A stretch of DNA of 55,337 bases from Acidobacteriota bacterium (GTDB taxonomy: Bacteria; Acidobacteriota; Blastocatellia; Pyrinomonadales; Pyrinomonadaceae). Positions 1 to 55,337 of the stretch are shown here, piece after piece. Location: contig QHXI01000059.1 of NCBI GenBank assembly GCA_003222895.1, positions 1-55,337 of the forward strand. Direction: 5' to 3'. Below the pieces are notes generated by a model, which was not told where the DNA came from, did not search any database, and worked only from the letters and a program-made list of their open reading frames with translations. The translations under genes and the position numbers were made by a program. How positions within the stretch are numbered: position 1 is the first letter of the stretch; each line of letters opens with the position of its first letter.

Positions 1-29
1 CGCTTGTTAATCTCACGGCTTCCAAAAGA

Positions 30-1394
30 GTGAACGAACCTGCGACTCAAACTGAGAGTCATCTGGCTCGGCGCCTCGGTCTGTTCGACGCGACGATGAT
101 CGTGATGGGCGGAATCATTGGCGCGGGCATCTTCACCAATCCTTACGTCGTTGCTCAACAGGTTCACACTCCCGCTTTGATTCTCGGGGCGTGGGCCGTC
201 GGAGGATTGATCGCGCTCGCGGGCGCGTTCATCTATGCCGAGCTTTCATCCCAAGTCACCGAGTCTGGCGGTCAGTACGTCTATCTTCGCGACGCGATGC
301 ATCCTTTGGTTGCGTTTGTTTACGGCTGGAGCTTGCTGTTCGTGATTCAAACCGGAGGCATGGCGGCCGTTGCGCTTATCTTCGCGAATCACGTTTTTGA
401 ATTGGCCGGTGTTACAGCAAGCGAATTTAGCGCGGCGTTTCTTGGCTCAGCAGCGTTGGCGTTGTTGACCATCATCAATTGCGTCGGCGTGCGCGCGGGA
501 ACTGTCACACAAAACGTTTTCATGGTTTTGAAGTTGATGGCGATCGCCCTGCTGATGATTGCAGGATTGGCTCTTGCTCGACCGGCTTCAAGTGTCGTGG
601 CGCCGTCCGTCATCGGTTCGTCAACCACCTGGCAGTTACTGATCGCATTCGGCGCGGCGCTGATTCCCGCACAGTTCGCGTACGGAGGATGGCAGACAGC
701 ATGCTTCGTTGCCGGCGAAGTGCGCGAACCGAAGAAAACTCTGCCGCGCGGATTGTTGTTGGGCGTGCTTGGCGTAATCGTGGTCTATTTATCAGTTAAC
801 TACGTCTGTGTGCATGTGCTCGGGGCGGATGGTTTGGCCCAGACGAAAACACCGGCGTCGTCGGTAATGCGCCTCGCGCTCGGCAGCAAAGGCGGTAGAC
901 TGATCGCGGCCGGGATCGCAGTTTCAACTGTTGGTTTTTTGAGTCAAAGCATGCTGACGGCGCCGCGAGTTTATTTCGCGATGGCGGATGATGGATTGTT
1001 CTTTAAGAAATTAGCCTGGCTCAACGGCGCGCGCGTTCCGGCGGTCGCGATCGCGCTGCAAGGCGCTTTGGCGATACTAATCGCGCTCGTCGCCAGCAAG
1101 TACGAACAGATCCTGAATTACGTCGTGTCTGTCGATGTAGTTTTCTTCGCGCTGTCCGCGGCGTGCGTGTTTGTATTCCGCAAGCGCCGAGCATCGACTG
1201 CGGACGTGTTTCGAATTCCCGGCCATCCGTTCACGACGCTGTTCTTCATCGCCGCGTGCGCTGTAATAACTTTCAGTTTGCTGTACAAATTTCCGATGAA
1301 TAGCCTGATCAGTTTTGGAATTATGCTGCTGGGCGTGCCGGCGTATTTTGTTTGGGCGAAGCGGCCAAAAATGAAGTCAGTACCGCCCGCGTAA
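30..1394 (+). CDS. APC-family amino acid permease
   Basis: Inner-membrane transporter of the amino acid-polyamine-organocation superfamily, most like the LAT/SteT exchanger branch. The N-terminal motif GGIIGAGIFTNP (about residues 27-38) is the helix-breaking substrate-binding segment of TM1. The 454 residues carry about twelve hydrophobic segments, normal for the family. The first possible start here is a GTG at position 30 after a purine-rich AAAAGAG. The frame stays open to the left edge, so the true start could lie outside the window. The aminotransferase follows on the same strand, which suggests uptake or exchange of an amino acid that is then catabolised. The substrate cannot be read from sequence. 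Confidence 0.88.
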   Translation: MNEPATQTESHLARRLGLFDATMIVMGGIIGAGIFTNPYVVAQQVHTPALILGAWAVGGLIALAGAFIYAELSSQVTESGGQYVYLRDAMHPLVAFVYGWSLLFVIQTGGMAAVALIFANHVFELAGVTASEFSAAFLGSAALALLTIINCVGVRAGTVTQNVFMVLKLMAIALLMIAGLALARPASSVVAPSVIGSSTTWQLLIAFGAALIPAQFAYGGWQTACFVAGEVREPKKTLPRGLLLGVLGVIVVYLSVNYVCVHVLGADGLAQTKTPASSVMRLALGSKGGRLIAAGIAVSTVGFLSQSMLTAPRVYFAMADDGLFFKKLAWLNGARVPAVAIALQGALAILIALVASKYEQILNYVVSVDVVFFALSAACVFVFRKRRASTADVFRIPGHPFTTLFFIAACAVITFSLLYKFPMNSLISFGIMLLGVPAYFVWAKRPKMKSVPPA

Positions 1395-1404
1395 GCGGGT
1401 GGGT
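1383..1404. repeat. Short GC-rich palindrome at the permease stop
   Basis: CCGCCCGCGTAAGCGGGTGG overlaps the permease stop codon. The halves CCCGC and GCGGG pair around a GTAA loop. It looks like one unit of a short palindromic repeat and could act as a weak stem at the gene junction. No T-run follows, so it is not a terminator. No second copy was found in this window. Confidence 0.35.
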
Positions 1405-1461
1405 CATAGAATCGACCTTGGGATTTTGAGTTCATCGCTGACCTCGTTGCAAAGGCATCCA

Positions 1462-2538
1462 ATGAACACTCAATCAACCTACATGCAATGGGCCAAGAAG
1501 CGCCCAAAGGTCAAATACGATCTCGCGCTGAGCGGGATTCTGAATCTCCCGTTTCCGGAACTCGAAGCGACAATCGACGACATCGATCTCAATGGCGACA
1601 ACTCTTACGGTTACGCGCCGCTGGTCGATGCTTTGGCCGAGCATTGCCACGCGCCACGCGAATGTGTTGTCACGATCTCCGGCGGCACTTCAATGGCCAA
1701 TCATCTGGCGATGGCCGCGGCGATCGAGCACGGCGATGAAGTCTTGATCGAGCAGCCGACGTACGAACCGCTTTTGGCGCTGGCGGAATATTTTGGGGCG
1801 AACGTCAAACGATTTTCTCGATCATCTGCAAACCAGTTTCGTATCGACGTTGATGAACTTGAACAGAAAATAAGCAAGCGCACTAAGCTGATCGTGGTGA
1901 CGAACCTGCACAATCCCAGCAGCGCGCTTATCGATGAAGAGACATTGCGGCGTATCGGCGAAATCGCGCAAAGCGTTGGCGCGCGCATTCTCGTCGACGA
2001 GGTTTATCTGGAAGCGATGTTTGAAGATGCTCCGCGATCGGCTGTGCACCTCGGGCCGCAATTCATCTCGACTAGTAGCTTGACGAAGGGTTATGGCTTG
2101 AGCGGTTTACGCTGCGGCTGGATTCTCGCTGAACCGGAATTAGCTGAGCGCATGCGGCTCTTGCACGACATTTTTGGCGCGCTCGCGCCACATCCGGCTG
2201 AGCGATTGAGCGTCGTTGCTTTGCAAAAGTTGCCGAAGTTCATTACGCGTGCGAAAAATATTTTGGAAACAAATCGCGCGGTGATGAATGACTTTCTCGA
2301 TGCACGTGAAGAGCTGAAGGCGCCCAAGACCGTAAACGGCACGACCTGTTTTCCTTTGCTGATGAAGGGCCGCGTCGACGATCTCTCAGATCTGCTTCAT
2401 GAAAAATATGATACTGCGATCGTGCCCGGCCGTTTCTTTGAATCACCGCAAAATCTTCGCATCGGCATGTGCGCTGAGCCGGAATTGTTCGCAGAAGGGG
2501 TCAAGAGGCTGGGCGCTGCATTGAACCAGTTAAATTAG
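1462..2538 (+). CDS. PLP-dependent aminotransferase, class I/II
   Basis: Fold-type I pyridoxal-phosphate aminotransferase (358 residues from this start). The Schiff-base lysine is K209 in the motif SLTKGYGLSGLRCGW. Upstream are the expected SGGTSMANH cofactor-phosphate region, NLHNPSS (substrate and cofactor binding) and VDEVY (Asp contacting the pyridine nitrogen). The frame stays open back to a GTG at 1399, but ATG 1462 is preferred: it has AAAGG upstream and begins a natural N-terminus, whereas the earlier codons read through the palindrome. It sits between the permease and a flavin monooxygenase on the same strand. The substrate is unknown; aspartate- or aromatic-type activity is possible. 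Confidence 0.85.
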   Translation: MNTQSTYMQWAKKRPKVKYDLALSGILNLPFPELEATIDDIDLNGDNSYGYAPLVDALAEHCHAPRECVVTISGGTSMANHLAMAAAIEHGDEVLIEQPTYEPLLALAEYFGANVKRFSRSSANQFRIDVDELEQKISKRTKLIVVTNLHNPSSALIDEETLRRIGEIAQSVGARILVDEVYLEAMFEDAPRSAVHLGPQFISTSSLTKGYGLSGLRCGWILAEPELAERMRLLHDIFGALAPHPAERLSVVALQKLPKFITRAKNILETNRAVMNDFLDAREELKAPKTVNGTTCFPLLMKGRVDDLSDLLHEKYDTAIVPGRFFESPQNLRIGMCAEPELFAEGVKRLGAALNQLN

Positions 2539-2543
2539 CAGCA

Positions 2544-2620
2544 GGCGTTAGAGTGCCGGCTTCAGCCGGGTGTCTCTTCGTGGTTAGGAAAAGCCCGGCT
2601 GAAGCCGGTACTCTGACGCC
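2544..2620. repeat. REP-like imperfect palindrome, 27-nt arms
   Basis: The arms at 2544-2570 and 2594-2620 are reverse complements with two mismatches and flank a 23-nt spacer; the core is GCCGGCTTCAGCCGGG. The element fills most of the gap between the aminotransferase and the monooxygenase. Structure and placement fit a bacterial REP/BIME-type intergenic repeat. It would form a very stable hairpin in mRNA, but no T-run follows. Confidence 0.75.
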
Positions 2621-2631
2621 GTTTACTTAGA

Positions 2632-3765
2632 ATGAAAATCAGCATCATCGGCGGCGGGCCGGCGGGCATGTACTTCGCCATCCTCATGAAGAAGGCCGAC
2701 GCCGCGCACGACATCACCATTTATGAACGCAACGGCCCGGACGACACGTTTGGTTGGGGTGTGGTGTTTTCGGGTAAGACGCTCGCGAATCTGCGTGAAG
2801 CTGATGAAGTGTCGCACGCGGAAATCACCAGTGACTTCGAAGCCTGGGACAATGTTGACGTCGTCCATCGCGATGAAAAGATTTCAATTCACGGGAACAG
2901 TTTTTCCGGCATCGCGCGGATTCGTTTACTGAAGATTTTGCAGCGACGATGCGAACAGCTGGCGATTGAGATCAGGTTTGGGACGGAAATAAGCGACGTC
3001 GAATCCTTCCGAAACAATTGTGACGTGCTGGTCGGATCGGACGGAGTTAACAGCATGGTTAGAAAGACCTTCAGCGATGGCTTTGACCCCGATCTCAGCA
3101 CTCGTCCCAACAAGTACATCTGGTACGGGACGAATCAACTGTTCCATGGGTTGACTCTGACCTTTCGCGAAACGCCGGCCGGAGTTTTCGCGGCGCATTC
3201 ATACAGGTTCAATCAAACAACCAGCACCTTCATCGTCGAATGCGATCCTGAGACATGGGCGCGATCGGGTTTCGCGACGATGTCGGACGACACCGCCCGC
3301 GCGCGTCTGGCCGGCGTGTTCGCGAACGATCTCCGGGGGGACGAGCTACTTTCAAACAATTCGAAGTGGATCAATTTTCTGCTGGTGAAGAATGCTCATT
3401 GGTATTTCGAGAACGTCGTATTGCTCGGCGATGCTTTGCACACGGCGCATTTCTCGATCGGATCGGGAACGAAGCTGGCGATGGAAGATGCGATTGCGCT
3501 GGCCAACTGTTTCAAGCAAACTGCAAGCGTCAGTGAAGCGTTGCAGAACTTTGAGAGAAGCCGAAAGTCAGTGATCGAAGATTATCAAGCGGCTGCTTAT
3601 GAAAGTATGTTGTGGTTTGAGAATGCGCGAGACTACATGAATCTATCGCCGGTCGAAGTTGCTTACTCGTTGATGACGCGCAGCGGTCGAGTCGATCGAG
3701 ATGAATTGATGAAGCGGGATGCTAATTTCGTAGTGTTGTACGAGCGTGCGACTAGGCCGGTGTAG
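2632..3765 (+). CDS. FAD-dependent monooxygenase, VioD/anthraniloyl-CoA monooxygenase-like
   Basis: Group A flavoprotein hydroxylase using FAD, NAD(P)H and O2. It has the dinucleotide-binding GGGPAG at residues 7-12, GWGVVFSG near residue 42 and the second FAD motif GDALHTAHFSIGSG from about residue 266. The stretch RPNKYIWYGTNQLF and the later STFIVEC closely resemble what I recall of VioD (a tryptophan-derivative hydroxylase of violacein synthesis). The N-terminal half of anthraniloyl-CoA and salicylyl-CoA monooxygenases is also similar. At 377 residues it is VioD-sized, without the OYE-like half of the CoA enzymes. No other violacein genes are present. With the permease and aminotransferase beside it, an aromatic amino acid or anthranilate-type substrate is likely. 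Confidence 0.8.
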   Translation: MKISIIGGGPAGMYFAILMKKADAAHDITIYERNGPDDTFGWGVVFSGKTLANLREADEVSHAEITSDFEAWDNVDVVHRDEKISIHGNSFSGIARIRLLKILQRRCEQLAIEIRFGTEISDVESFRNNCDVLVGSDGVNSMVRKTFSDGFDPDLSTRPNKYIWYGTNQLFHGLTLTFRETPAGVFAAHSYRFNQTTSTFIVECDPETWARSGFATMSDDTARARLAGVFANDLRGDELLSNNSKWINFLLVKNAHWYFENVVLLGDALHTAHFSIGSGTKLAMEDAIALANCFKQTASVSEALQNFERSRKSVIEDYQAAAYESMLWFENARDYMNLSPVEVAYSLMTRSGRVDRDELMKRDANFVVLYERATRPV

Positions 3766-4195
3766 CGGCTTCGAGCATTTGCGCGGACGGATTTTCCAGG
3801 TGTGTGATGACTTCAGGGCAACGATAGCACGCCGCTTTTCCTTCCTGTTGGTACCAACGGCATTCAGGACGAATGCTGCAAGGCGGTAAGACCTCAACGG
3901 CCCTCGGCAAAATCTGCACAATGCGCGTCGCTAATTGGCAGTCTTTACCATCAAAGTGAACGCACTTCTTCTCTTCGCAGCGTGCCGCGAAGCGAAAGAC
4001 TGTTCGCGCATCCACGTCGCGGGTTAAAGATAGCAACTGCGGTGTGACGGGCTGCGGCTGTTCGATCCAGGCCAGCCGCCGCCCTTCGGGCGTGTCCTGC
4101 AACACGCCCAGCACCACGCTGTCATCCATCTCCGGCTGGGCGCTAGGGCACATCAACCGTTTCTGGTCAGCGCACGGACTTACCGTCTCGCTCAT
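3752..4195 (-). CDS. Cysteine-rich conserved protein of unknown function
   Basis: A 147-residue protein I cannot assign. Nine cysteines stand out: C8, C16, then C73-x4-C78-x7-C86, and C106-x5-C112-x10-C123-x2-C126. The last block (CRWYQQEGKAACYRCP) looks like a metal or iron-sulfur ligand set. No signal peptide or membrane segment, so probably cytoplasmic. It starts 8 nt after the stop of the 92-residue gene and shares that gene's promoter. Its 3' end overlaps the convergent monooxygenase by 14 nt. A zinc or Fe-S protein is an inference from cysteine spacing only. Confidence 0.7.
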   Translation of the reverse strand: MSETVSPCADQKRLMCPSAQPEMDDSVVLGVLQDTPEGRRLAWIEQPQPVTPQLLSLTRDVDARTVFRFAARCEEKKCVHFDGKDCQLATRIVQILPRAVEVLPPCSIRPECRWYQQEGKAACYRCPEVITHLENPSAQMLEAATPA

Positions 4196-4203
4196 GAGTT
4201 TGT

Positions 4204-4482
4204 TTATTGCTCGAATTCGGCCGGCCGGAAAATAAAGCCCATTGTCGTTATCCCACCTCCGATAACTACCTTGGGCTCGAACTTAACTCCAGGTACTGCT
4301 TTCGCAACCTGCGCGGTGATTTGCTTAGCGGCCGCGTTGGCTTCTCGCTTGGCCAATTCTTCCGCGATCATCCGGCCCATGATGATGCCGCCGGGAAATT
4401 TCTTGATGTCAGTGCCGGCAATTGCTCTTTCAACGGCGGCTGCGAGATCGGCGACTCTAATAGTTGATGCCTTGGTTGGCAT
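4204..4482 (-). CDS. Small conserved hypothetical protein (92 aa)
   Basis: Not recognised. The sequence is Ala/Ile/Lys-rich with an N-terminal amphipathic helix (VADLAAAVERAIAG) and Gly-rich turns near FPGGIIMG and VIGGGITTMGFIF. It has no cysteines, signal peptide or transmembrane helix. The start is secure: ATG preceded by a strong Shine-Dalgarno GGAGGTG and a canonical promoter 54 nt further up. The cysteine-rich gene follows after 8 nt, so the two are co-transcribed and their products probably act together. Confidence 0.68.
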   Translation of the reverse strand: MPTKASTIRVADLAAAVERAIAGTDIKKFPGGIIMGRMIAEELAKREANAAAKQITAQVAKAVPGVKFEPKVVIGGGITTMGFIFRPAEFEQ

Positions 4483-4542
4483 GAAGCACCTCCAGAGGTT
4501 TCCAAGAAGAAAATGTTACTACGGGGGATCGGGACGCGGTGC

Positions 4543-4571
4543 ACTCTATTAATTTTGCGCGCCGGTGTCAA
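4543..4571 (-). promoter_or_regulatory. Sigma70-type promoter for the two-gene cysteine-rich operon
   Basis: On the minus strand, TTGACA (4566-4571, perfect -35), a 17-nt spacer and TAGAGT (4543-4548, -10) lie between the serS stop and the 92-aa gene. Expected transcription start is near 4536, about 54 nt before the ATG. This separates the small operon from serS upstream. Confidence 0.65.
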
Positions 4572-4598
4572 CTGAAAATTGCGAGGACTAGTAACCTA

Positions 4599-5885
4599 TT
4601 ACTTGTCAATCACATCAATACCGCTCATGTATGGGCGCAAGACTTCCGGCACGACAATCGAACCATCCGGCTGCTGAAAATTCTCAAGCACCGCGATCCA
4701 CGTGCGGCCCACGGCGAGGGCCGAGCCGTTTAGTGTGTGAACGTATTCCGGTTTCGCTCCCCCCGCGCGGCGAAAACGAATGTTCGCGCGGCGCGCCTGG
4801 AACGCTTCGTAATTCGAGCACGAAGAAATTTCGCGAAAAGTATTTTGTGAGGGCAGCCAGACTTCGATGTCATAAGTTTTGGCGCTGCCAAATCCAAGGT
4901 CGCCAGTCGAGAGCGCAACCACGCGATAATGAATCCCGAGTAACTGCAAAACCGTCTCGGCATTCTGAGTCAGCGCATCGAGCTCTGCATAAGAATTCTC
5001 CGGCAGCGAATACTTCACCAACTCAACCTTTTCGAATTGATGCTGACGAATCACGCCGCGAGTGTCTTTGCCATAGCTGCCGGCTTCCGATCTGAAACAC
5101 GGTGTGTATGCCGCCCATTTCATCGGCAGTTGGGACGCATCGAGAATCTCGTCGCGATAATAATTTGTCACCGGCACTTCAGCGGTCGGCACCAGGTAGA
5201 AGCCGCGCTCGTCTTCGAGCTTGAAGAGTTCCTGCTCGAACTTCGGTAACTGCCCCGTGCCAAAAAGCGCGTCGCGGTTCACGATGAATGGCGGCAGCGT
5301 TTCGAGGTAACCATGTTCACGCGCGTGGAGATCCAGCATGAAATCGATCAGCGCTCGCTCCAGTCTTGCGCCCGCGGCGTTGAGAATCGCAAAGCGCGCG
5401 CCGGCGATTTTGGTCGCGCGTTCGAGATCCAAAATCCCGAGCGCCGTGCCGAGATCGACGTGATCCTTCGGCTCGAAATCGAATTCCGGTTTTGTCCCCC
5501 AACGATGAATCTCGACGTTGGCCGATTCGTCTTTGCCGACCGGGACGCTTTCATGTGGAATGTTCGGCAGGGTCGAAAGCAACTCGCGCATCGTTTGCTC
5601 GGCCGCTTGGCGTTTCGCGTCCAACTCGGCGATCCGGTCCTTCAATTCATTGACCGCTTTCCGGCGCGCGTCAGCTTCAGCGGCGCGGCCGTCTTTCATC
5701 AACGAACCAATCTCGCGGCTGGCAGCGTTGCGTTCCGCGTTTAGTCGATCGGATTCGGCGATAACTTGTCGTCGCTCACTGTCTGCCTCAGCGAATTTAT
5801 CAAGCACATCGCCGGGCATACTTCGTTTCTCGAGCGCGGCGCGCACTGCGGCAATATTTTCCCGAACGTAGTTAAGATCAAGCAT
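4599..5885 (-). CDS. serS: Seryl-tRNA synthetase
   Basis: Charges tRNA-Ser (and tRNA-Sec where present) with serine in the cytoplasm. The 428 residues match the usual bacterial length. The N-terminal coiled-coil tRNA-binding arm (about residues 30-105) is rich in Glu, Arg and Ala heptads. The class II core shows [13 protein letters not shown], motif 2 [14 protein letters not shown] and motif 3 [17 protein letters not shown]. The ATG at 5885 gives the standard [10 protein letters not shown] start. A longer reading of the frame to 6341 only runs through the upstream gene out of phase. The start overlaps the end of the nucleotidyltransferase gene by 8 nt (ATGCTTGA), so translation is probably coupled. 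Confidence 0.97.
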
Positions 5886-6651
5886 TCGTAGTCTCTTGGT
5901 CCGGCATTGCGCTGAAGATTCGATTTGCCTCTTCCAGCGTCTTTTTTGAACCGACATCGTACCAGACGCCGGGCACGCGCCAGACATAAAAAGGCGTGCG
6001 TGGATACATCCACTGCACCAGTCGGCCGGGCTGATCCGGATTGTTTCCCTCAGCGATGTATTGATGGACCAAAGGCAGAGCCGTTCGTGGATAGTAATAC
6101 AACGCAATGCCGGTGAGTGTCGATTTCGGCTTCGCGGGCTTCTCTTCAAAAAAAGTGATTCGATCTTGATCGTCGATCTCGATCGCGTTGTACTTCTTGA
6201 TGGCTTCCAGATCGCCGACGTCATAGACACCAGTGACCGGCGCGTTGCGCTCCCGACAGTAGTCGCCGAACGCTTCGAGGCTGTGGCTGAAAAGATTGTC
6301 GCCACCGACGACGATAATATCGTCTTCAATCTGCGCTTCATTTATCACCAGATTCATATCGCCAATCGCGCCCAACTTGTTCGAATCGTCCGTCGAATGA
6401 TCGTTGACGATCGTAATCGGGAGGCTCACGTGTTTTGTCTCATACTCATCAGCCCAACGCTGAAAATGCGGTGCGAACTTTTCGTTTGTAACAACGAACG
6501 CGTGGTCGATCCCTGGTATTGGCGTCAAGTTATCCAGTACGTGCTCGATCATCGGTTTCCCCGCGACCGATAGCAGCGGCTTCGGCTGATTTAGCGTCAA
6601 GGGATAAAGACGCGTGGCATAACCAGCGCCGAGAACTATTAACTTCACCAT
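5878..6651 (-). CDS. Sugar-phosphate nucleotidyltransferase (RmlA/RfbA-like)
   Basis: Makes an NDP-sugar from a sugar 1-phosphate and an NTP, usually feeding polysaccharide or O-antigen synthesis. The signature [12 protein letters not shown] followed by [13 protein letters not shown] (residues 8-34) is the nucleotide-binding loop. VVGGDNLF supplies the metal/sugar Asp, and FEEKP is the second conserved motif. At 257 residues it matches the shorter glucose-1-phosphate thymidylyltransferase-like group without a C-terminal beta-helix. It is the first gene of the pair with serS. Exact nucleotide and sugar are undetermined. No other sugar-nucleotide genes lie nearby. Confidence 0.86.
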
Positions 6652-6734
6652 CTCCTCCGTGGATTTCGTTGGACGAACAGCAATGAGACGCGCTGTTCGA
6701 TCGTTTCGAGGATGAATGTGAATCTTTACAAAAA

Positions 6735-6763
6735 ATCAGACTGCGGGCAAACGACGCAGTCAA
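6735..6763 (-). promoter_or_regulatory. Probable promoter of nucleotidyltransferase-serS operon
   Basis: Minus strand TTGACT (6758-6763), 17-nt spacer, TCTGAT (6735-6740). This gives a leader of about 75 nt before the ATG at 6651. It lies back to back with the fabG-like promoter. Confidence 0.42.
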
Positions 6764-6793
6764 CGCAACTTCCGCGTGCGATCGGACCTCTGT

Positions 6794-6799
6794 TATAGT
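6794..6799 (+). promoter_or_regulatory. Probable -10 element of the fabG-like gene
   Basis: TATAGT, one mismatch from consensus, lies about 45 nt before the TTG start. No good -35 is seen at the right distance (TTCCGC at best), so an activator or another sigma factor may be involved. Confidence 0.4.
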
Positions 6800-6844
6800 C
6801 CGTTCGATTTCCGCTCGTATTTCATAGTTTCGAGGAGAAAAGTT

Positions 6845-7606
6845 TTGGGTTCCGAAGACAGAAAATTTTCCGGCCGGGTGGCGATCGTTACCGGCGCGAC
6901 GCGCGGCATCGGCCGGGCCATCGCGCTGGAACTGGCGCAACGCGGCGCCGATGTGGCATTCAACTATGCCAAGAGCATGACCGCGGCGGACGAACTGAAA
7001 TCAGAAATTGAATCAATGGGAGTACGCGCCTGGGCATCGCAGGGCGACGTGGCGAATACCGACGCCGCGGCCGCGATGGTGAAGCAGGTCAAAGACTCGT
7101 TCGGTCGCATCGATTTTCTCGTCAATAACGCGGGCATAGTGCGCGACACTTTGATTCTACGCATGAAAGAATGCGATTGGGACGCGGTGATCGATACGAA
7201 TTTGAAAGGCGCCTGGAATTTCGCGAAAGCTGCGCTGCGCGTAATGCTCCGACAGGAAGAGGGCGGATCGATTCTTAACATCACGTCAATCAGCGGCGTC
7301 GTCGGGATGGCCGGGCAATCGAATTACTCAGCTTCGAAGGCCGGCATGATCGGGTTGACGAAAGCGCTGGCGCGCGAAGTTGCGAGTCGCAAAGTTACTG
7401 TGAATGCGTTGGCACTCGGCATGGTCTCGACGGATATGTCCAGCGCGCTCGATGAAACCTATCGCGCAAAGTTGCTCGAACAGATTCCGCTGGGTCGATT
7501 CGCCGAGGTTGAGGAAGTCGGACGCATTGCGTGCTTCCTGCTTTCGAACGATGCACGATACATCACAGGGCAGGTGGTTCAGGTTGATGGCGGACTGGCA
7601 ATGTAA
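6845..7606 (+). CDS. fabG: 3-oxoacyl-ACP reductase-like short-chain dehydrogenase
   Basis: NAD(P)H-dependent classical SDR, most like beta-ketoacyl-ACP reductase of fatty-acid elongation. From the chosen start it has 253 residues. The cofactor motif GATRGIGRAIA, NNAG (structural), the catalytic Ser in NITSISG and YSASKAG (Tyr-x3-Lys) are all intact. The C-terminus ITGQVVQVDGG is typical. The start is a TTG at 6845, 7 nt after a perfect AGGAG; the upstream ATG at 6776 lies before the -10 element and is rejected. The gene stands alone, away from other fab genes, so a role in another ketoacyl reduction (for example a polyhydroxyalkanoate or secondary pathway) is possible. Confidence 0.88.
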   Translation: MGSEDRKFSGRVAIVTGATRGIGRAIALELAQRGADVAFNYAKSMTAADELKSEIESMGVRAWASQGDVANTDAAAAMVKQVKDSFGRIDFLVNNAGIVRDTLILRMKECDWDAVIDTNLKGAWNFAKAALRVMLRQEEGGSILNITSISGVVGMAGQSNYSASKAGMIGLTKALAREVASRKVTVNALALGMVSTDMSSALDETYRAKLLEQIPLGRFAEVEEVGRIACFLLSNDARYITGQVVQVDGGLAM

Positions 7607-7610
7607 ATTC

Positions 7611-7671
7611 GAGTTTCAAGTCTAAGGTGAAAGTTTCAAGGTCGGTAATTTAACTTGAAACCTCAAACTTG
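7611..7671. repeat. Decayed GTTTCAAG inverted/direct repeats
   Basis: GTTTCAAG occurs at 7613-7620 and 7633-7640, and its complement CTTGAAAC at 7654-7661. The last two form an 8-bp stem with a 13-nt loop just downstream of the fabG-like stop. It looks like an eroded intergenic palindrome. It may slow 3' exonucleases, but there is no T-run. Confidence 0.4.
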
Positions 7672-7681
7672 TAACTACCCA

Positions 7682-7944
7682 GAAAAGACTCGCCCCGCCG
7701 ATCTTTTCAAATCAGCGGGGCGATTACATCAGGGTAGGTTCGGGTAAATTAGGGTTGGCTAGGCCAGACTTGAGAATCGTCGCTTACGTGCGATCCTGTA
7801 CTTCAAAGGTGGTACTTATTGAAGGCGGTATGAAGTCTACGGAGCGAAAAATAAAACTGCCGCATCAAGAACTGACGACCTTCCGTCTTTGAAGCTACTC
7901 GCCTCAGCCAGCAATACTTTCAAACACCTGATAACTTGTTTGTA
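7682..7944 (-). ncRNA. Candidate structured small RNA (6S-like rod?)
   Basis: The longest gene-free stretch of the window (7607-8035) appears to encode an RNA of about 260 nt on the minus strand. A promoter (TTGACG, 17 nt, TACTTT) lies at 7951-7979 and an intrinsic terminator at 7690-7723. Inside, complementary segments nest in order: ATCAGG near the 5' end with CCTGAT near the 3' end, then GGCTGAGG with CCTAGCC, then CTTCAAAG with CTTTGAAG. The result is a long hairpin rod. This overall shape recalls 6S RNA, but I do not recognise conserved 6S sequence. It does not resemble tmRNA or RNase P, and no plausible ORF covers it. Confidence 0.45.
7690..7723 (-). terminator. Intrinsic terminator of the candidate small RNA
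   Basis: Perfect 9-bp stem TCGCCCCGC/GCGGGGCGA plus 3 more pairs after one mismatch, with an 8-nt loop. On the minus strand it is followed by GTCTTTTCT. The T-run is on the minus-strand side only, so it terminates leftward transcription. Confidence 0.55.
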
Positions 7945-7950
7945 AACTGC

Positions 7951-7979
7951 AAAGTACACCCGCGCTCGGTTTCCGTCAA
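7951..7979 (-). promoter_or_regulatory. Promoter of the candidate small RNA
   Basis: TTGACG (7974-7979) and TACTTT (7951-7956) with 17-nt spacing on the minus strand. It lies just below the end of the five-gene operon and points into a region without genes. Confidence 0.45.
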
Positions 7980-8035
7980 GGGAAAATCAGAGAAATGTGA
8001 CAAGTTTGTGACATGCGTTACGAGGTCGATGGCAC

Positions 8036-9238
8036 TCAGGTGACGGGGCCACGCATTTCCGTGAGCCGATAAGCCTGGCGGCGGACGGCTTCTGAAACAT
8101 TCCGGTTCTGCGAAATCGATTTCAGGTCATTCGTTCGGATCCGAGGCAAGACTTGCACTGCTGTGGCCATCGGCGTGCGAGGATTACGCGCAAGATTGTG
8201 AATTATCGGATAAGACCTGGCCCACGCTCGATTCATTCCGATCAATCGCAGAACCTCATCAGAGACGGTGCGCATCGCTGCGATCTTTTCGATTTCCTGA
8301 TCGGTGATTCGCGGATTGTGAATAACGCCAGTCGCAACGATCTTGTTTGTATCGCGAACCAGAATACCGCGCGCTTCGCGGTCGCCTTTCATCGCTAACT
8401 TCACGCGGTCTTTCACGGTCATGAACATGATCCGGCGAATCATCGAGATTCGTTCTGGCGAGATGTCGCCTTCCATGCTTTCGGCATTGATAACAGCTTG
8501 CATGTTAGCCGCGTGCTGCTCGGGAGTTTCGATTAACAGCTCTTCAATGAATTGTCGCTCGAGCCATGAATCGTCAATGTCGAGATCAGAAACTTCGATG
8601 TGTTGCGCAATCGCCCAAGCGTCGTCAACTGAAAAGTCGCCCTGCAATTCAGCACTTTCAAAGAACTCGGCGGCCGCCGAATTACCTCGGGCACGCAGCT
8701 CTTGGGCAACCTGGCGCGCGCCGCGTTCCTTTTCAAAAAACTCGCGGCGGATCTCTTTCACACGGCGCTCCGCGTCGGATGATCTCGCCGGGTTAGCCAG
8801 CACCGCATCGATAATTTCCGGTGAACGAATCAATCGTTGTTGGTTGAGCGTGATCAATTCGATCAAAGAAGCATCGGACGTGGTGCGCGCGAGCAACGCA
8901 ATCGCCTCGTTAGGCGTATTTGCATTTGCGGTGACGGCCGCGTAGATCCCGCGATCGGCGTTTGCGAGCGATGCGAAATGACCGAGGACGGCCGGCGCGA
9001 TGGATTCACTTCGCGCCGCTTCCAAGAGATCAGCGGACGATTGCGAACTGAGAGTCTCCTGCGCGGCACGCGCGATTGCCGGGTCGTTGTCGGCGGTCAA
9101 ATGGACGAGCGCTTCCAGCAGATCGTCTTGTGGCAGCGGTAACAAACCACGCGCGGCGGCGGAACGGGCCGCCGGCGGAGCATTCCCGGATATGATCGAT
9201 CTAACGACGGGATTGGTTGATTTAGATTCCCCGGCCAT
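8036..9238 (-). CDS. Alpha-helical repeat (HEAT-like) protein of unknown function
   Basis: About 400 residues, almost entirely helical, with no signal peptide. Repeat-like units recur, for example NPAR/NPRITDQEIEKIA and NPRTPMATAVQVLPRI followed by NRNVSEAVRRQAYRL. They resemble the HEAT-like repeat proteins common in Acidobacteria and deltaproteobacteria. The first half is Ala-rich (SNPVVRSIISGNAPPAARSAAARGLL) and also HEAT-like. ATG 9238 is chosen over the TTG one codon earlier. It is the last gene of the pepP operon, about 11 nt after the TonB-C gene. It is probably a cytoplasmic scaffold; no catalytic motif is visible. Confidence 0.75.
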   Translation of the reverse strand: MAGESKSTNPVVRSIISGNAPPAARSAAARGLLPLPQDDLLEALVHLTADNDPAIARAAQETLSSQSSADLLEAARSESIAPAVLGHFASLANADRGIYAAVTANANTPNEAIALLARTTSDASLIELITLNQQRLIRSPEIIDAVLANPARSSDAERRVKEIRREFFEKERGARQVAQELRARGNSAAAEFFESAELQGDFSVDDAWAIAQHIEVSDLDIDDSWLERQFIEELLIETPEQHAANMQAVINAESMEGDISPERISMIRRIMFMTVKDRVKLAMKGDREARGILVRDTNKIVATGVIHNPRITDQEIEKIAAMRTVSDEVLRLIGMNRAWARSYPIIHNLARNPRTPMATAVQVLPRIRTNDLKSISQNRNVSEAVRRQAYRLTEMRGPVT

Positions 9239-9249
9239 CAAATGTGACG

Positions 9250-9948
9250 CTAAAACTCCGTTCGCGGAATATATGGCGGCCGCGATTTACCCTTGTTGAA
9301 TTCGTAGACGAAGGTGATGAACTGCGAAGCCGGCTTACCATTGCGAATGGCCGGCTCGAATTTGATCTGCCGCGCGGCCTTCATCGCGGATTCAGTCAGG
9401 CCATGACCGAGCGACTTAATCGGAAAAATGTATTTCACGGTGCCGTCAGCGCCGAGCACCATCCGCAAACGAACCTGGCCGTTCGCTTTCGCAGTCTGCG
9501 CCTCGGCGGTATATTCCGCTGCCGGGGTTTCCAGGATTCGCGCCGATTGCTGCACTTCACCTGATCCGAAGACCCTGCGTTCGTCAGGACTACTAACCGG
9601 TTGCGAATAGAGCTGAAGCGTTTCGAGCCGTTCACGCCAGAAGTCCGCGTTAGGTGGATTTAACTTCAGTATCTCTTCGATCGTAATCGTGGCGGCAACA
9701 AAGCTTTGCGCCAAATCATCCTGCCACTCGCGCAATCGTCGCTTGTAATCGACCGGATACTGCGCGCGCGCTGGTGGCGACGAAATAACTTTCTCGATCT
9801 TCGCGTATTGCGTTTTGAGTTTAGCCTGCAGCTGATCGATAGAAGATTGAGCGACCACAGAGCTGATAGAGAGCCACGCGGAAATGAGCAGCGACAGTGA
9901 TAGGAACGAAGAGCGATACGACAACTTTCGTCCGGGGTTTTGAGACAT
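9250..9948 (-). CDS. TonB C-terminal domain protein (exported)
   Basis: A 232-residue exported protein. The N-terminus has a basic start followed by a hydrophobic stretch (FLSLSLLISAWLSISSVVAQ), either a signal peptide or an anchor. The middle is helical (about residues 35-110). Residues about 140-225 match the TonB_C fold: AEAQTAKANGQVRLRMVLGADGTV, then ESAMKAARQIKFEPAIRNGKP. Unlike a true TonB it lacks a Pro-rich spacer. It may therefore be a periplasmic TonB-C-like protein rather than an energy transducer. It lies 11 nt after the small charged gene in the operon. Confidence 0.8.
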   Translation of the reverse strand: MSQNPGRKLSYRSSFLSLSLLISAWLSISSVVAQSSIDQLQAKLKTQYAKIEKVISSPPARAQYPVDYKRRLREWQDDLAQSFVAATITIEEILKLNPPNADFWRERLETLQLYSQPVSSPDERRVFGSGEVQQSARILETPAAEYTAEAQTAKANGQVRLRMVLGADGTVKYIFPIKSLGHGLTESAMKAARQIKFEPAIRNGKPASQFITFVYEFNKGKSRPPYIPRTEF

Positions 9949-9959
9949 GGCGTCTTAAT

Positions 9960-10157
9960 CTAGCCTTGATGCGAATCTTTGCGTTGCTTGCTCGCTACAC
10001 GTTTTCTGTTTGCTTCGCGGACTGGCGCAAGGGCTTTTTGCAAATCGCGAAGCTCCTCAGCGATAGCCAGTTTTTCCGCAATCGGCCTTTTCGCCCGTAG
10101 TTTTCTACGCTCTTCCATGCGGCGGTACAGTTCCTGGGTCCCGTCCTTTTCACTCAT
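9960..10157 (-). CDS. Small charged protein paired with nucleotidyltransferase
   Basis: A 65-residue, highly charged helical protein (RRMEERRKLRAKRPIAEKL). The start is the ATG at 10157, one base after the stop of the nucleotidyltransferase-like gene (TGA-A-ATG). The longer reading to 10205 would overlap that gene and lose the coupling. I recall small proteins of this type beside AbiEii-like nucleotidyltransferases, where the pair resembles a toxin-antitoxin or modification module. That is recollection, not proof. Its own function is unknown. Confidence 0.62.
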   Translation of the reverse strand: MSEKDGTQELYRRMEERRKLRAKRPIAEKLAIAEELRDLQKALAPVREANRKRVASKQRKDSHQG

Positions 10158-10158
10158 T

Positions 10159-10674
10159 TCAAAATGTTTTTCCTTTGTAGGCCGACCACTTTTCCGAAAG
10201 GCCATGCCGACTAATCACATCTTCCAAGGCGCTGATTTCGACTGCGTCCTGTGATAAGAACATTGTGATCCGTGCAATGTCTTTTTGCCTCCCAACCTGC
10301 AACATTATAGCAACGAGATGTTCTGGCCGAGCTACTCTGACTGGAACGTCTTCGACATTCAACACCTGCGCTGTGGCGTAAGCTTCGCGCTCGAGAGCTG
10401 TGGTCGCCGGGAGAAATTGAACCGGCCAGCCTTCTACGACAATTCCTTCGTTTTCGATTTTGGTGTAACCAAGGGCTTTCAAATAGCCCCAGCCTGGCGA
10501 CTCGATGATTATTCGATCTTCTGGTGTGGTAACCAGAACATCGAGATCCTTCGTTGAGAACGGCTCGACGTAGAACATCGCGCCAATTGCGCCGGCGACC
10601 GCATAGTTCTCGATCACGCCGTCCGCAACCATTTGGTTGAGCACGGCGAAAGTTTGTTTGGATTTTAGGCTCAC
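10159..10674 (-). CDS. Nucleotidyltransferase-superfamily protein (AbiEii/DUF6036-like)
   Basis: A 171-residue protein with the minimal nucleotidyltransferase signature: AVAGAIGAMFYVEPFSTKDLDVLV gives the G-[GA]-x and D-x-D elements. The C-terminal pattern VRVARPEHLVAIMLQVGRQKD followed by a helical tail is typical of AbiEii/DUF6036-type proteins. It starts with GTG, whose GTGA overlaps the TGA stop of the aminopeptidase gene by 4 nt. The tight coupling to an apparently housekeeping peptidase gene is unusual. It could be the enzymatic half of a toxin-antitoxin-like pair with the 65-aa protein, or a domesticated enzyme. The target is unknown. Confidence 0.75.
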   Translation of the reverse strand: MSLKSKQTFAVLNQMVADGVIENYAVAGAIGAMFYVEPFSTKDLDVLVTTPEDRIIIESPGWGYLKALGYTKIENEGIVVEGWPVQFLPATTALEREAYATAQVLNVEDVPVRVARPEHLVAIMLQVGRQKDIARITMFLSQDAVEISALEDVISRHGLSEKWSAYKGKTF

Positions 10675-11990
10675 TTCGCCATCAGCGCTTCGATCTCGTC
10701 CGCATCTTTCGGCACTTTGTGCGTCAGGACGCGCGCGCCATTTTCGGTTACCAGCACGTCGTCTTCGATGCGCACGCCAATGCCGAGATATTTCGCCGGA
10801 ATGTCTTTGTTGAAGCCTTCGGGAATACGGCTGGTGTCAGGCGAGATGTAAAGACCTGGCTCGATAGTCATGACCATGCCAACCTCTGCCGGTCGGGATT
10901 CGCCATTGAAGTAATAGCGGCCCGCATCATGCACGTCGATGCCGAGATAGTGACCGAGATTGTGCATGTAAAACTGCATGTACTTCTTTCCTTCGATCAG
11001 TCTTTTCGGATCGCCTTTCAGCAACCCCAGCTCAACCATGCCTTCAGTTAAGACTTCAATCGAGTGCGTCTTCAAGTCTTCCAGCCGCACGCCCGGACGA
11101 ACCATGTCCACGCAAGACATTTGGCACTTCAAAACCAGATCGTAAATTTCGCGCTGCGCCTGACTGAACTTTCCGTTGATGGGGAACGTCCGCGTAATAT
11201 CCGAAGCGTAGCCTTTGTATTCCGCGCCCGCGTCAACCAAAAGCAGATCGCCGTCTTTCAACTGGTCCTTGTTATCAATATAGTGAAGCACGGTCGCGTT
11301 TCCGCCTGCGCCCACAATCGAGGTATACGATGAGCCGGACGCCCCGTGTTTGCGGAAATAGGCCTCCAACATTGCTTCGACTTCGTATTCCATCATGCCG
11401 GGATGGATAGTCTTCATGGCTTCAACGTGAGCTTCGGCGGCGATGTCGGCCGCGCGTTGCATGAGATCGATTTCTTCGGCGGACTTAATCACGCGCATCT
11501 CGTGCAGAATGGAAGAGGGATCGACGATTGTGCGCGGCGGCTCGAGTGGTTTGCGATTGGTCTCGCGCATTTGCGCCAGCTGGCGGATGATCTTTTGATC
11601 CATTTCCGGGGTCGTGTGACCGAACGCGTAGTAAAGCACCTCCGGCCCGTCTACAATTTCCGCCAACTTTTCGTCGAACGTATCGATAGTAAAGGCTTCG
11701 TCGGCGCCGTAATCACGCACCGCGCCCTCGACGCCGGCCCGGTAGCCATACCAAATCTCCTGATCCAAATCGCGCGGCCGCACAAACATCGTGAACTTCT
11801 TTTCTTTTGACGGGGCGATGACCGCGATCGCTTCGGGCTCCTCAAAGCCGGTCAAATAAAAAAAATCCGAGTTCTGCCGATAACGATAATTCGTGTCGTG
11901 CGAGCGCACCGCTTCGCGAGCGGCCGGAATAATGGCGACTGAATCTTTGTCCATACGACGCATGAACTCTGCAAGCTGCGGTTTGATCAT
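10671..11990 (-). CDS. pepP: Xaa-Pro aminopeptidase (M24B)
   Basis: Removes N-terminal residues that precede proline; cytoplasmic, dinuclear Mn2+. It has 439 residues from ATG 11990, the E. coli PepP size. The N-terminal aminopeptidase-P domain contains SDFFYLTGFEEPEA. Metal ligands are visible in LLVDAGAEYKGYASDITRTFP (two Asp), HNLGHYLGIDVHD (His), MTIEPGLY (Glu) and GVRIEDDVLV (Glu). The start has GAGGAG upstream; the frame continues upstream to 12212 only as noise. It heads a five-gene operon running left, and the following gene overlaps it by 4 nt. Confidence 0.94.
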   Translation of the reverse strand: MIKPQLAEFMRRMDKDSVAIIPAAREAVRSHDTNYRYRQNSDFFYLTGFEEPEAIAVIAPSKEKKFTMFVRPRDLDQEIWYGYRAGVEGAVRDYGADEAFTIDTFDEKLAEIVDGPEVLYYAFGHTTPEMDQKIIRQLAQMRETNRKPLEPPRTIVDPSSILHEMRVIKSAEEIDLMQRAADIAAEAHVEAMKTIHPGMMEYEVEAMLEAYFRKHGASGSSYTSIVGAGGNATVLHYIDNKDQLKDGDLLLVDAGAEYKGYASDITRTFPINGKFSQAQREIYDLVLKCQMSCVDMVRPGVRLEDLKTHSIEVLTEGMVELGLLKGDPKRLIEGKKYMQFYMHNLGHYLGIDVHDAGRYYFNGESRPAEVGMVMTIEPGLYISPDTSRIPEGFNKDIPAKYLGIGVRIEDDVLVTENGARVLTHKVPKDADEIEALMAK

Positions 11991-12022
11991 TCGATTCTCC
12001 TCGGGGACGAAATTGAAGCGAT

Positions 12023-12052
12023 ATTGTAGCTGAGTCAACGCGACTCTGCGAA
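12023..12052 (-). promoter_or_regulatory. Probable promoter of the pepP operon
   Basis: Minus strand TTCGCA (12047-12052), 18-nt spacer, TACAAT (12023-12028). Start of transcription would be near 12016, giving a leader of about 26 nt that contains the GAGGAG ribosome-binding site. Confidence 0.42.
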
Positions 12053-12102
12053 AACCTCTATGGCCTTGGCGTCTGAGATCAGCTGCCACAGCATGACTAA
12101 AC

Positions 12103-12140
12103 CGCAGAGGAAGCAGAGGCATCCGCTGAGGTGCGCAGAG
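12103..12140. repeat. GCAGAGG-type short repeats in the divergent spacer
   Basis: CCGCAGAGGAAGCAGAGG and GTGCGCAGAG recur in tandem-like form between pepP and the aldehyde dehydrogenase. This is a degenerate low-complexity intergenic repeat, with no coding potential seen. Confidence 0.35.
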
Positions 12141-12171
12141 AATTGTTCTTCCGTTGCGCGAACTTCTAAGC

Positions 12172-12177
12172 GATAAT
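12172..12177 (+). promoter_or_regulatory. Possible -10 element placing transcription start at the ALDH ATG
   Basis: GATAAT lies with its last base 7 nt before the ATG at 12185, so the predicted +1 falls on or next to the start codon. No Shine-Dalgarno is visible in between (CTCCCCG). This fits a leaderless mRNA. The -35 is poor (TTCCGT). Confidence 0.35.
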
Positions 12178-12184
12178 CTCCCCG

Positions 12185-13765
12185 ATGGCCCAGAGCATTC
12201 CAGCCAAATCATCCGGCGCCGAAATCATCTGTCACGATCCGGCCACCGGCGAAGAGATAGGCCGCGCGCCGCTCTTCATGCCGGAAGAAGTAGCACGTGC
12301 GGTCGGACGTGCGCGCGACGCGCAACCGGCATGGGCGGCGAAGTCGTATCGCGAGCGCGGGCGCGTGATCATGGCTGCGCGCGAAGTCATCCTAAAAGAA
12401 TTGGAAGAGATCGCGTTTTTAATTTCGCTCGAGACCGGGAAACCTGTCGCCGAAGCGATCTCTTTGGAAATGACTCCGGTGCTCGACCTGATGCAGCATT
12501 TCGCGCGCAAGACCGCGAACTTGCTGGCGCCGCGCCGCATCGGTCTCGGCCAATATTGGTTCATGGGCCGCTCGTCTTATGAAATATACAAGCCGCGCGG
12601 CGTCATCGGAATCATCTCGCCCTGGAATTTTCCTTTAGCTACGCCGCTGGGCGACGTGGTGATGTCGTTGATGGCGGGCAATGCCGCGGTCTTAAAGCCG
12701 AGCGAATTGACGCCGTTGACCGGGTTGAAAATTCAAGAGGTATTAACTCGCGCTGGCTTGCCCGACGCAGTTCTGCAAGTTGTCACGGGCGATGGATCGA
12801 CCGGGGCAGCGCTAGTGGCAGCGGGCACAGACAAGATCATGTTCACCGGCAGCGTCGCGACGGGCAAGCGCGTGGCAGAAGCAGCCGCGAAATATTTGAT
12901 CCCGGTGGTGCTCGAACTCGGCGGCAAAGATCCGATGGTTGTGCTCGACGATGCGAACATTCAAAACGCAGCGCGCGGCGCCGTCTGGGGCGCGTTCGCG
13001 AATTGTGGCCAGGCATGTTCGTCGGTAGAGCGCTGTTACGTTCATGAAAGCATCGCCGAACTGTTTATTGCCGAAGTTGTCAAAGAAACGCAGCGGCTGC
13101 GTCAGGGAAACGGGACCGAGAAAGCGATCGACATTGGATCGATGTCGAGCGAGCGGCAATTGCGCGTCGTCGAACGGCACGTCAATCAGGCAGTCGATCA
13201 TGACGCAGAGGTTCTGACCGGGGGCGAACGTTTACGTGATGTAGCCGGCGCGTTCTATCCCCCGACGGTTTTGACTAACGTGAATCACGATATGGATGTG
13301 ATGCGTGAAGAGACGTTTGGGCCGGTGCTGCCGATCATGACTTTCAGAACTGAAGACGAAGCAGTGCGATTGGCAAACGATAGCCAGTTTGGATTGGCCG
13401 CGAGCGTATGGACCAACAGTATCGCGCGCGGTCAGCGTGTGGCCTGGCGCATAGACGCGGGCACAGTCATGATTAATGAAGTTCTCTATAGCCACGGCAT
13501 CGCGCAAACGCCCTGGGGCGGAGTGAAGCAGAGCGGACTGGGCCGCACGCACGGACGGGCTGGCTTGCTCGAACTGGTGAACGCTCAACATATTCACGTG
13601 AATCGGCTGCCGTTTATTCCGGACCTTTGGTGGTTCAACTACAGCGAAGATGCCAGTCAGCTTTTTCGAGGTTTTGCCAGACGATTTTCGTCTGGTTCGA
13701 TCCTTCAAACAGGCTTGCTGCTGCCGCAAATGATTCGTCGCTGGCGCGAGCGTCAGCGTAACTAA
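12185..13765 (+). CDS. Aldehyde dehydrogenase (NAD(P)+-dependent)
   Basis: Oxidises an aldehyde to the acid. All core elements are present: SPWNFPLATP (oxyanion and cofactor), KPSELTP, FTGSVATGK (cofactor loop), the general base E244 in LELGGKDPM, the nucleophile C278 in NCGQACSS, and EETFGPVLP. At 526 residues it is longer than the usual 480-500. The extra part is a C-terminal tail with WWFNYSEDAS and a hydrophobic amphipathic segment (SSGSILQTGLLLPQMIRRWRE). That suggests membrane association like fatty-aldehyde dehydrogenases. Substrate class is unknown; succinate-semialdehyde or long-chain aldehydes are possible. It is divergent from pepP and stands alone. Confidence 0.92.
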   Translation: MAQSIPAKSSGAEIICHDPATGEEIGRAPLFMPEEVARAVGRARDAQPAWAAKSYRERGRVIMAAREVILKELEEIAFLISLETGKPVAEAISLEMTPVLDLMQHFARKTANLLAPRRIGLGQYWFMGRSSYEIYKPRGVIGIISPWNFPLATPLGDVVMSLMAGNAAVLKPSELTPLTGLKIQEVLTRAGLPDAVLQVVTGDGSTGAALVAAGTDKIMFTGSVATGKRVAEAAAKYLIPVVLELGGKDPMVVLDDANIQNAARGAVWGAFANCGQACSSVERCYVHESIAELFIAEVVKETQRLRQGNGTEKAIDIGSMSSERQLRVVERHVNQAVDHDAEVLTGGERLRDVAGAFYPPTVLTNVNHDMDVMREETFGPVLPIMTFRTEDEAVRLANDSQFGLAASVWTNSIARGQRVAWRIDAGTVMINEVLYSHGIAQTPWGGVKQSGLGRTHGRAGLLELVNAQHIHVNRLPFIPDLWWFNYSEDASQLFRGFARRFSSGSILQTGLLLPQMIRRWRERQRN

Positions 13766-13794
13766 AATGCAATAGACGGCGGAGTAGAAATCTA

Positions 13795-13823
13795 TTGTCA
13801 GCACGAGAGTTAGGTGCTATAGT
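13795..13823 (+). promoter_or_regulatory. Sigma70-type promoter of the EXORDIUM-like gene
   Basis: TTGTCA (13795-13800), 17-nt spacer, TATAGT (13818-13823). Transcription would start near 13830, about 58 nt before the ATG at 13888. It rules out any earlier start for this gene. Confidence 0.68.
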
Positions 13824-13887
13824 CTCCGTCCTTGCTCCCGACTTCACTCGGTTTAACTTTCGCCATTTCTTAGGAGGAGCCCAACAA

Positions 13888-14829
13888 ATGAAGAGATTTA
13901 TCGCCGCTTTCTCGGGACTTAGCATGCTCATGCTGATTTCCGTTTTCAGTATCGCTTTTTCGCAAGGCGGCAAGTCCGAACTTGCGAACCAGGAAAAGAT
14001 CGTTCATCGACTGCGCCACGACAATGACGAGGAGAAAAACAAAGACGCCCATCCAGGCGAGGCCAAGGCCAGACCGCGGCCGGGCGGCAACGGTATCAGC
14101 TATCACGGCGGTCCGTTGATTCTGAACACAACCAACGTTTATTACATTTGGTACGGAAACTGGAGCGGCAATTCGGCCACCACGATCCTTACTGACCTGG
14201 CCCGCAGCATCGGCGGCTCGCCGTATTTCAACATCAATACGACGTACTACAACGGCAGTAACGTGCATGTCAGCAACTCAGTGAATTACGTCAACAGCGT
14301 GAATGACAACTATTCTCAGGGCACCTCGCTGAGCGACTCAGCCATTCAGGCGGTCGTTGCCGGCGCCATTAGCGGCGGCGCATTGCCGTACGACACAAAC
14401 GCAGTCTATTTCGTCTTGACGTCAGCCGACGTTACGGCGAGCAGCGGCTTCTGCACGCAATATTGCGGCTGGCACACGCATGGGACAATCAACGGCTTTG
14501 ATATCAAGTATGCCTTCATCGGTAATCCCGATCGATGTCCAACGGCATGTGAAGCTCAAACTACCGGACCCAACGGAAACGCGGGCGCTGACGGAATGGC
14601 TTCGATCATCTCGCATGAACTCGAAGAAGCGGTGACGGATCCAGACCTAAACGCCTGGTACGATACGCGTGGGCAGGAGAACGCGGACAAGTGCGCGTGG
14701 ACGTTTGGTACCACCTACCCCGGTCCGAACGGCTCGTCTTACAACGTGACGTTGGGAACGCGGAATTATCTGATTCAGCGCAACTGGGTGAACGCCGCGG
14801 GTGGTTATTGCTCGATGACCTATCCGTGA
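13888..14829 (+). CDS. Secreted EXORDIUM/PHI-1-like protein
   Basis: A 313-residue exported protein resembling the plant phosphate-induced (PHI-1/EXORDIUM, PF04674) family. The N-terminal signal peptide runs to about residue 30 (FIAAFSGLSMLMLISVFSIAFSQ). A charged linker follows, then the family pattern: YHGGPLILNTTNVYYIWYG, AVYFVLTSADV, FCTQYCGWH, then GNAGADGMASIISHELEEAVTDP. In the last block H243-E244 are followed by two more acidic residues, as in metalloprotease-like helices. Cysteine pairs support an extracellular disulfide-bonded fold. The start has TAGGAGGAG upstream. Its biochemical activity is unknown in bacteria and debated in plants. Confidence 0.85.
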   Translation: MKRFIAAFSGLSMLMLISVFSIAFSQGGKSELANQEKIVHRLRHDNDEEKNKDAHPGEAKARPRPGGNGISYHGGPLILNTTNVYYIWYGNWSGNSATTILTDLARSIGGSPYFNINTTYYNGSNVHVSNSVNYVNSVNDNYSQGTSLSDSAIQAVVAGAISGGALPYDTNAVYFVLTSADVTASSGFCTQYCGWHTHGTINGFDIKYAFIGNPDRCPTACEAQTTGPNGNAGADGMASIISHELEEAVTDPDLNAWYDTRGQENADKCAWTFGTTYPGPNGSSYNVTLGTRNYLIQRNWVNAAGGYCSMTYP

Positions 14830-15499
14830 GGTTGTACAACTTAATTCGCCACGTGGACCAGATGATGTTGAGATCGCCGGGACGCGTGTGGGAATCGTTC
14901 TGCCGCGTGTAATACAACTCCCATGTGAAGTGCTTTTTGAAGGCGTGCGTGATGCCAGCGCTGGCGCGATTGCGCGGCCAAACGTGCAAGCTCCAATCGT
15001 AGAAAACTTCGTCGGACACAAACCAGGTGAACTTCTTTTTGTCGATCTGAAATGGATGCTCGATTTGAATGCGATTGCGATAACGCCACGCGTCCACTTG
15101 CGGATCGCGCCAGCGCCGCTCGAAATAATTTCGATCTGAAATAGTAAATTTGCCGGCCGGGTGCTTCACCGTAGCTCCAAGCGTTGCGCGATCTTCGGAC
15201 TCATGTCTGCCGTTTGGCGGTCTGGCTTCGCGATGAAAGTAAAACGGATTGAATGAGAGGTACTTGTTTATCTTAATCACAAATCCGACGCCCCAACGCT
15301 GATCGACGGTCTGAGTTAGGTTGTCTCCAAGACGCAGAGTTATCTGAGTCGTGAAGTCAACTTTCTTAGTCATTGAAACTGTGATTTGGACGTCGTTCCA
15401 ACTTTGGTTATCGGACTTCGGCACACGCGACTGACCGAAAGCATCAGCACACGCGCAGGCGATTAGCGCGTACACCAACGCCAAAGTGTGAATTTTCAT
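14606..15499 (-). CDS. DUF2490-like outer-membrane protein with apparent stop-codon loss
   Basis: An exported 297-codon frame. The first 20 or so residues are a signal peptide (LALVYALIACACADAFGQ). Alternating aromatic beta-strands follow (VDFTTQITLRLGDN, WGVGFVIKINKYLSFNPFYFHRE, NYFERRW, YRNRIQIEHPF), typical of DUF2490 beta-barrels. The barrel ends naturally at STWRIKL. The next codon, 222, is TAC at 14834-14836, one base from a stop. The frame then runs 75 more codons antisense through the 3' part of the EXORDIUM-like gene, in Ser/Arg-rich non-barrel sequence. The start codon overlaps the ATPase stop (ATGA), so it is translated with the ABC operon. Confidence 0.75.
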   Translation of the reverse strand: MKIHTLALVYALIACACADAFGQSRVPKSDNQSWNDVQITVSMTKKVDFTTQITLRLGDNLTQTVDQRWGVGFVIKINKYLSFNPFYFHREARPPNGRHESEDRATLGATVKHPAGKFTISDRNYFERRWRDPQVDAWRYRNRIQIEHPFQIDKKKFTWFVSDEVFYDWSLHVWPRNRASAGITHAFKKHFTWELYYTRQNDSHTRPGDLNIIWSTWRIKLYNLTDRSSSNNHPRRSPSCAESDNSAFPTSRCKTSRSDRGRWYQTSTRTCPRSPAHAYRTRRLGLDPSPLLRVHAR

Positions 15500-16719
15500 C
15501 TCTGTCTCACGAGTGTGTAATTCGGCAGTACGCTAAATGACTTTAGTCCGATGGCCACGCGATCGCCGGACCGATACTTCGCGGCGGTGGCTTCCGGTTT
15601 CAAGCGCGTCACCATGATTGGAACGCCAGTCATTCGTTGAGGGGTGTTGATGGTGACTTCGTAGAGCGCATCGGTATCGCCTTTGCGATGCGTGAGATCG
15701 AGCCGCACGGTCAGACGTTCGTAGGCGCCGACGAAATTGACTTCTTCGATCACGCCGTTAGCCAGCCGGCGACATCCTTCGGGGAGATTTGCATCCTGAC
15801 TAAGGCAGACATCTTCGGGTCGAAAGACGAGCTTGACTGATTGGCCGTCGCGAAATCGCTGCGTTTCTTTTTCGGCGGGAAGTTTTGCGGTTCCGATTTC
15901 GACGAAGCCTCCCGTCGCGACGCCGAGCAGAAGATTCGCCGCGCCCAGAAACGTTGCGACATATTCAGTCGCCGGATGATTGTAAACTTCGTCGGGAGTT
16001 CCGATTTGTTCGAGCCGGCCTTCGTTAAGAACCGCGATGCGATCGCCCAATTCTAAAGCTTCTTCCTGATCGTGAGTGATGAAAACCGAAGGCACGCGCA
16101 CCTGTCTGAGCAGGGCGCGAATCTCTCGACGCAGGTGCACGCGCGTCTGCGCATCAAGCGCGCCAAATGGCTCGTCGAACAGCAGCACTTGCGGTTTGTA
16201 AGCCAACGTCCGCGCGATCGCCACGCGCTGCTGTTGTCCGCCCGACATTTGCCACGGATATTTCTTGCGATGGTCCTCTAACTTAACCAGCTCTAATAAT
16301 CGATTGACGGTTTCTTTTCTTTCTTTCCGGGGACGATGGCGAATCTTCAATCCGTAACCGATGTTCTTTTCGACGGTCATGCGCGGGAACAAGGCGTACG
16401 ATTGAAAGATCACGCCAACGCCACGTTCGCGCGCCGGCAAGTCGGTCACGTCCTTGCCATGCAGAATGACATAGCCGCTGTCGGGCTGTTCGAGCCCGGC
16501 GATGATGCGCAGGATCGTTGTCTTGCCGCTGCCTGACGCGCCGAGCAACACCAGCGATTCGCCTTCCGCGACGTCGAAGCTGATATCTTCCAGCACGCGC
16601 GATTTCTTGAAGCGCTTGCTGATGCTCTGCACACTGGCGGCCACTCCCGGCGATTGGCGATCGGGAGCCCACGACACGTGCGGATCTCTGTCGGGCGCTA
16701 ATGCCATCCTGGCGATCAT
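15496..16719 (-). CDS. cysA: Sulfate-type ABC transporter ATP-binding protein (CysA-like)
   Basis: Energises uptake by the adjacent permease. Walker A is GASGSGKTT, the Q-loop is in FQSYALFPRMTV, the ABC signature is MSGGQQQRVAIAR, Walker B is LLFDEPFGALD, and the switch His is in ITHDQEEA. The C-terminal third (after about residue 250) is a TOBE/regulatory region, as in CysA. The ATG at 16719 overlaps the permease stop as ATGA; the few residues read upstream to 16743 are inside the permease gene and rejected. The 3' end overlaps the DUF2490 start in the same way. The CysA assignment rests on the Sbp-like partner; molybdate or other oxyanions remain possible. Confidence 0.88.
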   Translation of the reverse strand: MIARMALAPDRDPHVSWAPDRQSPGVAASVQSISKRFKKSRVLEDISFDVAEGESLVLLGASGSGKTTILRIIAGLEQPDSGYVILHGKDVTDLPARERGVGVIFQSYALFPRMTVEKNIGYGLKIRHRPRKERKETVNRLLELVKLEDHRKKYPWQMSGGQQQRVAIARTLAYKPQVLLFDEPFGALDAQTRVHLRREIRALLRQVRVPSVFITHDQEEALELGDRIAVLNEGRLEQIGTPDEVYNHPATEYVATFLGAANLLLGVATGGFVEIGTAKLPAEKETQRFRDGQSVKLVFRPEDVCLSQDANLPEGCRRLANGVIEEVNFVGAYERLTVRLDLTHRKGDTDALYEVTINTPQRMTGVPIMVTRLKPEATAAKYRSGDRVAIGLKSFSVLPNYTLVRQR

Positions 16720-17555
16720 ACTTCGGCTCCAACTTCCAACCAATCGCGCGCAAAGAACAGCACGCTAAAGATCACGAACGAGAGCAAAGCCAGCACGATC
16801 GCGATCGCATTGGCTGCTTCGATCTGGCCTTCGTTAAATTTCGCGAAAATATAAAGAGGAGCTGTTTGGGTACGTCCGGCGAGATTTCCCGAAACCAGAA
16901 TCGTCGAGCCGAACTCGCCAACCGCGCGTGCGAAAGTCAGCAGCGCGCCCGAAACGATCGCGCCGCGCAAACTCGGAAGCGTCACATGCCAGAAAGTCTG
17001 CCAACGCGTGGCACCAATCGTTGCGGATGCTTCTTCCAGCGAACGGCTCATCGTGTCGAACACTGGCTTGATCACGCCGAAAGCGAGAGGGAAAGTCACA
17101 AAGATGTTCGCCAGAATAATCGCGTACGGCGTGAACATGATCTGGTTTTCTTCTGAAAGATATTTCCCGATCATGCCGTACTTTCCCCACAGCAACAGCA
17201 AAGCGAATCCGGCAACCGCCGTTGGAATCGCCGTCGGCAGAGAGATCGTCACAATCACCGCGTTGCGTCCCCAAAAATCGTAGCGCGAAAGCACGTACGC
17301 CGCGAACAAGCCGAAGACGACATTGAAGAGCGTCGCCCAAAAGCTCGTCGCCAACGAAAGCTTCAAAGCAAAGACGGCTTCCGGCGCAACCAGCGACGAC
17401 CAGAAAACGCCGAGCCCCTTGCTGGTTCCGTAAACGAATATTGAAAGCAGCGGCAGCAGCACCAGCGGCAACATAATGCCGAGCATCACGCCGATGCTTA
17501 TCGGGCGCGCGACGTCGAAACCGCGAACGTGTCTGATTGAAGTCGTGATCTTCAT
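16716..17555 (-). CDS. Sulfate-type ABC transporter permease (CysT/CysW-like)
   Basis: Inner-membrane channel subunit with about six hydrophobic segments in 279 residues. The EAA loop that docks on the ATPase is EEASATIGATRWQTFWHVTLPSLRGAI. SLPTAIPTAVAGFALLLLWG is characteristic of CysT/CysW. ATG 17555 (MKITTS) is chosen over 17588, since the upstream residues derive from an intergenic repeat. Only one permease gene is present where classical sulfate systems have two (CysT and CysW). It may therefore form a homodimer, or a second permease lies elsewhere. Confidence 0.88.
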   Translation of the reverse strand: MKITTSIRHVRGFDVARPISIGVMLGIMLPLVLLPLLSIFVYGTSKGLGVFWSSLVAPEAVFALKLSLATSFWATLFNVVFGLFAAYVLSRYDFWGRNAVIVTISLPTAIPTAVAGFALLLLWGKYGMIGKYLSEENQIMFTPYAIILANIFVTFPLAFGVIKPVFDTMSRSLEEASATIGATRWQTFWHVTLPSLRGAIVSGALLTFARAVGEFGSTILVSGNLAGRTQTAPLYIFAKFNEGQIEAANAIAIVLALLSFVIFSVLFFARDWLEVGAEV

Positions 17556-17574
17556 TTGGATCGATTCACCACAA

Positions 17575-17698
17575 AGGCACAAAGACATAAAGGCACGGAG
17601 ACATCAGCGAATAACGAATCGTACGCGGGTTGTTTGAGATCGTTGTCAATTGTGGTGTCGCCTTTGTATCTTCGTGCTTTCGTGTCTTTGGTTGAAGT
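17575..17698. repeat. CACAAAGGCAC-type degenerate inverted repeat
   Basis: CCACAAAGGCACAAAGACA and AAGGCACGG on the left are mirrored by CGTGCTTTCGTGTCTTTGG on the right. They form an imperfect palindrome that fills the 143-nt gap between the binding-protein gene and the permease start. Similar short AAAG/CACAAAG units occur in many intergenic spacers of related genomes (recollection). It may attenuate or stabilise the operon mRNA. Confidence 0.45.
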
Positions 17699-18670
17699 TT
17701 ATTTTCGCTTTTGCACTTGATCGCGAAAGACGCCTTCGATGATGTCCGGATAAGCTTTCTCCCAGCCGCCGAAATAGTCCACTGTAAACGGATACTTGAT
17801 GGTTGCAAGTTCCTTGTTTTCCCGGCTCAGTGCCTCATTGGTCGTCGAACGAAAATTGAATTTGACGAAGGCGCGCTCCGCTGGATGCTCGCTAAAGATC
17901 GTTGCTTCCGGAATCACGATCTCAGCATCGGCGGTGCTGTTTGACTGTTTCATCAGCAGGCCGTCAAGTTCATAAGTCACCAGCGCGTCGCCATTGCCGA
18001 GTTCAAAAGTTGTGCGCGCTTCACGCGCGGACGCGGGCGTCGAGATCACGTTGCGCCAAATCGCTTGCAGAGTTTGCAGCGCCCGCGTGCGATCGGCGAC
18101 GCCGGTTTGTTTCTCGGATTTCACCAGTTCCGATCCGTAGATTGCGAGCAAAGACCACTGCGCGCCGCCCGAGCCGGTGGGATCGGGATGAATCAACTTG
18201 ATTCCCGGCTTGGCAAGATCGACGAAGTCGTGAATGCTTTTCGGATTTCCCTTGCGCACCAGAATCACGAATGGCGTTTTGTTGACGATGCCTTTCTGCG
18301 GCAAGGTGTGCCAGTCGGAAGTGACGAAGCCGCCTTGCTTCAATCGTTGCGCGTCGCGCTCAATCGACAAAATCGCGATCTGCGCTTTCACGCCTTGCAG
18401 GATTTGGTTCGTGACGGTTTCTGATCCGGCGAACGAAGACGTGAAGCGAATGTCGATGTTGTGTTCGGCTTTGGCTTTAGCGACGAAGGCGGGAAAGATC
18501 GCTTTCTCCAGCGGCTCTTTCATAATCGAGAAGCCGTACAGCGTGATATTCACGCCGCCGCCGGTTTCGGAAAGCGGTTTTGGCAGACAAGCATTCGCGG
18601 CGAGCAAAGCGAGCAGCGCGATCAGGACTGCGCACGTTCTCAATCCACGAAATGATTCTCTTCTCGCCAT
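17699..18670 (-). CDS. Sulfate-type ABC transporter substrate-binding protein (Sbp-like)
   Basis: Extracytoplasmic binding protein, 323 residues. The signal peptide ends in LLAANAC, which has the cysteine of a lipobox but a weak consensus, so it may be a lipoprotein. The mature part shows Sbp/CysP landmarks: LYGFSIMKEPLEKAIFPAF, TSSFAGSETVTNQIL, then PFVILVRKGNPKSIHDFVDLAKPGIKLIHPDPTGSGGAQW, and TYELDGLL. The PDP-x-GSGG segment is the oxyanion loop. It is the first gene of the operon, with AGGAAG upstream. Sulfate or thiosulfate is most likely. Confidence 0.87.
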   Translation of the reverse strand: MARRESFRGLRTCAVLIALLALLAANACLPKPLSETGGGVNITLYGFSIMKEPLEKAIFPAFVAKAKAEHNIDIRFTSSFAGSETVTNQILQGVKAQIAILSIERDAQRLKQGGFVTSDWHTLPQKGIVNKTPFVILVRKGNPKSIHDFVDLAKPGIKLIHPDPTGSGGAQWSLLAIYGSELVKSEKQTGVADRTRALQTLQAIWRNVISTPASAREARTTFELGNGDALVTYELDGLLMKQSNSTADAEIVIPEATIFSEHPAERAFVKFNFRSTTNEALSRENKELATIKYPFTVDYFGGWEKAYPDIIEGVFRDQVQKRK

Positions 18671-18749
18671 CGAGAAAACACTTCCTTTCCAAACTGCCAG
18701 AGCAGATCGGGGGAAGATTCAGTTTTAGGGGCCTTAGTTAGCTGGATCG

Positions 18750-18778
18750 TCTATAGCATATTTTGTGATTTTGCGGAA
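18750..18778 (-). promoter_or_regulatory. Probable promoter of the sulfate-type ABC operon
   Basis: On the minus strand TATAGA (18750-18755) is preceded at 17 nt by TTCCGC (18773-18778). The -10 is good and the -35 poor, as expected for an activator-dependent nutrient operon. No SAM riboswitch or other known aptamer was recognised in the leader of about 75 nt. Confidence 0.35.
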
Positions 18779-18904
18779 TGTTTGCCGCGACCGGGTATAC
18801 ATAATATTTGCGGCTTCTTCAGCTTGTTATTAACGGGCGTGGATGATAAATATGAGCGGTAATCTCAATTCATTTTAATAAGCAGCAATCCTTCGGGAGG
18901 TCCG

Positions 18905-20059
18905 ATGATTAATCAGGAGCGCATTAAGAATCTTCTCCTCGAGTTCGTCCAGATCGACAGCCACTCGCGCAAAGAACGCGCCATTGCCGAGCGCATTAAG
19001 AAGTACTGCGAAGAAATGGGCGCCCAGGTTGAGATCGACGACGCCGGCGAAAAGGTTGACGGCAACAGCGGCAATGTCATCGCGCGATTCGCAGGCACGA
19101 TTCCCGGCGCACAACCAATAATGATGAGCGCGCATATGGACACGGTCGTTCCCGGCGAAGGCGTCAAACCGATTGTCGAAGGCGACATCATTCGCACTGA
19201 TGGCACGACGGTCCTCGGCGGCGACGACAAGAGCGGTTGCGTTGTGATCATCGAAGTCATTCGTTGCCTTCAGGAACAGAAAATCCCACACACAGCCATC
19301 GAAGCAATCTTTTCGATCTGCGAAGAAGTGGGATTGCTGGGCGCGAAGAACGTCGATGTGTCGAAGCTGAAAGCGAAGTACGGAATTGTTTTCGATTCGG
19401 ACGATCCGGGATTTCTGTTCACCAAGGGTCCTTCGTCTAACCACATGGAGTTTCGGATTCACGGGCTCGAATCTCACGCCGGCGTCGCGCCCGAAGAAGG
19501 AATCTCGGCAATCAAGATCGCCGCCGAAGGAATCGCGGCGATGAAACTCGGCCGCATCGATCAGGAAACGACTGCAAACATGGGATTGATCAGTGGCGGC
19601 ATGGCTACGAACATCATCCCGAATCTTGTCGTGCTCAGTGGTGAAGCGCGTTCGCACAGCGAAGAGAAACTTGATGCGCAAACCGAGCACATGAAGAAAT
19701 GTCTGGAAGATGCGGCCGCGAAATACGAAGTCACCGTCGCGGGCAAAATGACCAAAGCTTCAGTCGAATCGCATATCGAGCGCGATTACTCTTCGATGGA
19801 CGTTCCTGATTCGTCGCATGTCGTGCAGCTCGTGATTCAAGCCGCAAAGCGCATGGGCCTGGACGTGAAGACGATGGCCTCGGGCGGCGGCTGCGACGCG
19901 AACGTTTTCAATCGAAAGGGAATCGAGTGCGCCAACCTCGGCACCGGCATGCGCGCGATTCACACGGTCAAAGAATGGCTCGACGTGAAGGACATGTACG
20001 CAGCCGCGGAGATGACTCTGGAAATCATGAAGCTGAACGGCGAGATGGCGGCGGAGTGA
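18905..20059 (+). CDS. Tripeptidase T-like M20 peptidase
   Basis: Cytoplasmic zinc aminopeptidase of the M20 family (peptidase T-like), 384 residues. Metal ligands and catalytic residues are present: SAHMDTVVPG (His and catalytic Asp), GGDDKSG (bridging Asp), ICEEVGLLGA (catalytic Glu-Glu), DSDDPG and a C-terminal His in MRAIHTVKEW. The lid/dimerisation domain (about residues 180-290) contains IHGLESHAGVAPEEG. The start is supported by CGGGAGGTCCG just before the ATG. It degrades small peptides; the exact specificity is not readable. It is a single gene, divergent from the ABC operon. Confidence 0.92.
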   Translation: MINQERIKNLLLEFVQIDSHSRKERAIAERIKKYCEEMGAQVEIDDAGEKVDGNSGNVIARFAGTIPGAQPIMMSAHMDTVVPGEGVKPIVEGDIIRTDGTTVLGGDDKSGCVVIIEVIRCLQEQKIPHTAIEAIFSICEEVGLLGAKNVDVSKLKAKYGIVFDSDDPGFLFTKGPSSNHMEFRIHGLESHAGVAPEEGISAIKIAAEGIAAMKLGRIDQETTANMGLISGGMATNIIPNLVVLSGEARSHSEEKLDAQTEHMKKCLEDAAAKYEVTVAGKMTKASVESHIERDYSSMDVPDSSHVVQLVIQAAKRMGLDVKTMASGGGCDANVFNRKGIECANLGTGMRAIHTVKEWLDVKDMYAAAEMTLEIMKLNGEMAAE

Positions 20060-20061
20060 GG

Positions 20062-20182
20062 AGCGCGCGACTGGAGCGCACGCATCCTTGCGTGCGGGTC
20101 GCCGGCATCCTGCAGGTTCTCTCTCGTTTACACCGCGAGCAGGATGCTCGCGACCCGCCGACAAGATGTCGGCGCTCCCTCC
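20062..20182. repeat. GAGCGC..GCATCCTGC compound palindromic repeat
   Basis: Several interleaved inverted repeats: GCACGCATCCTTGCGTGC, GAGCAGGATGCTCGC with the earlier GCATCCTGC, and GGCGGGTC-type ends (CGACAAGATGTCGGCG is itself a palindrome). Together they form a compound, highly structured intergenic element downstream of the peptidase gene. It fits a BIME-like composite of several REP units. Confidence 0.65.
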
Positions 20183-20195
20183 CGAAAAAAGGTTC

Positions 20196-20225
20196 TTGAC
20201 GCTTCTTCATAGCGCCCTCCATAAT
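20196..20225 (+). promoter_or_regulatory. Sigma70-type promoter of the GAF-domain gene
   Basis: TTGACG (20196-20201), 18-nt spacer, CATAAT (20220-20225). Leader of about 87 nt before the GTG start, containing a small AGAC-TTCG-GTCT hairpin. Confidence 0.6.
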
Positions 20226-20318
20226 CGAATTCAGTAGCATAGACTTCGGTCTGTTAATGTCTTTTCATCGATCAGACGAAGGTCATATCCAGCTTTCGGT
20301 TCAAGGGGCGAATCCAGC

Positions 20319-21815
20319 GTGAGCGAAGAATTAGAAAACAGCCTGCAGCAAGCCGTTGAGACTTATGTCAATGAGCGCCTGCGCATAATCGACGAACGAC
20401 TTTCAAAGTTGCAGACAGACGTTAACGATGCGTTGAGTCATCTGCGCGAGAAATCTGGCGCCGAAAGTCTGGACGGCACGACGCTGTCCGCGTCGATCTT
20501 TGCGCATCTGCAAACGGCTCGCGGGCAAAAGTTGAGTGGGGTCACGTTGACGCCGCCGGCGGCGCGGGATTCGAGGACGATTCGGCGCACCACCGACGAG
20601 ATCGAAAAACAGGGTTCGCAGACCGAGATTCTCAGATCGTTGCTGATCGGTTCGTCGCAATTCGCGGAACGCGTCGCGCTGTTCGTCATCAAGGGCGATC
20701 AGGCGATCGGTTGGCGCGCCTGCCGGGCGAGCGATATGGCTAATCTTGAAATGATCGGCGGCGTATCTTTACCTCTGTCGTCGGAAACGATCGTGACGCG
20801 CGCGGCTCAGGCAAAATCATCCCAGTCGGAAGAAATTCGATCGAATCCCAACGATCAGTTGCTAATCGATCAGCTTCGCGGCGACCCGCACTTTGCTTCG
20901 GCGATTCCATTGACGGTGCGCGGCAAAGTCGTGGCGGTGCTTTACGCCGATTCGGCTTCGGCCGATGCGAATGCGATCAATTCAGACGCGTTGGAAGTTT
21001 TGGCGCGCGTCGCCGCGATGGCCGTGGGCTTGGCGTCGTTGCAACGCGCCGCACCGGCAAAAACTGAATCACCGGCGGTTTCCAGACCAGCCGAAGCGGC
21101 CGCTCCCACCGAAGCCGCTGCGCCGGGAACTGCACCTGAACCCGAATCGACGTACACGCCTCAAGTTGAGCCGCGGACTGTCGAAGCGGCGCCACAAGCT
21201 GCTGAAGCAGAAGCCACGCCTGCAGCGACCGCGCCGCCTGCGGCCGAAGCTGTGTCTGAAACAGAGCCGCCGGAAAGCGTTGGCTCTGCGGAAGACCAGG
21301 CAACTGCGGCTGCGGAAGAACAAACGATTTCGGAGGCGCCTGCCGCTGCTCCCGAGCCTGAAGCAACTTCAAGCGCCAGCACCGTCGCTCTTCCCTCATC
21401 CGAAATTAGGGCAGCTCTGCAGACGTCTGCGCCATCGGAACCATCATCCTCGCCGTTTCTTTCCGAGTACGCGACGCCGCTCGGCGGCGCGCGCCGTTTT
21501 GGTGTCAGCGAACCTGAGTTGCCGATCGATGTCGGTGAAGAAGAGCGGCGTCTGCACAACGATGCGCGTCGCTATGCGCGTCTGTTGGTTTCGGAAATCA
21601 AACTTTACAACGAACCGAAAGTGAAGGCAGGCCGCAGTGCTGGTGACCTGTACGATCGCTTGCGTGAAGACATCGATCGCTCGCGTCAAATGTACGACAA
21701 GCGCGTTGCGCCACCCGTCGCCGCACGCCATGATTACTTTCATCAGGAATTGGTGAACATGTTGGCTGAAGGCGACGCGGCAAAGCTCGGAGCAAATTAT
21801 CCTGACGCGAGCTAA
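20319..21815 (+). CDS. GAF-domain protein with long Ala/Pro/Glu-rich linker
   Basis: A 498-residue cytoplasmic protein in three parts. Residues 1-50 are a predicted coiled coil (VNERLRIIDERLSKLQTDVNDAL). Residues about 95-240 look like a GAF sensor fold (FAERVALFVIKGDQAIGWRACRA to IPLTVRGKVVAVLYADS). Residues about 245-400 are a disordered linker of Ala, Pro, Glu and Thr. The C-terminal 100 residues are a helical domain (RRYARLLVSEIKLYNEPKVKAGR..DLYDRLREDIDRSRQMYDKRV), which I recall from other acidobacterial proteins. No output enzyme is attached. GTG start with AAGGGG upstream. Its ligand and partner are unknown. The GC-rich linker also keeps other frames open, but those are not genes. Confidence 0.78.
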   Translation: MSEELENSLQQAVETYVNERLRIIDERLSKLQTDVNDALSHLREKSGAESLDGTTLSASIFAHLQTARGQKLSGVTLTPPAARDSRTIRRTTDEIEKQGSQTEILRSLLIGSSQFAERVALFVIKGDQAIGWRACRASDMANLEMIGGVSLPLSSETIVTRAAQAKSSQSEEIRSNPNDQLLIDQLRGDPHFASAIPLTVRGKVVAVLYADSASADANAINSDALEVLARVAAMAVGLASLQRAAPAKTESPAVSRPAEAAAPTEAAAPGTAPEPESTYTPQVEPRTVEAAPQAAEAEATPAATAPPAAEAVSETEPPESVGSAEDQATAAAEEQTISEAPAAAPEPEATSSASTVALPSSEIRAALQTSAPSEPSSSPFLSEYATPLGGARRFGVSEPELPIDVGEEERRLHNDARRYARLLVSEIKLYNEPKVKAGRSAGDLYDRLREDIDRSRQMYDKRVAPPVAARHDYFHQELVNMLAEGDAAKLGANYPDAS

Positions 21816-21868
21816 TCACGCTAACCCCAATCCCCTAACCGCTATCCCCTGCATTCCTTTCGTTTCCA

Positions 21869-21897
21869 TTGACTTTCACTTTGCCTCGAATTAATCT
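21869..21897 (+). promoter_or_regulatory. Possible promoter of the giant surface-protein gene
   Basis: TTGACT (21869-21874), 17-nt spacer, TAATCT (21892-21897). The -10 is weak. This would give a leader of 135-210 nt, depending on the start codon used. Confidence 0.3.
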
Positions 21898-22031
21898 TCG
21901 CGAACATTTTTTGAAGAAGATGCGCGTCGCGTAATCAGGCTATTAGTCTCGGTTACAGCCGATCATTTTTCGCCCAACTTCTTTCCGAGTCTCGGAATTA
22001 TTAAGTAGGAAGTAGTAAGCCGCGAGCAGGA

Positions 22032-25000
22032 TTGCCTCAGTATGTAGCTCAGAGCATTCTAGTTCCTACTGTACTCGCTAATGTTTTCGAGGAGTTCGCC
22101 CCAGTAATGCCGCACGGTTTAAGCTCGACATTTCTGCCAGCCAAGCACGAAGCGTGCTTCAATCTGCGAACGACTCATCAGTCATCACTCATCACTCATC
22201 ACTCGCAACTTGGTCGCGTTCGCATCACTTCGCTCTTGGCTCTGTGCGCTTTGCTCTTAGCTCTTTGTGTTTTGCCATTCGTCGCGCGCACGCGCGCCGC
22301 TGCGGACTTATCACCGATCACCGATCACTCATCACTCGGCTGGATCAGTGATCGCGCCTGGCTGCATCCGTCCAGCGTTGGCTCTTCGCCCTTCGCGTTT
22401 AGCTCTTTGCTCTTCACACCGTTGAGTACGCCTGAGCCGTTCTTTTTCGCAAACACTGCAAACAACTACTCTGGCTCTGGAACCGGGAACATTACAACTG
22501 GAAGCAACTGGAGCCTTACCCATTTTCCGACGGTAAGCGAAGACGCAACTTTTGCGTCAACGTCGAATTCGGGAATTAAGAATTTCGGTACTGGAGCGAC
22601 AGTCGGAGGACCGGTAACGGTTGGTTCGTGTAACGTAACCGCGATTACTGGAACGTATTCGATTCGGAACGCCACTACGAGTGCGACGAATGCGACACTA
22701 AACCTCGGAGGGAGCGGTGACCTTGGAAATAGCGTCTCAGGAACGGCCTCAGATCTTCTTTATGTAGCGAGCGGCGCCACATTTCAACTCCTAGGGGATA
22801 ATCCGAATGGCTCCGGTGTAATGAGTGTAGTTCTTGGTCAAAGCGGTGATTTTGATGCAGTCGGAACGATGAATATCAGTGCGGTTGTCTTGGGAACAGG
22901 ATTCGGGATAACGAAGACCGGTGGCGGCAATCTGACCTTAAGCGGTGCCAATACTTATACCGTGAACACGACAATCAGCGCTGGAAAACTACTTCTTAGC
23001 ACTACCGGATCGATCGCCAACTCGCCGAATATTATTATTGCTGGTGGTGGCACGCTCGATATTTCAACTCGCGGTGGCGTCACATTTACCGCCGGTCAGA
23101 GTCTGCAAGGCAGCGGAACTAGTACGACAGGAACAATAGCTACCGCAGCGAGCAATGGGCTCACCACTGCTTCCAATAGTCCGCTGAAATTCACCGCGTT
23201 CAATGGCACGACAGCGCCGCTCACGATCTCCGGCGTCGGCACCATTACGCTAGTGGGTACGAATCCAGTCACTGTCAATACAACTTCAGCTCTGGGCGCG
23301 GGTGATTACACACTCATCGCGAAAGGCGCGAGCGGTACTGTCGCCGGCTCAGTTCCAACTAGTCTCACTATCGGCGGCAGTGGACTTGCCTCAGGCATGG
23401 GCGCGGTCTTGCAAATTACCAGCAGCCAACTCGTCTTGCATGTCGCGGCGGCCGGCAGCCTGCAATTTTCTTCCGCGACTTATAGTGACAACGAGACGAA
23501 CGCTAACCACTCTTTTAATTATTTGGTGACCCGCGCTGGCGGTTCAACCGGCGCCGTCACGATCGACTACCAGGTTACTGATGGCTCCGCTACTGTCTCA
23601 GGCAACGATTATTCAGTTGCATCCCCGACCGGAACACTGAGTTGGTCGGACGGCGACACGGCCGTCAAGAACCTCACCATTACAGTAAAGGGCGACATCA
23701 CGATTGAGCCCAACGAAACGGTCAATGCGCAAGTCAGCAATCCTACCGGCGGAGCAACGCTCGGCACTCCCAACTCCGCGGTCTTGACGATCACGAATGA
23801 CGACTTCGGTAACACGATCAGCGGGACGCTGTTCGATGCGGGTGGTTCGCCGATTACTGACGGCCGAACGATTAAGCTGATCCAGAACGGAACTGTTTCC
23901 GCAACGACGGCGACTACGAATGGTTCGGGCGTTTACACCTTCACCGGATTGACGCTCGCCAACACCGATCAGATTTCAGTCTTTATCGATAACGCGAGTG
24001 AGAAGGGGACAACCTGCACAGTCATCGGCTCGTCACCGGCAGATATCAGCAACTTTGATGTTACGGCTTCCGCTCTGCGAATCCGCACTGACGACGGCGC
24101 ATCGACGATTACGAACTCCAATCTCTCACAATTGGACAACACGCACGACGCGGACATTCCATTCACATATTCGAGTGGCTCGATTACGACGACCGATGGA
24201 ACGGCGCTACAAATTGATCTCACCAGCTCGTATACGCCGGGCGGCGCAGTCAACGTCGGCGGTCACTGGACCAACAACAGCGGCAACTTTGTTAACGGCG
24301 GGAAGACGGTCACCTTAAACGGCACCGGCGCGCAGACGATCACGACGGGCGGCATCAGCGCCGGCCATTCGTTCGCTGGATTCACAATTAATAAGGCAAG
24401 CGGCACGGCGACACTCGCGGGAAATCTCAGTGACACTGCGCTGAACATCACGCAAGGAACTTTCGATCAAGGTGCATCATTCAATGTGTCGAGCGGCGCG
24501 CTGACGGTCGGCGCAAACGGCACGTGGACCAACCTCGGCACAGGCGATCTGACGCTGTCCGGCGACGTGTCCAACGCAGGCACGATCAACTTCAATGCGA
24601 ACGGCACGCCGTGTGGTGATACCCCTAATAATGACGACATCCTGATTCGCTCTTCAGACAGCGGAAATCCAACTCCGACGCGGCGCACCTGGTCAGGCAC
24701 GGGCACGTTCTCGATGACGGATGTGGATGTGAAGGATCAAAAGATGCCGGGCGGTCTGACTCCTCCGATCTTTATCTTGGTTAATAGCGGCGCCGATTCC
24801 GGCAACAACACCGGCTGGCAGTTCGTCAATCAGTGCACTTCAGGAACCTACACCTGGATCGGCGGCACGCTGGGCGCGGCGACCGATTGGACGGTGGGCA
24901 CAAACTGGAATCCGACACGCGTGTCTCCGTCCGCGAGTGACGTGCTGATCTTTGACGGCAACTCGACACCATCGCCGACGGTGACCAACGTGCCGATGCA

Positions 25001-28000
25001 AGAGATCGCCGTGCTGCGATTGCAGAACAACAGTGTGGCAGTCACGTTGAGTGCGTCAGGCACGAACACGCTGACGATTAGCGGCGCAACGGGCAATGAT
25101 TTGTCGATTCCTTCCGGCACGTCTTTGACTGTCTCTGGCACGAATGCTTTGACGATCGCGCTCTCTGCCGGTTCGGCGGCAAACGTCGATAACTCGACCT
25201 CGGGAATTCGCGGCTCGGTTTCGTTGCTGCAAGGCGCGCATCGTCTGACTGGAGCAAGCGCGAGTTCGATCGTGTTCAAGACCAACTCGTCGAGTTTTTC
25301 GGCCGGTTCTGTGGTTACAACGGGCTTCACCGGCAATCCTTTCGGCACGGGCACGAATGGATCGGTTGTCTTTGATGCCGGATCGAATGGCTTTTTCAAT
25401 GAAGGCGGCGATCCCTTTGGTGGGGACGGCCACAAAGTCGCGGTTTTCAACTTCAACAGCACCGCCTGGTTCAATGCTGCATCAGCTTTGTCATGCTCGA
25501 ACCCGGCGTCGTCGGAAGGACGGTCTTACGGGAATCTAGTTTTGGATAATCAAGCGGGAGGCAGCGCGACCTACACGTGCGCAGGTGCACTTCCGCTGAC
25601 GGTCCTGAATAATCTGAGTATCAATAGCAGCCGCACGTTTACTCTTTCGAGTTCTGCCGGCGGCGACTTGATCCTCGATGGCAACTTCAGCGACGACGGC
25701 ACGTTCGCACCGAATTCACGCACGGTGAATTTCAACGGTGGCGCAACATTACAGACGATCACCAAGTCGAGCGGCACAGAGTCTTTCTTTGATGTTTTCA
25801 TTTCTGAAACCACGGGCGGCAAGATTCAGTTGTTGAGCCCGCTGGCCATAAACGGTCAATTGAATTTCAACACGGCTGCATCAGTGCTTGAACTCAACGG
25901 CAAGACGTTGACGCTGAATGGAACGATTACCGGTAGCGGCAACTTGAAAGGTGATTCGGCAGCAACGTTAAGCATCGGCGGCATGGGCGCGTTGGGCACC
26001 TTGAACTTTGCCAGTGGCGGACAGTTGCTAAGTGCGCTGGCTCTGGACCGGAGCAGTTCGGGATCGGCGACGCTGGGAACGTCTCTAGCGATCGGCGGCA
26101 GTCTGACTTTAACCAACGGCATCCTGGATGCGGGCACAAACACGCTTTCACTTGGATCAGCCGCGACCACTAGTCGCACGAGCGGTTATGTAGTTGGAAA
26201 TCTGCAAAAGACATTCGGCGCGACCGGCACGTTCACATTTCCGGTGGGAACCGGCACAGGCGGCGCCTACTCTCCAGTCGACGCGAACGTGACGGCAGGC
26301 ACCGGCAATAGTCTTACGATTAAAGCCGTCGCGGGACAGGAACCGCACGTGAGCGGGAACGCTTTGCAACGCTACTGGACGCTGACGAATTCAGGCAGCG
26401 TCACCGCGAATCTCACGTTCCACTATCTCGCCGCAGACGTTGTTGGCAGCGAATCGATCTACAAAATATTCAAGTACGACACCAGCCTGCATCAATTCAG
26501 CCCCGACGTGCTGAACACGAGCGGTCACTTCGCGACGCTGAATAATGTTTCGTCGTTCAGTAACTGGACTCTGGCGGAAGGGTGCGCCGATCCGCCGTCG
26601 GGCATGACCAGTTGGTGGCCGGGGGACGGAAAAGCGATCGATGTGCAGGGAGTCTATAACGGCATCCAGCGCAACGGCGCCACGTTCGCGACGGGCAAAG
26701 TCGGACAAGCCTTCAGCTTTGACGGTGTCGACGATTACGTGAAACTGCCCGACAACTTCTTCCCATATCCTACTTCGGGCACTGGCACGACGGCGTTCAC
26801 TTTCGATGCGTGGTTCAAAACGGCGACGGCCGGTGTGATCATCGGTCAGCAGAACAGCGATCCATTTACCAATGCGGGCAGCTTTGTGCCGGGTCTGTAT
26901 GTAGGGACTGACGGGAAGCTGCGAGCTGAAATGTTCTGGAACGGTAGCGTCACTCCTATTACCAGCGCGGCCACCGTTAACGACAACGTGTTCCATCACG
27001 TCGCGGTCACCTATGATGGCACGACTGAAATTCTCTATCTCGATGGCGCCAATGTCGGCAGCAGCGCGCATACGCAAGTCTCTTACGGCTCGTTCTACAA
27101 ATATCAGTTGGGCACGGGCCTCACTGGTGGTGGTTGGCCCAGTGGCAATGGTACATGGCTCAACTTCAACGGATTGATCGACGAAGTCGAACTGTTCAAT
27201 CGTGCGCTGACCTCAACTGAAGTTCAGGCACTCTTCAATCAGGACAGCCTTGGCAAGTGCAAACCGGCGGACAGTGACGGCGACGGCGTACCCGACATTC
27301 ACGATGCCTGTCCGGGGACTGCGCCGAACGTTGTAGTCACCGCTGATGGTTGTGACGCCAGCGCGTGCGTTACGCCGCCGGCGAATCTTATCGGCTGGTG
27401 GGCAGCGGACGGCAATGCAAAGGATCTTCAGGGCGCACATGACGGCACGCTGGTAAACGGCACAACCTTTAATGCGGGCGAAGTTGGGCCGGCGTTCGTC
27501 TTCGACGGCGTTGACGATCGCGTTACGACGACGCTCGACGTGCAGCCGAGCGCGATGCCGACGACGACCTGGGATGCCTGGGTCTATCCAACGATAAACA
27601 ACGGCACCCGCCAGACGATCATGACGAGCGACGACGGCGGATTTGATCGCGAGGTTTCACTGGAAAACATTGGCAGTTTCGGCGTCTTTACCGGCAGCGG
27701 CTTGTGGACGCCCATCTCGTTCGATCTAAATCAATGGCAGCACATCGCCGTCGTTTATACGCCGACGAACATTCTGTTCTACAAGAATGGTGTCGAGTAC
27801 TCGTTTGGCGCGGCGCCCACCACCGGAACGACGACCAACAAGTTTGCCATCGGCGAGAACCTCGGCGGCGGCGGGATACAGCCTTTCCAGGGTCGCATCG
27901 ATGAAGTCGAAGTCTTTAACGCGCAGGTTTCGGCCACGGACATTCAGCGAAATTACAACATCGGCGGCGTTGGCAAGTGCAAAGGCACGCAGCCGCCGAA

Positions 28001-31000
28001 TGTTGGTTACATCATTCGCGCCGACGCGAATCCGTCACCAGCTTCGAGCGTCCATTTCACAGTCGTCTTCACAAACTCAGTGACCGGCGTCGATGCGTCC
28101 GATTTTGTGGTTACGACCACTGGTAGTTTGTCGGATGCGGTGGTGACTAATATCACGGGCAGCGGCACGACCTACACAGTCACGGTCGGGAATTACATCG
28201 GTTCGGGGACGCTGCGATTGGATGTTGTTGATGACGATTCGATTAACGACGGTTCGTTGCCATTGGGCGGCAGCGGCTTGGGTAATGGGAACTTTACCGC
28301 AGGCGAGATCTATACGATCAATGGCGCGGACATCACCACGCCTTTTGTGGTGACGAAGACTGCGGACACGAACGACGGACATTGCGATTCCGATTGCTCT
28401 CTGCGCGAAGCAATCCTCGCCGCCAACGCCGATCCCGGACCGGACACGATCAACTTCAACATTCTGAACAGCGATCCGGGTTGTGATGGAACAACGCATG
28501 TCTGCACGATCATTCCCAACTCGACCGGCAACGGAGGCTTACCGAGCATCACCAGCTCAACCATGGTCAATGGTTACTCGCAGCCGGGCTCGAGCGTTAA
28601 TAACCAAGCGACCAGCGACAACGCGGTGATTCTGATCGAGTTGCGCGGCACCAGTGTTGGTCCCAACACCGCTGGTCTAACGCTTACCGGCGGCAGTTCA
28701 ACCGTGAAAGGTTTGGTCATCAATCGCTTCAGCCGTTACGGCATTGACGTAACGGGCAACGGCACCAGTGGCAATCTGATTGTCGGTAACTTTATCGGCG
28801 TGAATCCCGACGGCACTGGCGCGATAGGGACTACCGGCAATGGCGGCGACGCAGGCGTTGAAAGCGAAGTTAACGGCGGCAGCACGACGGTTGGCGGCAC
28901 CGCGCCCGCTGATCGCAACGTGATCTCAGGCAACAGTGGCAATGGGGTTGAGTTCTTCTTTTCCGGCACGGCCACGGTGCTGGGAAACTTCATTGGTCTC
29001 GCAGCGGATGGCACGACCGGGATCGGTAATGGCGCCAGTGGTATCGGCACTAACTTTGGTGGGCCAAACACTCTTGGCGGCACTGCGGCTGGCGCACGCA
29101 ACTACATTGGATCAAATCACGGCGCAGGGATCTTCCTTTCGCACGGAACTGGAACGATCCAGGGAAACTACATTGGGACCGACGCAAGCGGAACTCTCGA
29201 TCGCGGCAACCTCGGCGACGGCATCGGCACGAACGTTGTCGGCGGCTTTACGATTGGCGGCAGTACAGCAGGCGCGGGCAATTTGATCTCAGCCAACCAC
29301 GGCAACGGCATCAGTCTCTCGGATCCCGGCTTTATCGTTCAGGGCAATTTGATCGGCACGAAGGCCGATGGCACGAGTGCGCTCGGCAATCTTCAGCACG
29401 GCATCGCCGTCGCGAACACCGAGACGATCGGCGGCGTGAACGCTGGTGAAGGCAATACCATCGCGTTCAACGGCCACGACGGCGTGAACGCTAGCGGCAC
29501 GCGCAACATCATTCGCAGCAACTCGATCTTTTCGAACGGCACGGCCGCGGCCGATCTCGGTATCGATCTTGGACCTGACGGGGTAACGCCGAACGACACC
29601 GGCGACGGCGATACGGGTGCGAACAACTTACAGAACTTCCCAATCATTACTTCAGCCCAGGCGGGTGTCACCAACACGATCGCCGGCACCTTGAATTCGA
29701 ATGCCAGCCGCACGTACACGATCGACTTTTATTCGAACACGACCTGTGACACTTCGGGCCAGGGAGAAGGGAAGACTTATCTCGGATCGACTAATGTCAT
29801 GACTGACGGGAGCGGCAACATCGGCTTCACGTTCCATCCGGCGTCGCTTTCCACTGGCGACATCGTGACCGCGACGGCGACTGACACCAGTCTGTTCGAC
29901 GACGACAACAACGTGAACACGGCGATGGTGCCGCACAACGATACTTCGGAATTCTCGCAATGCGTCGGCGTTGCTGCGTTGCCGGCCGATCTCTCGATCA
30001 CCAAGACCGATTCGCAAGACCCGGTGACCGAAGGCAACAACCTGACTTACACCATCACGGTTACCGACAACGGGCCGAACAATGCAACGAACGTTACGGT
30101 CACCGATACACTTCCGGCAAACGTAACCTTTGTTTCCGCGACGCCTGCGCAGGGAAGTTGCTCAGGCACGAGCACGATTACGTGCAACCTCGGCACGATC
30201 AATAACGCTGCGAACGCGACGGTCTTGATCAACGTCACGCCGACGAGTGCCGCGGCGAATACGACGCTCTCAAATACCGCGACGGTTACTGCGGCCGAGC
30301 CCGATCCGTCGACGCCGAATTCCGCGACGCAGACGACGCAAGTAGCCGCGGCGAGTTGCACGTCCGCGCCTGCGGGACTCGTTGCGTGGTATCCGGGTGA
30401 CGGAAACGCTGACGACGTCAAGAACGGCAATAAAGGCACATTGCAAAACGGTGCGATGTTTGCGCCGGGCAAAGTCGATCAAGCGTTCAGTCTCAACGGC
30501 ACTAACGAGTTCGTAGAAGTGTCGGATGCTCCGGCTAACAGCCCGACAACTGCGCTCTCGATCGACGCGTGGATCAAACCAAATAATACTTCAACCGATC
30601 AGAGTATTGTTTCTAAGTACGATGCGTGCTCTGGCCAGCAAAGAAGCTACGAGCTGGATCTTGTAAGCGGCGGGGCGGTTCAATTCGCCGTCTATAACGG
30701 GCAGCCCGATCCTAATGGGTATCGAGCGGTGCGAACAGGCAGTGGTGCAATCACTGCCGGTGTTTTCACTCATGTCGCTGGCACTTTTGATACTAATGGC
30801 CAGGTGATGAAGATTTATGTCAATGGCGTGGATACCTCAGCACCCTCGCTGGCTGGCTCAGTGAATGTGAATTCGATTTTCGACAGCAATACACCCGTGG
30901 ATATCGGTAGAACATTTTGTACGACCGGTGGACCAGGCAACTACTTCAACGGCTTAATTGACGAGACTGAAATCTTCAACGCCGCGCTCTCATCGACCGA

Positions 31001-34000
31001 CATCGCTAACATCTACAACGCCAGCTTTGCCGGCAAGTGCCGCACCTGCACGACTGCGCCAAGCGGTATGGTCAGTTGGTGGGATGGCAGTGGCAGTGGA
31101 ACAACTGCGAATGACATAAACGGCCCGAGCCCGGGCACTCTGCAAAATGGCGCGACCTTTACGGTGGGTAAGGATGGTCAGGCATTCAGCTTCGATGGCA
31201 TTGACGATCAAGTTCTGGTTCCTCATGACGCGGCTCAGAACACGGGGGCACAAATCACACTCGATGCCTGGATTCGGCCGACTGCGTTCGCCGCTCTGAA
31301 TAGTAATCCTTCGATTATCAATAAGCGGACGGCCGGAAACGCGGAAGGTTATACCCTCGAGTCGAACAACGCCGGTAACGGTCTATATTTTGAAATCACA
31401 ACTTCCGATGGCGTGTTTGCGGTCACGGCGCCCAAGGCTTTGACTTTGAATACCTGGCAGCACGTCGCGGCAACCTACGACGGGACGACTCTCAGGATCT
31501 TCGTTAACGGTGTTCAAGTTTCATACAATGGCGGCAGCGGCACTATCAACGCGGTTAATTCCGATCTGGTAATCGGACGCAACATCGCACTCGGCAGTTC
31601 GTTTACGGGCCAGATAGATGAGGTTGAGCTTTTCAACACCGCTCTCTCGCAATCACAAATCGCCGCGATTGCCGACGCCGGCAACGCGGGCAAGTGCCAC
31701 ACCAGCACAATTCAATTCTCATCGGCGACATACTTGGTGGGTGAAGGCGACGGCACCGCGACAATTACCGTGACGCGCACCGGCGCGCACGACACGACGG
31801 CGTCGGTTCACTACGCAACGCAATCCGGCGGCACGGCAGCGGGCGGTGCAAGCTGTACGACGGGAATTGATTATCAGAACATCCCAGACACCACGCTGCA
31901 ATTCGATCCTGGCGACGTGTCGAAGATTTTCACTGTGCCGATCTGTGACGACAATATCGACGAACCGGATGAGACAGTCTCGCTCGAATTATTTAATGTC
32001 AGCGGTGCGACGCTGGGCACGCCGGCTGACCCGGTATTCCTAACGATCACCGATAACGATAATGCGCCTACAGTTTCAATCGGCGATGTGACTCAAGCTG
32101 AAGGCAATAGTGGGCCCGCCACTTTCGCATTCACAGTGAGCTTGTCGGACCCGAGCGCCAGCGATGTCGTGGTCGATTACTCGACCATGGATGGCACAGC
32201 CAACGCGGGTGGCGACTTTGCCGGAGTGACGAATGGCCAGTTGACGATTCCCGCCGGCTCAACTAGCGGCACGATTAATATCACCGTCAACGGCGACACG
32301 GCCTACGAAGCCAACGAGACATTTACAGTTCACATAAACAGCGCGACGAATACCAGTTCAATTACTGACGCAGATGGGCTCGGCACGATTACGAATGACG
32401 ATTCAGCGCCGGCGTTCTCGATTGACGACGTGACGCATCAGGAAGGCGATGCGAGCACGACCTCGTTTGTCTTTACGGTAACTAAGACGGGCGCCACCGA
32501 AGTTAATTCTCAGGTTGATTTCACCACGCAGGATGGTTCGGCGACGCTCGCCGATAACGATTACACGCTGAATACGGGAACGCTTTATTTCCTGCCGAAC
32601 GATACCACCAAGACGATCACAGTGCTGGTTAACGGCGACACGACGGTCGAGCCGGACGAGGCGTTCAATGTTCATCTTTCAAACGAGAGCGGCGCTGCGA
32701 TTGCGGACGCCAATGGCACGGGCACGATCACGAATGACGATTTTCCATTGGGCGCGGCGTTGGATTTTGATGGCGTGGATGATTATGTGTCCGTCCCGAA
32801 CAATGCCGCATTGCACCCGACCACGGCCATTACAATGGAAGCGTGGGTGAAACCAATGGGCGGCGGAAACTACGCCCGGATCGCGGACAACGAGAGCGTG
32901 CAGCTTTTGGCCGTGAACCTGAACAAACGGTTCAAGTGGCAGGTAGCGACAGCCAATGGCGCAAACAGCGTGGGCGATATTTCAGACTTCGTTAACGGAA
33001 CCTGGTATCACGTCGCAGGTACTTACGATGGCAGCACCGTGCGGCTTTACGTGAACGGCGTGCTGGTAGGTTCGACTCCGCTGACTGGAGCCATCACCGC
33101 GAGCACCCAGGCGCTTCTGCTCGGCTTCGGCTATGACCCGTACTTCCTCCAGGGACAGATGGACGAATTCCGCCTCTGGAACCGCGCGCTTTGTCAGGAT
33201 GAAATTCAGGCGCACATGAACTGCGAGCTGATCGCCAACGAGACCGGCTTGATCGCGTACTACAAATTCAATCAGGGCAGCGCAGGCGGCAGCAACCCCA
33301 GCGTCAATACGCTGACCGATTCCAGCCCCAACGGATTCACGGGCACCCTCAACAACTTCGCGCTTAGCGGCACGACCTCGAGCTGGGTTGCGCCGGGCGG
33401 CGTAAACACGGGCACGACCTGCGCGGTGTTCCTCGCGCCGGAAATCGACGCTCAGGGCAACGGCAATCCGGTTCCTGACGGCCTGACCTCGCCCAACGCA
33501 GGTAATGGAACTGAATTCGGGTCGGTCGCGATTGGCTCATCGCTGGATCACACTTTTGTGATCAGCAATACCGGAAGCGCCGATCTGCATATCTCAGGTA
33601 TTACCGCGGGCGGCGACTTCAGCATCTTCAGTCCATCGTCGTTCCCAGTGGCTGTGACTCCGAGCGACTCGGTTAATTTGGTTGCCAGATTCACTCCGAG
33701 CGCCAGCGGCCTGCGCACGGCGACTGTGCACATTGCCAATGATGATTGTGATGAAGCTGACTATGACTTTGCAGTGCAGGGCACAGGTGCGACCGATACC
33801 GACGTGTCGCTCTCAGGCGGCAGTCTGGTAATTACCGACAGCAACGGCGGGAACACCGACGACACGCTGACGCTTTCGCTGAACGGTGGCTCGAACGTCC
33901 GCGTTAACGACCCGAATCACACGTTGAGTTGCGGCGGGGGCATTACGCAGGTTGACGCCAATACTTGCGAAGTTCCACTGGCTTCGATCTCAGGCAACAT

Positions 34001-37000
34001 TCAGGTCAGCACGCTCGCCGGCAATGACACGCTGACGCTCAACTTCGCGAACGGAAACTTTATGCCTGCGAGCGGATTGAGTTACGCCGGCGGCGATCCG
34101 ACCACAGGGCCGGGCGACAAACTCATCATCACTGGCGGTAGCCAGGGCACGGTCAGTTATAACTACACGAACGCGCATGATGGCAACATCGTGATGAGCA
34201 GCTTCGGCACCGTGAGCTTTACCGGCCTCGAGCCAATCACAAACGGCGGCGATTCAACTGACACCGTTTTCAATTTACCGGCCGGGCCGAATGCGGTGAC
34301 GCTCGGGGATGACGGAACTACCGGGAACACTTTGTCCAGCCTGAGTGCCGCGACAATCGAGACGACAAATTTCGCGAATCCATCCAACTCGCTAAAAATC
34401 AATCGTGGCGATGCAACAGACACGATCGCTCTTAACGCGCTGCCTGACTTTAATGCCAGCCTCACGATTGGTACGTCGCTCAATCCTTTCGGCACGATTG
34501 TCTTCAATGGCACGGTCGCCGTTACTGGCACGGCCGCGGTAAACGTCACTGCTGGAGATGTAAACGGCTCAGGCAATATCAGCACAGCTGGCGGGGTGTT
34601 TGTGACGAACACCGGCACGAGCAGCACGCTCAGCGGCGTGATCGGCGGCGCCGGCACATTGTCCAAGCAAGGTGCTGCTATCTTGGTCCTTTCAGGCGCA
34701 AACACCTACACCGGCGCGACTTCGATCAACGCCGGTCGGCTGAACCTCAACGGCTCCATCACCAGCAACACAACGGTAAACAGCGGCGGCACGTTGGGCG
34801 GTACCGGCACAATTAACAGCGCGAACATCGTGACGGTAAACAGCGGCGGAACGGTCGCTCCCGGCTCCAGCCCCGGCATTCTGAACACCGGTAGTTTGAC
34901 CTTCAATAGTAGCTCGACTTTCAAAGTCGAGATCGGCGGCATAACGCCCGGGAGCGGCGCCGGCAATCACGATCAGTTGAATGTCACGGGTACCGTTAGT
35001 CTTGGTAACGCGACGCTGAGCCTTTCATCGTTCGGCGGCTTCACACCAAGCGCCGGTCAGACGTTCACTATTGTTACCAACGACGGCGCGGATGCGATCA
35101 ACGGAAACTTCAATGGCCTCATGGAAGGCGCAGTCATTCCAAACTTCCTGGGATCAGGCCTGAACGCGACGATCACTTACCAGGGTGGGACTAACAATAA
35201 TGATGTCATCCTGACGGCGGCGGCCCCGGCGCCCGAAATTTCCGTCGAGCAACCGGCCGGCACTGATTTAACCAGCGGCTCGTCGACTCCGATCGATTTC
35301 GGAAGTTCGGATGTGGGGGTTCCTTCCGCAACTTCGCCGAAGACTTTCACGATTAAGAATGCCGGCCCAGGTGACCTGACGATCAGCGGAATCACCAGCG
35401 ACACCAGCGAGTTTGTGGTTGACACAACCGGCATGTCGACTACGGTGACTGCGAACAACAGTACGACGTTCAAGGTTACGTTTACGCCGGGCGCGCCGGG
35501 AATTCGCAATGGCGCGATTCATATCGGCAACAACGACTCAGACGAAAACCCGTTCGACATTAACTTGACCGGCACGGGCAATTGCCCGACCGGCTTCGTC
35601 GTGAATTCGACTGCCGATACGGATGACGCCAACGAGGGTGATGGCATCTGCGCCGACGCCGGAGGCAAGTGCACCTTGCGCGCGGCAATCGAAGAAGCGA
35701 ATGCGATACGCAGTGATTGCAGCGGTCTGACGATTAGCTTCAACATCCCGGCCAATGATCCGGCGCACGTCTATTACAAGGATGACGGCCTAGCTGGTCA
35801 TGTGACCAACGACATCGCGCACATTGGATTCACTACGCTCGGCGATGATTCATCGATCCTCGATGTCGATCCGGATTACAACCACAGTTGGTGGCGGATA
35901 AGACCCGACAATTCGCTACCCGACATCAACGTCGGCATGATCATTGATGGTTACTCTCAAGGCGCCAACACGCTGCAGACTGCTTCTCCGAATGCGCTGG
36001 ACCTAAATCATGGTGATGATGCGGTCCTGCGAATTGAAATCGACGGCTCGCAAATTGTTAACGGCACGGGCGACGGTTTCGAGTTGTTTGCGAACGACGG
36101 CAGTACCTTCAAGGGGCTGGTCATCAATCATTTCGAAAACAACGATATCTACATTGAAGACGGCGGTGGCGACATCTTCTCGGGTAACTTCATTGGCGTC
36201 GATGTTTCCGGAACCCTGGTTGACGGCACGAACAGTGAAGGAATCTTCATCGACACCGGAGACGGAGTGATTATCGGCAGTGAGGATCCGGCGGATCGTA
36301 ATCTGATCTCGGGACGCGGGGGCGAGGGCGGCGCCGGCATCTCGATCAATACGGATTTCACGACTGTCGAAGGGAACTACATCGGGACTGATCGAACCGG
36401 CGCGGTCAAACTGCCTAACACGTTCGGTATCATCGTCGACGGTGGTAACGACAACACCATCGGCTGCGAAGTGCTGAACGGCGACAACCTCATTTCTGGT
36501 AATAAGGACTCTGGAGTGCGGATCACGAGCAGCTTCGGAACCTGGGTGCAAGGCAATCTTATCGGGACCGACAAGACCGGGCTGCTCCCGCTACCTAATG
36601 AAGACGGTGTGACGGTCTTCGGCGGCGCTTCAAACTCTATCGGCCGGATCGGATTCGGCAACGTGATTTCCGGCAACACCGGCGAGGGCGTGGAACTTAA
36701 CAACGGAACGTCGAGTAACCTTGTTCAGAGCAACTTGATCGGTGTGGCGGCGGATGGAACTTCGCAATTACCGAATGGCGCGAACGGCGTCGAGGTCTAC
36801 ACCAGCTCTTCAGACAACACCATCGGGGTCTCGCCTCGAGTACGTCAAACTACAACGGCCCAACTATCAGTTAAGAAGACGGATAGTCGTAGCCGCGGCA
36901 TCTCGTTGGCTGATAATTTGACGGGCGCGAATGTCATCGCATTCAACGGCGAAGACGGAGTGCGCGTCACGGGCGTTGGTGACCTCCGCAATCGCATCAG

Positions 37001-39947
37001 CCAAAACTCGATTTATTCGAACACTGGCCTCGGTATCAATCTTGGAACGGACGGAGTTACTGACAATGATCCTGGGGATGGAGACACCGGGCCGAACAAT
37101 CTACAAAACTTCCCAGCGCTGTTAACGGTATCGTCGTCGGGCGGCTCAGGGACGGTTCATTTCTCGCTGGATGTGGACGATTCTGCTGGACCATTCACGA
37201 TTGAGTTCTTCTCGAACACAGCGTGCGATCCGACTGTCCATGGTGAAGGCAAAACCTATCTGGGATCGACGGAAGTTCCCGGCAGCGGCACTTACGATTC
37301 AGGCTCCTTAACAATCAATCCTGGCGACGTGATCACTGCCACGGCGACAGACGCCAGCGGCAACACGTCTGAGTTTTCGGTCTGCAAGGCTACCGCCGCA
37401 ACTTGTCCGAGCGTCTTCACGGTTGCGGATGACAGCGACGTGGGCGATGCCACACCCGGCGACGGCGTCTGCGAAACTGTGAACAACACCTGCACGCTGC
37501 GGGCCGCGATCGAGGAAGCGAACGCGCTCACAACCTGCGATACGATCGACATCGACCTCGCCACTTCGGGGCCGATGTTGATTATGTTGGGCGGGACGCA
37601 GTTGACGGTCGATCACAACGTGAATATCAATGGCCCGACGACTGATTCAGTCACCGTCAATGGCAACGCCCAGAGCCGTGTCTTTACGGCGAACACCGGC
37701 AGGACCGTTTCGATTTCAAACCTCACGCTTACCGGTGGCAATGGCTCTGGTGGTAACGGTGGCGCGATTCAAAACAACGGTACGCTGAGTTTGAAAGGCG
37801 TGACCCTCAACAACAATACGGCGACGAATGGTGGCGCGATTCGCAGCGACGGCGCGTTAGTCATGACCAATTGCACCATCAGCGGCAATCGCGCCAACGG
37901 AGATGGCGGCGGTCTCTATAACGCGATTAATCAAGCGACGCTGACGAACGTGACCGTCGCTTACAACCGCGCGGACAACGACAACAACGGATCGGGAACT
38001 GGTGGCGGCGTATTCCAAATTAGCGGTAACGTGCTGCTGCATAACACGATCGTCGCTGATAACTACAAAGGCTCGAGCCCATCGACCACTGCCGACGACG
38101 TCGGCGGGACCATAGATTCGTCAAGCTCATACAACTTGATCGGAACGGGCAGCGGCGGTCTGACAAACGGAATCAATCACAATCAAGTGGGCGTGACGAC
38201 GGCATTTCTCGGGGCGCTTATCAATAATAGCGGCGTAACAGCAACACATGGCTTGCTCTACAACAGCCCGGCTATCGATGCCGGCGACGATGCCGTCCTT
38301 CTGTCGCCCCTGTTCATTACAACGGATCAGCGGAACGCGACACGGCCGGCCAACGGCGATCTTGTTGCCGGCTCGCATGTCGATATTGGCGCTTATGAGC
38401 GGCAAGCGACTGAGACTCGCGACGTTCCGAACGGCCGAAATGTCCAGATCGATCTAAATGACGCGCGAGTTACTTTCCCGTGCGTTCCCTTCAATAGTTG
38501 CGGTGCCGGTAAGCCTAATCCGGGGGCGACGAAGAAGTCTGCAAAAGCAATCGGTCCATCGATTGTCACTCCGGCAATTTCAATTACGGATCTCGATCCA
38601 AGCACGCAACCGGCGCCGCCGAGCGGCTTCGTCATCGGCAACAGCTCGAGTCCACCGTTACCGGCCTTCGATGTCGCTACTACTTCAGTGACTTCCGACA
38701 CACCGATTACGATCTGCTTCTATCTGCCGGTGTTTACGAATGCGACGTACTTCAGCGGCCTAAGAATCTTCCACAACAACGGCAGCTCATTGGATCTGCT
38801 CACGAACCAGACTACGGACTTCGCGAACAAACTCGTGTGCGGCCAGGTCTCTTCATTCTCGCCGTTTGTCATAGGGCACACGGCCACACCGACAGCAACG
38901 AACGGCACGGTAGGCGGACAAGTTGTTGACGACCGCGGCAATCCGGTTGAAGGCGCGGCAGTGCGGATGAGCGGGACGCAAAATCGTCTGACGATTACCG
39001 ATGCCCAGGGCAATTATTATTTCGACAGCGTTGACACAAACGGCTTGTATGTCGTGACGCCGTCGCGGGCCAACTTTACGTTCAGTCCATCGCAGCGCAG
39101 CTTCAGTCAATTGGGCGCGCACACAGAGGCGACGTTTACCGCGGTTGCCAGCGGTGGCGGATTGAATCCGCTCGACACGACCGAGTACTTCGTGCGGCAA
39201 CAGTATCTCGATTTCCTTGGCCGCGAACCTGATGAATCAGGGTTCAACTTCTGGGTCAACAATATCGAATCGTGCGGCAACGACGTCGGCTGTCGCGAAG
39301 TGAAGCGCATCGACACGTCGGCGGCGTTCTTTCTCTCGATCGAATTTCAGCAGACCGGCTATCTGGTTTATCGGACTTATCAGGCTGCGTACGCTGATTT
39401 GCCTGGCACGCCGGTGCCGATCAAGTTGAGCGACTTCAGACCTGACACCCAGGAAATCAGTAGCGGCGTCGTCGTGTTGCAGGATGGTTGGCAGCAGAAA
39501 CTTGAAACCAACAAGCTGGCGTTCATGGCTGAGTTCGTGAAGCGATCCAGGTTCTCGCAAGCGTATCCGACGACGATGACGCCAACTGAATTCGTCGATA
39601 AGTTGTTCGCGAATGCGAGTCTGGCACTAACTGATTCCGATCACGGCGCCGCAATCGCCGAGTTCGGAGCTGCGGCCGATTCAAACGATAACGGCGCACG
39701 CGCTCGCGTGTTGCGGCGGATTGCCGAGAACCAAACGCTTACGCGCCAGCAATTCAATCAAGCGTTCGTGCTGATGGAATATTTCGGATACCTGCGGCGC
39801 GATCCGAACTCAGGTCAGGACACGGACTTTAGCGGTTACAACTTCTGGCTGGAGAAGCTGAATCACTTCAACGGCAGCTTCCAAAATGCCGAAATGGTGA
39901 AAGCCTTCCTCAGTGCAATTGAATATCGCGGACGATTTCCGCGATAG
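22032..39947 (+). CDS. Giant secreted multidomain adhesin-like protein (~5,950 aa)
   Basis: One uninterrupted frame of 5,971 codons from TTG 22032; ATG 22107 (with AGGAG 12 nt upstream) is an equally good start. A hydrophobic export segment lies near residues 67-86. The order is: autotransporter-type strand repeat near 295; Calx-beta 475-592; Ig-like and strand-rich region to 1515; LamG 1518-1742; thrombospondin-3-like calcium loop DSDGDGVPDIHD near 1748; LamG 1779-1983; CSLREA motif near 2104; beta-helix to about 2523; DUF11 2653-2772; two LamG 2776-3223; three Calx-beta 3226-3570; LamG 3575-3750; ASPM/HYDIN-like anchor-D domain 3803-3920; second autotransporter repeat near 4203; anchor-D domain 4401-4516; CSLREA near 4546 with beta-helix; CSLREA near 5154 with beta-helix; carboxypeptidase-regulatory-like domain near 5627; DUF4214-like C-terminus from 5717. 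It is probably a calcium-dependent surface adhesin or matrix protein. Confidence 0.9.
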   Translation: MPQYVAQSILVPTVLANVFEEFAPVMPHGLSSTFLPAKHEACFNLRTTHQSSLITHHSQLGRVRITSLLALCALLLALCVLPFVARTRAAADLSPITDHSSLGWISDRAWLHPSSVGSSPFAFSSLLFTPLSTPEPFFFANTANNYSGSGTGNITTGSNWSLTHFPTVSEDATFASTSNSGIKNFGTGATVGGPVTVGSCNVTAITGTYSIRNATTSATNATLNLGGSGDLGNSVSGTASDLLYVASGATFQLLGDNPNGSGVMSVVLGQSGDFDAVGTMNISAVVLGTGFGITKTGGGNLTLSGANTYTVNTTISAGKLLLSTTGSIANSPNIIIAGGGTLDISTRGGVTFTAGQSLQGSGTSTTGTIATAASNGLTTASNSPLKFTAFNGTTAPLTISGVGTITLVGTNPVTVNTTSALGAGDYTLIAKGASGTVAGSVPTSLTIGGSGLASGMGAVLQITSSQLVLHVAAAGSLQFSSATYSDNETNANHSFNYLVTRAGGSTGAVTIDYQVTDGSATVSGNDYSVASPTGTLSWSDGDTAVKNLTITVKGDITIEPNETVNAQVSNPTGGATLGTPNSAVLTITNDDFGNTISGTLFDAGGSPITDGRTIKLIQNGTVSATTATTNGSGVYTFTGLTLANTDQISVFIDNASEKGTTCTVIGSSPADISNFDVTASALRIRTDDGASTITNSNLSQLDNTHDADIPFTYSSGSITTTDGTALQIDLTSSYTPGGAVNVGGHWTNNSGNFVNGGKTVTLNGTGAQTITTGGISAGHSFAGFTINKASGTATLAGNLSDTALNITQGTFDQGASFNVSSGALTVGANGTWTNLGTGDLTLSGDVSNAGTINFNANGTPCGDTPNNDDILIRSSDSGNPTPTRRTWSGTGTFSMTDVDVKDQKMPGGLTPPIFILVNSGADSGNNTGWQFVNQCTSGTYTWIGGTLGAATDWTVGTNWNPTRVSPSASDVLIFDGNSTPSPTVTNVPMQEIAVLRLQNNSVAVTLSASGTNTLTISGATGNDLSIPSGTSLTVSGTNALTIALSAGSAANVDNSTSGIRGSVSLLQGAHRLTGASASSIVFKTNSSSFSAGSVVTTGFTGNPFGTGTNGSVVFDAGSNGFFNEGGDPFGGDGHKVAVFNFNSTAWFNAASALSCSNPASSEGRSYGNLVLDNQAGGSATYTCAGALPLTVLNNLSINSSRTFTLSSSAGGDLILDGNFSDDGTFAPNSRTVNFNGGATLQTITKSSGTESFFDVFISETTGGKIQLLSPLAINGQLNFNTAASVLELNGKTLTLNGTITGSGNLKGDSAATLSIGGMGALGTLNFASGGQLLSALALDRSSSGSATLGTSLAIGGSLTLTNGILDAGTNTLSLGSAATTSRTSGYVVGNLQKTFGATGTFTFPVGTGTGGAYSPVDANVTAGTGNSLTIKAVAGQEPHVSGNALQRYWTLTNSGSVTANLTFHYLAADVVGSESIYKIFKYDTSLHQFSPDVLNTSGHFATLNNVSSFSNWTLAEGCADPPSGMTSWWPGDGKAIDVQGVYNGIQRNGATFATGKVGQAFSFDGVDDYVKLPDNFFPYPTSGTGTTAFTFDAWFKTATAGVIIGQQNSDPFTNAGSFVPGLYVGTDGKLRAEMFWNGSVTPITSAATVNDNVFHHVAVTYDGTTEILYLDGANVGSSAHTQVSYGSFYKYQLGTGLTGGGWPSGNGTWLNFNGLIDEVELFNRALTSTEVQALFNQDSLGKCKPADSDGDGVPDIHDACPGTAPNVVVTADGCDASACVTPPANLIGWWAADGNAKDLQGAHDGTLVNGTTFNAGEVGPAFVFDGVDDRVTTTLDVQPSAMPTTTWDAWVYPTINNGTRQTIMTSDDGGFDREVSLENIGSFGVFTGSGLWTPISFDLNQWQHIAVVYTPTNILFYKNGVEYSFGAAPTTGTTTNKFAIGENLGGGGIQPFQGRIDEVEVFNAQVSATDIQRNYNIGGVGKCKGTQPPNVGYIIRADANPSPASSVHFTVVFTNSVTGVDASDFVVTTTGSLSDAVVTNITGSGTTYTVTVGNYIGSGTLRLDVVDDDSINDGSLPLGGSGLGNGNFTAGEIYTINGADITTPFVVTKTADTNDGHCDSDCSLREAILAANADPGPDTINFNILNSDPGCDGTTHVCTIIPNSTGNGGLPSITSSTMVNGYSQPGSSVNNQATSDNAVILIELRGTSVGPNTAGLTLTGGSSTVKGLVINRFSRYGIDVTGNGTSGNLIVGNFIGVNPDGTGAIGTTGNGGDAGVESEVNGGSTTVGGTAPADRNVISGNSGNGVEFFFSGTATVLGNFIGLAADGTTGIGNGASGIGTNFGGPNTLGGTAAGARNYIGSNHGAGIFLSHGTGTIQGNYIGTDASGTLDRGNLGDGIGTNVVGGFTIGGSTAGAGNLISANHGNGISLSDPGFIVQGNLIGTKADGTSALGNLQHGIAVANTETIGGVNAGEGNTIAFNGHDGVNASGTRNIIRSNSIFSNGTAAADLGIDLGPDGVTPNDTGDGDTGANNLQNFPIITSAQAGVTNTIAGTLNSNASRTYTIDFYSNTTCDTSGQGEGKTYLGSTNVMTDGSGNIGFTFHPASLSTGDIVTATATDTSLFDDDNNVNTAMVPHNDTSEFSQCVGVAALPADLSITKTDSQDPVTEGNNLTYTITVTDNGPNNATNVTVTDTLPANVTFVSATPAQGSCSGTSTITCNLGTINNAANATVLINVTPTSAAANTTLSNTATVTAAEPDPSTPNSATQTTQVAAASCTSAPAGLVAWYPGDGNADDVKNGNKGTLQNGAMFAPGKVDQAFSLNGTNEFVEVSDAPANSPTTALSIDAWIKPNNTSTDQSIVSKYDACSGQQRSYELDLVSGGAVQFAVYNGQPDPNGYRAVRTGSGAITAGVFTHVAGTFDTNGQVMKIYVNGVDTSAPSLAGSVNVNSIFDSNTPVDIGRTFCTTGGPGNYFNGLIDETEIFNAALSSTDIANIYNASFAGKCRTCTTAPSGMVSWWDGSGSGTTANDINGPSPGTLQNGATFTVGKDGQAFSFDGIDDQVLVPHDAAQNTGAQITLDAWIRPTAFAALNSNPSIINKRTAGNAEGYTLESNNAGNGLYFEITTSDGVFAVTAPKALTLNTWQHVAATYDGTTLRIFVNGVQVSYNGGSGTINAVNSDLVIGRNIALGSSFTGQIDEVELFNTALSQSQIAAIADAGNAGKCHTSTIQFSSATYLVGEGDGTATITVTRTGAHDTTASVHYATQSGGTAAGGASCTTGIDYQNIPDTTLQFDPGDVSKIFTVPICDDNIDEPDETVSLELFNVSGATLGTPADPVFLTITDNDNAPTVSIGDVTQAEGNSGPATFAFTVSLSDPSASDVVVDYSTMDGTANAGGDFAGVTNGQLTIPAGSTSGTINITVNGDTAYEANETFTVHINSATNTSSITDADGLGTITNDDSAPAFSIDDVTHQEGDASTTSFVFTVTKTGATEVNSQVDFTTQDGSATLADNDYTLNTGTLYFLPNDTTKTITVLVNGDTTVEPDEAFNVHLSNESGAAIADANGTGTITNDDFPLGAALDFDGVDDYVSVPNNAALHPTTAITMEAWVKPMGGGNYARIADNESVQLLAVNLNKRFKWQVATANGANSVGDISDFVNGTWYHVAGTYDGSTVRLYVNGVLVGSTPLTGAITASTQALLLGFGYDPYFLQGQMDEFRLWNRALCQDEIQAHMNCELIANETGLIAYYKFNQGSAGGSNPSVNTLTDSSPNGFTGTLNNFALSGTTSSWVAPGGVNTGTTCAVFLAPEIDAQGNGNPVPDGLTSPNAGNGTEFGSVAIGSSLDHTFVISNTGSADLHISGITAGGDFSIFSPSSFPVAVTPSDSVNLVARFTPSASGLRTATVHIANDDCDEADYDFAVQGTGATDTDVSLSGGSLVITDSNGGNTDDTLTLSLNGGSNVRVNDPNHTLSCGGGITQVDANTCEVPLASISGNIQVSTLAGNDTLTLNFANGNFMPASGLSYAGGDPTTGPGDKLIITGGSQGTVSYNYTNAHDGNIVMSSFGTVSFTGLEPITNGGDSTDTVFNLPAGPNAVTLGDDGTTGNTLSSLSAATIETTNFANPSNSLKINRGDATDTIALNALPDFNASLTIGTSLNPFGTIVFNGTVAVTGTAAVNVTAGDVNGSGNISTAGGVFVTNTGTSSTLSGVIGGAGTLSKQGAAILVLSGANTYTGATSINAGRLNLNGSITSNTTVNSGGTLGGTGTINSANIVTVNSGGTVAPGSSPGILNTGSLTFNSSSTFKVEIGGITPGSGAGNHDQLNVTGTVSLGNATLSLSSFGGFTPSAGQTFTIVTNDGADAINGNFNGLMEGAVIPNFLGSGLNATITYQGGTNNNDVILTAAAPAPEISVEQPAGTDLTSGSSTPIDFGSSDVGVPSATSPKTFTIKNAGPGDLTISGITSDTSEFVVDTTGMSTTVTANNSTTFKVTFTPGAPGIRNGAIHIGNNDSDENPFDINLTGTGNCPTGFVVNSTADTDDANEGDGICADAGGKCTLRAAIEEANAIRSDCSGLTISFNIPANDPAHVYYKDDGLAGHVTNDIAHIGFTTLGDDSSILDVDPDYNHSWWRIRPDNSLPDINVGMIIDGYSQGANTLQTASPNALDLNHGDDAVLRIEIDGSQIVNGTGDGFELFANDGSTFKGLVINHFENNDIYIEDGGGDIFSGNFIGVDVSGTLVDGTNSEGIFIDTGDGVIIGSEDPADRNLISGRGGEGGAGISINTDFTTVEGNYIGTDRTGAVKLPNTFGIIVDGGNDNTIGCEVLNGDNLISGNKDSGVRITSSFGTWVQGNLIGTDKTGLLPLPNEDGVTVFGGASNSIGRIGFGNVISGNTGEGVELNNGTSSNLVQSNLIGVAADGTSQLPNGANGVEVYTSSSDNTIGVSPRVRQTTTAQLSVKKTDSRSRGISLADNLTGANVIAFNGEDGVRVTGVGDLRNRISQNSIYSNTGLGINLGTDGVTDNDPGDGDTGPNNLQNFPALLTVSSSGGSGTVHFSLDVDDSAGPFTIEFFSNTACDPTVHGEGKTYLGSTEVPGSGTYDSGSLTINPGDVITATATDASGNTSEFSVCKATAATCPSVFTVADDSDVGDATPGDGVCETVNNTCTLRAAIEEANALTTCDTIDIDLATSGPMLIMLGGTQLTVDHNVNINGPTTDSVTVNGNAQSRVFTANTGRTVSISNLTLTGGNGSGGNGGAIQNNGTLSLKGVTLNNNTATNGGAIRSDGALVMTNCTISGNRANGDGGGLYNAINQATLTNVTVAYNRADNDNNGSGTGGGVFQISGNVLLHNTIVADNYKGSSPSTTADDVGGTIDSSSSYNLIGTGSGGLTNGINHNQVGVTTAFLGALINNSGVTATHGLLYNSPAIDAGDDAVLLSPLFITTDQRNATRPANGDLVAGSHVDIGAYERQATETRDVPNGRNVQIDLNDARVTFPCVPFNSCGAGKPNPGATKKSAKAIGPSIVTPAISITDLDPSTQPAPPSGFVIGNSSSPPLPAFDVATTSVTSDTPITICFYLPVFTNATYFSGLRIFHNNGSSLDLLTNQTTDFANKLVCGQVSSFSPFVIGHTATPTATNGTVGGQVVDDRGNPVEGAAVRMSGTQNRLTITDAQGNYYFDSVDTNGLYVVTPSRANFTFSPSQRSFSQLGAHTEATFTAVASGGGLNPLDTTEYFVRQQYLDFLGREPDESGFNFWVNNIESCGNDVGCREVKRIDTSAAFFLSIEFQQTGYLVYRTYQAAYADLPGTPVPIKLSDFRPDTQEISSGVVVLQDGWQQKLETNKLAFMAEFVKRSRFSQAYPTTMTPTEFVDKLFANASLALTDSDHGAAIAEFGAAADSNDNGARARVLRRIAENQTLTRQQFNQAFVLMEYFGYLRRDPNSGQDTDFSGYNFWLEKLNHFNGSFQNAEMVKAFLSAIEYRGRFPR
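22177..22420 (+). repeat. Duplicated microrepeat blocks inside the giant gene's signal region
   Basis: Two kinds of short tandem unit alternate twice: CATCACT units near 22183-22203 and 22313-22338, and GCTCTTTG/GCTCTTA units near 22235-22270 and 22378-22418. The arrangement A-B-A'-B' suggests an old duplication of about 140 nt built from simple-sequence DNA. It encodes the His/Ser-rich and Leu-rich N-terminus. Confidence 0.55.
28770..29570 (+). repeat. Beta-helix coil repeats, first array
   Basis: Coding repeats of the pattern N-[FYL]-IG-x3-DGT-x5-N-x3-GI, for example FIGLAADGTTGIGNGASGI, YIGTDASGTLDRGNLGDGI and LIGTKADGTSALGNLQHGI. Each unit is one or two coils of a right-handed beta-helix. 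There are four clear units. Confidence 0.7.
36180..36810 (+). repeat. Beta-helix coil repeats, second array
   Basis: The same pattern recurs about 7.4 kb later: FIGVDVSGTLVDGTNSEGI, YIGTDRTGAVKLPNTFGI, LIGTDKTGLLPLPNEDGV and LIGVAADGTSQLPNGANGV. The match in pattern and in the CSLREA segment ahead of it indicates an internal duplication that has since diverged. Confidence 0.7.
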
Positions 39948-40043
39948 ACAGGCGAATAGGTTTAGGTCACGTCCTTACTCAAGAATTACCATGCTCAGGT
40001 GTGGCATCCCATTGAAATCCCGATCACCTTTTCCTGGAAAATC

Positions 40044-40071
40044 TTGACAGTGACTCAATCCGTTTGATAAA
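40044..40071 (+). promoter_or_regulatory. Sigma70-type promoter of the S74 fibre gene
   Basis: Perfect -35 TTGACA (40044-40049), 16-nt spacer and GATAAA (40066-40071). The fibre gene is thus transcribed independently of the giant gene. Leader about 115 nt. Confidence 0.55.
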
Positions 40072-40193
40072 AGACCCTGCTAGCCTTGCTAGACTAAACC
40101 AAAGTCAACTTGTCATTGGCTGCTGAGTAAGTCCATATTCCTGCCCTTCCTCGTTTCAGTAGCGCTGACACAAACAACCAATGGAGGGTACCC

Positions 40194-41954
40194 ATGAGAA
40201 AACGAATGTCTTTTGCGTTGGTAGTATTTGCTACGGCGATCTTCGCGTGCTTTGAGACGACAGCAGTGGCCCAATCGAACGACGGCAAGTTAGCCAATGT
40301 TGTCGGCGGAGGATCAAGCGTCAGGTGGGAAGTGATGGTCGCGAATGCCGGCGGCAGCGTGATGATCACCGCGCCGGACGGCCGAGCGTTTCGCCGGGCG
40401 TTTCGGGCTGGCGCTGCGCCGGATATTTCACTCAGCGATAAACAACTCGAGGGTCTGCCGGATGGAACATACACCTATGAGTTGCGGCTAAACCCCAGCC
40501 TTTCGGCATCCGCCAAAGAAGCGTTAATGAAAGCGCGTGGTAACGACGATGATCCAGAGGCCGAACGGGCAGCGCGCAAACGTCCAAGCATTCCTGCGAT
40601 GGTGCAATCGGGATCGTTCGCAATTCTCAACGGAGCGATTGTCGTTGCGGGAGGCGTCGAAGAACAGCGCAGCGGGGCGGCGAAGGCAAAGCAAACCGCA
40701 ATTCTTTCCTCCAACACTGTGAGCAGACTCTGGAACCATCGGTTTTCTCTCGGCATGATGCCCGATGATGTCATCCCCGATGATCTGATCGTTCAAGGGA
40801 GTGCTTGCGTTGGTCTTGACTGCGTTAATGGCGAGAGTTTTAGCTTTGACACGATTAGACTCAAGGAAAATAACACTCGCATTAGTTTCAACGACACCAG
40901 CACATCGGCAGGTTTCCCGACTAACGACTGGACCATCAGGGCGAACGCCTCTGCCAGTGGTGGCGCGAATTTTCTCGCGTTCGTAGATCGTGGAGCTTCA
41001 GAGAGCGGCGACGAAACGGGAACGATAGTATTCGAAGTTGATGCCGGCGCCGCGGCGAACGCGCTCAAGGTTAGCAGCAGCAGCAAGGTCGGTCTTAGAA
41101 CGGCCACGCCGGTGCTCGACATTCACATGAACACCAGCGATACGCCCGCAGTTCGCTTCGAACAGAACAACGCGGGCGGTTTCACCGCCCAGACCTGGGA
41201 CATTGGCGCCAACGAAGCCAACTTCTTTGTGCGGGATGTGACTGGCGGCTCGCGTCTGCCGTTCCGTGTCAGGCCCGGTGCGCCCACGAGCAGCGTCGAC
41301 ATCAGCGCAAGCGGAAACGTCGGAATCGGCACTGCCAGTCCCGCAGTGAACCTACATGTAAATGGAGCCGGAGCCTCCGTGGGTGGCTTTGTCGCTTTCA
41401 GAGTGGACAATACCTCGACGGGCGGAAGACAGTACGGGTTTGAAAGCACGGACAATGCTAATGGGATTGGCGGTGGGAAGTTCGCAATCTTCGACAACGG
41501 AGCCGGCACGCAACGCCTGACAATTGATAGCTCAGGCAACGTTGGCATCGGGACTACTGCGCCTACTCAACTCCTGTCAGTTAACGGAACCGCTGGCAAG
41601 CCCGGCGGCGGAACTTGGGACGTCTTTTCGGATGAGCGATTGAAGAACATAAAGGGCCGATACAACACCGGACTAAAGGCCCTAATGCAGTTGCAGCCGA
41701 TCCGCTACGAATACAAACCGAACAACCCTCTCGGAATCAAGTTGGAGGGCGAAAACATCGGCTTCGGGGCCCAATCGCTGCAGAAGATTATTCCTGAAGC
41801 TGTGACCATGAACAGCGCTGGCTATCTGATGGTCAAAAGCGATCCAATTCTTTGGACCATGCTCAATGCGATAAAAGAGCAGCAAAAAGAGATCGCCGAA
41901 CTGAGGGGACAGATTCAGAAGTTGCGGGCGGCCTCGCACAGGCGACGAAAATAA
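40194..41954 (+). CDS. Secreted fibre-like protein with C-terminal S74 chaperone domain
   Basis: A 586-residue exported protein. The signal peptide ends near residue 27 (FETTAVAQ). Residues 30-160 are a beta-rich head of unknown fold. The middle has repeated GNVGIGT-x2-P units (for example SGNVGIGTASPAVNLHVNG), typical of trimeric fibre shafts. The last 108 residues are a peptidase S74 intramolecular chaperone: S479 and K484 in SDERLKN form the expected Ser-Lys dyad. Then come QPIRYEYK, GFGAQSLQKIIPEAV and a final coiled coil (IKEQQKEIAELRGQIQKL). In known cases this domain trimerises the fibre and then cuts itself off. ATG with GGAGGG upstream. No phage genes are nearby, so it is probably a cell-surface fibre. 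Confidence 0.85.
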   Translation: MRKRMSFALVVFATAIFACFETTAVAQSNDGKLANVVGGGSSVRWEVMVANAGGSVMITAPDGRAFRRAFRAGAAPDISLSDKQLEGLPDGTYTYELRLNPSLSASAKEALMKARGNDDDPEAERAARKRPSIPAMVQSGSFAILNGAIVVAGGVEEQRSGAAKAKQTAILSSNTVSRLWNHRFSLGMMPDDVIPDDLIVQGSACVGLDCVNGESFSFDTIRLKENNTRISFNDTSTSAGFPTNDWTIRANASASGGANFLAFVDRGASESGDETGTIVFEVDAGAAANALKVSSSSKVGLRTATPVLDIHMNTSDTPAVRFEQNNAGGFTAQTWDIGANEANFFVRDVTGGSRLPFRVRPGAPTSSVDISASGNVGIGTASPAVNLHVNGAGASVGGFVAFRVDNTSTGGRQYGFESTDNANGIGGGKFAIFDNGAGTQRLTIDSSGNVGIGTTAPTQLLSVNGTAGKPGGGTWDVFSDERLKNIKGRYNTGLKALMQLQPIRYEYKPNNPLGIKLEGENIGFGAQSLQKIIPEAVTMNSAGYLMVKSDPILWTMLNAIKEQQKEIAELRGQIQKLRAASHRRRK

Positions 41955-42006
41955 GTCGGCCAGTCGGTGGATGGGCCACTTTGTTAATGGCCTGCTATTA
42001 GCAAGA

Positions 42007-42056
42007 GCGCAAGCAGTCGAGGAGTTTATTCGTTCCGGCTGCTTGCGCCTTTTTCT
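42007..42056 (+). terminator. Intrinsic terminator after the S74 fibre gene
   Basis: Stem GCGCAAGCAG/CTGCTTGCGC (10 bp, extended to 13 with one wobble pair) with a loop of about 16 nt, followed by CTTTTTCTTT. The T-run is on the plus strand. It also separates this gene from the convergent rodA. Confidence 0.85.
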
Positions 42057-42091
42057 TTGTCGGCTGTTTTTGCCTTCGCGTTTCTGAGCGG

Positions 42092-43210
42092 CTAATTCAC
42101 AAACCGTCGCAGTTGCACGCTAATCGCAAAACCGATCGCGATAAAGGTGGCAAGCACGGAAGACAAACCTGAACTCATCAAAGGCAGGGGCACGCCAATC
42201 ACCGGCAACATGCCCAACGCCATTCCGACGTTAATAAAGATTTGAAAGATCAATCCGCCGACGATTGCCATGATGACCAGCATGCCGGTGCGATCGCGCG
42301 AGCGGCGCGCATCCGTTATCAAGCGAGTCAATAACAGCGCATACGATGCCAGCAACAGGATGCATCCCACGAAGCCCGTTGTTTCCGCGGTCACAGCAAA
42401 AATAAAATCGGTATGCGGCTCGGGCAGAAACTTCAAACTGCTCTGCGAGTATTCGCTGCCACGCGCGCCTGCCAATCCGCCTTCACCAACCGTCACCATC
42501 GATTGCCAGGTGTGATAACCAAATCCTCGCTTGTCTGCATTCTCAGGATCGAGAATGACATTGATGCGTTCGAGTTTATATCCATGCAGCAATCCCGTTT
42601 TTACTCCGACGGTATAGGCCAGCGGCGCGCCAGCGATGCATCCTACGAGGACTGCGGCGACAATCCACAAGCGCACCGACGAGAGAAATAGAACCATGGC
42701 CAACAGCGGCAGGTAAGTGATCGATTGCCCCACATCAGGTTCAAGCAGGATTAGTCCGATTGGCAAACCAAGGATCGCGCAGCCGATGAATAATTCTTTC
42801 CAGGTCAACATTCCGCTGCGATGCTTGCCGAAATATCGAGCGAGCATCAGCACGACCGGAATCTTGACGAATTCAGAAGGCTGAAATTGTCCGACGCCGG
42901 GTAACTTAATCCAACACCGCTGCCCGTTGATCCTCATTCCAATTCCGGGAACCAAAACGATCACAAGCAGTATCAGGCCGAAGACATAGAGGAACGGCGC
43001 GAGCTCAACCAGGCGGCGGTAATCGCTGAACGCAATCGCCAGCATGAAGACGAACGCGATCGCCAAACCGATCAGCTGCTTTTGCCAAAATGTTTCAGTT
43101 GGTTGCGCATTATGAATCTCCCACGAGCCGAAACAGACGATCGCGATCGCCAGCAGCGCGACCAGCCAATCGAAATCCCGGAGCTTACGTTTTTGCAGGA
43201 TGGCAACCAT
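42092..43210 (-). CDS. rodA: Rod-shape peptidoglycan polymerase RodA
   Basis: SEDS-family glycosyltransferase that polymerises lipid II for side-wall growth, working with PBP2. It has 372 residues and about ten transmembrane helices. The family hallmarks are visible: PVVLMLARYF, LLEPDVGQSITY (with the catalytic-type Asp), and near the end GVPLPLMSSGLSS. The ATG at 43210 gives MVAILQKRKLRDFDW. It is the last gene of the mre operon, 27 nt after mrdA. Confidence 0.95.
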   Translation of the reverse strand: MVAILQKRKLRDFDWLVALLAIAIVCFGSWEIHNAQPTETFWQKQLIGLAIAFVFMLAIAFSDYRRLVELAPFLYVFGLILLVIVLVPGIGMRINGQRCWIKLPGVGQFQPSEFVKIPVVLMLARYFGKHRSGMLTWKELFIGCAILGLPIGLILLEPDVGQSITYLPLLAMVLFLSSVRLWIVAAVLVGCIAGAPLAYTVGVKTGLLHGYKLERINVILDPENADKRGFGYHTWQSMVTVGEGGLAGARGSEYSQSSLKFLPEPHTDFIFAVTAETTGFVGCILLLASYALLLTRLITDARRSRDRTGMLVIMAIVGGLIFQIFINVGMALGMLPVIGVPLPLMSSGLSSVLATFIAIGFAISVQLRRFVN

Positions 43211-43237
43211 AAATCACTGAGCAGGAGTTGTCCGCAG

Positions 43238-45151
43238 TTATCGAATCTTCAGGGCGACGTTGCTGACCGCCGGTGATTTCGAGCTTCGCGTCTTGCTGTA
43301 ATAGACGTCGTAGATAGCGCGCACTGCGGGTGCGCCAAAACGCGAACCCAGCCCCGCGTTTTCAATCAAAGCGACACATGAAATCTCCGGTTTGTAAGCC
43401 GGCGCGTAAGAGACAAACCATGAATGGTCCTTGTGCTCGCTGCCTTCTTTGCCCAGGCTGACGACCTGTGCGGTGCCCGTCTTGCCGGCAATATCGAAAC
43501 CAACCAACTTAATGCCCGTCGCCGTGCCGCCTTCGTTAACGACCGACCACATAGCGTGCACGACGAGGTCGCTTTGATCGGTCGGAATGCCAAGGTTCTT
43601 GGATTCCGGATGTTCGAACCTGCGCGCCGGCCGATCGGGAAAAATCGGTGCGCCTTTGATCGGATCAAAACCGACCGCAGCGATTGCGTGAACTTCTTTC
43701 AGCAAATGCGGGACGAACATCTTGCCCTTCATTCCGATTGCCGAATGGGCGCGCAGCAAGGCGAGGGGCGTCAGCACATCTTCGCCCTGTCCGAACGACG
43801 AATAAACTGTGTCGATGTCTTTCCAGTCAGCATCTTTCGGATAGATTTTCGCCTTTAATTCGCGCGAAGGCGTCGTGCTGATTACTTCATGGGGCAAGTC
43901 GATCCCGGTGCGCTTGTCGAGATCGAACATATCGACCATTGATTGAATGCCTTCCAGCTTCATCTTCAAACCCAGGCGATAGAAATAACCGTCGCACGAG
44001 TGTTCAATTGCGAAATGCACATTAGGCGTACCGTGATTGCCGCCCATGCAGCGCGTGAACTTGTTGCCGATCGTGATGCCGCCGCCGCAGACAAGATTCG
44101 AATCATCGATCGAAATCGCGCCCTGCTTCAGCCCGGCAGTCGCCATCAAAGGTTTCCAGGTTGAGCCCGGCGGATACTTTCCCTGAATTGCTCGGTTGAT
44201 TAACGGATGATCGGGATCGTTCAGCAGCTTCTGATATTCCGCGCGCCCTTCTTTCGACGTGATGCGTTGCGAGAAGAGGTTTGGATCGAATGTCGGCGCG
44301 GACGCCAGCGCGAAAATCTCGCCGTTGTTTGGATCCATCGAGATGATCACGCCGCGCCCCTGCGGCGACTTGCGAAGTTGATCTTCGGCGGCTTCCTGCA
44401 AATCCAGATCGATTGTGGTGACGATGTCCTGGCCCGATTGCGGCTCCACGCGCTCCACTTCGTTTTGGATGTGACCGCGACTGTCGACGATCACTTTGCG
44501 ATAACCCTCGCGGCCGCGCAGATACTCGTCGTAAACTTTCTCGAGGCCTTCCTGTCCGACTATGTCGCCGGGCTTGTAACCCTTGTCGTGATATTCCTCT
44601 TGCCTCAGTTGCTCTGGGCTGATCTCGCCGACGTAACCAAGCACATGCGCAAGTTGTCCGTTCGCCGGATAACGCCGCTGCGGAATCTGCTCGATACGCA
44701 GCGCCGGAAGTTCGAGTTGATGCGCATCGACCCACGCGATATCTGACGGCGTCGCGCCGTCTTTGATCAGAATCGATTCAAAGGCGGGTTGATTCTTGAT
44801 TTCGTCAAACCGTTCGCGCAGTATTTCAGGATCGAGCTTCAAGCCCTCGGACAGCGGCCTGATCAGAGTGGAGCGATCGATTCCTTTCGTGTCTTCACGT
44901 GAAAGCAGCACGCTGTAGATTGGTCGCGAATCGACCAGCAGATTGCCGTTGCGATCGAAGATCACGCCGCGCGGAGCGGGAATCGGCAGCAGCCGGATGC
45001 GCTGATTTTCGGCTACTTCCGCATAACGCTTGCCGTCGATAATTTGCAGGAGGTAGAGGCGCACGCAGAGGACGCCAAGGATCACCAGCACCAGTGCCTG
45101 GATCAGGCGCAACCTAACTCGCAAATTTTGGGAATCGTCGACGAATTTCAT
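43238..45151 (-). CDS. mrdA: Penicillin-binding protein 2 (transpeptidase)
   Basis: Class B PBP that cross-links side-wall peptidoglycan in the elongasome. It has 637 residues and a single N-terminal membrane anchor (IQALVLVILGVLCVRLYLLQII). The PBP dimer/pedestal domain follows (QNQRIRLLPIPAPRGVIFDRNG is the standard entry). The transpeptidase domain holds the nucleophile in PPGSTWKPL (SxxK), SSFGQG around the second motif and AGKTGTAQ (KTG). It lies between mreD and rodA, as is canonical. No extra domains. Confidence 0.95.
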   Translation of the reverse strand: MKFVDDSQNLRVRLRLIQALVLVILGVLCVRLYLLQIIDGKRYAEVAENQRIRLLPIPAPRGVIFDRNGNLLVDSRPIYSVLLSREDTKGIDRSTLIRPLSEGLKLDPEILRERFDEIKNQPAFESILIKDGATPSDIAWVDAHQLELPALRIEQIPQRRYPANGQLAHVLGYVGEISPEQLRQEEYHDKGYKPGDIVGQEGLEKVYDEYLRGREGYRKVIVDSRGHIQNEVERVEPQSGQDIVTTIDLDLQEAAEDQLRKSPQGRGVIISMDPNNGEIFALASAPTFDPNLFSQRITSKEGRAEYQKLLNDPDHPLINRAIQGKYPPGSTWKPLMATAGLKQGAISIDDSNLVCGGGITIGNKFTRCMGGNHGTPNVHFAIEHSCDGYFYRLGLKMKLEGIQSMVDMFDLDKRTGIDLPHEVISTTPSRELKAKIYPKDADWKDIDTVYSSFGQGEDVLTPLALLRAHSAIGMKGKMFVPHLLKEVHAIAAVGFDPIKGAPIFPDRPARRFEHPESKNLGIPTDQSDLVVHAMWSVVNEGGTATGIKLVGFDIAGKTGTAQVVSLGKEGSEHKDHSWFVSYAPAYKPEISCVALIENAGLGSRFGAPAVRAIYDVYYSKTRSSKSPAVSNVALKIR

Positions 45152-45237
45152 ATGACGACCTCAGATCTCAAATTCAAGTCAAAAATTAACAGGAGCAAAG
45201 TCAGCAAATCAAACCGAGACAGCCCGCATGAAGAGAG

Positions 45238-45786
45238 TCATCTTCTTCTCAAAGCACCCGATGGTCTACGCGCGACGCGCCGGCGCACCGTAAATTGGCG
45301 TCGTTGGCGTGCTTTACCGCTGAAGTACAAATCATATAAATAAAGTAGAAGAGTTCCAGCAATGGTGGTCGCGAGCACCTTGAACGACAGCGATTGAATA
45401 AAAGGCACCGGCGGCGTCTGGCCCAACAGCCGATGCATGCCCACGTAAACCAGATTGTCAACGATGCTGGCGCCGAACAAAACCGGAATCCGCAACAGCG
45501 TAGTATCCAACATGACGCGCGACGCGACAAAATAGACCGCGTAAGCCGTCAGCACTTTGGCGAATCCACCTGCCCCCAAAAGGGCCGGCGGCCCGCTAAT
45601 CAAGTCCATCGCCAATCCGGCAATCGCGGCCACGATCAGCGCTTGCAGCGGCTCGCGTTGCAACGCGAAATAAACTACGAGGATTAGTGTCAGGTCGACA
45701 AATGCGAGTGGCTGCCAGACTGCGCGCAGCGCGGATTGCAGCGCGATAGCGACGATCAGGAGAATCGCGATTGTGAGCTGACGCAT
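45238..45786 (-). CDS. mreD: Rod-shape protein MreD
   Basis: Small inner-membrane protein of the elongasome, 182 residues with about five hydrophobic helices (TIAILLIVAIALQSALRAVW at the start). MreD varies widely in sequence, so the call rests on size, membrane topology, SGPPALLGAGGFAK-type loops and its place between mreC and mrdA. Confidence 0.9.
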   Translation of the reverse strand: MRQLTIAILLIVAIALQSALRAVWQPLAFVDLTLILVVYFALQREPLQALIVAAIAGLAMDLISGPPALLGAGGFAKVLTAYAVYFVASRVMLDTTLLRIPVLFGASIVDNLVYVGMHRLLGQTPPVPFIQSLSFKVLATTIAGTLLLYLYDLYFSGKARQRRQFTVRRRVARRPSGALRRR

Positions 45787-45929
45787 GACTAGGCCGTGAG
45801 CACTTAGCAGTTAGCCGTGAGCAGAAGCCCAAGAGACCGGGGAGTAATCCACTCGCGGACAGTCAATTCAACCTGCGTGTACCTCGTCCGCTTGAATACT
45901 GGCCAGAGTATTTTCAAACTGCTCGCTGC

Positions 45930-46826
45930 TTACTTGGTTTTCTTCTCAACATTGGGGAGAGATTGATCTGAGTCGACTTTTTCAGGCGCGCGATAAATTA
46001 AGACCGCAACCTCTTTCAATCGATCCAATCCCGCGCTGGGCCGAATGTGAATCACTTGCGCCTGCGTCGCTGAGCCGGGCCGCACTTCCACAACATCACC
46101 GACTTTGTAACCCTGCGGATAAATCGCATCCTGTCCGGTCGTAACCACGGGATCGCCGGGCTGCACTTTCTCGAGGCCGGAAACATAGCGCATCTCGAGC
46201 AATCCGTTCTCGCCCATTCCCTTGATCGATCCCAGCGCGCTCGATCCCAGTTGACCAATGACCGCGCCCGCGCCGGACTTCTCGTCGGTGATCAGCATGA
46301 CTTGCGCGCTCAGCGGACTGGTCGAAACCACGCGTCCGACAATTCCACCCCTCGTTACCACGGGCATGTTCACTTCGACTCCGGCGAGTCGGCCCTTGTC
46401 GATCGTGATGCTGTCAAACCACATCGAAGGATCGCGCGCGATTACCTGGGCAACGACGGACTTGAATTCGCTTGCGGAAGTTAGTTTGAATAGTTGTTCC
46501 AGTCGTTCAGCCTGCGCAGCTCGTTCGCGCGTTGTGCGCAACTCTGACTGCATCTGATCGACTTGCTGCCGGAGTTGTTGATTTTCAGAAGCCGCGCGCC
46601 GCAACTCGCCAACGTTTCCGAACAAGCCGCCAACCCAATTGAAGGCGCCGGATGCGCCCCGCTGCACGGGATACATAATCGTTTGCGCGATCGAACGAAC
46701 CTTGCGCTGTTTCGTGTTTGGGTCGCGTGCGTCGTAACTCATCAAAGCAAAATTCAGCACCAGCAATCCGAACAAATACCAGGGTGCTCGTTGGCGAATT
46801 TCTCTTTGGGTGCGAATTGCAGCCAT
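45930..46826 (-). CDS. mreC: Rod-shape protein MreC
   Basis: Periplasmic scaffold that activates PBP2/RodA. It has 298 residues: an N-terminal anchor (YLFGLLVLNFALMSYD), a coiled coil at about residues 70-115 (ENQQLRQQVDQMQSELRTTRERAAQAERLEQL), and the MreC beta-domains with IARDPSMWFDSITIDKGRLAGV and MPVVTRGGIVGRV, which are strongly conserved. The gap of 143 nt to mreD shows no gene. Confidence 0.95.
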   Translation of the reverse strand: MAAIRTQREIRQRAPWYLFGLLVLNFALMSYDARDPNTKQRKVRSIAQTIMYPVQRGASGAFNWVGGLFGNVGELRRAASENQQLRQQVDQMQSELRTTRERAAQAERLEQLFKLTSASEFKSVVAQVIARDPSMWFDSITIDKGRLAGVEVNMPVVTRGGIVGRVVSTSPLSAQVMLITDEKSGAGAVIGQLGSSALGSIKGMGENGLLEMRYVSGLEKVQPGDPVVTTGQDAIYPQGYKVGDVVEVRPGSATQAQVIHIRPSAGLDRLKEVAVLIYRAPEKVDSDQSLPNVEKKTK

Positions 46827-46910
46827 TGCAAAACTAGAGGTCAGATGATCAGAGGCGCGACGGTGATGCCAGTGACTAATCTCTAATCACTGACCTCCGA
46901 CCTCTGCTTT

Positions 46911-47972
<1,062 letters not shown>

Positions 47973-48223
47973 CTAACTGAAAATGAGCCTTTCGGAAGGG
48001 TGAGCGGTTAGTCCGAGTGCAGGCTGGAAGGCGCGACGGGCGCGAGCGGCCTGGCAAATTAGTAAAACAACTCACCGAAGCAGAAACCGAACGAATAAAG
48101 ATACAACGATTCGCGCGGTAACGCTATTAAGAAATGAAGTCCACGTTAAGAAATCTCTGTTCAAGACCAAAACAGTCGCCTCGATCGAAAGCGCTAGCTT
48201 TGGGCATCGTTAACCCTGCCACG

Positions 48224-49468
48224 CTAACCGGACCCGGCCAGGCTCAAACGATACTGTCCAGCGTTGCCTTGTGAATCCAGTACCTGGATCGTGACTTCGC
48301 GAGCGTTCGGTGGCGCGCTGATCTGAATCTGGAAAGACCCGTTTCCAGCCGCGGTTGCTTCGCGATTTGCGACCCGAACATTCGCGCCCGGACTCGTCAT
48401 CCCGCGAATGATATACACGTCGCCGCCAAGATGGTCCGCAGTCAAGTGTGATGCCCGGACCGCGGCGGAATTTGCGCCGGATGCGGTCACGATGAATTTC
48501 AGCGGCTCGGTCCAATCGCTGGTTTGACCCGATGCCGCAGTGGCCCGGACACGCCAGAAGTACGCGCCCGGCCTTAGGTCGCTCGCATCGAATTGCATTA
48601 CCGTCAATTGATCGCGTTCCATGACTTTTCCTTCCGGCACGAAAAAGGGTGATGTGGCTACTTCAATTCGATAGTAAGCAGGCAAGCCGGATTGCGGTTT
48701 CTGCCAACGCAGAGTCACTGTGGCAGAACCATTCGTCGCGGAAAATTTTTCCAGATCGCGTGGGTGAAGTGGTAGTGGTACATCGAGCAAACGTTGCGGC
48801 TTAGAGATCGTTCCGGACTGATTGACTGAAACATACTCGCCGCTCTTTAGGGTTTGCTCCTCACCCAATCTGTTCGCGCTTTGCACCGCGCCGCTGTTGA
48901 CACGAATCTCTTCAGTGCCTTCGGCGTTTATACCAAAGCTCGCATTAGTCTCGCTGCCGATCCGATTCTGAGTTTTGGGCGTCTCGATCACGTTTTTGTT
49001 GTCTTCACTCTGTTGCGGTGTGCGCACCAGCATCTGTCCGCTGTCGACCACCACGTGAACGCTGGATCGTTTGCCGTTGTCCGCGCTCTCGTTATCGCGA
49101 ATTATGATCGTGCTGTTAGGGCGCACGACGACGGTCGACCCGTCAGCCATCGTGATTCTTGCGCGCCCGTCGGCCTGTGTCTGAACCGTGTCGCCGGGAT
49201 AAAGTTGAACGTCGCTGTTCGCGATCAGAACTTGTCGCGTCGCCGCCCGAATCACGCGAACGTCACCTTCGAATGACATGAAGCGCGCGCCGGGAAGATT
49301 CTCAGATTTGTCGGCGACGTTCTTCAGCGGATTGCCGTACTTCCAAATATAGAGCGCCGCGCCGCCGGCGATAGCGCACAGCGCCACGAGCAGCACGCCG
49401 GCGTAGACCGCGCGCTTTTGAATGACCCACCAGTCGATGTCGAAGTGGTTGAGTTTGGTTGTTGCCAT
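48224..49468 (-). CDS. Membrane-anchored FecR-domain protein
   Basis: About 414 residues. A single membrane helix lies near residues 18-40 (AVYAGVLLVALCAIAGGAALYIW); the rest is periplasmic. A FecR fold follows: GDVRVIRAATRQVLIANSDVQLYPGDTVQTQADGRARITMADGSTVVVRPNSTI, then SVHVVVDSGQMLVRTP. Next is a fibronectin-like segment (ATVTLRWQKPQSGLPAYYRIEVATSPFF) and a second beta-sandwich at the end. ATG 49468 is preferred because the longer reading adds an unsupported N-terminus. There is no sigma factor or TonB receptor beside it, so it is not a classic FecR anti-sigma system. Possibly a peptidoglycan- or envelope-associated protein. Confidence 0.82.
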   Translation of the reverse strand: MATTKLNHFDIDWWVIQKRAVYAGVLLVALCAIAGGAALYIWKYGNPLKNVADKSENLPGARFMSFEGDVRVIRAATRQVLIANSDVQLYPGDTVQTQADGRARITMADGSTVVVRPNSTIIIRDNESADNGKRSSVHVVVDSGQMLVRTPQQSEDNKNVIETPKTQNRIGSETNASFGINAEGTEEIRVNSGAVQSANRLGEEQTLKSGEYVSVNQSGTISKPQRLLDVPLPLHPRDLEKFSATNGSATVTLRWQKPQSGLPAYYRIEVATSPFFVPEGKVMERDQLTVMQFDASDLRPGAYFWRVRATAASGQTSDWTEPLKFIVTASGANSAAVRASHLTADHLGGDVYIIRGMTSPGANVRVANREATAAGNGSFQIQISAPPNAREVTIQVLDSQGNAGQYRLSLAGSG

Positions 49469-49591
49469 TTCCCGAGAGGTGAAGAGGGGCGTGGTCGAGA
49501 GGCCAACTAGGCCAAACACAGATTAACACACGCGCAGAGTGGCTTCAACACTCGATTTTTATTGGTAGTTTCCGGGTCTGAAGGGGCGCAT

Positions 49592-50791
49592 CTACCTCAC
49601 GTAGATCGGATTTGACAGAATCCACGGCTGAGCCGTAACGGGTGCCGGAAGCGAGTCCAGATAAACCTCGACGCGATAAGCACCCGCGCCATCAGGCGAG
49701 AATTCCACCTCCATACCTGATTTCTGTTCGACAGCGCTTCCGTTTTTGATGAGCACGACGCGACTTGGAAGCGTGGTGCGAACGATAACGCGAGGTTGAG
49801 TTCTCAGTGCGACCTCGTCGCCCATCGTCTTATCTGAATTCGCAACCGAGAAGTTGAAGCCGCTCGCGTCGCTAAACAAATCGAATGAGATGTAGCAATG
49901 GCCCAGCGATAGAGCTTCGATAAGTGACTCGCGCGTCAGTCCCTCGCCTTGCTTAATTAGCACGTGAGTGCGCACCGTGCGAAAACTTCGTTCGTAAGGA
50001 TCGAGTTTGATCCCAAGCAATTGATTGCCGGAAGAATCGTTAAGGCTCACGCCCACGTTTGAGTGCGCATCGTTACCAGCGATCGCAACGAGCTTGCGAT
50101 TCGTATTCGCGATTGCTTGGTCCCATCGGTTCAGATTATCAGCCGGTCGCGCGAAGAAATTCGCAAACATCAGATCCGGATACGCGCGATATGACCAAAG
50201 ACCATCGAAGAACGTGACGAAGCGATTGATCGTCCGCGCGTTGGTAAACAAGTTGTAGATCTCGACGCCATCGACCTTCGTCGATTGCCAGTTCAGAGAT
50301 TCATCCGGATAAGCAGCGAATGCCAATCCACCGCTCGCCTTCTGCTGATCAATGATCTGTTGCGTCGATTGCGTGTTCATTGTCGCAGCATTCGATGCGC
50401 CGGGAATTATCAGCAAACGATCTCCGCTGGCAGTGGCTACTTCATTTCCGTTGATGAACAAAACACCCGCGTGCGAACCATTCAATGTCATCGCGGAAGT
50501 GTCGAATTCGGCTTGCGGATGTTCGGTCATGATTACAAAGTCTAGTTGGTTTGCATTCGCGGCGGCGATCAATTCACTGAAGCTGCCCGTGCTGTGTCCG
50601 CCCAGGAAAGAGTGCACGTGAATCACCCCTTTGTAATCTACGTATTCAGTTGCATCGAACGAAAAGACGCGCTGCGTCGCCAGCTGCTGAATCGTATTGT
50701 GAAGTCGTCGCAGACGATAACGACGATACACGAATGGAATCTGAGAAAGGATGATAAGAACGAGGATGGCGATGAGGATTTTGCGTTTCAT
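49592..50791 (-). CDS. PHP-domain-like protein with N-terminal membrane anchor
   Basis: A 399-residue protein with an uncleaved anchor (IAILVLIILSQIPFVYRRY). The catalytic-type region resembles a PHP (polymerase and histidinol phosphatase) fold: GVIHVHSFLGGHSTG (H58, H60, H66), DFVIMTEH (H91), FINGNEVAT and AGNDAHSN are metal-ligand motifs. The C-terminal 100 residues form a beta-rich domain. It may be a periplasmic phosphoesterase; substrate unknown. It is followed 70-120 nt downstream by the FecR-domain gene on the same strand. Confidence 0.8.
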   Translation of the reverse strand: MKRKILIAILVLIILSQIPFVYRRYRLRRLHNTIQQLATQRVFSFDATEYVDYKGVIHVHSFLGGHSTGSFSELIAAANANQLDFVIMTEHPQAEFDTSAMTLNGSHAGVLFINGNEVATASGDRLLIIPGASNAATMNTQSTQQIIDQQKASGGLAFAAYPDESLNWQSTKVDGVEIYNLFTNARTINRFVTFFDGLWSYRAYPDLMFANFFARPADNLNRWDQAIANTNRKLVAIAGNDAHSNVGVSLNDSSGNQLLGIKLDPYERSFRTVRTHVLIKQGEGLTRESLIEALSLGHCYISFDLFSDASGFNFSVANSDKTMGDEVALRTQPRVIVRTTLPSRVVLIKNGSAVEQKSGMEVEFSPDGAGAYRVEVYLDSLPAPVTAQPWILSNPIYVR

Positions 50792-50852
50792 TTCTTTCGA
50801 ACAGCGCGGCTACGGATAGCGACTAACCGCAGGCGAGATAGGGGTCGCACCT

Positions 50853-51143
50853 TCAATCTTCGAAATCCACCTTCGCCATCGTCTCGATGATGGTCTGGCC
50901 GAATTCGACAACCGAGACGTGGTCAGGATGGGCTGTGTAGGCGTCCAGCACCGCACGGTCACGAAAGCTGGCCACGAGGCCGGTGTCGTATGAGCGAGGC
51001 GAATGCAGGATGTCGAACCCAACCGAGAAACCTTCGATTCCGGGAACGATGTTGCGCAGCGAGCGAAGCCGCGCGCGGTGATCTTCACGGGTCTCTTCAG
51101 AAACGTCCGCTCGATATTTCCATAAGACTATATGCGTCAGCAT
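50853..51143 (-). CDS. Dabb-family (stress-responsive A/B barrel) protein
   Basis: A 96-residue ferredoxin-like alpha/beta-barrel protein. The family pattern is clear: MLTHIVLWKYRADVSEE, SLRNIVPGIEGFSVGFDI, DTGLVASFRDRAVLDAYTAHPDH. Such proteins form dimers; a few are enzymes (for example polyketide cyclases), many are of unknown role. It begins 3 nt after the decarboxylase stop, so it is co-translated with it. No catalytic residues can be assigned. Confidence 0.85.
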   Translation of the reverse strand: MLTHIVLWKYRADVSEETREDHRARLRSLRNIVPGIEGFSVGFDILHSPRSYDTGLVASFRDRAVLDAYTAHPDHVSVVEFGQTIIETMAKVDFED

Positions 51144-51146
51144 TGG

Positions 51147-52634
51147 TTATGTGTGTTGCTCCAGTTGCTGGTTCAGAAGATCCCAGACTTGTTTCACGTG
51201 TTTCTCAGTCGTGCGAATGTTTCCGATCGAGAGTCGCAGAGTTAGCTGGTCATTCAACTTCGTGTGCGAAAGAAAAGCTTTTCCAGTCGCGTTCACGGCG
51301 TGCATGATTGCCTCATTCAACGCATCGAGTCGCTGCTTACGACCTTCGGTTGATTCACCTTCGATTGTGGGGCATGCGCGGAAGCAGACCAACGCAAAAG
51401 GCGTAGGCGCCATCAATTTCCACTGCGGCGATTCCTGCACCCAGGACGCGAATAGTTGGGCTAGCCGGCAGTGCTCGCGAATTCGCGCGACCAATCCCTG
51501 GTGCCCGAAATAGCGAATGATCATCCAGAGTTTCAGCGCGCGAAAACGACGCCCGAGCTGCACTCCGTAATCTGATCCGCTGCGAACTTTTTCCTGTTCG
51601 GGCGTGCGCAGATATTCCGGAACGAGTGAAAACGCGCGGCGCAGTAAGTCCATGTGCCGGCAATAAAGAACAGAGCAGTCGAAAGGCGTGAACAGCCACT
51701 TGTGCGGATTCAAGACCAGCGAGTCCGCGCGATCGCAGCCGTCAAGAATGTGTCGCATCTCGGGAACGATTGCCGCCGAGCCTCCATACGCTGCGTCAAC
51801 GTGCAGCCACATTGCGTGCGGTTCGCAAATTTCGACAATCGCTGGAACTGGATCGATGCTGGACGTAGAAGTCGTGCCCACCGTGGCCACGACACAGAAA
51901 GGGAGAATGCCATTGCGCTTGTCTTCATCGATTGCGTCTGCCAGTGCTTTTGTGTTCATGCGAAATTGATCGTCGGCAGGGATCTTGCGCAGGCTTCTTT
52001 GTCCGAGACCGAGCGTGATGATGCCTTTGTCGATCGAAGAGTGTGCTTGCTCGGAGGCATAGACGCGTAGCAGCGGCAAATCTTTTCTCCCGCTCATGCC
52101 TTCTTCGCGAATGCGCATTTCGACGCCTTCGCGCGCGGCGGCAATCGCGTGCATGCTGGAAACGGATGCCGTGTCGTAGATGAATCCGCTCATTCCCTGA
52201 TCAAGACCGAGCATCTGCCGCAGCCAATCGAGCGTAACTTCTTCCAGCTCCGTCGATGCCGGTGAAGTTCGCCAGAGCATTGATTTCACATCGAAGGCCG
52301 CGCTCAACAATTCGCCAAATATTCCCGGCGCAGAAGTTGACGTGGCGAAATAGGCGAAGAACGAGGGATGACTCCAGTGCGTGAGCGCGGGCACGATCAG
52401 ACGATCGACGTCAGCGAGGATCGTCTCCATCGACTCTCCATGTCCGGGAGGAGTTGAAGGCAATTGAGCTTTCAGTTCACCCGGCTCAACTTGCGCCAGC
52501 ACCGGAAGGTCTTCGATGTGTTCGAAGTAATTCGCGATCCAATCGATAAGTTCGTGGCCGAAGCGGCGGAATTCCTGGGCGGACATATCGCCAAGGGCCT
52601 GGGCTCGCGCTGCGGTTTCACGCTGATTGTTCAC
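51147..52634 (-). CDS. Aromatic-L-amino-acid-decarboxylase-like PLP enzyme
   Basis: Group II PLP-dependent decarboxylase (495 residues), related to tryptophan/tyrosine/DOPA decarboxylases. Landmarks: HPSFFAYFATSTSAPGIFGELLSAAF (substrate pocket), FIYDTASVSSMHAI, LHVDAAYGGSA (Asp to the pyridine N) and NPHKWLFTPFDCS with the Schiff-base Lys (near residue 312). Start is a GTG with AAAGGA upstream. It could make tryptamine, tyramine or phenethylamine; aspartate-like substrates are less likely. Next in the operon is the Dabb protein. Confidence 0.88.
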   Translation of the reverse strand: MNNQRETAARAQALGDMSAQEFRRFGHELIDWIANYFEHIEDLPVLAQVEPGELKAQLPSTPPGHGESMETILADVDRLIVPALTHWSHPSFFAYFATSTSAPGIFGELLSAAFDVKSMLWRTSPASTELEEVTLDWLRQMLGLDQGMSGFIYDTASVSSMHAIAAAREGVEMRIREEGMSGRKDLPLLRVYASEQAHSSIDKGIITLGLGQRSLRKIPADDQFRMNTKALADAIDEDKRNGILPFCVVATVGTTSTSSIDPVPAIVEICEPHAMWLHVDAAYGGSAAIVPEMRHILDGCDRADSLVLNPHKWLFTPFDCSVLYCRHMDLLRRAFSLVPEYLRTPEQEKVRSGSDYGVQLGRRFRALKLWMIIRYFGHQGLVARIREHCRLAQLFASWVQESPQWKLMAPTPFALVCFRACPTIEGESTEGRKQRLDALNEAIMHAVNATGKAFLSHTKLNDQLTLRLSIGNIRTTEKHVKQVWDLLNQQLEQHT

Positions 52635-52755
52635 GAAGTTTCCTTTGCGGCTTTTCTTTGCGTCTTTCCGCCTTTGCGTAAGTCTATTCCTTGAGCCCGT
52701 CTACGACCCGCGAAATACCATGCTTGATAAGTTCGACAGTTACGCGAAGAAAAAA

Positions 52756-53991
52756 CTAAAATCCCAGCGGCTGCAAGGGTCGCGGTTGTGTGCCTTCAAA
52801 GAACCAGCTCGCGCCAACACGCAGACGGTGATGCCACGTCGGCAGTCGCGCGGTGTACATCGCGAATCGCGCCTGGCGCGCCAATGGACCGCCGATCACT
52901 TTGCCGCCGGTCAGCACTGCCGCGTGTTCGGTTCCCAGGCTGACGGCCTCACCTAATTCAGCGAAGTGTTTCGATTTCAATTCGCGGCCATCAATGAACG
53001 CGCGAATGTTTTGCGCGCAAAGGTGAGCTTGCTGCAAAGCGAGTTGAGCAGTACCCGCGAGCGTCGGCGCGACGTCCGGATAAAACGCAACGTCGCCGAG
53101 TGTGAAGACGTTTGGATGGCCTTTCGCTTGCAAAGTTCGTTCGACTAAGAGCAATCCTCGGCGATCAGTTTCCAGCTCCAGATGTTGAATCAAAGGATTG
53201 GGCCGCACGCCGGCGACCCAAACCACGGCTGACGTGCTTAGTTCGGTCCGCTGCTCTTGATGCTCAAGCGTGATGCTGTCTTTGGTGACGTTGACAACTC
53301 GAGTGTCGGTATAAGCTTCAACTCGACTTTGATCGAGTGCACCTTCGACGAACTTGCGAATCTCTTCACCCATGCCGGGCACTAGCCGGTCGGCCATTTC
53401 GACGATCACGACGCGCGGCTCGCCACGCAACGCGCGTCGTTTCACGGCGTCGCGCAGCAGGTCAGCCATCTTGGTCGATAACTCAACCCCGCTGGCGCCG
53501 CCACCGACGACAGCGAACGTCAAAGCGCTGCGCGTGTCTTGCGGCGCCGCATCCGGCTGCACACGATCGAGTGCGTCAGTCATTCGTCGCCGCAAACGAT
53601 TGGCGTCATCAATGGTGCGAAACGGCAACGCAAACTGTTCGGCGCCTGAAACGCCCGCATAGTTCGTGACCGCGCCCGGAGCGAAGACTAGAATTTCGTA
53701 ACTAAGAGTTTCTCGGTGGGTTTCCAGGCTGACCGTCTGCGAATCGAGATCGATATTGGTCACAGCGTCCCTGATGAACTTCGCCTGGTCGTTGAGCAGC
53801 TCTTTGCAATCCGGTGCGATGTGCCAGGCTTCGACTTCGCCGCTCAAATACTCATAGAGCATCGGCTTGAAGAGGAAGTGGTCCTGATCATTTATTAACG
53901 TGACCTCGCCGGCTCCGCTCAAATCCAGCGCGGTAAACAACCCGCCGAAGCCGCCGCCAACAATCAGAATTTTCGAGCTTTCATTGCGCAT
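52756..53991 (-). CDS. Type II NADH dehydrogenase (NDH-2-like)
   Basis: Single-subunit, non-proton-pumping NADH:quinone oxidoreductase, about 411 residues. FAD site: ILIVGGGFGGLFTALDL at residues 8-24. NADH site: FAVVGGGASGVELSTKMADL near 157. The third conserved region, NVFTLGDVAFYPD, closes the FAD pocket. The C-terminal LARQARFAMYTARLPTWHHRLR gives amphipathic membrane attachment. ATG 53991 is chosen; the longer reading to 54087 has no family match. Runs alone, with its own spacer upstream. Confidence 0.9.
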   Translation of the reverse strand: MRNESSKILIVGGGFGGLFTALDLSGAGEVTLINDQDHFLFKPMLYEYLSGEVEAWHIAPDCKELLNDQAKFIRDAVTNIDLDSQTVSLETHRETLSYEILVFAPGAVTNYAGVSGAEQFALPFRTIDDANRLRRRMTDALDRVQPDAAPQDTRSALTFAVVGGGASGVELSTKMADLLRDAVKRRALRGEPRVVIVEMADRLVPGMGEEIRKFVEGALDQSRVEAYTDTRVVNVTKDSITLEHQEQRTELSTSAVVWVAGVRPNPLIQHLELETDRRGLLLVERTLQAKGHPNVFTLGDVAFYPDVAPTLAGTAQLALQQAHLCAQNIRAFIDGRELKSKHFAELGEAVSLGTEHAAVLTGGKVIGGPLARQARFAMYTARLPTWHHRLRVGASWFFEGTQPRPLQPLGF

Positions 53992-54091
53992 TTTCGCCAG
54001 CCGTTCGCGTATGGATCGAGATGTTACCAGACAAGCTCTTCGAGTCGCATTTAATCGTGCGATTGACTTTGCGATTCCTACGAACAAAGTC

Positions 54092-54120
54092 TTGACTTAC
54101 TGATGGTGCAATGGTAAATA
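54092..54120 (+). promoter_or_regulatory. Possible promoter of the 266-aa membrane-anchored gene
   Basis: TTGACT (54092-54097), 17-nt spacer, TAAATA (54115-54120). Leader about 80 nt, with GGAG before the ATG. The -10 is weak. Confidence 0.35.
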
Positions 54121-54204
54121 ACAAGCTATTCAAGTAGGTCTTAAGTCTCCTGCAATTCCCAATCCCCTATTGAAATTCCGTTTCCGCGTTGGAGTCATAC
54201 GCTT

Positions 54205-55005
54205 ATGTTAAATCATAACCGAGTTATCTTGCTGTTCTTGGTAGTTCTCACTGTTGCATGCGTAGCGGTATTAGCATTGCGCGCTCAAAGGCAAACTCGG
54301 TCTAGAGCCCAGGAACAATACGACCCTAGCAATACTCCAACGACGGATTATGACAAACCAGAACCATCCGACCCTGAGAAAAGAAAGCTGAGACAAATTA
54401 GGGGAAACCGATTTAAGCTGAAAGACAAGAACGTTGATTCCAAGCGGTTTGAGGTCACGGAGGAGCGCCAATCCGGCTTCGGGGCATTTGAGATTCATGC
54501 CAAGCCGGAGCCGGCCATCCCTGCCGCCCAAAGCAATGCGATTGTAATTGGCGAAGTGACAGACGCTGAAGCATTTCTCTCAACCGACAAAACCAGCATC
54601 TATTCTGAGTTCACGGTAAAGATTGGCGAAGTGCTGAAAGGTATTTCTCCTACAGTTTTTCCGGGCGCTCCAATCACGGCGATACGCGGGGGCGGTGCGG
54701 TGCGCTTCCCATCTGGCAAGGTCGTGTGGGAAGCCTTTAACGGGAAGCCGTTCCCGCGCATAGGACGAAGATATGTGTTCTTTCTCAAATATGATGCCGA
54801 AGCCCGAGACTTCTCTATTCTTACAGCGTATGAGCTGAGCGACGGTCGCATCTCTCCGTTGGATGGACTATACACGACCGGAGAGGTGGTACCTCAACTC
54901 GCAGATCATCAGAAGTTCAGCGGAGTGGATGAAACTACTTTCCTGGCCACAGTTCGACAAGCAATTGCACAAGCTGGAGGCACCATGTTGGAAGGAGCTA
55001 AGTAG
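54205..55005 (+). CDS. Membrane-anchored or exported protein of unknown function
   Basis: A 266-residue protein I do not recognise. Its N-terminus is a hydrophobic helix (VILLFLVVLTVACVAVLAL) that may be an anchor or a signal. A charged, probably disordered segment follows (residues 30-80). A beta-rich domain begins near residue 110: AIVIGEVTDAEAFLSTDKTSIYSEFTVKIGEVLKG, then GRRYVFFLKYD. That pattern recalls small periplasmic beta-barrel domains, but no family can be named. It is followed after 2 nt by the next gene. Confidence 0.72.
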   Translation: MLNHNRVILLFLVVLTVACVAVLALRAQRQTRSRAQEQYDPSNTPTTDYDKPEPSDPEKRKLRQIRGNRFKLKDKNVDSKRFEVTEERQSGFGAFEIHAKPEPAIPAAQSNAIVIGEVTDAEAFLSTDKTSIYSEFTVKIGEVLKGISPTVFPGAPITAIRGGGAVRFPSGKVVWEAFNGKPFPRIGRRYVFFLKYDAEARDFSILTAYELSDGRISPLDGLYTTGEVVPQLADHQKFSGVDETTFLATVRQAIAQAGGTMLEGAK

Positions 55006-55007
55006 AG

Positions 55008-55337
55008 ATGATCCGCCCCGGCAAACAACCCACAGCATGTTTGATTCTTCTTACTTGCTGTCTGTTAGCCTTATCGTTTCAAGTACCTGACAGTTGTCAG
55101 CGCGCAAAGTAGCTGTACGACGAGCAACACCCCGGGAACACTTCCCCAAACTTTTGCATGGCCGCAGAATGCTCTTGTTTCGGTAAATATTTCCGGCTTT
55201 ACTCAAGCTGAATTCGATTGTCTCAAGTTGGAACTGGATAGCTATAACCTTATCAATGGCGCTACCCAAGGAAATGGTTCAGGCGTGCGCTTTTCTGTCA
55301 CCAACAATGGTCCTTCAGTGGCTAGTGTCAATGCGAA
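55008..55337 (+). CDS. Partial secreted protein with apparent frameshift (matrixin-like?)
   Basis: From ATG 55008 (2 nt after the previous stop) the frame encodes a basic start and a signal-peptide-like core (ACLILLTCCLLALSF), then stops at TAG 55110-55112. The next frame over is stop-free from 55069 to the window end. It continues as a plausible mature protein: TVVSAQSSCTTSNTPG, then FAWPQNALVSVNISGFTQAEFDCLKLELDSYN. That frame has no start codon of its own upstream. Joining both near 55070-55109 restores a signal peptide ending at VVSAQ. The WPQ-x6-V pattern recalls secreted matrixin-like metalloproteases, but the active site would lie beyond the window. Frameshift, recoding or sequence error cannot be separated. 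Confidence 0.5.

Follow-up and report, generated by a model that had tools for sequence, protein, structure and literature searches.

A probable stand-alone small RNA gene of the Pyrinomonadaceae with its own promoter and terminator and conserved C-rich blocks

What occupies the space between two genes when no gene can be read there is the question raised by a gap in contig C72 of genome G000, which makes up the window (the whole stretch of DNA analysed here, 55,337 nt). A first-pass annotation described the gap as gene-free and 429 nt long, and reported within it a sigma70-like promoter, a rod of nested complementary segments and a GC stem with a T-run, which together would probably form an independent RNA, possibly a divergent 6S RNA or a new family. 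The gap indeed spans 7607-8035, exactly 429 nt, between an SDR/fabG-like gene and a weakly HEAT-like gene, and promoter, body and terminator follow in the correct order, all on its minus strand. The candidate RNA gene extends from the -35 box at 7979-7974 to a 3' end near 7682 (Table 1), and would be transcribed from its own sigma-70-type promoter and stopped at its own intrinsic-type terminator. From sequence comparison, we consider it highly probable that this soil acidobacterium has a stand-alone small RNA gene here, encoded on the minus strand.

Table 1. Features of the candidate RNA gene and its surroundings in the window.
Feature	Position	Strand	Remarks
SDR/fabG-like short-chain dehydrogenase gene	ends 7606	+	Pfam adh_short_C2
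Terminator	7682..7723	-	15-pair stem-loop 7723-7690 and T-rich tail
Predicted transcript, ~265 nt	7682..7946	-	ends deduced from the -10 (start) and the terminator (3' end)
C-rich stretch, two conserved blocks	7731..7765	-	proposed contact site
Blocks within the C-rich stretch	7759-7754; 7743-7733		GCCACC (GCCAAC in the window); CCGARCCTRCC
Internal hairpin AGGATCG...CGATTCT	7773..7797	-	two-sided changes in 5 of 7 pairs
GTACCACC segment	7805..7815	-	GCACCRCC in many relatives; moderate conservation
Variable 5' domain	7866..7946	-	candidate pairing with the GCACC segment
-10 region	7951..7958	-	TGTACT 7958-7953 aligns with TATAAT of relatives; alternative TACTTT 7956-7951
-35 box TTGACG	7974..7979	-	TTGAC in 42/42 copies (sought as such), TTGACA in 35/42
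Upstream box TGTCAC-N5-TGTCAC	7997..8013	-	direct repeat 5' of the promoter; candidate activator site
HEAT-like gene	ends 8036	-	20.7 bits, under the Pfam cut-off; weak likeness

A DNA search of 97 relatives located the element in every one of the six remaining genomes of the window's genus and in several genomes of other genera. We built a covariance model (R1) from 12 copies and used it to search 119 genomes of the family for the core of the RNA. With scores above 40 bits, 42 full-length copies were recovered from 41 genomes (about a third) and from 17 of 29 genera; L055 and L064, whose cores are identical to those of L079 and L077, respectively, were removed before counting. The next matches reached at most 27 bits, several of them being opposite-strand readings of a copy's own terminator, and the two sub-threshold matches that were examined (G113 and G053) were rejected, a second model giving them no support. 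One extra copy, in G009, is truncated where its contig stops and stands outside the 42, with its promoter and the start of its body present. G152 carries two diverged copies (L095 and L083) on different contigs, which may reflect a duplication or a mixed assembly. The other 78 of the 119 genomes, including every genome of the large genus g8, gave no match above 40 bits, indicating that the RNA either is not universal in the family or has diverged too far to be seen. A search of the class at E <=0.01 matched 44 of 162 genomes, all 44 within the family, and a sample of the phylum matched five of 396, again all within the family; as six candidates per genome were scored in that sample, it tests absence elsewhere in the phylum only weakly. 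An exact-pattern scan of viral contigs returned no match. We infer that the host family of the RNA is the Pyrinomonadaceae (Acidobacteriota).

The promoter proposed by the first-pass annotation fares differently by the two routes used to examine it. A plain consensus promoter scan found none at the locus and missed the TTGACG promoter because the -10 is poor in the window genome, where it reads TGTACT with a 15-nt spacer or TACTTT with one of 17 nt, whereas comparison across copies supports TTGAC together with a -10-like hexamer. Such a hexamer lies 15-17 nt past TTGAC in every one of the 42 copies. It is a fitted hexamer, since TTGAC was what the script looked for, the best hexamer at a spacing of 15-18 then being selected; an exact TATAAT at spacing 16 is present in 22 copies, and in the 12-copy alignment the -35 and -10 boxes share one position. 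Outside the window's genus, the common form is TTGACA-NNTCACAAAANNTCGG-TATAATTTCACACA. A stricter promoter pattern, allowing up to two mismatches in 118 family genomes, produced 53 matches against three for a backward control. Twenty of the 21 exact matches fall on copies of the RNA and the remaining one on the copy cut by the contig end in G009; five of the six one-mismatch matches likewise mark RNA copies, the sixth being a tRNA-Lys promoter, as do five of the 26 two-mismatch matches. The seven genomes of the window's genus gave no match to this pattern. This tRNA-Lys match, in G041 (L156 250-364), was rejected as a copy of the RNA; the promoter of the tRNA-Lys gene, TTGACA..TATAATTTC, is of the type found at the RNA.

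Inspection of the upstream regions of the 42 copies revealed that the box preceding the promoter resembles TGTCACAAAATTGTG in many copies other than that of the window. In the form typical of the window's genus, it has six exact matches in the seven genus genomes, five at the RNA and one elsewhere, with no match in two of the seven. Nearly private to this locus within the genus, the box at 7997-8013 is probably the site of a regulator, and a factor bound there would probably set the transcription of the RNA.

At the other end of the element, the GC stem and T-run noted in the first-pass annotation correspond to a terminator of 15 pairs, nine of them G-C, at 7723-7690, followed by GTCTTTTC; the T tail of the window copy is short and is interrupted by C. 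Just beyond it lies an imperfect inverted repeat (window 7612-7676) with arms at 7624-7640 and 7654-7670 that are 76% complementary. This sequence (query part 360-424) is a dispersed repeat unrelated to the RNA element, and similar repeats occur at five further places in G000 as well as in G017, G020, G025, G045, G055 and other genomes of the family.

Covariation was assessed in a MAFFT alignment of the 42 cores that was not fitted to structure, the copies themselves having been found with a model already holding these helices. Across the hairpin and terminator, 15 of 21 pairs show two-sided changes and 89.4% of cells are paired; on none of five measures did any of 500 shuffles, which do not preserve relatedness, come up to the real alignment, and pairing fell to 33-50% once the partner was shifted by 1-3 columns. 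Two-sided changes are found in 10 of the 14 counted pairs of the terminator, while the internal hairpin, where C-G is replaced by A-U in L098 and A-U by G-C in L106, was equalled by none of 5000 permutations in a swap test. The alignments of relatives do contain paired substitutions, whose absence the first-pass annotation had named as a refutation. Pairing of the 5' domain with the GCACC segment has weaker support (swap test p 0.005; mean z -0.64 against shuffles). Between the 5' domain and the C-rich stretch no pairing of its own was detected (swap test p 0.75), and the P3 helix, GACTT/AAGTC in the window's genus, was not significant (p 0.096). Folding that included the terminator gave a z score of -3.31, with 2 of 200 shuffles equally good, and folding without it gave -0.73 (46 of 200). 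This last value, together with a 5' domain that is poorly kept among same-genus genomes, leaves the proposed rod unsupported, and the structure supported by covariation consists of one hairpin and the terminator.

Comparison of the window with four genomes of the same genus shows that the core parts of the element (67-96% identical) are more conserved than either the downstream spacer toward the dehydrogenase gene (17-39%) or the third codon positions of fabG (51-56%). The box and promoter are 57-76% identical in the same comparison, the T tail 50-62%, and the 5' domain, which is mostly absent in one of the genomes, 16-51%. In ten related pairs, 44 of 49 gaps are not multiples of three, and among the 42 transcripts no ATG frame is closed in 10, the frames are shorter than 40 aa in 26, and frames of 44-80 aa occur in six. 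Judged by these patterns, it is most unlikely that the RNA codes for protein.

The genes around the copies bear on whether the element could instead belong to one of its neighbours. Downstream of the 42 copies stands an SDR/fabG gene in 25 cases, a glycosyltransferase gene in 14, and another gene in one, two copies lying at contig ends where none was identified, and the downstream gene is convergent to the RNA in 39 of the 40 copies in which it was identified. In the exception, G005, the next gene runs in the direction of the RNA and begins about 37 nt past the element (by the first listed start), an arrangement that would suit a leader or riboswitch; given the opposite orientation of all the others and the terminator that closes the element, we attach next to no probability to a function of that kind. 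The convergent arrangement and, in 16 of the 42 copies, a HEAT-like gene ahead of the RNA on the same strand and less than 200 nt away could also be accommodated if the element were not independent but belonged to a neighbour, either as the 3' UTR (or a processed tail) of the HEAT-like gene or as a terminator, antisense or convergent, of the downstream gene. Both neighbours vary between genera, however, while promoter and body stay, and conservation covers the body rather than the terminator alone, so that we rate this explanation as very unlikely. With neighbours exchanged around a persistent promoter and body, a leader function is disfavoured and the element is unlikely to be no more than a 3' tail. 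The element keeps its own promoter and its own terminator in relatives, as is characteristic of a stand-alone sRNA, and with the covariation and the body retained beside changing genes, the earlier proposal of an independent RNA holds up. At the level of sequence, comparison shows orthologous copies, a conserved promoter, a covarying hairpin and terminator, no sign of coding and independence of either neighbour.

The suggestion of the first-pass annotation that the RNA might be a divergent 6S RNA, which would bind RNA polymerase, has in its favour properties that the two share, both being stand-alone, with their own promoter and of broadly similar length. G000, however, has a separate 6S match at C84:74304-74489 (52.1 bits, against a gathering cut-off of 46.4 bits), and the 6S family model (RF00013) recovers nothing at the present locus, either at that cut-off or at E <=10, which leaves the 6S reading unsupported. 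Nor was a long conserved rod of the 6S type with a large central bubble found, since z is -0.73 without the terminator and covariation is restricted to hairpin and terminator; we regard this identity as scarcely credible. Three further identities, tmRNA, RNase P RNA and SRP RNA, were rejected, each being found elsewhere in G000 above cut-off. More generally, no Rfam 15 family matched anywhere in the window at the gathering cut-off. At E <=10, positions 7500-8100 gave six matches (MIR6201, mir-465, sX13, MIR781, NsiR1 and Afu_513), all far under cut-off and rejected, and six diverged copies scanned at E <=1 gave two matches, both outside the RNA, and none within it.

How the RNA might work is suggested by its C-rich blocks, which are its most conserved parts outside the helices: across the 42 copies, identity is 93-100% in nine of the 11 columns of 7743-7733 and in each of the six columns of 7759-7754. 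Their predicted unpaired probability is intermediate (0.24-0.67), and a search for a conserved partner within the RNA found none. Such conservation in the absence of an internal partner suggests a contact site. A seed search for the 13-nt complement of the C-rich stretch, with at most one mismatch in the seven genus genomes, returned 26 matches (six at the RNA itself and 20 elsewhere) against 27 for a backward-pattern control, and hence no excess. No shared target was seen among these loci, 16 of the 20 having been viewed and nine compared mutually; L176 and L182 are the only homologous pair among the nine, and their sites lie at non-corresponding places. The window's C-rich segments also paired no better with 80 presumed translation starts, taken as first-ATG starts from six sources, than with 81 coding stretches. 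With a possible contact site on one side, and neither start pairing nor a seed excess on the other, the RNA likely acts in trans, and both mRNA pairing and protein binding are possible.

Our preferred explanation, which we regard as moderately probable, is that of a stand-alone noncoding sRNA, known so far from a single Acidobacteriota family, that acts in trans via the C-rich blocks (7765-7731), which would be offered to a partner RNA or protein. The C-rich contact mechanism taken by itself we put forward tentatively, at a little less than an even chance. In a different arrangement, the motifs ACCACC, GCCACCC and CCGARCCTRCC would hold a regulatory protein, as in CsrB or 6S, without any pairing to mRNA. 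The strong conservation of the blocks with no internal partner found, and the negative outcome of the mRNA complementarity searches, are compatible with such a protein-binding RNA; there is, on the other hand, no candidate protein, the motifs are few and non-identical, and the tests for targets covered limited ground, so we view it as possible but rather unlikely. A more speculative proposal, to which we give a low probability, is a lineage-specific stable RNA of the Pyrinomonadaceae with a dedicated activator box and promoter, whose conserved C-rich surface captures a regulatory protein or a core part of the expression machinery; if true, it would in effect be a counterpart of 6S or CsrB that arose independently.

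The RNA most likely forms a new family among the stand-alone small RNAs, themselves a known kind. The other alternative raised by the first-pass annotation, that of a new family, is the one that agrees with the conserved promoter and terminator, the covariation and a body kept as neighbours change. Our literature searches found no description of this RNA, and a search by name of the text of PMC11109978 and PMC8632094 returned no acidobacterial names. Catalogued RNA families are few for Acidobacteriota, for which the table of a 2022 review gives four distinct annotated sRNAs (PMC9029176). For the present RNA, an alignment of 42 copies is available together with a promoter, probable ends and a hairpin backed by covariation, which makes its expression and partners directly testable.

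Among known systems, Acido-1 (RF01686) and Acido-Lenti-1 (RF01687) are tabulated as RNA candidates from Acidobacteria that are not cis-regulatory (table in PMC2864571), and in both respects they are like the new RNA. Neither was matched in the window at cut-off, in the gap at E <=10 or in the six diverged copies at E <=1. RsaE and similar trans-acting sRNAs of Firmicutes carry a conserved C-rich motif and have their own promoter and terminator. The RNA described here showed no enriched pairing with translation starts, and its sequence was compared with theirs only via the Rfam scans; it resembles these sRNAs in its conserved C-rich motif and in having a promoter and a terminator of its own.
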